Under the pieces are notes generated by a model, which was given only the letters and a program-made list of their open reading frames with translations, was not told the origin of the DNA and ran no database searches. A stretch of DNA of 34,075 nucleotides, from the NCBI GenBank assembly GCA_028707065.1, contig JAQTUZ010000017.1, positions 1 to 34,075 on the forward strand, written 5' to 3'. Shown piece by piece: positions 1-34,075 of this stretch (position 1 is the stretch's first letter; each line of letters opens with the position of its first letter). The translations under genes and the position numbers were made by a program. Source of the stretch: Patescibacteria group bacterium. GTDB lineage: Bacteria > Patescibacteriota > Patescibacteriia > Patescibacteriales > WJLG01.

Positions 1-746
1 ACCAATTCAGCGCGCAAATTCATATTACCCTGTAAAAACTGCCAAAAGCTTTCGATCAAAATTTTAACCCCCTTGTGCTCTTCAATTTGTCCAACGTACA
101 AAAAAGAGAAAACATCATTTTTAGACCTTGAGCCCTGCGCCTTGAACCCTGCGCCCAAAAAATAATTCGGTAAAACTTTTGTTTGCGAATTTTTGAAAAA
201 TCCGCGCTTCGAATGCTCGTCTAAAAGCCATTGGGAAGGCGAGATAACGACTGCGGGCGAACCCAGCAAAAAACGCGTAATTGTCTGATAAATTTTTGCC
301 GGCAGCGAATTGACCATTTTTTCTTTTCCCCAGATCATCAAGCCGGAAGGATGCAAAAGCTGGATATCGTGCAAAGTATGGATATGCCTGATTTTCATTT
401 TTCGCAACAATCCCGGCAAGAGAAAACCAACGCCTTGCAAATTATGAGTAATGACCAAGCCTGGTTTTTTTTCTTGCAGAATTTTTTTTATTTTGGCGCG
501 GTTAACGAAATTGAAAATATCCCAAAGATGCCAAAAGAATCGCAGCCAAAGCGGATATTTTTCCAGATTATAAAAAATCGAGGATAGATAACACGCTTTA
601 TCGGTTCGGGATCCGATCGGCGCGGTAGCAATGACAAAAACCTCATGACCTTGTTTTTCCAAGCCCTCAACCGTTTTCTCGGCGATCTTTTCGGCCCCGC
701 CGCGGATCCAGGGAGCGTAAAGATTATTGATGATGACTATTTTCAT
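1..746 (-). CDS. Glycosyltransferase family 4 (GT-B fold), C-terminus cut by window edge
   Basis: The frame is open for 248 codons from ATG at 746 to the window edge. The N-terminus reads MKIVIINNLYAPWIRGGAEK, the usual opening of GT4 enzymes with a glycine-rich acceptor/donor loop. Further in are a 'THNLQG' strand, a 'HTLHDIQLLHPSG' segment and the inter-domain strand 'FSFLYVGQIEEHKGV', which opens the nucleotide-sugar-binding half. The catalytic C-terminal half, with its E-x7-E motif, lies outside the window. Such enzymes add sugars to lipid-linked or surface glycans on the cytoplasmic side. The gene is last in view of the cluster running down from 3643, and the gap to the next GT4 gene is about 80 bases of word repeat. 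About 14 residues just before 'DVFSFLYVG' are encoded by a 14-base tandem repeat (127-154) and look like an inserted loop. The family is clear; sugar specificity cannot be read. Confidence 0.88.
   Translation of the reverse strand, partial: MKIVIINNLYAPWIRGGAEKIAEKTVEGLEKQGHEVFVIATAPIGSRTDKACYLSSIFYNLEKYPLWLRFFWHLWDIFNFVNRAKIKKILQEKKPGLVITHNLQGVGFLLPGLLRKMKIRHIHTLHDIQLLHPSGLMIWGKEKMVNSLPAKIYQTITRFLLGSPAVVISPSQWLLDEHSKRGFFKNSQTKVLPNYFLGAGFKAQGSRSKNDVFSFLYVGQIEEHKGVKILIESFWQFLQGNMNLRAEL
127..154. repeat. 14-base tandem word repeat inside a glycosyltransferase gene
   Basis: Two adjacent 14-base units, CTTGAGCCCTGCGC and CTTGAACCCTGCGC, differ at one base; a partial unit precedes them. On the minus strand they encode a Gly/Ala/Lys/Gln/Ser-rich stretch between the N- and C-domains of the glycosyltransferase, where related enzymes have a short loop. 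The reading frame is kept. It resembles the word repeats seen in spacers of this window. Confidence 0.7.
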
Positions 747-860
747 TGTAATTAGTCGCTTAGTCAATTGGGTACTTAGTTGAATAGTAAAAAAATTTCA
801 GGACATTTAACAAATTCTACACTCAAACTAATTAACCAATTCACTAATTAACTTATTGCT
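747..860. repeat. Degenerate 'TTAGTC/TTAATTAG' word repeats in spacer
   Basis: The spacer between the two GT4 genes consists of variants of TTAGTCAATT, TTAGTTGAAT, CTAATTAACC and CACTAATTAACTT. Words occur in both orientations, so short hairpins are possible. The last codons of the 828-2018 gene are built from these words. Similar words (TTAGTCAATT, GCACTTAGTC) recur at 28848-28880. Confidence 0.6.
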
Positions 861-2018
861 AATTTTTTCCAGACTATATTTCTCCTCCGCCAACTTCCTC
901 GCCGCTCTTCCCATTTCTACTCGCCTTTCCGAATTTTCCATTAAAAATTCCATTTTCCCTTTCAGATCATAGGCATTGCCCGGACGGACAAGCATGCCTT
1001 CCTGACCGTTGATAAAAACTTGGCGCACGCCGGGCAGATTAGAGGCGATCACCGGCAGACCCGAAGCCATTGCTTCCAAAAGCACAATGCCAAAGGCTTC
1101 GCCTTTATTTACCGAGGGCAAGACGAAACAATCAGCTGCTTGATATTTCTTCGGCAATTCTTCATCACTGACTAGGCCGGCAAAAATAACTTTATCGGAT
1201 AGTCCTAATTCGCGCGCACGATTTTCGTATTGTGTTTGGCAATCGCCGCCGCCGACGATCTCCATTTGCCAATTTTCCCTATCTTTATCCAATAAACTCA
1301 AGGCGTCAAGCAAAATATCAATACCCTTAAAATAATGGGCTTTATCCAAGCCGCCGACAAAAAGGATCTTGAAAATATTTTCTTTTTCCTCTGGCTCAAG
1401 ATATGGCGAAGCGCTTTCTGGCGGCGCGGCCGGCTTGAATCTTTCCGCATCAACGCTGAAAGGAATTTCTTTTATTTTATCCTGGCTGGCCGCCCAAATT
1501 TCCCGTGGCATATTCGCCTCAGCGTAATCGCGCGAAGCGCAAACGATCAAATCAGCTTGCTTAAATAGCGACGGCATGATTAGCCGTGAAGGCCATGACA
1601 AAATTTTCAAAAGTGGCGAGGAAAATTCCGGCTCCATGTGAAAATGAACGACCAGCCTGGTTTTATTATGCCAAACAAACTTTTTTAAGAGCCAGACGAT
1701 TTCCGCGGCGCCGAAAAAAGGATAATGCAGAAAAACCAGATCAAAATTCTGCAGACGCCAAAACAGTTGCGGTAAAAAACCTCCGTTGCCGATTTTAGGA
1801 AACGCTTTGAGGCGAATCACTTCTCCCTGCCCCCCACTGTAACACACCCCGTCTCCGCCAGGGGCGGATCCACCCCTCTCGAGAGGGGACTTATAATTAA
1901 TAGTAAAAGTTTTTACTTCATGATGAGCCGATGACAAAACGCGCGCCGTCTCCAGCGCGCTCGTGCCGATGCCGCCTTTATAGGGCGGATAAACGCAAAC
2001 TATTTGGGCGATCTTCAT
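828..2018 (-). CDS. Glycosyltransferase family 4 (GT-B fold)
   Basis: A 396-residue GT4 enzyme. I place the start at ATG 2018 (MKIAQIVCVYPPYKGGIGTS) because the family begins there; the six codons upstream fall in a palindrome. The C-terminal donor-binding half shows 'FVGGLDKAHYFKGIDILLDAL' in pieces, then 'ADCFVLPSVNKGEAFGIVLLEAMASGLPVIAS', which holds the E-x7-E catalytic/donor motif. The expected activity is transfer of a hexose from a nucleotide sugar to a growing surface glycan or glycolipid at the inner membrane face. Residues about 43-60 (SPLERGGSAPGGDGVCYSG) are encoded by a palindromic repeat (1840-1891) and form an extra loop in the N-domain. The last residues (NKLISELVN) are encoded by spacer-type word repeat. 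It belongs to the glycan cluster 828-3643; sugar specificity is unknown. Confidence 0.9.
   Translation of the reverse strand: MKIAQIVCVYPPYKGGIGTSALETARVLSSAHHEVKTFTINYKSPLERGGSAPGGDGVCYSGGQGEVIRLKAFPKIGNGGFLPQLFWRLQNFDLVFLHYPFFGAAEIVWLLKKFVWHNKTRLVVHFHMEPEFSSPLLKILSWPSRLIMPSLFKQADLIVCASRDYAEANMPREIWAASQDKIKEIPFSVDAERFKPAAPPESASPYLEPEEKENIFKILFVGGLDKAHYFKGIDILLDALSLLDKDRENWQMEIVGGGDCQTQYENRARELGLSDKVIFAGLVSDEELPKKYQAADCFVLPSVNKGEAFGIVLLEAMASGLPVIASNLPGVRQVFINGQEGMLVRPGNAYDLKGKMEFLMENSERRVEMGRAARKLAEEKYSLEKISNKLISELVN
1840..1891. repeat. GC-rich palindromic element inserted in frame in a GT4 gene
   Basis: The element has conserved ends (GTCCCCTCTCGAGAGGGGTG and GGGGTGTGTTAC on the minus strand) around a variable GC-rich centre. 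CCCCTCTCGAGAGGGG is a perfect palindrome. The same ends flank a different centre at 25702-25770. The reading frame of the host glycosyltransferase is kept. Confidence 0.85.
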
Positions 2019-2020
2019 TG

Positions 2021-2059
2021 GATTCGTCTGCCGCACTGCGAATGCGGCTCATCCGAATT
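2021..2059. promoter_or_regulatory. Palindrome directly upstream of a GT4 start codon
   Basis: An inverted repeat with inner stem GCCGCA/TGCGGC (2030-2035 with 2043-2048) and outer stem ATTCG/CGAAT (2022-2026 with 2054-2058) ends three bases before the ATG at 2018. There is no T-run, so it is not an intrinsic terminator. In mRNA it would occupy the ribosome-binding region. A regulatory role is inferred; it could also be a dispersed palindrome. Confidence 0.4.
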
Positions 2060-2078
2060 AAAATAATTTAGGCAAGTG

Positions 2079-2498
2079 TTATGACATTCTTTCCTTGCTA
2101 AACAGCCATTTTTGCCAAAGAAAGGCAATGACAAAAACCGCTAAAGCTTCTAAGACATCAATTGTTCCGACTTTTTTATTGATGATAAAAGCAATCGATA
2201 GCACGACAGCAGGAAGAAGAAAAAGAAACATGTCGCTTTTTAATTTGTCCGTAAAAGCCAATTGCAAGGTCAAGTCCATATTCCCTTCTCTTTCTTTTTT
2301 CTTGGCCTGAACGCGCCACAGCTTCAAGTTGACCAAAAAAATTATGGCCAAGACTGCCAAGGGCGCCAATGATTCCAAAATCCGGCGAAAATTGGCAAAG
2401 TTATCTCCCGAGATAAAATAAAGAATGGTAAGGCCGATGATAATTATTCCGAAAATAAAATTAATAAAATCAATCGCTATATCTTTGGCTGACAACAT
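2079..2498 (-). CDS. Small integral membrane protein, unknown function
   Basis: A 139-residue protein with about four hydrophobic segments: residues 9-29 (FINFIFGIIIIGLTILYFI), 43-61 (LAPLAVLAIIFLVNLKLW), 91-108 (MFLFLLPAVVLSIAFII) and 117-131 (ALAVFVIAFLWQKWLF). A charged loop (VQAKKKEREGN) lies between the second and third. I do not recognise the family. It sits between a DUF2304 gene and a GT4 gene with short spacers and the same strand, which suggests a role beside the glycan enzymes, perhaps holding them or their lipid-linked substrate at the membrane. That role is inferred from context only. Confidence 0.7.
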   Translation of the reverse strand: MLSAKDIAIDFINFIFGIIIIGLTILYFISGDNFANFRRILESLAPLAVLAIIFLVNLKLWRVQAKKKEREGNMDLTLQLAFTDKLKSDMFLFLLPAVVLSIAFIINKKVGTIDVLEALAVFVIAFLWQKWLFSKERMS

Positions 2499-2580
2499 AA
2501 GATAAATTTTTAAATTTAATTATTAAAATTTAGAATTTATTTCGGATTTTGGATTTTGTGCTTCGGATTTTACATCTTTT
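2499..2580. repeat. 'AAATCCGAA / AATTTAAAA' word repeats overlapping a gene end
   Basis: The minus strand carries variants of AAATCCGAAG, AAAATCCAAAATCCG and TTTAAATTTAAAAA. The repeat supplies the last codons of the DUF2304 gene and the spacer to the following membrane-protein gene. Confidence 0.55.
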
Positions 2581-2897
2581 TCTTTTAAGGCAATTTCCCG
2601 AACTACCTTAGTCATATCTTTGTCCATCTTTTCGATTTTCAAGCGCAGGCGGAAATTCATATAGAACAAGACGGCTACGGCGGCGTAAAGAATGATCTGA
2701 ATGCCGGAAGCGGAAAAACCCAGCGCCGCCGCCAGCCGGTCCAAATCTTTGACAAAGATCACGCCCAAGCCGGCGATAAACCAAAAGACCAGCCAAAAAA
2801 TAAATTCATTGGCGGAAACCCCGGCGCGCTTTTTCAAAATAAACAAGCGAAAAACAAAAAACAAAATAATAATCAAAGCAATTGCCTGCTGAAGCAT
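2523..2897 (-). CDS. DUF2304 family membrane protein
   Basis: A 124-residue protein matching the DUF2304 pattern: an N-terminal hydrophobic helix (IALIIILFFVFRLFILKK), a second in 'FIFWLVFWFIAGLGVIFV', a 'LDRLAAALGFSASG' linker, a third helix (IQIILYAAVAVLFYMNFRL) and a C-terminal coil ending 'MTKVVREIALKEKD'. DUF2304 genes are commonly found beside family 2 glycosyltransferases, as here, where the GT2 gene lies just upstream. A membrane scaffold or partner role for the transferase is likely but unproven. The last ~14 residues (VKSEAQNPKSEINSKF) are encoded by an 'AAATCCGAA' word repeat, so the true protein end has been extended by, or runs into, spacer repeat. Confidence 0.85.
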   Translation of the reverse strand: MLQQAIALIIILFFVFRLFILKKRAGVSANEFIFWLVFWFIAGLGVIFVKDLDRLAAALGFSASGIQIILYAAVAVLFYMNFRLRLKIEKMDKDMTKVVREIALKEKDVKSEAQNPKSEINSKF

Positions 2898-2985
2898 AAA
2901 TTATAAATTATTAATTATAAATTATAAAAAATAAATCACGAGAAAATTTATCATTTATAATTTATAATTCATAATTGTCGCTAGT
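2898..2985. repeat. 'TTATAAATTA' word repeats in spacer
   Basis: TTATAAATTATTAATTATAA-like words appear on one side (2898-2930) and their inverse (TTTATAATTTATAATTCATA) on the other (2951-2975). The spacer could fold into an AT-rich hairpin between the GT2 and DUF2304 genes. Confidence 0.6.
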
Positions 2986-3643
2986 CCATTAATTTTGCCA
3001 AAATTATATCTTTTATAATCCTTATTCCGCCGGAAAATTTTTGGCCGAAATCGTGATAAGTTACCTTGATCGGCACTTCTTTTATTTTAATTTTATTTTT
3101 GACGATCTTGTATAATATTTCGCTCGCGTGCGCCATTCCTTTCTGATTAATCGGAATTTTCCGCCAGGCCGCGGCGGTCATCGCCCGAAAACCGGATTGC
3201 GGGTCGGTCAGTTTTACTCCCAAAAGCAAGCGGTTGACCAGGCGCGCAATCGGCATGATCACTTTTTTCTTAAAGGGCGGCATATTCGACTCTTTGCCCA
3301 GAAAACGCGAACCGAGCACCGCTTCGGCTTCGCCGGCAAAAAGCGGCGCCAAAACTTCGGGAATATCATCAACCGAGAATTGTCCGTCCGCGTCAAAATG
3401 AAAAATTATATCCGCGCCGTTTTTTAACGCATACTGATTGCCTGTTTCCAGCGAAGCGCCCTGGCCGCTATTTATCAAATGCCTTAAAACCGTGGCTCCG
3501 GCCGCTTCGGCCAATTGGGCCGTCAGATCGGTTGAGCCGTCATCCACGACAACCACTTCCTCTGCCAACAGCTTAACTTTAGCTACTGCTTCGGCGATAT
3601 ATTTTTCCTCATTTAAGGCTGGAATTACACAAAAAATTCTCAT
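2981..3643 (-). CDS. Glycosyltransferase family 2, polyprenol-phosphate type
   Basis: A 220-residue GT-A enzyme. It opens with MRIFCVIPALNEEKYI, has VVVVDDGSTD (DDG near residues 34-36), and carries the metal-binding DAD in 'FHFDADGQF' (residues 84-86). 'DPQSGFRAMTAAAW' follows, which is typical of enzymes related to dolichyl-phosphate mannose synthase. These move a sugar from a nucleotide donor to a polyprenyl phosphate or nearby acceptor at the cytoplasmic membrane. No C-terminal membrane anchor is present; the DUF2304 protein encoded just downstream may supply one. It is probably the first gene of the cluster down to 1, since an intrinsic terminator at 3735-3764 separates it from the large gene upstream. 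Substrate is not readable. Confidence 0.9.
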   Translation of the reverse strand: MRIFCVIPALNEEKYIAEAVAKVKLLAEEVVVVDDGSTDLTAQLAEAAGATVLRHLINSGQGASLETGNQYALKNGADIIFHFDADGQFSVDDIPEVLAPLFAGEAEAVLGSRFLGKESNMPPFKKKVIMPIARLVNRLLLGVKLTDPQSGFRAMTAAAWRKIPINQKGMAHASEILYKIVKNKIKIKEVPIKVTYHDFGQKFSGGIRIIKDIILAKLMD

Positions 3644-3734
3644 AAAATCTTACTGGCGAGGAAATCCTTGCCCAGATCGCCTCGAAATCTTCTTGGCTAT
3701 TTATCATATCATTATTTATCTAAATTAGTAAACA

Positions 3735-3764
3735 AAAACCTCGGATTAAATACCGAAGTTTTTT
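3735..3764 (-). terminator. Intrinsic terminator after the FG-GAP gene
   Basis: On the minus strand AACTTCGG pairs with CCGAGGTT around an AT-rich loop, followed by a T-run. It lies 30-60 bases after the stop of the 3793-7251 gene. Confidence 0.75.
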
Positions 3765-3792
3765 ATATTTTTTGGCTAATTCATGCTTTAAA

Positions 3793-6700
3793 TTACCTGG
3801 TCGCGCCGGAATAGGCGATCGCGCGGACGACGTTCCAGGCCAAAGCGTTGACCGGGGTGTGCCCATAATAATAGCGGAAAATTCGGGCAGCGATCACCTC
3901 GCTGGCTAAATTACGTTGCCGCGGTATTAAGCCGTAAGCGATAACCATTACCGCATTCTGATCATAACTATTGGCCAGTACAGGGTTGCGGCCATAGATT
4001 TTTTTAAATTCAATTTTAGCTTGATTTTCCGAAGTTGCGCTGCGCTCGCTGGGCCAGCGGCCGTTAGCGATCTTGATCACATCTGACCATTCTGCCTCGG
4101 AGTTAGGCAGCCTGCCATAGGCTTGGAAATAGGAATTGATCACTCCGGCCCGTTCGCCGGCGCCTAAACGCCGGGTGCTCTTGGTTCCGTAAACGATAAA
4201 ATTATTGATCGCTGTTTTTTCCGTTGCGGTAATTTTACTATCTTGATTTAAAATTATTTTGTATTTGATCAAACCGGCCTGTTCCTTGGCCGCGTCGGCC
4301 GTCTGGCCCAGATCGGCTAATAAATCTGGAGCGTTGTTAGCGCTGACGATCCCGGCTTCCGCGGCGATCTCTGACAAAATATTGCCAGCCGGAGCGGCAG
4401 GGGCAGCCGGAGTTATCGGAATGGCCGAAGCGGCGCCGCAAACCTTTGATCTGGTTGCCTGCTGGGCGGTTGTCAAAGCGCAAAACATCGGAGATTGGCT
4501 TAAAACATCGCGGTATTGCATGCCGTTAGCGCAATTTCCCCAATCACCATAACTGACGTTGGAGCAATAAGGAGCGCTGAAGTTGCCGCTGTTGGTGGGA
4601 ATAAATTCAAATGAGGCGCTTACGGAAATATCACTGATAATATTAGTGTCAATGCGGGGATTACTGGTAGAGCTGTCGCTCCAGCGGACAAATCGGTAGC
4701 CGGAATTTGGCGAGGCGGTTATTGCCGAGCCGCTGGCGCCGGAATTCACCATCTGCGTGCTGCTGCCAATGATCGTACCGTGAGCTCCGGCAGCATAGGC
4801 CAAGGTAAGACACTGGATTTGAACACTGGTCGTGGCCGAATTATCGGAATAATCGGAATCAATCAGCCAGGATTCATCTTCCTTGCCGAAAATAATATAG
4901 ACTTTTCCGGCATGCTCTCCGTTATCATTATTATACCCCGCGCCGACCACAATATCGTCATACCCGTCGCCGTTCAAATCGCCGAACAACTCGGAGGCGC
5001 CGGAAACCTGCAATTGATCTTCATCAGCCTCGCCGACAAAGGAAGCGGCGGCCGAAGAAGCAATGGAATTATTCTTTGTCCAGCCGGCCGGTTTTCCCAG
5101 CATTAAATACAAATCACCCTTCAAGGTGACATCAGTGCCCCAACTATCAACCAAAAAATCAGCATAACCGTCGGCGTTAAAATCCCCGACGGCATCCACA
5201 TCGCGCAATTTCTCCCTGTCTTTAACGCCCAAGAAGGAAGCATCGGAAGAAGTGCCGATCTCCTGATCATTTTGCCAGCCGGAAGTTTTTCCAAAAATCA
5301 CGTAAATTTTTCCATTGCGGTCAAATCCTTGCGAGTTATGCGAAGCGACCAGGCCGAGATCATCAACGCCGTCGCCGTTGACATCGCCGATATTCCTGAT
5401 TGATTGCAATTTGCTGTTGGCCATTTCACCGACGAAAGAAGCGTCGGAAGAAGTGCCGATCTCCTGATTGTTTTGCCAGCCGGAAGTTTTTCCCAAAATA
5501 ATATAGGCCTTGCCGGAGTAGGCGCCGACTTGGCTGTTTTCATAACTCGCCAAGCCGATATCGTCAATGCCGTCGCCGTTAATATCTCCCAGCGGATTTT
5601 CATTAGCGCTGATATACCCTCCCAAATGGCTGGGCTCGGTTGCGCCGTTTTGAGGTTCGCCGATAAAAGAAGCGTCAGAATCGGCATTCTGCTGCCAGCC
5701 GGACGTTTTGCCGAAAAATATATAGGCTTTACCGGATGACGCTACGGCATATTTATCAATGATCATAAAATCATCAATTTCGTCGCCATTGACATCGCCC
5801 AATCTTAGCGCGGAATTACCAACTGCTTGCTCAAAAGAAAAATCCGAAGAAGTGGCCAGATTGCCGTTGATCGGCCAGCCGGAATTTCGGCCGAAGAGCA
5901 AATGACTATAAGCATCCGTAGTGTCCAAAATATTAAGATCATCATAGCCGTCATGATTTACATCGCCGACGTTAATGGAGCCCTGCGCCCCATAGAAAGA
6001 AGAGTTGAAAAAATCCGTCGAGCTGGCAACATCCACGCTTTTCGGCCAGGCCGAAGTCTTGCCCAAAACTATCCAAACCGGAAAAACATTGCCGTTGCCA
6101 TCAGGACCTAAATCGGAAAAAACCAAATCATTAAGCCCGTCATGGTTAAGATCCATCGGGCTTGGCGCGTCAAATCCCAAAAAAATATCAGAACGATCAT
6201 CGTGATAGATGGTAACATTGTCCGCGTCAGCCATGGTCACGTCTTTTTGCCAGACTGTCGGTTTGCCGAAAATCACGTCGACTTTTCCCGAAGCGTCATT
6301 TTCATTGGAAATGTTGATGGAAAAATCTTGATACCCGTCGCCATTAAGATCGCCGCCCGGACCGATGTTCCCAAAACCAGTATCATCCCCGGCCGCATCG
6401 CCAAGGAAAGAAGCATCAGCCGTGTCGCCGATACTCTCGCCTTTCGGTAAAACAATCGGCGTGGAAGTCGGCGTAAAACTTACCGTGGCGGTTGGGTCAA
6501 CAACATTACCGCAGAAGCTTCCGGGAACTTGGGCGGTCACGGTTAAAACAGCCTGGGCGCCGGCCGCCACCGTGCCGATAGTCCAAATTCCGGAATCATG
6601 ATCGTATGTTCCTTGAGAGCTTGAAGAGGATTGATAGATGAATTGGCCGGGGGCTTTGGCATTGGCCACCTGAATGCCCGGCACGTCATAATCGCCGTTA

Positions 6701-7251
6701 TTAGCGACCGTAAAAGTATAAGTAATGGCGTCGCCCGGATCAGGAGTCGGATCGCTCACAATTTTAGTTAGCGATAAATCAGTAGAGCTGGCTTGCTGGC
6801 GGATGACGTGGAAGTTGGGAGAATAGTAGCGGTCGTTGATATTGTTGCCCTGGGAACTGAACACCCAATCATCCAGAATCGCTTTAGCGCCGCTTTCGAC
6901 GTTGGTGATCGTGACGTTGGAAATAATAGTGCCCGAAGGATCCCAATATTTTTCCGGCAGGCCGTCATGGTCAATGTCGAGGAAAAAATCAGTCTTGCCG
7001 TCCCAATTGCCATTGAGCGCCAAAATCAAAGTGGTGGAGCCGTCCGGATCAGAAAATGTTTCGTAGCCGTTAACCGAATTACTGTCATTATTTTGCGCCT
7101 GTTCGAGATTGCCGTCGCCGTCGATATCGGCGTAAATAATATTGCCCGCGGCTTGAGTCATATCACGGGCCAAAGGAAAAATCAGCGAACATAAAAAAAT
7201 AAAGATCAGCGCGATGAATTCCAATTTTTTTCTTGGCGAAATTTTTAACAT
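3793..7251 (-). CDS. Large secreted FG-GAP/VCBS repeat surface protein
   Basis: A 1152-residue secreted protein. Residues 1-35 are a signal peptide (basic start, hydrophobic FIALIFIFLCSLIFPLA). A DUF11-type beta-sandwich follows at about 157-245 (DLSLTKIVSDPTPDPGDAIT). About 275-810 holds FG-GAP repeats with calcium-loop motifs such as DLNGDGYQDF, DVNHDGYDDL and DINGDGIDDI, spaced 60-70 residues apart; this should form a beta-propeller. About 815-885 resembles the bacterial InlB-B-type repeat (SGYRFVRWSD), and a cysteine-containing, thrombospondin-like stretch (YGDWGNC) follows. The last ~115 residues hold three related units, each with 'YGR/H-x-P' and a later 'IAYG'-like end. Such proteins usually act in adhesion or cell contact. 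The 7262-8521 ATPase-like gene ends 10 bases upstream, so both are likely on one transcript. The exact ligand is unknown. Confidence 0.85.
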   Translation of the reverse strand: MLKISPRKKLEFIALIFIFLCSLIFPLARDMTQAAGNIIYADIDGDGNLEQAQNNDSNSVNGYETFSDPDGSTTLILALNGNWDGKTDFFLDIDHDGLPEKYWDPSGTIISNVTITNVESGAKAILDDWVFSSQGNNINDRYYSPNFHVIRQQASSTDLSLTKIVSDPTPDPGDAITYTFTVANNGDYDVPGIQVANAKAPGQFIYQSSSSSQGTYDHDSGIWTIGTVAAGAQAVLTVTAQVPGSFCGNVVDPTATVSFTPTSTPIVLPKGESIGDTADASFLGDAAGDDTGFGNIGPGGDLNGDGYQDFSINISNENDASGKVDVIFGKPTVWQKDVTMADADNVTIYHDDRSDIFLGFDAPSPMDLNHDGLNDLVFSDLGPDGNGNVFPVWIVLGKTSAWPKSVDVASSTDFFNSSFYGAQGSINVGDVNHDGYDDLNILDTTDAYSHLLFGRNSGWPINGNLATSSDFSFEQAVGNSALRLGDVNGDEIDDFMIIDKYAVASSGKAYIFFGKTSGWQQNADSDASFIGEPQNGATEPSHLGGYISANENPLGDINGDGIDDIGLASYENSQVGAYSGKAYIILGKTSGWQNNQEIGTSSDASFVGEMANSKLQSIRNIGDVNGDGVDDLGLVASHNSQGFDRNGKIYVIFGKTSGWQNDQEIGTSSDASFLGVKDREKLRDVDAVGDFNADGYADFLVDSWGTDVTLKGDLYLMLGKPAGWTKNNSIASSAAASFVGEADEDQLQVSGASELFGDLNGDGYDDIVVGAGYNNDNGEHAGKVYIIFGKEDESWLIDSDYSDNSATTSVQIQCLTLAYAAGAHGTIIGSSTQMVNSGASGSAITASPNSGYRFVRWSDSSTSNPRIDTNIISDISVSASFEFIPTNSGNFSAPYCSNVSYGDWGNCANGMQYRDVLSQSPMFCALTTAQQATRSKVCGAASAIPITPAAPAAPAGNILSEIAAEAGIVSANNAPDLLADLGQTADAAKEQAGLIKYKIILNQDSKITATEKTAINNFIVYGTKSTRRLGAGERAGVINSYFQAYGRLPNSEAEWSDVIKIANGRWPSERSATSENQAKIEFKKIYGRNPVLANSYDQNAVMVIAYGLIPRQRNLASEVIAARIFRYYYGHTPVNALAWNVVRAIAYSGATR

Positions 7252-7261
7252 ATGAAAAATA

Positions 7262-8521
7262 TTAATTAATCACCCTAAGAACTTCTTCGATCGAAATAAG
7301 TCCGCTTAAAGATTTGATCAGGGCGTCTTCAGCCAAAGAATAGCCGTCTTGCTTGGTTAATTCCTGCCGGATCGCCGAAAAATGTCCGGTCTTGATCAGA
7401 TTTTTTACCGCCGGGGTAATTTCTAAAACTTCGAAAATTCCGACCTTTCCCGCCTTGCCCGAATTTTGGCAGCGCGGACAGCCGCGACTCTTGTAAAAAA
7501 TCAGTTCTTCCGGCCGAAATATTTTCTCGGAAACGATCTTGTCCCGCTTAAGCCTGGGCAATAATTTCGCCAGCGATATTTTTTTTTGCAAGCGGCGCCA
7601 ATGCTCTTGACCGGCCTTTTGCCTGGTCAAGCAATGGGGGCAATTTTTATCGACTAAGCGCTGAGTGATCGCCAATCCGGTGTTGGCTGAAAATAAAGAT
7701 AAGGGCAACCCCAAATCGAGCAAAAATTCCAAAGTGCCAAGCAAATCGCGGCTGTAAAAACCAGCCAAAACAAAATGGCCGGCCGAGGCCAAATGAAAGG
7801 CCGCTGCCACAGTATCAAGATCATTGACCTCGCCGATCATCACCACGTCGGCATCTTGGCGGCGAATGGCGTTGATCGCCACCCTCGAGCCAAAACCGAC
7901 CGAAGGATTTAACCGGCTTTGATTGATCTCGGGCAAATCCGCGGCCACGTCTTGCTCCACCGTGGCAATATTCAGTTCTCTGTTTTTGAGAAAATTGATA
8001 AAGCTATACAGCGTAGCGGTGCGGCCGGAATTATAATCGCCGATCACCGCCACCAATCCCTTTTTGGCCGCCAAATTCTTTTTAACTTTCTCCAGAGCCG
8101 GTTCGTTCAGCCCCAGCCGGCCGAGGCTAAGGAGCTCGAATTTTTCTTTAAAAAGATTAACCACGATCTTTTCCCCGGCTACCGTCTGGTGAACGCCCAA
8201 GGAAAAAATTATTTTATAACCCAAATAATCTTTTTTAAATCTGCCGCTGGTTGGCGAATTATCCGTGGGATAATTCAGCCCGGCCATTTCTTTTACGCCA
8301 ACTATAACCGCCGGCTCGATTTTTTTGGACAAGAGCAGCGTTTTTTTCAATTCGCCGCCGGCCCTAAAATTTATCGCCAAATTTTTGGTTGTTGGCTCGA
8401 AATAAATCTCATCGGCCTCGCAACCGATGGCAAAATTAAAAATCTTGTCGATCACCCGCAAAACTTTGATATCCAGGTCGATTGCCAATTGCTCTTTTAA
8501 ATTTTGTTTTAGTGATAACAT
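7262..8521 (-). CDS. Degenerate PilB/GspE-like secretion ATPase
   Basis: A 419-residue protein that aligns by eye with the C-terminal ATPase half of PilB/GspE. I use ATG 8521 (MLSLKQNLKEQLAIDL), because the upstream codons are AT word repeat. Features in order: an N2-like region (residues 40-130), a Walker A position at 161-168 reading GDYNSGRT instead of GxTGSGKT, a Walker B/Asp-box region 'RQDADVVMIGEVNDLDT' (221-237) and 'GHFVLAGFYSRD' where active enzymes have 'GHLVLSTLHTND'. Four cysteines (294, 297, 348, 351) match the zinc site. Loss of the Walker A lysine and of the His-box suggests weak or no ATP hydrolysis. It lacks the usual N1 domain (family length about 560). It precedes the big secreted FG-GAP protein by 10 bases. 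It may be a regulatory or dead paralogue; confidence in family is high, in activity low. Confidence 0.82.
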   Translation of the reverse strand: MLSLKQNLKEQLAIDLDIKVLRVIDKIFNFAIGCEADEIYFEPTTKNLAINFRAGGELKKTLLLSKKIEPAVIVGVKEMAGLNYPTDNSPTSGRFKKDYLGYKIIFSLGVHQTVAGEKIVVNLFKEKFELLSLGRLGLNEPALEKVKKNLAAKKGLVAVIGDYNSGRTATLYSFINFLKNRELNIATVEQDVAADLPEINQSRLNPSVGFGSRVAINAIRRQDADVVMIGEVNDLDTVAAAFHLASAGHFVLAGFYSRDLLGTLEFLLDLGLPLSLFSANTGLAITQRLVDKNCPHCLTRQKAGQEHWRRLQKKISLAKLLPRLKRDKIVSEKIFRPEELIFYKSRGCPRCQNSGKAGKVGIFEVLEITPAVKNLIKTGHFSAIRQELTKQDGYSLAEDALIKSLSGLISIEEVLRVIN

Positions 8522-8635
8522 AAAAAATAATAACCAATATTTAATATCCAATATCCAAAAAATATTACAATATTTCAATATTAAAATATTGTTTTAATTA
8601 TTGGTTATTTATTATTGGATATTTTCTTCTATTCC
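8522..8635. repeat. 'AATATCCAATA' word repeats in spacer
   Basis: Variants of AATATTTAATATCCAATATCC are followed by the inverse words ATTATTGGTTATTTATTATT and TATTGGATATT. The spacer between the epimerase-like and ATPase-like genes can form a long AT hairpin. It also gives a spurious N-terminal extension of the downstream gene and encodes the last few codons of the upstream one. Confidence 0.65.
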
Positions 8636-9637
8636 CTTCAATCCCTTGCTCGCCCGCAGTTCATCGATGGTTTTTTCCAACCCCTTATCCAAAGTAACGA
8701 CCGGCAGCCAGCCCAGATCATTGGTGGCGATCGTGATGTCCGGCAGGCAAAGTTCGGTCATAAAAAAATGCGCCGGCTCATAAACGATCTTCGATTGCGA
8801 ACCGATCCGGTCGATTATCTTTTGGACCAGATCAACGAGCTTAACATCGACGTCTGAGCCGATATTGAGCGGTCCGACCAGGTCGGTTTCCATTATTTTC
8901 AGCGCCGCGTCGATCACGTCGGAAACATAACAGAAAGAAGAGGTAAAAGTTTCATCGCCATAGATCACCAAATCCTTATTGTCCAAAGCGTTGCTCACGA
9001 AATCCGGGATCATCTGATTGTCGTTCAAGGGCATGCGCGGCCCGTAGGTGCGGAAGACGCGGATGATCTTGGCGTCGATGCCATGCGTCTCCCGATAAGT
9101 ATGGATAAAAGTTTCCGCAAAACGCTTGCCTTCATCGTAGCAGGCGCGCTCGGAAAGAAAATTCACCGCCCCGATATCATCTTCTTTTATCTTCGGGTTG
9201 CCCTCGCGGCGCGGACCATAAACCACCGAGGAGGAAAAATGCAGCAGCTTGGCTTCGTATTTTTTAGCCAGATCCAAAACATTTTTCACCACGTAGGAAT
9301 TGGCCAGCAGCGTCGCGTCGCGATTTTTTTGGAAATTCTTGGCCGAGTTCGGGCAGGCCAGATTGTAAATTTCCTGGATGCCCTGGAATTGGATCTTGAA
9401 TTTTTGCAATGACTGCTCGTTTTCCAAATCGAGCGGCACGCTTAAATCATGGCGCAAAAAAGCGAAATCCGGTTCGGCGAAAAGATGGTCGATGTTTCGT
9501 TCCGAGCCGGTGGAAAAATTATCCAGGCAGATCACCTTGCAGGTCTTGATCAGTTCGTCGCAAAGATGCGAGCCGATAAAACCGGCGCCCCCGACGACCA
9601 GCACGTTCTTCTTTTCGAATATTGCATGCTTGCTCAT
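8612..9637 (-). CDS. NAD-dependent epimerase/dehydratase, UDP-glucuronate decarboxylase-like
   Basis: A 341-residue extended short-chain dehydrogenase. The NAD-binding loop is GGAGFIG (residues 16-22), followed by 'CLDNFSTGSERNI', which reads like the UXS family 'DNFFTGRKRN'. Catalytic residues are the Ser near 136-137 and the Tyr167/Lys171 pair in ACYDEGKR, a signature shared with UDP-glucuronate decarboxylase (UDP-xylose synthase). 'VFRTYGPRMPLNDNQMIPDF' and 'SFCYVSDV' also fit. The enzyme would make UDP-xylose or a related nucleotide sugar in the cytoplasm for the glycosyltransferases around it. It is a stand-alone gene between two repeat-filled spacers. A 4-epimerase or 4,6-dehydratase specificity cannot be fully ruled out. 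Confidence 0.87.
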   Translation of the reverse strand: MSKHAIFEKKNVLVVGGAGFIGSHLCDELIKTCKVICLDNFSTGSERNIDHLFAEPDFAFLRHDLSVPLDLENEQSLQKFKIQFQGIQEIYNLACPNSAKNFQKNRDATLLANSYVVKNVLDLAKKYEAKLLHFSSSVVYGPRREGNPKIKEDDIGAVNFLSERACYDEGKRFAETFIHTYRETHGIDAKIIRVFRTYGPRMPLNDNQMIPDFVSNALDNKDLVIYGDETFTSSFCYVSDVIDAALKIMETDLVGPLNIGSDVDVKLVDLVQKIIDRIGSQSKIVYEPAHFFMTELCLPDITIATNDLGWLPVVTLDKGLEKTIDELRASKGLKGIEENIQ

Positions 9638-9638
9638 A

Positions 9639-9700
9639 ACGCATAACGCATAACGCGTAACGCTCTACGCGTAACTCGTAACGCGTAACTCGTAACGATT
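9639..9700. repeat. 'GCATAACGC / CGTAACTCGTAAC' word repeats
   Basis: About seven imperfect units of 7-10 bases (GCATAACGC, GCGTAACGC, CTCGTAACGC and variants) stand directly upstream of the epimerase-like gene. Units vary in length and sequence, so this is not a CRISPR array. Related words (GCGTTACGCGTTATGAG) recur inverted at 10515-10552. Confidence 0.75.
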
Positions 9701-9744
9701 ATTGCAAATAAATATTTAATTATTTTTTATATAATAATTTTTGC

Positions 9745-10401
9745 TTAATTGAATTTTTTCCATATGCCTTCCGATACGACAGCAATCTCATCGCCGTTAA
9801 TTTTAATAGCCGAATTATCATCAATCGCATAAAATTCTTCAGGATATTCTTGCGCCAGCTCGGTAAGTTTTCCCATATTAACGTTAGGGAAATCCGGTGA
9901 ATTCAAATGCGGCCTGATTAAAATATCTATATACCCCAAACCTTCGTTCTTATCAAATTCACTGGGCGCGTCGTAATACAATTTTTCCGAGGTGCTCAAA
10001 TCTAAATTTTTGCAAACGACCATGCTGCCCGCGCTAATCCCCACATACACTCGAGTCTCTAGCATTTGAGGTAAAATTTCTTTCAGTCCGGATTTTTCGA
10101 TCCAATGATTTAAATAAAAACTATTTCCCCCCTCGAACAGTAAAACATCAGCAGCCTCAAGCCTTGGCCGCCAAATATTCTGCGGCAGGGCGGAAATATC
10201 GACTATATCAATCAATTTGAATCCCTGTTTTTTACAATTAAAATAATCATCAATCATCCAGCCCTTGTCGCCTTTTTCCATATTCGCCGCCGTCGGGATA
10301 ATCGCCAAATTAAGTTCAGCGAACGGTTTCTTTGCCAAATCCAAAAGCGCATCTGCAATTGATCTATTCGTTAAGCCTGCCGAAGTAAGCAGTAATTTCA
10401 T
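9745..10401 (-). CDS. pepE: Peptidase E-like serine peptidase (family S51)
   Basis: A 218-residue cytoplasmic peptidase. I choose ATG 10401 (MKLLLTSAGLTNRSIADAL), the normal family start; an open frame continues upstream only through a palindromic repeat. The fold marks are 'LAIIPTAAN', 'VLLFEGGNSFYLNHW' and the nucleophile elbow VGISAGSM with Ser123. A later 'IRPHLNSPDFPN' carries the candidate catalytic His, and 'YAIDDNSAI' is typical of the C-terminus. Family members cleave Asp-X dipeptides or related small substrates (some process cyanophycin), so a role in amino-acid recycling is likely. There is no signal peptide. It stands between two spacers full of repeats and is probably transcribed alone or from the subtilase side. 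Family is sure; exact substrate is not. Confidence 0.88.
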   Translation of the reverse strand: MKLLLTSAGLTNRSIADALLDLAKKPFAELNLAIIPTAANMEKGDKGWMIDDYFNCKKQGFKLIDIVDISALPQNIWRPRLEAADVLLFEGGNSFYLNHWIEKSGLKEILPQMLETRVYVGISAGSMVVCKNLDLSTSEKLYYDAPSEFDKNEGLGYIDILIRPHLNSPDFPNVNMGKLTELAQEYPEEFYAIDDNSAIKINGDEIAVVSEGIWKKFN

Positions 10402-10441
10402 ATTTATATTATTTGAAAAAGTAGTGAAAATTTTTGATGAT

Positions 10442-10501
10442 AATGCCAGTAATAGACCCTCCCCGTCCGCGAGGCGCGGCCACCCCTCCCGAGGAGGGGA
10501 C
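10442..10501. repeat. GC-rich palindromic element, spacer copy 1
   Basis: The inverse complement of this 60-base stretch matches 22958-23017 with one mismatch. The core carries CCCCTCCCGAGGAGGGG and the end AGACCCTCCCCG. It lies upstream of the peptidase E gene and creates its false N-terminal extension. Confidence 0.9.
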
Positions 10502-10514
10502 AAAACTTTTTCGT

Positions 10515-10552
10515 TGCGCGCGTTACGCGTTATGAGTTATGAGTTATGCGCC
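10515..10552. repeat. 'GCGTTATGAGTTATG' word repeats
   Basis: Tandem words GTTACGC, GTTATGA, GTTATGA, GTTATGCG lie between two palindromic elements. They are the inverse-strand form of the words at 9639-9700. Confidence 0.6.
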
Positions 10553-10555
10553 ATC

Positions 10556-10635
10556 AGACCCTCCCCGCCCTTCGCTTCGCTCCGGACACCTCCGCCTCGG
10601 CGAGCCTCAGCGAGATGGGCCTCCCAAGAGGGGAA
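10556..10635. repeat. GC-rich palindromic element, diverged spacer copy
   Basis: It has the same ends as 10442-10501 (AGACCCTCCCCG and CTCCCAAGAGGGGAA) but a longer, different centre with its own short inverted repeats (TTCGCTTCGCTCC, GCGAGCCTCAGCGAG). It fills the spacer between the subtilase and peptidase E genes. Confidence 0.75.
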
Positions 10636-10653
10636 TTTTTTATTTTTTCTTTT

Positions 10654-12918
10654 TTAATTTTTAATTGATGCTGTCCCGACATTCACTCCGCCCGCAAAAG
10701 CCGGATCAAAAGCGTAATAGGATTGAAGAATGATGCCGCTCGGATCAAAGACCCGCACGTGCGGCCCGCCGCCCGCGCCGGCGCCGGTGATTATTTCCGC
10801 CAGGCTGTCGCCGTTGGTATCGCCGGAAGCAATGTTCACGCCGCCGTGCCAACTCCGGTCATAAGCGAAAAATTGGCCTTGCAATTTTCCCTTGCCGTCA
10901 AAAATCCTGATATGCGGTCCGCCGCCTTTTCCCGGGGCAGTTACGATTTCCTCCTGGTGATTAGCCGCGCCGCCATAAAGATCAGCCACGGTAACATTGA
11001 CTCCGCCGTGAAAATTTTTATCGTAAGCTAAAAATTGGCTCTTAACAATTCCTTTGGCGCTGAAAATTTTAACTTGCGGCGGATAGCCCGAACCGGGACC
11101 GGTGACGATCTCGGTCTTTCCGTCGCCGTCAACATCGCCCGCGGCAATATTGACTCCGCCCAAAAACTTGGCGTCATAGGCGGTAAACTGATTTTTCAAC
11201 CGGCCCTGATTGTCAAAAATTTTCACGTCAGACTTCAAACCGGAGCCAGCGGCAGTGATAATTTCGTCTTTGCCGTCGCCGTCAAAATCACCGGTCGCCA
11301 CCTTGACGCCGCCGCGGTAATTCGCGGCATAGGCGTAAAATTGGCTTTTAAATTTTCCCTCGGTATTGAATATTTTTACCCGGCCGGCAACCCCCGAAGC
11401 CGGGCCGGCGATGATCTCGACTTTGTTGTCGCCATCGACGTCGCCCGATGCCAAATAAATTCCACCGCTGGGATTGGCATTGAATTTTTTGATCAACGTA
11501 TTATCAGGCTGCACTTCTCTCACTTCGGCCGAATCCCCGGAGGCAGGAGCCAGAAGAAGCTTAACGCTTTGATTTTGTTTTTCCCGATCGGCCAAAGCCA
11601 CGGCGCTAAGAGCATTGACCCGGCCGCGTCCCAGTTTTCCCTGATAAGCGGGATTGAGCCGGCTGATATCATCAGCAGTAGCTAAAAGAATATCTTTGAT
11701 CTCGCCGGCTTTGGCGCCGGGATTGATCCCTTCCAACAGCGCCAAAACGCCCACTACTACCGGCGTGGCCATTGAAGTTCCCGACCAATAACCGCTGTAA
11801 TATTGATCCAGAGCGGTATTATTGATTTGCTGGGTCGGCGCGTACACGGCTGTGCTGAAAAAACCGACCCCGGGAGCGGCCAGATCCACGCATCTTGAAC
11901 CATAGCTGGAAAAAACCGCCTTTTGATCGATCGCGTCGGTCGCGGCCACGCCGATCACCATATTATTTTCGCCGTCATCGCAGGCCGGATACATCGGAGT
12001 TTCGTCAAGATTATATCCCTGGCCTTGTGACTCTTCGTTTCCTGCCGCCGCCACCACGATCACGCCGGCGTTATAAGCGCGGGTGATCGCCTCATAAAGA
12101 GCGCGGCTGTAATCCAACCCGACAAAACTCAAATTAATGATCGCGGCTTTATTATTGATGGCATAATCGATGGCTCTGACCACATCGGAAGTCCGCCCTT
12201 CGCCTTTGTCGTCCAAAACTTTTAACGGCATGATCTTCGCCTGCCAGGTGATGCCGCTGATCCCTTTGCCGTTATTGCCGACCGCGGCAATGATCCCGGC
12301 CACGATCGTGCCGTGCATCACGCCAGCTTCGGTTAAACCGTCTTCGAATTTCGGCGAGGGATCAGGCACGTTATTCACAAAATCCCAGCCGTTATAATCG
12401 TCGATAAATCCGTTATGATCGTCATCAATCCCGTTGCCCGGGATCTCACCGGAATTTTTCCAGATATTGGCGGCGAGGTCAGGATGATTAATTTGGACGC
12501 CGGTATCGATCACCGCGATGACCACATTGGGAGTTTCCCGGATCCTGTCCCAAGCCAGCGGCGCGCGAATCCGCTCCAGATACCATTGTTTGGAATAATT
12601 GGGATCGGAAGGAATTACCGAGGCATGATAGACATAATTCGGCTCGGCATATTCCACGTCGCTCTTCTTTTGATAGAACGACAAAAAATCATCAAGCTTA
12701 ACGCCAACCGGCACCTTAACTGCCGCCGGCTCCGCGGAACTTTTATATTTAACTAAAATTTCATTATTTCCGTCTTGCTTGGCAGAAGCGGCGATGTTGA
12801 TATTTTTACCATTACTTTGCCCGCTTTCCCCAGCCGAAGAATCGTGAAAAAAACAAAATCCGCCGATCAAGACGAGAAAAAGATAATACACAAAAAATCG
12901 GACTATTTTCTTAGCCAT
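10654..12918 (-). CDS. Secreted subtilisin-like serine protease with FG-GAP-type repeats
   Basis: A 754-residue protease. Residues 1-29 form a signal peptide, and about 50-100 an inhibitor-like propeptide (ILVKYKS...VEYAEPNYVYH). The S8 catalytic domain spans about 110-450 with Asp138 (AVIDTGVQINHPDL), His202 (MHGTIVAGII), oxyanion Asn294 (AAGNEE) and Ser382 (GTSMATPVVVG), so it should be active outside the membrane. Residues about 480-750 hold five repeats of roughly 50 residues, each with a calcium-loop such as GDVDGDGKTEI, then 'GPGSG', 'VKIF' and 'GGVNVA'; these probably form a propeller-like binding domain. It likely digests proteins or matures surface proteins. A possible extended -10 (12928-12936) lies only 10 bases before the ATG, suggesting a nearly leaderless mRNA. 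No C-terminal anchor is visible. Confidence 0.92.
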   Translation of the reverse strand: MAKKIVRFFVYYLFLVLIGGFCFFHDSSAGESGQSNGKNINIAASAKQDGNNEILVKYKSSAEPAAVKVPVGVKLDDFLSFYQKKSDVEYAEPNYVYHASVIPSDPNYSKQWYLERIRAPLAWDRIRETPNVVIAVIDTGVQINHPDLAANIWKNSGEIPGNGIDDDHNGFIDDYNGWDFVNNVPDPSPKFEDGLTEAGVMHGTIVAGIIAAVGNNGKGISGITWQAKIMPLKVLDDKGEGRTSDVVRAIDYAINNKAAIINLSFVGLDYSRALYEAITRAYNAGVIVVAAAGNEESQGQGYNLDETPMYPACDDGENNMVIGVAATDAIDQKAVFSSYGSRCVDLAAPGVGFFSTAVYAPTQQINNTALDQYYSGYWSGTSMATPVVVGVLALLEGINPGAKAGEIKDILLATADDISRLNPAYQGKLGRGRVNALSAVALADREKQNQSVKLLLAPASGDSAEVREVQPDNTLIKKFNANPSGGIYLASGDVDGDNKVEIIAGPASGVAGRVKIFNTEGKFKSQFYAYAANYRGGVKVATGDFDGDGKDEIITAAGSGLKSDVKIFDNQGRLKNQFTAYDAKFLGGVNIAAGDVDGDGKTEIVTGPGSGYPPQVKIFSAKGIVKSQFLAYDKNFHGGVNVTVADLYGGAANHQEEIVTAPGKGGGPHIRIFDGKGKLQGQFFAYDRSWHGGVNIASGDTNGDSLAEIITGAGAGGGPHVRVFDPSGIILQSYYAFDPAFAGGVNVGTASIKN

Positions 12919-12927
12919 ATTAATTTT

Positions 12928-12936
12928 ATTATATCA
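12928..12936 (-). promoter_or_regulatory. Extended -10 promoter of the subtilase gene
   Basis: The minus strand reads TGATATAAT, a TGn-TATAAT extended -10. No good -35 is visible. Transcription starting about 7 bases on would leave a leader of roughly 3 bases before the ATG at 12918. Confidence 0.5.
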
Positions 12937-12982
12937 TAAGAAAAAAGACTTTACTAATGGATTTTTGACCTTTTTCTCCAAT

Positions 12983-13012
12983 AAAAAAAGGCCAGTAAAC
13001 TTACTGACCTTT
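12983..13012 (-). terminator. Intrinsic terminator after the receiver-domain gene
   Basis: The minus-strand RNA pairs AAAGGTCAGTAA with TTACTGGCCTTT (one U-G pair), followed by a run of Ts. The plus-strand RNA would have a mismatch instead, which supports minus-strand use. Confidence 0.85.
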
Positions 13013-13035
13013 ATCATGTTACCGGCAATCCGGTC

Positions 13036-13446
13036 TTATTGATTTTGATTCTTCCAACGCTCATCAACCCTGGGCTTGATAAAATGAGTCATTAAGGAAA
13101 CGATCAGATCCAGATCGACCGGCTTCTTCAAGGTTACGTCTATCCGGTCGAAATAATCACTCGGTACAGCCTTGGGGAAGCCCCCGGTAACGACGATGAT
13201 TCCACCTTTATATCCGTAACTAATCAGACTGTCAACCACGTCCCAGGCATATCCATCGCCCAGATTACCGTCAAGAACGACGGCATCAAGCAAGCGGATG
13301 TTACTCAGGGTGCAAAATGCTTTTGCCCCCGCCGCGGATTCGGCGAGAAGAATTTCATGTGTCGGAAACGCGCTTTGAAACAATGTTGAATATATTTCCC
13401 TCATTCCCATTTCGTCATCGGCAGCCAAAATTTTTCCGTTTTCCAT
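13036..13446 (-). CDS. Stand-alone response-regulator receiver domain
   Basis: A 136-residue CheY-like protein with no output domain. The acidic pair is Asp10/Asp11 (LAADDEMGM), the phospho-acceptor is Asp59 (AVVLDGNLGDG), the switch Thr87 lies in 'IIVVTGG', and Lys108 in 'TLKKPVDLD'. All residues needed for phosphorylation are present. It would receive phosphate from a histidine kinase and act by protein contact. No kinase is encoded in the window, so its partner is elsewhere. It is a single-gene unit: a good sigma-70-type promoter at 13508-13536, a strong Shine-Dalgarno (GGAGGG, six bases before ATG 13446) and an intrinsic terminator at 12983-13012. This strong initiation signal contrasts with the surrounding genes. 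Confidence 0.88.
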   Translation of the reverse strand: MENGKILAADDEMGMREIYSTLFQSAFPTHEILLAESAAGAKAFCTLSNIRLLDAVVLDGNLGDGYAWDVVDSLISYGYKGGIIVVTGGFPKAVPSDYFDRIDVTLKKPVDLDLIVSLMTHFIKPRVDERWKNQNQ

Positions 13447-13507
13447 GTCGCCCTCCTCTACTTATGGTTAAAGAAATGATATAAAAAACAATTTTAGTGG
13501 AAAAGAA

Positions 13508-13536
13508 AATATACCACAACGGTTAAAAAAAGTCAA
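13508..13536 (-). promoter_or_regulatory. Sigma-70-type promoter of the receiver-domain gene
   Basis: On the minus strand TTGACT is followed after 17 bases by TATATT, with TGG before the -10 (extended -10). The leader would be about 55 bases. Confidence 0.75.
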
Positions 13537-13547
13537 TAGCAAGGCTT

Positions 13548-14834
13548 TTAACCATTCCCCGTCAGAATTCGCAAGGTTTCCCGGGCGCACTTTTCCCAGC
13601 TGAATTCCTTGGCCCGGTTCAATCCTTTAGCGACAAGCTCGGCGCGCAAAGCCGGGTCAGTGATGATTTTTTCCATCGCTTGAGCCAATTCTTCCTTGTC
13701 GCGCGGATCGAAATATAGCGCGGCATCGCCCGCCACTTCCCGCAAAACCGGAATGTCGGACGCCACCGTCGGCACGCCGCAGGCCAGAGCCTGCAAGATC
13801 GTGACGCCAAAACCTTCATGCAAAGAAGGCAAAATATAAGCGCTGGCGCCATTAAAGATATAAGGAATATCTTCTTCCGCGGTCCAGCCGGGCATGATCA
13901 CCTCATTATGCAAACCGAATTCGTGGATAATATATTTTATTTCATCAGAGCCGTAACTGGCATCGCCGATCAATACTAATTTTTCCGGAAGGCCGGGATG
14001 ATGATGTTTTAATTTTACGAATGCTTCCAGCAGCAGCGGCGTATTTTTTTTCTTTTCCAATCGGCCGACATACAATAAATATGGCCGGGCAATCCCGTAT
14101 TTGTTCAAAATTTTGGCGATCTGATCATGATCATTGATCTTTTTATAGAACAGATCGTTGAAGCCGTTATGAATGACCGTGATCTTTTTCTCCACGCATT
14201 TGTACATCTTTAATATTTCGGCGCGGGTGAATTGGGAAACGGTGATTATTTTGGTCGAATGTTTCAAGGAATAAACAGTCGACCAATTAAGATAATCAGT
14301 GGAAGTGGCCCCGTATTTTCCCAGCGTGAAAAAACGGACGATAAGATTTATCACCCGCCTGCCCCGCCCCTTTTCCGGACCAAGCTTATTTTCTTCATAA
14401 AGAGCCGCTTCTCTTTTAAAGGCGACGTCGTGGATCGTATTGACCGTTATCTTCGGCCGCAGCAAGGGGATGCCGTGGGCCGGAATGAATAAAACATCAG
14501 GCTTGGCCAAAAGCATCTCGAGCGAAAGCCGGCCCAGGGTCCAAAAATAAGTAAAAGGCCAATGTAAAATTTTGGCCTTGAAATTATTGTGGGGGCTTTT
14601 AACGATTTGATAGCCGTCTTGGTCGTATTCCGGGTGAAAATTATTTTTTTCTTGCCCGATGAAATCAAGCGTCGTCAAATCGGCCAGATCGGCTGCCAGC
14701 GGTTGATCGGTATATAGAATGAATTGGTTATCCTTATCCAGCCGGGCAAAATATTTGATCAGATAATAAGAATACCATTCCGTGCCGCTTTTATGAGCTC
14801 TGTTGGCGCGCGAGGCGTCGATGCCGATGATCAT
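13548..14834 (-). CDS. Glycosyltransferase family 4 (GT-B fold)
   Basis: A 428-residue GT4 enzyme. I choose ATG 14834 (MIIGIDASRANRAHKSGTEW); the open frame further upstream is a 'CATAACACA' word repeat. The N-domain has the early 'SGTEWYSYYL' loop and the 'VNTIHDVAF' strand, and the C-domain reads 'YLLYVGRLEKKKNTPLLLEAF'. The E-x7-E motif is in 'LPSLHEGFGVTILQALACGVPTVAS', followed by 'VLREVAGDAALYFDP'. This pattern is typical of mannosyl- or rhamnosyl-type transferases that extend surface glycans at the membrane. It lies between MreB and the receiver gene, with a repeat-filled spacer before it. Sugar specificity is unknown. Confidence 0.92.
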   Translation of the reverse strand: MIIGIDASRANRAHKSGTEWYSYYLIKYFARLDKDNQFILYTDQPLAADLADLTTLDFIGQEKNNFHPEYDQDGYQIVKSPHNNFKAKILHWPFTYFWTLGRLSLEMLLAKPDVLFIPAHGIPLLRPKITVNTIHDVAFKREAALYEENKLGPEKGRGRRVINLIVRFFTLGKYGATSTDYLNWSTVYSLKHSTKIITVSQFTRAEILKMYKCVEKKITVIHNGFNDLFYKKINDHDQIAKILNKYGIARPYLLYVGRLEKKKNTPLLLEAFVKLKHHHPGLPEKLVLIGDASYGSDEIKYIIHEFGLHNEVIMPGWTAEEDIPYIFNGASAYILPSLHEGFGVTILQALACGVPTVASDIPVLREVAGDAALYFDPRDKEELAQAMEKIITDPALRAELVAKGLNRAKEFSWEKCARETLRILTGNG

Positions 14835-14835
14835 T

Positions 14836-14906
14836 TCACGTAACACATAGCACATAACACATAACACAAGTCAAAAACTGTTATGTGTTATGTGATATGT
14901 GTTATG
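14836..14906. repeat. 'CATAACACATAACAC' word repeats as an inverted pair
   Basis: ACGTAACACATAGCACATAACACATAACAC-like words (14838-14868) are followed by the inverse words TTATGTGTTATGTGATATGTG (14881-14904). They can form a hairpin of about 20 pairs between mreB and the GT4 gene. It may serve as a weak terminator or processing site. Confidence 0.75.
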
Positions 14907-14911
14907 AAAAT

Positions 14912-15919
14912 TTATTTGGTGGCCAAAATAGAACGCTTATAAGAATCCAGATTATCCAGCGCGATGCCGGTTCCTTTGGCGACGCAGAGCAGAGGCTCAT
15001 CGGCGATATAAACCGGCACGCCAATCGTGCGCGAGACGAGCTGATCAATATTTCGGAGCAGTGAACTGCCGCCGGCCATCACAATTCCTTTGTCCATGAT
15101 ATCGGCTGACAATTCCGGCGAAGTATCGTTCAAGACTTTTTTAATCGCCGCGATGATCGCTTCTAATTCATTTTGGATCGCCTCGGTGACGTCGTCGCTG
15201 ATCACGTTGATGCTCCGCGGCAAACCAGACACCACATCCCGGCCGCGGACTTCCATGGTCAATTTATTTTTCAGATACAGCGCGGCGCCGACATTGATCT
15301 TTATTTCTTCGGCCGTGCGCTCGCCGATCGAGAGATTATATTTGCGGCGGATATGTTCGGTAATAGCCACGTCAAATTTGTTGCCGCCGACTTTAACGGA
15401 ATTGACGCAAACAATGCCGCCCAAAGAGATAACGGCCATTTCCGCGGTACCGCCGCCGATGTCCACGATCATATGGCCGGAAGACGAACCGATCGGAATA
15501 TCCGCGCCGATCGCGGCCGCGATCGGTTCCTTGATGATGTAAGCGGCTTTGGCGCCGGCGGAGATTGTCGCTTCGATGACAGCCCGGCGCTCGGTGGAAG
15601 AGATTCCGGCCGGCACGGCGACCATCACTTCCGGACGGAACAGCCGAAAATTTCCCAAAGTCTTATTGATGAAATATCTCAACATCGCCTCGGTCGTGCG
15701 GTAATCGGCGATCACCCCGTCCTTCAGCGGCTTGACGGCGATGATATTGTCCGGCGTCCGCCCGAGCATTTCCTTGGCTTCGTTGCCCACAGCCAAAATC
15801 TTCCGATCATCGATCGAAACCGCAACCACGCTTGGTTCGTTAATTACAATACCCTTCCGGGGCAGATGCACCAGGGTATATGTCGTTCCGAGATCGATTC
15901 CTATGCTCTTAATAAACAT
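14912..15919 (-). CDS. mreB: Rod-shape-determining actin homologue MreB
   Basis: A 335-residue MreB. I choose ATG 15919 (MFIKSIGIDLGTTYTLVHL), since the frame upstream is AT word repeat. The phosphate-1 loop is GIDLGTTYT, the phosphate-2 loop is in 'HMIVDIGGGTAEMAVISLGG', and the adenosine motif is 'GIVMAGGSSLLRNIDQL'. 'VAVPAGISSTERRAV' and 'FRLFRPEVMVAVPAG' are also typical. MreB filaments guide cell-wall synthesis at the inner membrane and set rod shape. The common partners MreC/MreD/RodA are not next to it here; a DUF4012 gene lies upstream and a GT4 gene downstream. Length equals the family norm, so no truncation is seen. Confidence 0.96.
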   Translation of the reverse strand: MFIKSIGIDLGTTYTLVHLPRKGIVINEPSVVAVSIDDRKILAVGNEAKEMLGRTPDNIIAVKPLKDGVIADYRTTEAMLRYFINKTLGNFRLFRPEVMVAVPAGISSTERRAVIEATISAGAKAAYIIKEPIAAAIGADIPIGSSSGHMIVDIGGGTAEMAVISLGGIVCVNSVKVGGNKFDVAITEHIRRKYNLSIGERTAEEIKINVGAALYLKNKLTMEVRGRDVVSGLPRSINVISDDVTEAIQNELEAIIAAIKKVLNDTSPELSADIMDKGIVMAGGSSLLRNIDQLVSRTIGVPVYIADEPLLCVAKGTGIALDNLDSYKRSILATK

Positions 15920-16091
15920 GATTAAAATTTTTGATTTTTGAATTTTTAAATAATTTTTCAATGACCAAATTTTTAAAAATTTAAAAATTGAAGCCTTATT
16001 TCAAAATTCAAAATTGAAAATTTCAGCCAAAGGCTGATCAGCCGCTGGCTGAAAAAATTTTGCTTTATTTAAAAATTATAAAATTCAAAAA
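15920..16091. repeat. Word-repeat spacer with a central CAGCC hairpin
   Basis: AT-rich words (AATTTTTAAA, AAAATTCAAAATTGAAAATT) flank a hairpin at 16022-16053 in which TTCAGCC pairs with GGCTGAA around an inner GGCTGATCAGCC palindrome. T/A runs on both sides would allow weak termination in either direction between the DUF4012 gene and mreB. Confidence 0.6.
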
Positions 16092-18110
16092 TTAAAAATT
16101 AACGTTAAACTCTTTGTCCGTTTCCAATGTCGAATTCCAGATAATGTCGTAACCATTTACATTTACGCCGTCAACGGGATTGTATGATTTTATCGCAGTT
16201 GGAGCCATTACGTCAACTTTCACGGTTTGAACCATATTGCCCGGCTGTTTTTGCAAATAAAGCTGATAATTTCCTTGGGAAAATTGGTCGGCCAGATTGG
16301 CAGGTAATTTATAAGAAATGTTCAAAGTGGTGCTTTTGCCCAAACGAACATTTAATAATCCCGGCACGACCGTCTTGCCGAATTCGTCATAAGTTTTGTC
16401 CAAGACGGTAAATCCGGTCGCGCTGGTTATTTCGCTCCCTTCCGGCAGATAAATCCGGGCGTAATCTTTATAATCGCTGGTCCGCCAGTCCGCCTTGCCG
16501 GTATTGGCATAGGTAATTTTTAAATCAGCGTAAAGCCCGTCGGATTTTTGTCTGACTTGATAATTAATATTCCTCCGCATTACCGCATCGGTTTTCAATG
16601 AGGCCATGTTGGCATCAACCAGCATTAAATAATCACCGGGCACTGATTTAATCTCGCCGCCGGCGCCCAAACTTGCCACCAATCCTTCATGGTAATCATC
16701 AGGCAGATAGGCCAGAATATTTTTTTGCTTGACCGCTTCATTGACCTTGGCTAGCGCCGCCGGCCACTGGCTGTAATCCAGATTAAAAAGTTTGGTTTTC
16801 ATTTCCGCGAGTATCTTGCCGATAATTTCCTTGCGCTGCCAGGAAGTGACATTCTGCGCCGCCAGATCCTGCTCGACTTTGTATTGCAGGAGGGCGGTAA
16901 AATTATCCTTGGTAAATTGCTCGCCATTAACGGTGATCGGCCCGGTTAACCCCAAAAGTGACGTCACAAACTCGGGCGTAACGGCGATCACGCCGTTAAA
17001 ATCGCCGTTAAAATCATTGATTTGATTCTTGGCCGGCAAAAGATTATTTTCCTTGTTATAAAACCAGATTATTTGCGCGGCGGAAGTCGGCCAATCCGGC
17101 GACCAATTGGCATCGCGCATATACCAGGTCGGATTAAGATATTTTTTGATCGGATCGGGCGGCATGATCGAGAGCAAATGCAGGGCCTCCATCGGCTGAT
17201 CCATATGATAAATATCATGCGAATCAAAACGCGCCACGTCGCCATTTTCGGTTTGTAAAATTCCATAGGTTCCCAAAAAACCGCCGGTGGGGCGCAACTC
17301 GGTATTATTCTCGAAGAGGACCAAAAAAGTGGATTTAGCCGGATAACCGAAAAATTCCGGCGCCAGCTGCGACACCAGAGCCGCCTCGGATAAAAGTTTG
17401 GAAGCTTCGATCAGTTTGCTTTTCGCCTGCTTAAGCTGCCCTTGGAACGGAGCAAGAAATCCGTCCGCTTCGACCTTATCCAAATTCAGCAAAGCCAAAT
17501 CCAGATCAGCCTTAAGCCCGTTCAATTCCGGACCGGATTCAAAGATCGATTTTAACAAAGCTTGCTTTTGCGCCGTGGAAAATTGAGAAAAATTAGTGCC
17601 GAATTTTCCGCCCATGATCCCGTCCCATTGCGTGCCGAGCTTTGCCGCCTCATTCAACGCCCGGCTGATCACCCCGGCACTCGCCACCAAAGAATCAAGA
17701 TCAGCCAATTCTTTTTGCCCCAAGTTAAGATTTTTAAAGATCGGGTTGGCGCGCAACGCCGCCAGTTCGCCCGCTAACGCGGTAAAAGAATTTTCCGCCG
17801 CCAATGAATCATCGCCCATGGCGCTGAAATTTTTCTCCTGCGCCGCATTAAGCGAATTCTGCAAATCGGCTTTGCCCGAGGCGGCCAGATCATAAAGACC
17901 CTTAAATTGAAAAAATAAAATTCCCGCCAATACCGATCCCAAAACAAAAATGACGATTAAAAAGACCGCCAGATATTTTAAAAACGATAAAACCGAGCGG
18001 CGGCTTTGGCGCTTTTGATGCCAATGCAAAGTCTCCACCAGGCTGGCGATATTTTCATGGCCGGTAAGGAAATCGATTTTTTTATGTTTTGGTTTTCTTT
18101 GAAAAAACAT
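16092..18110 (-). CDS. DUF4012 family membrane-anchored protein
   Basis: A 672-residue protein with a short cytoplasmic N-terminus, one membrane segment at about residues 46-70 (YLAVFLIVIFVLGSVLAGIL) and a large outer domain. A helical stretch (about 75-250) is followed by the DUF4012 signature 'STFLVLFENNTELRPTGGFLGTYG', then 'DSHDIYHMDQPMEAL' and a C-terminal beta-rich part. DUF4012 proteins are common in Gram-positive and Patescibacterial genomes, often near envelope polysaccharide genes. Their biochemical role is not established, though weak relation to LytR-CpsA-Psr-type enzymes has been suggested from pattern. The neighbours (MreB, glycosyltransferases) fit an envelope role. The family call is strong; function is open. 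Confidence 0.9.
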   Translation of the reverse strand: MFFQRKPKHKKIDFLTGHENIASLVETLHWHQKRQSRRSVLSFLKYLAVFLIVIFVLGSVLAGILFFQFKGLYDLAASGKADLQNSLNAAQEKNFSAMGDDSLAAENSFTALAGELAALRANPIFKNLNLGQKELADLDSLVASAGVISRALNEAAKLGTQWDGIMGGKFGTNFSQFSTAQKQALLKSIFESGPELNGLKADLDLALLNLDKVEADGFLAPFQGQLKQAKSKLIEASKLLSEAALVSQLAPEFFGYPAKSTFLVLFENNTELRPTGGFLGTYGILQTENGDVARFDSHDIYHMDQPMEALHLLSIMPPDPIKKYLNPTWYMRDANWSPDWPTSAAQIIWFYNKENNLLPAKNQINDFNGDFNGVIAVTPEFVTSLLGLTGPITVNGEQFTKDNFTALLQYKVEQDLAAQNVTSWQRKEIIGKILAEMKTKLFNLDYSQWPAALAKVNEAVKQKNILAYLPDDYHEGLVASLGAGGEIKSVPGDYLMLVDANMASLKTDAVMRRNINYQVRQKSDGLYADLKITYANTGKADWRTSDYKDYARIYLPEGSEITSATGFTVLDKTYDEFGKTVVPGLLNVRLGKSTTLNISYKLPANLADQFSQGNYQLYLQKQPGNMVQTVKVDVMAPTAIKSYNPVDGVNVNGYDIIWNSTLETDKEFNVNF

Positions 18111-18114
18111 ACGG

Positions 18115-18245
18115 AATATAACACAAATACTGCAAATTATGCGCGAATACTACGAACCCTGCGAACCGAATCCCGCCGCAGCGGAATTATCAGCCTGTTC
18201 GTTATATTCGGATATTTCGTAGGTTCGGATTATAATTTTTAACTC
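18115..18245. repeat. 'CGAATACTACGAAC' word repeats with palindrome
   Basis: Words CGCGAATACTACGAACC, CTGCGAACCGAATCC and their inverse forms (TTCGTAGGTTCGGATT) lie around CCCGCCGCAGCGG. The word TTCGTAGTATTCGCG recurs at 30927-30941, and AATCCGAACCTRCGAAAT at 22929-22946, so the same words are used at distant loci. Confidence 0.65.
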
Positions 18246-18298
18246 TTTTATTATAATTGATTTTCCCGTTTTTGGCAAGCATTTTTAAAAAGCGCCGA

Positions 18299-19861
18299 TC
18301 ACTTTTTTTCCATCAGCCAGACATAAGCGGGGCGATTAGCAACCCCGGGCCATTCCCTGACTTTGACAAAACCTTGCGCTTGAAGCCAGCTTTCGGCGAT
18401 TAACGGCACGGCGGGAAAAGCTCCCTCGCCGTCGGAAACGAGCAAAAAAATTCTCCGGCTGTTTCCTAAAAAACCCGCAAGCTGGACGATATTGGCCTGA
18501 TCGGTGGTCGGATAAACATTCGTCTTGATCGTCGTGCGCAAGAGATCGTTGCCGCGATATTTTTCGTCCAAAGGCGCGGCGGCCGGCAATTTTCCCCGAT
18601 AATAAAAATCCAGCGGCAAGAGATCGAAGTAAAGCGCCGCAGCTATTTTATCGCCCGGACGTTCGTTCTGGCTGATAAAATCGGCCGCTCCTTTCCAGCT
18701 GGCATTGTCGATCGTCACCACCGAAAAGGCCCAAAAAGACATAATCGACAACAGGCAAAAAAGACCAATCAGCGCGACCCGCAAATATCGATCCGCCATT
18801 GACCAGCCATAACCAAGAATCAAAAACAAGCCGATCGCCGGAATTATCGCGTAACGCAAAACAAAAAGCTTGGTGAGGAACAGCCCGAAAAAGGAAAGGA
18901 AAAAAACCAGCCAGCAAAAAAAAGCGCCGGAGGAAAAATAAGTTCGCAATCGCAGGCCCTGCTTCCGGTCCAGGCTGATGGCGGCGAAAGAGCAGAAGCC
19001 CAAAATCGCCAGCAGAGAAAAAGCCAGCAGATTAAAAAAATATCCGTCAAACGGAGTTAAAAACTTTATCGAATCGAGCGCGATAATAAACCAAGGCTCG
19101 ATCTGGCCGCTGATGTGGAAATACCAGGCGTCGCTTCTTAATCCGCTCAAGCGCGACTGCCAAAAATTCCAAAACCACAGCCCGTAAGCGGCAAAAATGA
19201 TTAAAAATGGAAGGACAAATTTAGCCAACAGCGGCTTAAGCTCACTTTGTTTGGTCAGCCAAAGATAAGCCAGATAAACCGCATCGATGGCGAACAATAA
19301 TCCCGCGGTTAAGTGTGTGAACAGCGCCGCCAGAGTGAAAAAAGTGAACAGCGCCGCGTTAACGGGAGTTTGCCGGCTGTGCGATTTGGTCAGCTTGAGA
19401 AAAAATAAAAAGGAAAGGGTCGCCAGCAAAAATAACATTGTGTTCATTCTGACCCAAATCCCATAATAACAAAAATAAGAAGAAAAGGCGTAAAGAGCGG
19501 CGGCGGCCAATCCGGCCATGCCTTTAGCAAAAACTTCTTTGCCTAAAAGATACAAAGCAATGATGGTTAATAGGCTCAAAAAAATCGAAGACAGATGAGC
19601 GGAAACTTCTGTCGCGCCGAATAGCACCAGCCAAAAATGCAGAAAATAATAATGCAGCGGCGGGTGCATTTCCCATTGGACATATGACCAAATCTGGCCC
19701 AACGGCTTGGCAGCCACCGAGAAGGAAACCGTTTCATCAAAAGTAAAGCTGGTTAAAAAGCCCATCAGCCAAAGCCGCAATCCCAAACCGGCCGCGATGA
19801 TCAAAGTCAGCCAAAACCAATCTTTCTTGACAATTGATTTATCCAAAATAAATTTATTCAT
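18299..19861 (-). CDS. GT39-type membrane glycosyltransferase (GT-C fold)
   Basis: A 520-residue polytopic protein starting at ATG 19861; its ATG overlaps the stop of the upstream gene (ATGA). The first outer loop has the acidic pair in 'FTFDETVSFSVAA' and 'QWEMHPPLHYYFLHFW', the usual signature of family 39/ArnT-like enzymes that use polyprenyl-phosphate sugars. Some eleven hydrophobic segments follow up to about residue 390. The C-terminal ~110 residues form a soluble outer domain with 'DKIAAALYFDLLPLDFYYRG'. It probably transfers a sugar from a lipid carrier to an outer acceptor. The adjacent polyprenol-phosphate sugar synthase (19858-20580) would make that donor, which is a strong functional pairing. 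Confidence 0.88.
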   Translation of the reverse strand: MNKFILDKSIVKKDWFWLTLIIAAGLGLRLWLMGFLTSFTFDETVSFSVAAKPLGQIWSYVQWEMHPPLHYYFLHFWLVLFGATEVSAHLSSIFLSLLTIIALYLLGKEVFAKGMAGLAAAALYAFSSYFCYYGIWVRMNTMLFLLATLSFLFFLKLTKSHSRQTPVNAALFTFFTLAALFTHLTAGLLFAIDAVYLAYLWLTKQSELKPLLAKFVLPFLIIFAAYGLWFWNFWQSRLSGLRSDAWYFHISGQIEPWFIIALDSIKFLTPFDGYFFNLLAFSLLAILGFCSFAAISLDRKQGLRLRTYFSSGAFFCWLVFFLSFFGLFLTKLFVLRYAIIPAIGLFLILGYGWSMADRYLRVALIGLFCLLSIMSFWAFSVVTIDNASWKGAADFISQNERPGDKIAAALYFDLLPLDFYYRGKLPAAAPLDEKYRGNDLLRTTIKTNVYPTTDQANIVQLAGFLGNSRRIFLLVSDGEGAFPAVPLIAESWLQAQGFVKVREWPGVANRPAYVWLMEKK

Positions 19862-20580
19862 GATCGTTTCGCGTTGCGCCAATTACCAAATTTTAAAAAT
19901 ATGACCCTGACCAATGCTTCAAAGAATATTTTAAAATTGAATTTTGATTTGCCCGCTTCCCGCTCGGTGAAGACGATCGGGATCTCTTTGACTTTATAAC
20001 CCTGCTTTAGCGCCAGATAAGTCGTCTCGATCTGAAAAACATAGCCCTGGGAATCAAGCCGGTCTAAATCGATTTTTTCCAAAACAGCGCGGCGATAACA
20101 TTTAAAACCGCCGGTCAGATCGCGAATCGGCACGGCTAAGATCGACCGGGCGTAAATATTGCCCAGCAAACTGACCAATCTTCTGGTTAATCCCCAATTC
20201 ACTATTGCCCCGCCCTTAACGTAGCGCGAACCCAAAACCAGATCCGCGTCATTCATCTCGCGCAAAAAAACCGGAAGATAGCGGCAATCGTGGGAAAAAT
20301 CTGCATCCATTTCCATAATATAATCGGCCCCGCAAGCCAAGGCCAGCTTAAAGCCGGCGACATAGGCCGAACCCAAACCGCTCTTGATCGGACGATGAAT
20401 GACTTCGACTCCGGCCATTTCTTCCGCCAGATTGTCAGCCAAGATACCGGTGCCGTCCGGAGAATTATCATCAACGATAATCACGGACAAATTTTCCATA
20501 GCCAAAGAAAAAATTTCCTTGACCAAGCCGGCCAAATTATTTTTTTCGTTATAAGTCGGAATGACGATGATCGTTTTCAT
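19858..20580 (-). CDS. Polyprenyl-phosphate mannosyltransferase-like GT2 (DPM1-like)
   Basis: A 240-residue GT-A enzyme. It opens with MKTIIVIPTYNEKNNL, has IIVDDNSPDGTG (DDNSPDGT at 37-44), the DAD metal site in 'MEMDADFSHD' (92-94), 'DLVLGSRYVKGG' and 'RDLTGGFKCYRRAVL'. This is the dolichyl-phosphate-mannose synthase pattern, with no C-terminal membrane helices. It would load a sugar from GDP-mannose or a similar donor onto polyprenyl phosphate at the cytoplasmic membrane face. Its start codon overlaps the stop of the methyltransferase gene by ATGA, and its own stop overlaps the start of the GT39 gene by ATGA. Translation of all three is therefore likely coupled. Specificity for mannose is inferred from family. 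Confidence 0.92.
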   Translation of the reverse strand: MKTIIVIPTYNEKNNLAGLVKEIFSLAMENLSVIIVDDNSPDGTGILADNLAEEMAGVEVIHRPIKSGLGSAYVAGFKLALACGADYIMEMDADFSHDCRYLPVFLREMNDADLVLGSRYVKGGAIVNWGLTRRLVSLLGNIYARSILAVPIRDLTGGFKCYRRAVLEKIDLDRLDSQGYVFQIETTYLALKQGYKVKEIPIVFTEREAGKSKFNFKIFFEALVRVIFLKFGNWRNAKRS

Positions 20581-21203
20581 ATTCGTTTTTTAGCCACAAA
20601 AAACCAATGCATTTTGAAAGGCCGGGAATAAATTTTTATCACTTCGAAAAAGGGACTTAAGAGATCGATCACTTCTTTTTTATGGCGATGGCGATGATAC
20701 GGTTCGGCGACGAAATGCCGGCGGGAAAAAGACAGTTTCCGTAATTTCCAAAGCCAGGATTTTCCCGGTACCGAACCGATCAGCAATCCGTCCGGTTGCA
20801 AAATCCGGCTGATCTCCGCCAGGGCTTTTTCCGGCTGCAACAAATGCTCCAGCACCTCGGTGCAGACAACAGTGCGAAAAAAATCAGCTGTAAAAGGCAG
20901 GATGTTTTCCAGATCGGCTAAATAATATTCATTGCCCGGAGCGTTGATCTTAGCTTTCGCGATATTGCGCGGATTCAAATCCACTCCCGCCGATCCGGCC
21001 GGCAGATGCCGGGAGATTAAGCCGGTTCCGCATCCGGCATCAAGATATTTTTCTTGCCCGAATTCTTTAAGCAGTTTGATCACTTCTCTTTCCCTGAAGC
21101 GGTGCAAGAAAGTTTCCGGGCCGACAAAATGATCGGCCGCTTCCGCCCAATCGTAATCTTCCGCTTCCTGATAATATTTTTTCACTTTTTCGTTATCCAT
21201 CAT
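20577..21203 (-). CDS. SAM-dependent methyltransferase, class I
   Basis: A 208-residue Methyltransf_11-type enzyme. Motif I is 'YLDAGCGTGLISRHL' (residues about 53-67), an acidic SAM ribose residue follows in 'AGVDLNPRNIAKAK', and motif IV reads 'VVCTEVLEHLLQPEKALAEI'. The C-terminus has 'RHFVAEPYHRHRHKKEVIDLL', a basic patch seen in methyltransferases placed among glycan genes. The start may be 21203 or the next ATG at 21200. It sits in the operon between a GT-C protein and the polyprenol-phosphate GT2, with a 6-base gap before and an ATGA overlap after. Its likely target is a lipid-linked or sugar intermediate, but the substrate cannot be read. Confidence 0.87.
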   Translation of the reverse strand: MMDNEKVKKYYQEAEDYDWAEAADHFVGPETFLHRFREREVIKLLKEFGQEKYLDAGCGTGLISRHLPAGSAGVDLNPRNIAKAKINAPGNEYYLADLENILPFTADFFRTVVCTEVLEHLLQPEKALAEISRILQPDGLLIGSVPGKSWLWKLRKLSFSRRHFVAEPYHRHRHKKEVIDLLSPFFEVIKIYSRPFKMHWFFVAKKRI

Positions 21204-21209
21204 GATCGA

Positions 21210-22898
21210 TCACTGATTAGTCTGCCTGACGAAAATTTCCGCCAACCCGTCGTTGTAAACCGAACGCCACCGGGGCGAAGCGCGCAGATACTCAAGAAAA
21301 GAAAAACTTTTTTTGATGTCAGAATTGATCTGTTCCATATTCAAGTTAAAATACCATATTTCCCACCAAGGAATCTTGGGATAATCCTCTTTCGGGCTGA
21401 TGAGCACCAGGCCGATATCATAATACTGCATTTGAGCGATCATTTGCTCGGGATCGAAAAACGCCTTATACTCTTCAAGCGCTGTCCGGCCGCGCATGGG
21501 ATATTCAGGCAAGCGCCCGTCGATGAATAATTTTCTTTCCGGATATTGCCAGATCAGATAGCCGCCCCAGCCGTAATCATTGAAAATCTTCAAATCGTTC
21601 CATTCCGGGTGCGCTTGCAAAAAAGCCACGGCCTGATACGGATATTGGTCCTGGTAATTTTTTTCCGGCGTCGCGGTGAAAGGCGTCCGGAAAATAAAAA
21701 TGCCCGCGCCCGCCAACAGAGCCAGCGTTAAAACGGCCAGGGATAAATTTTTTAGCGCTATATTTATTTTTCTTTTTCCCGGTAAACGGGCATTGCCGGC
21801 CGGCATTGGCAGAGAAGTTTCCGGTTCCGGCTTTAGGGCGAAGAAATTGATAAAAAAACAGGAAATAATCGGCAAGGAAACAATAAATAATAAAGGGAAA
21901 TGCCGCCGGGCTTTGAAGGCCAGCGCGGCGAAAAAAATAACTAAAATGGTTTGGTAAAGGTCGATTTTTCGGCGTTGCCCGCCTTTAATGAAAAAAGCGG
22001 CGAAAAATAACAGCGCCAAAAAAATCAAAACGATCTCGAGATAGCCTAACTGCGGAAAAACAAAGGGATAGCTGTATTGGCTCTGCCATTCGCCAAGGTA
22101 GATTTGATAAAAAGAATCGCGGCAACCCAATAAAAAAAGGTGAAGGCGATAACCGTAAGGGGTGGCGAGCGTCGCCGCCAGAGCCAAAAAAGAAAATCCG
22201 GCCAAGCTGCCGATTTGTTTGAGGTTTAAAACTCCGCGGTAATCGATAAAGCGAACGGGAAATTTTTTGGCGCTCCATAATTCTCCGGCCTTAACGAGGG
22301 CGAACAGCCCCAAGACAAAAAAGCCGACCAAGAATCCGCCATGAGCCGAGGCCCAAAAAATAAAAAGCGGAATCAGCCAAACCAGCAGGCGGTAATTTTT
22401 GTTCCGCTGATAAAGATAGATGATGATAGCAAGAAGGAGCAGACAAAGAATGGTTATTTCCTGCACCCTGACGCCCAATAGCGGCAAGCTGGCATAAGTG
22501 CCGAAAGCTTGCAAAATTAAAACGAAAAACAAACCCCGATCGTCAGTCAGAAAAAATTTTCTGGTGAAGGCGAGCTGGATTATCAAGGCGGCGACGATCA
22601 GCAGGGCGAAAAAAACGCTTAACGCGATATAACCGAAATAATGATAAACCAAATAAACGAATATTTCCGGCAGCCATTCGTGATCGACCCAGCGCGTTCC
22701 CGATAAAGTATAATCTTCATAATTGATGTCCGGCACGGCGCGAGTCTGCCAGATCTGCTCGCCCATTTTCAAATGCCAGCCGAAATCCGGGTCAAGATAA
22801 CCGAAAGAATTATTCAGCAAGACCGCGAAAACAAAAAGATAAAACGCGACCAGCAGTATTTTTAGCCAAATTTTACTTGGCTTTTTTTCTTCTAACAT
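21210..22898 (-). CDS. Polytopic membrane protein, probable GT-C glycosyltransferase
   Basis: A 562-residue protein with about eleven to twelve membrane segments. The first outer loop holds 'GYLDPDFGWHLKMGEQIW' and 'WVDHEWLPEIFVYLVYHYFG', where acidic and His residues would be the catalytic/metal site of GT-C enzymes. The C-terminal outer domain contains 'LKIFNDYGWGGYLIWQYPE' and 'KLFIDGRLPEYPMRG', a pattern I know from uncharacterised bacterial membrane proteins near glycan genes. It is the first gene of the operon 18299-22898. Function as a lipid-linked sugar transferase is inferred from topology and context. It could instead be a transporter-like protein, but the acidic first loop argues against that. 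Confidence 0.75.
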   Translation of the reverse strand: MLEEKKPSKIWLKILLVAFYLFVFAVLLNNSFGYLDPDFGWHLKMGEQIWQTRAVPDINYEDYTLSGTRWVDHEWLPEIFVYLVYHYFGYIALSVFFALLIVAALIIQLAFTRKFFLTDDRGLFFVLILQAFGTYASLPLLGVRVQEITILCLLLLAIIIYLYQRNKNYRLLVWLIPLFIFWASAHGGFLVGFFVLGLFALVKAGELWSAKKFPVRFIDYRGVLNLKQIGSLAGFSFLALAATLATPYGYRLHLFLLGCRDSFYQIYLGEWQSQYSYPFVFPQLGYLEIVLIFLALLFFAAFFIKGGQRRKIDLYQTILVIFFAALAFKARRHFPLLFIVSLPIISCFFINFFALKPEPETSLPMPAGNARLPGKRKINIALKNLSLAVLTLALLAGAGIFIFRTPFTATPEKNYQDQYPYQAVAFLQAHPEWNDLKIFNDYGWGGYLIWQYPERKLFIDGRLPEYPMRGRTALEEYKAFFDPEQMIAQMQYYDIGLVLISPKEDYPKIPWWEIWYFNLNMEQINSDIKKSFSFLEYLRASPRWRSVYNDGLAEIFVRQTNQ

Positions 22899-22957
22899 AC
22901 TTTATTATTATAGCAAACTATAAGGCATAATCCGAACCTGCGAAATTATTTTAAAAA

Positions 22958-23017
22958 GTCCCCTCCTCGGGAGGGGTGGCCGCGCCTCGCGGACGGGGAG
23001 GGTCTATTACTGACATT
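22958..23017. repeat. GC-rich palindromic element, spacer copy 2
   Basis: This is the inverse of 10442-10501 with one mismatch in 60 bases, including the 7-10 AT-rich bases beyond the GC core (TCTATTACTGRCATTA). The core palindrome is CCCCTCCTCGGGAGGGG. High identity over 12 kb apart suggests a recent copy or gene conversion. Confidence 0.9.
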
Positions 23018-23027
23018 ATTTCAAAAA

Positions 23028-23242
23028 TCTTTGCCACTTTTTTTAAAAAAAGTGGCGCAAAAAACTGCGCGCAGGGACAAATTTTGGGACGCTTCGCTAT
23101 GAAACCTAGCAAAATTGCTATACTCGTCCGCTTTTATTTATAAATTTATTATAATAAAGAAGCGGCCTTCGGACAACGCAATTTTGCACGGTTTCCACGC
23201 TGCGCGTCTTATCCAAAATTTTCCAATGCGCGCTACAAGGAA
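23028..23242 (+). ncRNA. Structured repeat element, copy A (candidate RNA or DNA hairpin element)
   Basis: The element begins with a perfect 24-base palindrome GCCAC-T7-A7-GTGGC (23033-23056), then CTGCGCGCAG. A long hairpin follows: AAATTTTGG (23079-23087) with CCAAAATTT (23213-23221), GACGC (23088-23092) with GCGTC (23204-23208), GAAACC (23101-23106) with GGTTTC (23190-23195), and GCAAAATTGC (23109-23118) with GCAATTTTGC (23178-23187). The apical arm pairs CCGCTT with AAGCGG. It ends AATGCGCGCTACAAGG, 30 bases before the CAP-gene TTGACA. Copy B at 29821-29995 keeps all these stems with different bases. Whether it acts as RNA, a DNA hairpin or a mobile element is unknown. Confidence 0.6.
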
Positions 23243-23271
23243 ATTAATTTATTTTATAATGACTTTTATCA

Positions 23272-23300
23272 TTGACAGCAATCGGTAATTTTGCTATAAT
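23272..23300 (+). promoter_or_regulatory. Consensus sigma-70 promoter of the CAP gene
   Basis: TTGACA, a 17-base spacer and TATAAT, with TGC directly before the -10 (extended -10). This is a full consensus match. The start site would be near 23307. Confidence 0.9.
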
Positions 23301-23307
23301 TATTATA

Positions 23308-23331
23308 GATAAAGTCAAAATTAACTTTATC
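23308..23331 (+). promoter_or_regulatory. Inverted repeat at the transcription start of the CAP gene
   Basis: GATAAAGT (23308-23315) and ACTTTATC (23324-23331) form a perfect 8-base inverted repeat with an 8-base spacer, at the predicted transcript start. It could be an operator or a 5' stabilising hairpin; no regulator is identified. Confidence 0.5.
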
Positions 23332-23349
23332 CAAAAATAAAAACAAAAA

Positions 23350-24027
23350 ATGAAAAATTTGCAAAAACGGGCGAATTCACCGATTTCTATTTTTTATTGC
23401 CTAAAATTAAATAAATATCTCTACTCTATTTCCCTCTTTGCCATAGTGCTGGGGATTTTTTTATTGCCTAAAACGGCCTTAATGGCCTCGATCACGCCTG
23501 ATAAAATAATTTCTCTGACCAATAAAGAAAGGGACCGCGCGGGATTAGATTCGCTTGATCTTAACGATCAACTGACCAAAGCCGCGGTGAACAAGGCGCA
23601 AGCCGTTTTAGACAGCCAGACATTCGATCACGCCATCAACGGCAAAAAATTTTCCAGCTGGATCAGAGAAACCGGCTATCAATATTCGCTGGTGGGCGAA
23701 AATTTGGCAATGGACTTTATCACCGCGGAGGGATTACTGCGGGCCTGGATCGCTTCGCCTGAACATCGCGCCAATATTTTAAATGACAAATACGGCGAGA
23801 TCGGCGTCGGCATCGCCGAAGGAAAATTCGCCGGGCAAGATACGATCATCGTCGCCGAAATTTTCGGCGCCCCGCTCGTCAAACCCGCGCCGATCCCCAA
23901 AAGTATCTCCCGCCTTAACGAGCGAATCATGCCTTGGGAAAGCGGCTCAAAAAATTATTTATCCATCTATCATTCTTTCCTCGGAAATTTATCCCGGCTC
24001 GCCGCCAGTCACGCCAATCTCTTTTAA
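23350..24027 (+). CDS. Secreted CAP-domain (SCP/YkwD-like) protein
   Basis: A 225-residue protein and the only clear plus-strand protein gene here. Residues about 24-46 are a signal or anchor helix (YLYSISLFAIVLGIFLLPK). The CAP domain spans about 50-175: 'IISLTNKERDRAGLDSLDLN', the 'FDHAINGKKFSSWI' His motif, 'VGENLAMDF', 'LLRAWIASPEHRANILNDKYGEIGVGIAEG' and a final 'IIVAEIFGAP'. The paired His and Glu residues of the CAP cavity are present. Bacterial members are secreted and their action is poorly known (proposed in envelope binding or peptide/lipid handling). It has its own consensus promoter, lies downstream of structured element A, and ends at a terminator. The start has no Shine-Dalgarno, only an A-rich leader. 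Confidence 0.9.
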   Translation: MKNLQKRANSPISIFYCLKLNKYLYSISLFAIVLGIFLLPKTALMASITPDKIISLTNKERDRAGLDSLDLNDQLTKAAVNKAQAVLDSQTFDHAINGKKFSSWIRETGYQYSLVGENLAMDFITAEGLLRAWIASPEHRANILNDKYGEIGVGIAEGKFAGQDTIIVAEIFGAPLVKPAPIPKSISRLNERIMPWESGSKNYLSIYHSFLGNLSRLAASHANLF

Positions 24028-24045
24028 AAATTTTCAATACTGATA

Positions 24046-24077
24046 TCAAAAATATCCGCCAACCGCGGATATTTTTT
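24046..24077. terminator. Bidirectional intrinsic terminator
   Basis: AAATATCCGC pairs with GCGGATATTT around a short loop, with an A-run before and a T-run after. It can stop both the plus-strand CAP gene and the converging minus-strand gene at 24108. Confidence 0.85.
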
Positions 24078-24107
24078 ACTTTTTACTTACTGCTTTTTAC
24101 TTAATTA

Positions 24108-24734
24108 TCAGTCCGCGCCATATACTCCTCCCGAGTAATCAGTATCATTCTTGATCTTCAAAATAAATCTTTCGACGTTAACTTGATGGTTATTGTCGTT
24201 AAAAACCACTTCGGCCAAATATCGATCAGCTTGTCCATGATAGAAAATCAAGGCGCGATTAACATTGATAAAATCAACGTCATCGACCGTTGCGCTGCTG
24301 TCACCGGCATGATTTGCCTCCGCCAAGGCCGAAATATTGCCACGGATGTATGATTCCACCTCGTCCAGCGCTTTATTAAAACTATCAACCACGAGATCGC
24401 GATCGGCGGCATCAACCGGGGCTATTTTTTGCCGATTGACTCCGGCGGCAAATTGCACATTTCCGCTAAAAATAAAAACAAGGAAGACGGCCGCCGCAAC
24501 TGAAAAAAGGGAATAAAGCGCCACGCCCAGAAAAAAATTTTCTCTTTTCTCGCGTATTTTTTTTCTCTGCCTCATATGATTATATAAAATGAATAAGATC
24601 GGCAGGACCGAGATCAGCCAAAACTTCCCGTCGGTAATTCTTTTTCGGGCACCCTCAAAAAAGCGGTTTTTGCGTTTTACCTTGAAGTTTTTCCGCTGCA
24701 GAAAATATTTTAATTGCGCCATATTGTCCGTCAA
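24108..24734 (-). CDS. Membrane-anchored protein, unknown function
   Basis: An open frame of 208 codons. It has hydrophobic stretches at residues 38-51 (WLISVLPILFILYN) and 68-90 (LGVALYSLFSVAAAVFLVFIFSG), separated by a very basic stretch (RQRKKIREKREN). The C-terminal ~115 residues look soluble and outside the membrane (DRDLVVDSFNKALDEVESYI...). I do not recognise the family. The start is uncertain: from 24734 or 24722 (MAQLKYF) it overlaps the endonuclease Q gene by about 70-80 bases, while ATG 24575 (MRQRKKIREK) avoids overlap and leaves one membrane helix. The soluble part is the same in either case. It converges with the CAP gene. Confidence 0.65.
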   Translation of the reverse strand: MTDNMAQLKYFLQRKNFKVKRKNRFFEGARKRITDGKFWLISVLPILFILYNHMRQRKKIREKRENFFLGVALYSLFSVAAAVFLVFIFSGNVQFAAGVNRQKIAPVDAADRDLVVDSFNKALDEVESYIRGNISALAEANHAGDSSATVDDVDFINVNRALIFYHGQADRYLAEVVFNDNNHQVNVERFILKIKNDTDYSGGVYGAD

Positions 24735-25986
24735 AACCGGGTTTAATTTCTAATTTTCCTTCTCTGACTCTTTTTATTCCTTCCGCCACCAGCGGCAAGG
24801 ATTTTTTCGCCAGCGATTCTTCGGGCAAATCCATTAAAATCGAGAGTTCCGGACCAAAATTTTTGATCATCCGGTTGTATTCGGTTTTAACTTTTTGCGA
24901 GCTTCTTGATTTAACACTCAAAGCTTCGGCGATTATTTTGTCCAGTTCAACTAATTTGATGTAGGGATAACTTTTGGGCGACTTGCCGCCCTCGGGGCGG
25001 TCAGCCAATTCTTCAACGCGATTTAAAACGCCAATGGTGAGAGGTTTTTTGCAAACCGGACAAATTCCTTTTAGCTTTTTAGTTTCCAAGGGCGTTAGAG
25101 AAATTCCGCAAGCGGCATGGCCGTCATAATGATACATCCCCTCTTCCGGATAAAATTCTATCGTCTTGATTATTTTCTTAAGATCCTTATTCTTTATTGT
25201 ATCATAAATTTCTTGATAGGAAAAATCATTTAAGTCAAATACGTTACATTCCCGGCCCAGATTAGCCAAGCTATGCGCGTCGGAATTTGAAAGCAGCGTC
25301 AAGTTGTCAAGCGCGGTCAAGCGCCAATTCATTTCCGGGTCAGATGACAATCCTGTTTCATAGGCGTAAATATTTTTAGTCTGGTCGCGAAAACATTCTT
25401 CCATCTTATCAAAACCGGACTTCGAGCCGAAAACCGAAAACCAGGGCGTCCAGATATGCGCCGGATAAATCAAGAATTGCGGATGAATGTCCAAACAAAT
25501 TTTCACCAAGTCGGGTGCGCTCATTCCCAAAATCGGCCGGCCATCAGAACGGATATTAAATTTCTTGTCCAAATATTCGTTCAGCTTTTTTGCCGCGGCG
25601 ATATTCGGCGCCATGATTACCAAATGAATTCTTCTCGCGTGCGGCCCGCCGTCTTTATAGATCAAAGCCACTTCCGTCGAGAGAATAAATTTAATAAAAG
25701 AGTCCCCTCTCGAGAGGGGTGCCGAGCCCGCCGCGTCCGCCTTGGGCGTGGGCGAGGCGGGGTGTGTTACGTTTGTACCGCTTTTTAGCCGGTATAAACC
25801 GCTGACGCCGATTTCTTCCAGTTCCTCTTCGATATTTTTGAACCACAACGGATAAGTGAAATCGCCGGTGGCGATAATATCAATGCCCTTGATCCGGCAA
25901 GCCGCGTCAATGTTCGGCAAAGTTAATTGCCCCGAACAGGCGCGAGAATATTTGGAATGGATATGGAGATCTAAAATTTGTTTCAT
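24655..25986 (-). CDS. Endonuclease Q-like PHP-domain nuclease
   Basis: A 443-residue protein of the EndoQ family (sometimes labelled a UvrD-like helicase in databases). The PHP metal site begins DLHIHSKYS (His8, His10), followed by 'IDIIATGDFTYPLW'. 'HIWTPWFSVFGSKSGFD' (177-193) and 'SNSDAHSLANLGRE' (233-246) supply further metal ligands. A zinc-finger-like stretch around 288-315 has Cys293, Cys309 and Cys312 (GICPVCKKPL). Known EndoQ cuts DNA 5' of deaminated bases (uracil, hypoxanthine) and abasic sites. It is known from archaea and some bacteria, so transfer is possible. Residues about 71-96 are encoded by a palindromic repeat at 25702-25770 and sit between 'YRLKSG' and 'FIKFILSTEVALI', where the family has a short link. 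The frame is intact. Confidence 0.85.
   Translation of the reverse strand: MKQILDLHIHSKYSRACSGQLTLPNIDAACRIKGIDIIATGDFTYPLWFKNIEEELEEIGVSGLYRLKSGTNVTHPASPTPKADAAGSAPLSRGDSFIKFILSTEVALIYKDGGPHARRIHLVIMAPNIAAAKKLNEYLDKKFNIRSDGRPILGMSAPDLVKICLDIHPQFLIYPAHIWTPWFSVFGSKSGFDKMEECFRDQTKNIYAYETGLSSDPEMNWRLTALDNLTLLSNSDAHSLANLGRECNVFDLNDFSYQEIYDTIKNKDLKKIIKTIEFYPEEGMYHYDGHAACGISLTPLETKKLKGICPVCKKPLTIGVLNRVEELADRPEGGKSPKSYPYIKLVELDKIIAEALSVKSRSSQKVKTEYNRMIKNFGPELSILMDLPEESLAKKSLPLVAEGIKRVREGKLEIKPGFDGQYGAIKIFSAAEKLQGKTQKPLF
25702..25770. repeat. GC-rich palindromic element inserted in frame in endonuclease Q
   Basis: The ends GTCCCCTCTCGAGAGGGGTG and GGGGTGTGTTAC match those at 1840-1891; the centre (rich in GCC/CGC) differs in length and sequence. 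It is translated here as 'VTHPASPTPKADAAGSAPLS', in the opposite reading direction to the copy in the glycosyltransferase. Confidence 0.85.
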
Positions 25987-26028
25987 AATACTGCTATATT
26001 ACCACCTCCGATAATTTTGGCAAAGAAA

Positions 26029-27411
26029 TCAAATAATCTCTTTAAGTTCGGCGATCATTTTTTGCGCTAATTGTTCCGCCTTAGCCGGCGAATCGCTTTC
26101 GGCATAGATGCGGGCGATCGGCTCGGTATTAGAGGGGCGCAATTGCACCCACTCATGATCAAAATCAATCCTTAATCCGTCAACTTTATCGATCCGCGAG
26201 CCTTGATATATTTTTTCCAGTTGCGAATAAATCTTCGGCCAATCGATCTTCCCGGGCATTTCGATTTTATTTTTGGCAATGAAATAAGCCGGGAAAGTTT
26301 TTCTCAATTCCGAACATTTGCCTTTAAATTCAGCCAGCGCGCTTAAAAATAAAGCAATGCCAACTAACGCATCGCGCCCATAATGCAGTTCGGGATAAAT
26401 CACTCCGCCATTGCCTTCGCCGCCAATTACCGCTTTAACTTCTTTCATCTTCGCCACCACATTCACTTCGCCGACCGCCGAAGGGAAATATCGTCCGCCG
26501 CGTTTTTCGGTAACGTCTTGCAAAGCTCGGCTGGATGACAAATTGGAAACCGTATTACCGGCACCGCTCTTAGCTAAGACGTGATCAGCCACCGCGACCA
26601 AGACATATTCCTCATTAAAAAAACTGCCGTCTTCGCAGACTAATGACATCCGATCGCCGTCCGGATCAACCACAATTCCCAAATCGCATTTTTTTTCCAT
26701 CACCAAGGCGGACAAATCTCCTAAATTTTTATCCAGCGGTTCGGGATGATGGGCAAAGTGTCCGGACAGATCGCAATTTAATTTTTCAATTTTATTTACA
26801 CCTAAACGCTTTAAAAGTTCGGGAACATCGCGCCCGCCGACCGAATTGATGCCGTCGACCGCGATTATAAAATTACGTTCGGCGATCGCCAGCCGATCAA
26901 CTAGGCCTAAGGCTAAAATCTTATCCAGATGCTCGGCCAAAAAATATTCCCGCTGAATTATTTTCCCGAATTTTTCTTCGCCGGCCAGATCAAACTTCAA
27001 ATCCTCCGCGATCGCTAAAACTTTTTCGCCTTGCGCTTGAGTTAAAAATTCTCCGCTCGCCTCAACCAACTTTAATCCATTCCAGCCATTAGGATTATGC
27101 GAAGCGGAAATAATAATACCGCCGGCAGCCTGGCTGGATATGACTGCCATCTGCAAGCTGGGAGTAGACAATAGGCCAGCATCGATAACTTCAACGCCCA
27201 GACTTGCCAAAGCATTAGCCGCCAAATTATGATAAATTTCGCTGGAAGGGCGGGAATCGCGGCCGATGATTATTTTCGGCTCACTAACTTTTTCCTTTAA
27301 AAATTGCCCGAAAGCCATGACGAATTTTACCGTCTCTAATGCCCCCAATCCTTCACCGGTTCGGCCGCCGACGGTCCCGCGAATGCCGGAAATTGATTTG
27401 ATCAAAGTCAT
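26029..27411 (-). CDS. glmM: Phosphoglucosamine mutase / phosphohexomutase
   Basis: A 460-residue alpha-D-phosphohexomutase. The four functional loops are present: the phosphoserine loop SASHNP with Ser104, the magnesium loop DPDGDR (249-254), the sugar-binding loop GEGNGG (331-336) and the phosphate-binding loop RPSNTEP (425-431). The N-terminus 'SISGIRGTVGG' fits GlmM-like enzymes. It interconverts hexose (or glucosamine) 6- and 1-phosphates in the cytoplasm. The next gene upstream (27416-28159) is a UDP-GlcNAc-pyrophosphorylase-like enzyme whose stop is 4 bases before this start, so the pair probably makes UDP-GlcNAc or a similar donor for the envelope. A purine-rich GAGGAAAA precedes the ATG. 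The sugar could also be mannose or glucose; I favour glucosamine from context. Confidence 0.86.
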   Translation of the reverse strand: MTLIKSISGIRGTVGGRTGEGLGALETVKFVMAFGQFLKEKVSEPKIIIGRDSRPSSEIYHNLAANALASLGVEVIDAGLLSTPSLQMAVISSQAAGGIIISASHNPNGWNGLKLVEASGEFLTQAQGEKVLAIAEDLKFDLAGEEKFGKIIQREYFLAEHLDKILALGLVDRLAIAERNFIIAVDGINSVGGRDVPELLKRLGVNKIEKLNCDLSGHFAHHPEPLDKNLGDLSALVMEKKCDLGIVVDPDGDRMSLVCEDGSFFNEEYVLVAVADHVLAKSGAGNTVSNLSSSRALQDVTEKRGGRYFPSAVGEVNVVAKMKEVKAVIGGEGNGGVIYPELHYGRDALVGIALFLSALAEFKGKCSELRKTFPAYFIAKNKIEMPGKIDWPKIYSQLEKIYQGSRIDKVDGLRIDFDHEWVQLRPSNTEPIARIYAESDSPAKAEQLAQKMIAELKEII

Positions 27412-27415
27412 AGAT

Positions 27416-28159
27416 TTATTTTTCCTCTAATATTTTTTCCGCGATTGCCAATTCTTCGCGGCTGTTAATTCCCATTGCTTCATGCGCCTCGATGGGCAAA
27501 CTCTCGATCTCCAAACCTGACTCGAAAGCGATTTTTACCATATCAGTCAAATAATATTCGCTTTGCTTATTGTTATTGCGCAATTTATCAATATTGTCCC
27601 AGAGCCATGATTTCCTGAAACAAAAAAGTCCGGGATTTACTTCGGTGATCTTTTTTGTTTCCTCGCTAGCGTCCTTGAATTCCTTAATCTCAATTATCTC
27701 GCCAGCTTCATCACGGACGATCCTTCCCCAGTGGCGGAAATTTTCCCGCCAATCTTCAAAATCAGGCAAGTTAACTGTCATCATGGTCAATTCCCCTTGA
27801 TGAGCCTTTACCAAATTTCTGATCGTTTCTTTGGTGATAAACGGATGATCGCCATAAAGACCGATCAAATTCTTGACTTCTTCCTCTACTGATTCTCGGG
27901 CACAGGAAAAAGCATGGCCGGTGCCTAATTGTTCATCCTGGATGGCATAATCACAATCAAATTCGCTTAACGCCTGCCTGATCATTTCCTGATTATCCGG
28001 CGAAACAACAATAATCGGCCGGTCGCAAACGCCGGACGCCACCACTTCCCGAAGCAAGCGCTTGATCATCGGCTCGCCATTTAAGGGAACTAAAACCTTG
28101 GGCAATTCGGAGTTCATCCGCGTTCCCTTGCCGGCCGCCAATATAATCACTTGATTCAT
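27416..28159 (-). CDS. Sugar nucleotidyltransferase, GlmU N-domain type
   Basis: A 247-residue enzyme like the N-terminal uridyltransferase half of GlmU. It has the nucleotide loop LAAGKGTRM (7-15), Lys21 in 'LPKVLVPLNGEPM', 'QDEQLGTGHAFSC' (74-86), metal Asp104 in 'LYGDHPF', 'HWGRIVRDEAGEI', 'EVNPGLFCF' and 'QSEYYLTDMV'. It should make a UDP-sugar from UTP and a sugar 1-phosphate. The C-terminal left-handed beta-helix acetyltransferase domain of classical GlmU is absent. Acetyl transfer must therefore be done elsewhere, or the substrate is already acetylated or is another sugar. It lies 4 bases upstream of the mutase gene, and both end before no visible terminator. The gene starts after a terminator belonging to the 28281 gene. 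Confidence 0.87.
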   Translation of the reverse strand: MNQVIILAAGKGTRMNSELPKVLVPLNGEPMIKRLLREVVASGVCDRPIIVVSPDNQEMIRQALSEFDCDYAIQDEQLGTGHAFSCARESVEEEVKNLIGLYGDHPFITKETIRNLVKAHQGELTMMTVNLPDFEDWRENFRHWGRIVRDEAGEIIEIKEFKDASEETKKITEVNPGLFCFRKSWLWDNIDKLRNNNKQSEYYLTDMVKIAFESGLEIESLPIEAHEAMGINSREELAIAEKILEEK

Positions 28160-28205
28160 AAAAAATTATTAGTATTAGCTTTACTATAATAACAAATATT
28201 ATCAA

Positions 28206-28240
28206 ATAAAAAAAGCCCGCACTGTAGAAATGCGAGCTTT
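28206..28240 (-). terminator. Intrinsic terminator after the 28281 gene
   Basis: The minus-strand RNA pairs AAAGCTCGCA with TGCGGGCTTT (one U-G pair), followed by a T-run. It separates the unknown gene from the nucleotidyltransferase gene. Confidence 0.85.
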
Positions 28241-28280
28241 GTCAACCTGATTTATGGTTGAAAAAATTTCAGCGACCCGG

Positions 28281-28766
28281 TTAATCGCGCGGATCATGTT
28301 CTCTTGGAAAAAGCGGACGTATTTCAAAAACAACTACGTCGTCTTCTGATACCGAGACCCGATTCGTTTCAATCGCCTTCAGCGGATGGTCAGCGGGAGT
28401 TCGCCGCGGCGGCCGAGGAATAGAAAGCTTATTTCTGGCTGCCGCTCCGGAGAGGGCATTGATTTGCTCGTCGAATTTGCGAGCCAAAGGATCGCCGCCG
28501 CCCATGGTCGGATCGCCTTCGATAATAATTGTCAGGAAAGTGTCCCCGGCCGACGTCGGATTAAAACCGCCGGGCGAAATTTTTCCCGGCCAGCCGTTTT
28601 TCTTGAAAAAAAAGAAATTTCCCAGCTCTGATTTGTGATACAGAATATTGGCCCGCTCGCCCTGGGAAAATCTTTTCAGCCAAAGCTGGAAGAAAAACGA
28701 CTCGACCGATAACAGCGCGTTTAAAATCATCTTAAAGAACGCTTTGATTACTTCACTAACACTCAC
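28281..28766 (-). CDS. Protein of unknown function
   Basis: A 161-residue protein starting at GTG 28766, chosen because AAGGAGG lies 7 bases upstream. The N-terminus is amphipathic and aromatic (VIKAFFKMILNALLSVESFF), perhaps membrane-binding. The middle has 'SELGNFFFFKKNGWPG' and 'GDTFLTIIIEGDPTMGGGDP', and the C-terminus is proline- and arginine-rich (IPRPPRRTPADHP) and then acidic. I do not recognise the family. It has its own weak promoter (28812-28840) and a clear terminator, so it is a single-gene unit. The strong Shine-Dalgarno is shared with the gene at 29056 and the receiver gene at 13036, and is unlike most neighbours. Coding is supported by the intact frame with well-formed start and stop signals; function is unknown. 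Confidence 0.72.
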   Translation of the reverse strand: MSVSEVIKAFFKMILNALLSVESFFFQLWLKRFSQGERANILYHKSELGNFFFFKKNGWPGKISPGGFNPTSAGDTFLTIIIEGDPTMGGGDPLARKFDEQINALSGAAARNKLSIPRPPRRTPADHPLKAIETNRVSVSEDDVVVFEIRPLFPREHDPRD

Positions 28767-28811
28767 AACAACCTCCTTAATTAAGTGAATTTCTCAAATC
28801 TATTTCCTTAT

Positions 28812-28840
28812 CTTTTATCATATTCCCCCTCAAAAGTCAA
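28812..28840 (-). promoter_or_regulatory. Possible promoter of the 28281 gene
   Basis: TTGACT, a 17-base spacer and TAAAAG with TGA directly before it (extended -10). The -10 match is partial. Confidence 0.5.
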
Positions 28841-28847
28841 CGCTCGA

Positions 28848-28882
28848 TTAGTCAATTAGTTGATTAGGCACTTAGTCGTAAA
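28848..28882. repeat. 'TTAGTCAATTAGTTGATTAGG' word repeats
   Basis: Words GATTAGTCAA, TTAGTTGATTAGG, CACTTAGTCG. They resemble the words at 747-780, 28 kb away. Confidence 0.55.
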
Positions 28883-28900
28883 ATTTATCGATTTACTACA

Positions 28901-28928
28901 AAAAAACGGTCGCAGTCCGCGGCGACCA
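28901..28928 (-). terminator. Second hairpin terminator downstream of the 29056 gene
   Basis: GGTCGC pairs with GCGACC, followed on the minus strand by GTTTTTTT. The flanking GACTGCGAC at 28973-28981 can pair with GTCGCAGTC at 28909-28917 as an alternative larger stem. Confidence 0.6.
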
Positions 28929-28929
28929 G

Positions 28930-28963
28930 TCCTGAACTTTCTTATCCTGAGTTTGCCGAAGGA
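28930..28963. repeat. 'TCCTGAGTTTGCCGAAGGA' palindrome-like repeat
   Basis: TCCTGAACTTTCTTATCCTGA and GTTTGCCGAAGGA resemble the short dispersed motif (TCCTGAGCTTGTCGAAGGA type) seen in many bacterial genomes. It sits in the loop between two terminator stems. Confidence 0.55.
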
Positions 28964-29012
28964 GCCGATGAAGACTGCGACGGAACAAAAAAACGGCGAA
29001 GATTCTTGAAAA

Positions 29013-29048
29013 TAAAAATGGTCACAGCCTGCGATGAGACTGTGACCA
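29013..29048 (-). terminator. Intrinsic terminator directly after the 29056 gene
   Basis: TGGTCACAG pairs with CTGTGACCA in a perfect 9-base stem, followed on the minus strand by TTTTTATTTT. It begins 8 bases after the stop codon. Confidence 0.88.
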
Positions 29049-29055
29049 AACAAAT

Positions 29056-29694
29056 TTATCTTTTGAAACGGAGAGAAACATGATTTTGAGGCAACGTCTC
29101 TCCCGGACCGCCCCAGCTATTTAAAGAAGAATAGCTCCCAACCCCCAAGACAAATCCGGCATAAAGGCAGGGAACGCAGAGATGATTATATCTTCTCTGC
29201 GGCCCATAATCGGGTTTCCAGAAACCCGGCGGATGAGCAAAATCATCATGATAATAACGATAAACTGATTTCCAGGCAAGGATTGTTTTATCGCCAAAAT
29301 ATTTTTCAAAGAACAGAAAACCTTTAGCTCTTATGGCCCATAGATCAAAAAATCCTAACTGACTCTCCATCATCCTGTTTTTCACTAGATAGGCATACAT
29401 TTCATTAGCATCGACGAATCCCACCCCGGGCTCATCATCAGGATGGCGCCATTGCTCGACGTCACTGATATCATACCTCTTCGGCCCACTAAGCTGGATG
29501 TCTGGATGCAAAACTACACCGGCAACAAAATATTTCGGTGCTTCATGCCAAAGTGTTTCATTGAAACGATAAATTCCTTCCGAGTAATAACCCTGCATAG
29601 AACCACCGGGTTTGTCGTAGTAATGCCCTTGCGAGTCAACATTGATAACGATAACAGGATCAATGACAGGTTTTTTTATTTGATCATATCTCAT
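29056..29694 (-). CDS. Protein of unknown function, aromatic-rich, cytoplasmic
   Basis: A 212-residue protein starting at ATG 29694, five bases after AAAGGAGG. It has no membrane segment or signal peptide. It is rich in Tyr, Trp, His and Pro, for example 'YRFNETLWHEAPKYF', 'DVEQWRHPDDEPG' and 'AHPPGFWKPDYGPQRRYNH', and has one CxxC (LCVPCLYAG) near the end. I do not recognise a family. It is a single-gene unit with its own promoter (29775-29803), a strong Shine-Dalgarno and a perfect-stem terminator. Structured element B lies directly upstream of the promoter in the same orientation as element A before the CAP gene. This shared arrangement suggests shared control, but the proteins are unrelated. 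Function is unknown. Confidence 0.75.
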   Translation of the reverse strand: MRYDQIKKPVIDPVIVINVDSQGHYYDKPGGSMQGYYSEGIYRFNETLWHEAPKYFVAGVVLHPDIQLSGPKRYDISDVEQWRHPDDEPGVGFVDANEMYAYLVKNRMMESQLGFFDLWAIRAKGFLFFEKYFGDKTILAWKSVYRYYHDDFAHPPGFWKPDYGPQRRYNHLCVPCLYAGFVLGVGSYSSLNSWGGPGETLPQNHVSLRFKR

Positions 29695-29774
29695 TATCTC
29701 CTCCTTTGCTGAATATCGTTTTCATTGGATCTTTTATAAATTACAATTTATTGTAAAAAGGACTAATCAATGAA

Positions 29775-29803
29775 AGTTAATCACGTTTCAATAATTTTGT
29801 CAA
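29775..29803 (-). promoter_or_regulatory. Possible promoter of the 29056 gene
   Basis: TTGACA, a 17-base spacer and TTAACT with TGA directly before it. The -35 is perfect; the -10 is weak. It begins 18 bases after the end of structured element B. Confidence 0.55.
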
Positions 29804-29820
29804 CGACCACTATTAATATT

Positions 29821-29995
29821 CCTTATAGCGAGCATTGAAAATTTCCGTTAAGTCACGAGCGTAGAAGCCGTGTAAAATTTCACTGTTTGAGCGCGCCTCG
29901 CGCGAGTTTGAAATTTTACTAGGCTTCCTAGCGGAGTGATAGGAAATTTTCACCTGCGAGCAGTTTTTGCGCCACTTTTTTAAAAAAGTGGCAAA
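29821..29995 (-). ncRNA. Structured repeat element, copy B (candidate RNA or DNA hairpin element)
   Basis: On the minus strand it begins with the perfect palindrome GCCAC-T6-A6-GTGGC (29971-29992), then CTGCTCGCAG. The hairpin stems are TGAAAATTTCC (29942-29952 region) with GGAAATTTTCA (29836-29846), TCAC with GTGA (29936-29939 with 29853-29856), GAAGCC with GGCTTC (29922-29927 with 29864-29869) and GTAAAATTTC with GAAATTTTAC (29910-29919 with 29872-29881). The apical arm is CTCGCGCGAG-rich. It ends AATGCTCGCTATAAGG. Each stem differs in sequence from copy A on both sides, keeping the pairing. Confidence 0.6.
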
Positions 29996-30052
29996 GAGAT
30001 AATTATCAGCGTCTCAGCCCAAGGCAAAATGCGCCGTAGCTAAATTAATTAT

Positions 30053-30499
30053 TTATTTTTCAACTTTCCTAATTTTATTACCCAACGCCTCATTAAGTAT
30101 ATTTATATCAATTGTTTTCAAATAGTATGAGTTGTCCTTTCTATAAAAATCTAACCATTTCAGATAGTTATCCGATTTACGAAAAAAGAGCCAAATTATT
30201 TTCCACGAACCTCCTAGAAGACCTAGGCCAGCCCCAATAAATATACTTATTGAAAAACCAAAAGAATATTTAATAAAAAAATAATAATTAGCCAATAAAA
30301 TTATAAATCCTGCAATACTATATGCAGATATTGTTATAATATATTTTTTTAAAACTGGCTGTTGCTTTATAATATTTTTTTGCCCAAGCCTTATTGTTGC
30401 TGGAATATCAAAAAATAATGGAATAAAAATATTAGCAAATAAATAAAAAAATGTGGTGAAAAAAATTACTATAATAAGCGTTGCCAATAGCATTATCAT
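30053..30499 (-). CDS. Small polytopic membrane protein, AT-rich, unknown function
   Basis: A 148-residue protein with hydrophobic segments at about 1-30 (LLATLIIVIFFTTFFYLFANIFI), 52-71 (YIITISAYSIAGFIILLANY), 74-93 (IKYSFGFSISIFIGAGLGLL) and a short one before 'WLFFRKSDNYL', then a basic soluble tail. The start may be ATG 30499 or 30493. I do not recognise the family. Codon use is far more AT-rich (Ile, Asn, Lys, Phe) than neighbouring genes, which suggests recent arrival or weak selection. No Shine-Dalgarno and no clear promoter is visible. It sits just downstream of the rRNA operon terminators. Confidence 0.6.
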   Translation of the reverse strand: MIMLLATLIIVIFFTTFFYLFANIFIPLFFDIPATIRLGQKNIIKQQPVLKKYIITISAYSIAGFIILLANYYFFIKYSFGFSISIFIGAGLGLLGGSWKIIWLFFRKSDNYLKWLDFYRKDNSYYLKTIDINILNEALGNKIRKVEK

Positions 30500-30554
30500 A
30501 TAAAATTTTTATTATTGTCTTATAATTTATAATTACCACAAATCTCTAAAAATA

Positions 30555-30581
30555 GCAAAAAACCTGCCGTTATGGCAGGTT
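30555..30581 (-). terminator. Intrinsic terminator after the 5S fragment
   Basis: AACCTGCC pairs with GGCAGGTT, followed on the minus strand by TTTTTTGC. It is nearly identical to the one at 30674-30699. Confidence 0.85.
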
Positions 30582-30600
30582 GATTGAATTTGATTACATT

Positions 30601-30632
30601 ATTCTGGCGGCTTCCTACTCTACCAGGGCTCA
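30601..30632 (-). pseudogene. Tandem duplicate fragment of the 5S rRNA 3' end
   Basis: 30575-30632 matches 30693-30750 at 56 of 58 positions. The match covers the last ~30 bases of 5S rRNA (GAGCCCTGGTAGAGTAGGAA on the minus strand) plus the spacer and half of the terminator. The 5' part of 5S is missing and is replaced by an unrelated hairpin (CCCCGTCGGATGACGGGG). It cannot form a 5S rRNA. Confidence 0.85.
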
Positions 30633-30673
30633 CCCCGTCATCCGACGGGGCAAGGGCCACAATCACTGCAAAC

Positions 30674-30699
30674 AAAAAAACCTGCCCTTGAAGCAGGTT
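30674..30699 (-). terminator. rRNA operon intrinsic terminator
   Basis: AACCTGC pairs with GCAGGTT, followed on the minus strand by TTTTTTTG. It lies about 20 bases after the 5S 3' end. Confidence 0.85.
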
Positions 30700-30720
30700 A
30701 ATTGAATTTGATTGCATTAT

Positions 30721-30833
30721 TCTGGCGGCTTCCTACTCTACCAGGGCTCAGGCCCAAGTACCATCGGAGCAAGCGGGCTTAACTTCTGAGTTCGGGATGG
30801 GATCAGGTGTGACCCCGCCGCGATGCCACCAAA
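30721..30833 (-). rRNA. rrf: 5S ribosomal RNA
   Basis: The minus strand carries the conserved 5S parts: TGGTGGC at the 5' end pairing with GCCGCCA at the 3' end, CCCATCCCGAACTCAGAAGT (loop B/C region), CGATGGTACT and GGTAGAGTAGG. The length of about 113 is normal. It follows 23S rRNA after a spacer of about 180 bases, in the usual 23S-5S order, and is followed by an intrinsic terminator. Ends are set by the terminal stem and could be off by a few bases. Confidence 0.95.
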
Positions 30834-31012
30834 ATAATAAAATCAAATTAGCAAAAAACTTTGATAACTGAATACTTAGACTGCTAAACTAAAATTTTAC
30901 TGAAATCTACAAAACCTGTTCGTAGTATTCGCGTAAAATTCGTAGTATTCGCATTATACAACCAACTTGGTTAAAGGTAAAACGTGTGTCATCTTAGAAA
31001 CAAAAATGTGGG
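30834..31012. other. 23S-5S spacer
   Basis: No tRNA is seen. The spacer holds two copies of TTCGTAGTATTCGC (30927-30941 and 30944-30957), a word also found at 18142-18156. Confidence 0.6.
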
Positions 31013-31124
31013 AAAATCAAATGGTTTATTAGTACCTCTCCGCTCAATACCTTGCGGTACTTACACGTAAGGCCTATCAAGGCAGTATTCTCCTGCCAAC
31101 CTATGAAACCTAATCTCAGAGACA

Positions 31125-31155
<31 letters not shown>

Positions 31156-31298
31156 AAAACCGAAGGTAGCTACTCGGCAATGCCCCTGGCGGGACAGTCG
31201 ATACACCAGAGCTTCGTTAATCCCGGTCCTCTCGTACTAGGGATTAGACTCTTCAAGTTTCCGCGACCATAGTAGATAGGAGACCAACCTGTCTTACG

Positions 31299-31983
31299 CA
31301 TTTCTTAATCGTCTGTTACCAAACGTATGGACTATACCACCATCCGGTTTTAACCGGAGGTCAACGTGTTAGCAATGCTCTTCGCATCACTCTCTCCCTG
31401 TGCGGGATCAGTCTCTACGGGGTTAAATTATGCCTCTTCCTTTTTTTGGAGTAGTTAAGTTCCCTGAACTTATCTATCATACCAGCCAATATTTCAAAAT
31501 CTTTTTGATCTTTGACGTTCTCTTTCAGCTCAAATATCTTGATCATCAATTCCGCCTGACGTCTTTTTAAGATCAAATAAGGTTTTACTTGGGACAGAAA
31601 ATCGACGATGTCATTTTTTTTATTGACGACATATTCCATTATTCCGTCTTTTCGTTCTCTCATATAACCGGCTCCGACCAGAGCGCAAACTCTCGCGAAG
31701 TTTTCTTTTTCTTTTTTGGCTTGGAAGAAGGCGATGCAGGGAGAAATCTGGAATCCGAACCGATAGGTCGGATTAGGTTTCAGCCTGACATAGATACTTC
31801 CATCACCATCGAGAAAACCGGCTAAATAAGCCAAATTTTTGACTGTGATGTTTTTAGACATAATCAACTTCCCTCGGTATTATCCTAACATGTGACAGGT
31901 TATTTTGCAATAACTAATGTCAGGACTTCACCGATATGAGTTGACTTTTTCGAATTCGATTACTCGAATAAGCCGCCAAATTG
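31299..31983 (-). other. Group I intron in 23S rRNA at position 2593 (685 nt)
   Basis: Removing it restores AACCGT/CGTAAGACAGG, the expected 23S sequence. The upstream exon ends in U and the intron ends in G, as group I introns require. P1 can form between exon CCGU and intron GCGG with a U-G pair at the splice site. Core pieces are seen: P/Q-like CGGU...ACCG (P4) before the open frame, and R/S-like GAGACUGA...GGUAUAGUCC giving the P7 GACU/AGUC pair after it. The site matches the well-known I-CreI intron position. It carries the 31415-31861 gene. Confidence 0.88.
31415..31861 (-). CDS. LAGLIDADG homing endonuclease in 23S intron (site 2593)
   Basis: A 148-residue protein from ATG 31861 (a TTG two codons earlier is possible). 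The single LAGLIDADG helix reads LAYLAGFLDGDGSIYVRL with the catalytic acidic residue Asp in 'LDGDGS'. One motif per chain means it should act as a homodimer, as I-CreI does. The middle has 'FQISPCIAFFQAKKEKENF' and the end 'LMIKIFELKENVKDQ'. It would cut intron-less 23S genes at this site and so spread the intron. GAGGGAAG lies a few bases before the start. The gene ends inside the intron core, before the R element. Length is close to the 163 residues of I-CreI. Confidence 0.9.
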   Translation of the reverse strand: MSKNITVKNLAYLAGFLDGDGSIYVRLKPNPTYRFGFQISPCIAFFQAKKEKENFARVCALVGAGYMRERKDGIMEYVVNKKNDIVDFLSQVKPYLILKRRQAELMIKIFELKENVKDQKDFEILAGMIDKFRELNYSKKRKRHNLTP

Positions 31984-32009
31984 ACGGTTTGAACCCAGCT
32001 CGCGTGCCT

Positions 32010-32040
<31 letters not shown>

Positions 32041-32593
32041 GCTTCTACACCCCCAGGATGAGACGGGCCGACATCGAGGTGCCGAACCTGGTCGTCGCTG
32101 TGGACGCTTGGACCAGACTAGCCTGTTATCCCCAGAGTAGCTTTTATCCGATGAGCTTCCACCATCCTATATTGGATGGTCGGATCACTAAGTTCTGCTT
32201 TCGCAACTGCTCGACGTGTCAGTCTTGCAGTAAAGCCGGCTTGTGCCTTTGCGCTATCTCCCGGGTTTCCATTCCGGGATAGCCGACCTTTGTAAACGCC
32301 TCAGTTACTTTTTATGAGGCATCCGCCCCAGACAAACTACCCGCCAGACACTGTTCCCCGGAAGGATTCACTTCCTAGGGTAAGAATTTAGAACAAACAA
32401 GGGTGGTATCTCACTGGTGCCCGAAGGCTCCCACCTATTCTGAACATGCGTATCCCAAATCCAATATCAAGTTATAGTAAAGCTTCATGGGGTCTTTTCG
32501 TCCAGCTATGGTTAATGAGCATCTTCACTCATCCTGCAATTTCGCCGAGTGCATCGTTGAGACAGCGCCCAACTAGTTACGCCATTCAAGCAC

Positions 32594-33458
<865 letters not shown>

Positions 33459-34075
33459 ACCTTAGGACGATTATAGTTATCGCCGGCGTTCATCCACGCT
33501 TCGGTTCAAGGCTTCACCTTGCGGTTAACCCCTCTCCTTAACGTTTGGACACTGGCCAGGCGTCACTCCCTATACATCCTCTTACGAGTTAGCAGAGAGC
33601 TGTGTTTTTGGTAAACAGTCCGTTGGGCTCTTTCGCTGCGGCCGATCTTGCGATCGGCAGGCCTTCTTGCGAACTTACGGCCGATTTTTTGCCGAGTTCC
33701 TTAACGATGATTCTCTCGTGCACCTTAGTCTTCTCGACTCGCCAACCTGTGTCGGTTTTAGTACGGGTACCGTTTCCTTAACCCTAGAGAGTTTTCTGGG
33801 AAGTCCCTCCCCGCAAATTGACGATCTATTGCTAGACCATCTGCATACGACCTCTTGAAATATCGCTCCGGATTTGCCTGGAGCTATTCTTGAAGCAATA
33901 AACGCATATACCAATATCGCGCTTGCGGTTCGAAACTTCGTTATCCCATTGGAAAAAAACGGTAGTGCTGGAATATTAACCAGCTTATCCATCGGCTACG
34001 CCCCCATTACAAAGGCCTCGTCTTAGGACCGACTAACCCTGGGCCGATTTACGTTGCCCAGGAAACCTTATGCTT

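Follow-up and report, generated by a model that had tools for sequence, protein, structure and literature searches.

A repeated, covarying hairpin element in Patescibacteria, possibly a mobile DNA element with a conserved fold

Introduction

Some mobile DNA is recognized by its folded shape. Integron attC sites keep their shape while their sequence drifts, with fixed extrahelical bases and a variable tip. In the IS200/IS605 (Y1) elements, the hairpins of the single-strand ends are the recognition signals, and there is no target duplication. A different kind of palindromic DNA is represented by REP sequences, which are 20-40 bp long, carry a GTAG/CGTC tag and are moved by RAYT (TnpA-REP). These are reported to lie at gene 3' ends and to be rare between divergent genes, and G.T pairs are frequent in their stems (PMC3733652).

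Here we describe an element found in a 34,075-nt stretch of DNA, analysed as a whole and called the window below, from the 1.5 Mb genome of a Patescibacteria group bacterium (contig JAQTUZ010000017.1). An earlier note on this stretch, made from its letters, had described a structured element in two copies with compensatory changes, and left its nature open between a regulatory RNA, a DNA hairpin recognised by a protein and a non-coding mobile element. We favour, with modest confidence, a non-coding, non-autonomous mobile DNA element whose conserved fold is one of DNA, as a single-strand hairpin or a cruciform.

Results

Anatomy of the element

Both of the copies noticed earlier, with their common ends and every pairing change listed for them, are indeed present in the sequence. 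Copy 1 occupies positions 23030..23242 on the + strand (147 bits, E 3.3e-36) and copy 2 positions 29819..29995 on the - strand (140 bits), the scores being those of R1, a covariance model built from 16 copies, all from Patescibacteria. The exact extent common to the two is TTTGCCAC...AAGGAA, and they are alike in ends, inner loops and fold. Read in the orientation of the earlier note, the element begins with a small hairpin (H1) whose stem is a T-run/A-run, followed by an A-run and then by a hairpin of ~150 nt. In the long hairpin, the outer stem is followed by a stem of the AAATTT type and by a stem block that varies; the CTA/ACG inner loop separates this block from the GAAGCC/GGCTTC stem, and the TA/AC inner loop comes between that stem and the stem AAAATT/AATTTT, beyond which lies the tip, ACTC[...]TCAAACA.

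In copy 1, H1 (GCCACTTTTTTTAAAAAAAGTGGC) lies at 23033..23056 (+) and the long hairpin, as defined by folding and covariation, at 23065..23240 (+). Its stems are the outer GCGCGCA/TGCGCGC, AAATTTTGG/CCAAAATTT, GACGC/GCGTC, GAAACC/GGTTTC and GCAAAATTGC/GCAATTTTGC, and the inner mismatch loops CTA/ACG and TA/AC are fixed. A variable tip module (23122..23177, +) is bordered by conserved ACTC...C(G/A)(G/A)ACA, with columns at 1.5-2.0 bits. Copy 2 has its H1 at 29971..29992 (-) and its long hairpin at 29821..29963 (-), the latter with an alternative outer stem block, TTTCCTATCAC/GTGACTTAACGGAAA, and a short tip, AACTCG-stem-CTCAAACA, at 29884..29908 (-).

Across copies the element measures 177-267 nt and the tip varies in length, but its borders, AACTC[...]CTCAAACA, are invariant, and the information content of the unpaired tip columns A-C-T and T-C..C-A is 1.5-2.0 bits. 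The ends are of two kinds, TTTGCCAC/AAGGAA and TGCTCCGC/GGTCGCA. The A-run between the two hairpins is present in 42 of 46 copies, and an H1-like hairpin stands upstream in 42 of 46, compared with 11% of random background windows.

Other palindromes accompany the element. A separate REP-like palindrome, CCCCTCCTCGGGAGGGG...GACGGGGAGGG (22960..23002), adjoins copy 1 and is not part of it; about every second copy has this CCCCTC...GAGGGG palindrome with GGGGTGGGTCTATTCCTGACATTATT directly at its left end. In some copies, other repeat palindromes are inserted after H1 and ahead of the long hairpin, or replace the upper arm, and further short GC-rich palindromes are nested inside elements.

Copy number and spread

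The number of two copies given in the earlier note is too low for the genome, which contains about 24. An exact pattern finds 6 copies, BLAST ~20 places, and R1 24-26 full or partial copies. More copies occur in related genomes, as the reading in the earlier note required, with at least 10 in a congeneric species (G001) within the 745 kb read. The element was found in 34 genomes in a survey of 384 relatives and in 5 of 380 genomes drawn evenly from the phylum, two of these five being related at the rank of "same phylum" only. The distribution across Patescibacteria is patchy, as seen with a covariance model that loses strongly diverged forms. Three places have two copies side by side in opposite orientation, resembling REP doublets (G029 C6:856-1160, G029 C84:6132-6431 and G178 C30:443-836). 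Directly downstream of one copy in genome G011 is a weak T-box-like match (L139:1783-1937; 35 bits, cut-off 93).

Fold and covariation

The two copies in the window fold with z-scores of -6.7 to -8.4, and none of 200 dinucleotide shuffles is equally stable. In an alignment of 53 copies, 92.6% of cells are paired, compared with 76.5% in shuffles and 28-54% when the structure is slid along the alignment. Double changes occur in 24 of the 28 pairs and in 237 cells, as opposed to 62 after shuffling; one-sided standard changes account for only 17 cells. None of 500 shuffles reaches the observed value on any of five covariation measures. Under a stricter, tree-aware null in the style of R-scape, written for this analysis, 3 of the 28 pairs reach E<0.05 when all column pairs are tested, and 13 of 28 pass if the E-values are rescaled to the structure pairs alone; no pair outside the structure is significant with all column pairs tested. 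Covariation support is therefore weaker than the simple shuffles imply, yet clean, and it keeps its significance with 53 copies aligned, which was the second requirement of the earlier reading.

The earlier note took covariation between the two copies as the mark of a selected fold. A conserved fold with compensatory change is borne out, but covariation is not in itself proof of selection, since concerted double changes also come from template switching from one palindrome arm to the other; block-wise changes of this kind have been proposed for RNA hairpins (PMC8794818). The outer stem block of the element comes in two versions, TTTTGGGACGC.../GCGTC...CCAAAA and TTTCCTATCAC.../GTGATTACGGAAA, and the tip in two types; these are freely recombined among copies, and there are hybrid copies with unmatched arms (L040, L053, L062, L373 and L374). 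Hybrids followed by template-switch repair would give the block-wise double changes, and template switching may account for part of the covariation without selection.

Taken to its end, the same argument yields the main rival to a mobile element: neutral palindromes without function, whose arms are recopied by replication template switching and which are spread by recombination or by enzymes since lost. Block-wise double changes, near-pure Watson-Crick stems and hybrids with mismatched arms are all as this rival would have them. Template switching should, however, erase the inner mismatch loops, which are conserved, and an unpaired tip sequence should not persist across phyla, as this one does. 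The conservation of the mismatch loops and the tip speaks against a wholly mutational origin of the structure, and we regard the neutral account as unlikely, though it is the strongest of the alternatives.

Pair letters: DNA or RNA

The consensus pairs of the 53 copies comprise 1264 Watson-Crick, 19 G.T, 28 A.C and 75 other pairs. G.T thus makes up 1.5% of the pairs and does not exceed A.C. In an RNA fold, wobble pairs are expected to outnumber A.C pairs on the strand of the RNA, and they do so on neither strand of the element. The tRNA stems of the same genomes contain 4.3% G.T according to ARAGORN, which reports no A.C and so gives a one-sided control. Because the pairs are almost purely Watson-Crick, folded DNA is indicated over RNA; the pair letters favour a constraint on the DNA arms, or a process of copying between arms, over an RNA.

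The alternative of a structured regulatory or trans-acting RNA gene in many copies draws on the strong covariation and single fold, and on the U-run that follows the hairpin on the opposite strand in 42 of 46 copies. Folding energies had also seemed to single out that strand as a functional RNA, but dinucleotide shuffles give an equal energy gap, so the preference is an effect of composition. The recent copies in G011 have no common promoter-like sequence in their flanks beyond the element ends. Given the nearly pure Watson-Crick pairs, with G.T (19) no more frequent than A.C (28), and positions that differ between congeneric species, we consider an RNA gene quite improbable. Of the options offered in the earlier note, the protein-recognised DNA hairpin and the non-coding mobile element, taken together, suit the element best, and the regulatory RNA is not favoured.

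The same note knew of no named family that fits, and we agree: relaxed Rfam scans of related loci give no match on the element, and at gathering level the only Rfam matches in the window are 23S and 5S rRNA. Nor did we find a paper that names the element, including by its tip sequence, in a literature coverage lying mostly outside subscription papers. The 23S rRNA gene (31916-34075, -) probably holds an intron, because it has more bases than the model spans and contains a LAGLIDADG endonuclease ORF (32700-33272). A second LAGLIDADG ORF (31415-31867) lies between the 23S and 5S genes.

Genomic location and mobility

At seven sites of the home genome, both flanks can be found on one stretch of the congeneric genome G001, and the element is absent from all seven. 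The flanks of copy 1 are 23 bp apart there, while the spacer in the home genome consists of the element and the neighbouring palindrome. Conversely, none of eight G001 element loci compared shares its gene flanks with a home-genome copy, although the elements of the two genomes are 85-93% identical. Absence at seven of seven two-flank orthologous sites means that the element moves or turns over. One spacer of genus g5 contains the element in both species, so retention also occurs. No pre-insertion site clean at base resolution was obtained from the congeneric comparison, since the congeneric species is only ~75-85% identical, and a deletion rather than an insertion could be the cause of single absences. 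The copies in G011 are recent and very similar, and their ends are sharp; no target-site duplication is seen by eye at these or at other copies.

The element sits at gene 3' ends, and its start is often only a few bases away from a stop codon. Its neighbours are convergent in 24 cases, in the same direction in 41 and divergent in 4 (n=69), with genes approximated by long ORFs in both respects. Placement beyond stop codons and in the spacers of convergent genes, together with a hairpin and U-run in one orientation, would suit transcription punctuation, as a terminator or insulator. The orientation is, however, unrelated to which gene would be terminated: in 51 of 69 cases, the strand with the U-run faces against the neighbouring gene. 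Termination has no need of the conserved tip and inner-loop sequence, and the congeneric species lacks the element at the same places. We consider this explanation very improbable. An apparent bias in replication strand (35 versus 18 overall) is not seen in the home genus and is explained by gene direction. Carriage of the window element by a phage or plasmid was also considered and dropped, there being no DNA match.

The search for a partner enzyme

Neither a Y1 transposase nor a RAYT is present in the home genome. Among relatives, Y1/RAYT genes occur in 58 of 117 genomes and in 13 of 23 element carriers, which is no association, and RAYT loci are not flanked by the element, 19 of 20 Y1/RAYT loci having none nearby. 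A reverse transcriptase is found in 14 of 23 carriers and 60 of 117 genomes overall, and is absent from G011 in spite of its recent copies. Most element-rich genomes have 1-2 recombinases of PF00589, counted as one family; G005 has 4, and every element-free genome has one. Element-rich G001, G011 and G024 have only one, presumably the housekeeping Xer. No partner was found among these candidates, Y1 and the reverse transcriptase showing no association and PF00589 not being distinctive.

These results bear on whether the element belongs to the GTAG/CGTC REPs that RAYT moves. The habitat is alike, intergenic, at 3' ends and rarely between divergent genes, and paired inverted copies occur. At 177-267 bp, however, the element is much larger than a REP, no GTAG/CGTC tag is seen at its ends, and it is near only one of 20 Y1/RAYT loci. 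The RAYT-like gene of G011 (C6:87419 region; L260:1935-1978, 2252-2317) is flanked by palindromes of its own, GTAGGAACATAGCATGCTATGTTCCTAC, which look like a patescibacterial REP pair of the GTAG type. We give hardly any credence to membership in this family.

Occurrence in other phyla

R1 also matches outside the Patescibacteria. Cultured Ilyobacter polytropus (Fusobacteriota) has 9 copies on a 961-kb plasmid (best E 5.6e-9), and all four that were checked are intergenic. One viral contig has 4 copies, and a plasmid of Aureibacter (Bacteroidota) has 2 fainter ones. The Ilyobacter copies fall into two subtypes: AATAAGC/GCTTATT in one is AATCAGC/GCTGATT in the other, through double changes of A-T to C-G, and CTTGAT/ATCAAG in one is CTTGAA/TTCAAG in the other, where the H1 loop and the bases that follow the A-run have changed to match. 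The latter complementarity recurs in several other contigs (among L306, L352, L293, L297, L338, L325, L360 and L363); the H1 loop could possibly pair with the bases after the A-run in a covarying pseudoknot. In Aureibacter tunicatorum, the element on pAT2 (L359/L361) adjoins a tandem pair of tyrosine recombinase genes, the whole ~8-kb block being duplicated, and another copy of the tip lies on pAT6 between cas5d and cas7d.

In an Aminicenantes MAG (JAGLSW; L190, L192, L195, L197, L198 and L203), a similar long hairpin with the same tip lies inside a ~290-bp element that has the terminal repeats GTAAC...GTTAC and duplications of 8 bp, and that we take to be IS66-like. The tip pattern also occurs in many IMG/VR contigs, and in a good share of them it caps a long hairpin that has an A/T hairpin ahead of it; the most frequent matches are coding sequence and are disregarded.

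Common descent across phyla is not proven, and recurrent transfer or convergence is possible. We suggest tentatively, and with some doubt, a single superfamily of mobile folded DNA in Patescibacteria, Fusobacteriota, Bacteroidota and probably more phyla, read by a putative hairpin-specific recombinase or host factor. Its common grammar, equally tentative, would be an H1 hairpin, an A-run, a long hairpin with CTA/ACG-type inner loops and the invariant tip AACTC/CTCARACA.

Discussion

The reading of the element as mobile DNA with a conserved fold draws directly on the copies themselves, their fold and covariation, the purity of their Watson-Crick pairs, the absences at orthologous sites, the 3'-end location, the hybrids and the recurrence in several phyla. 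From these we infer a partner enzyme, folded DNA as its substrate and a mode of transposition. The stems of the long hairpin are free to drift, changing in Watson-Crick pairs, and the inner mismatch loops and the tip AACTC/CTCAAACA are kept constant. In the mechanism that we propose, a putative enzyme acting in trans would recognise the folded DNA by its shape and fixed loops. It would move or copy this DNA into AT-rich spacers, most often immediately beyond the end of a gene, and would leave no target-site duplication. Within a genome, copies would swap arms and tips, and template switching would re-match the arms of hybrids.

If this is true, the element is a widespread bacterial mobile DNA known by its shape and not by its sequence, and recognition by shape would explain why neither similarity searches nor RNA libraries pick it up. 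The element would likewise offer a clean natural case in which selection on a DNA fold can be separated from the upkeep of palindromes by template switching, which bears on how covariation is read everywhere. The nine copies in a cultured anaerobe, I. polytropus DSM 2926, make the element directly testable.

The REP/BIME sequences and their RAYTs (PMC3733652, PMC8266576) resemble the element in that they, too, are non-coding palindromes scattered over the 3' ends of genes, with a patchy occurrence among species and with paired and nested copies. The element differs from a REP in being 5-10 times longer and in having a two-part anatomy, a fixed tip and inner loops, G.T-poor stems and no link to RAYT. 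Like MITEs, it is small, non-coding, multi-copy and hairpin-forming, but it has neither the conserved terminal inverted-repeat sequence nor the target duplication of a MITE of a DDE transposon; in the Aminicenantes MAG, a hairpin similar to the element is found inside a MITE with 8-bp duplications. It shares the lack of target duplication with IS200/IS605, whose Y1 transposase is missing here and shows no association with the presence of the element. As for attC sites, the paired R boxes RYYYAAC/GTTRRRY are both present in none of 46 copies and no cassette array is seen around the element. The parallel with attC lies in the architecture: a shape that is kept while the sequence drifts, fixed loops and a variable tip.
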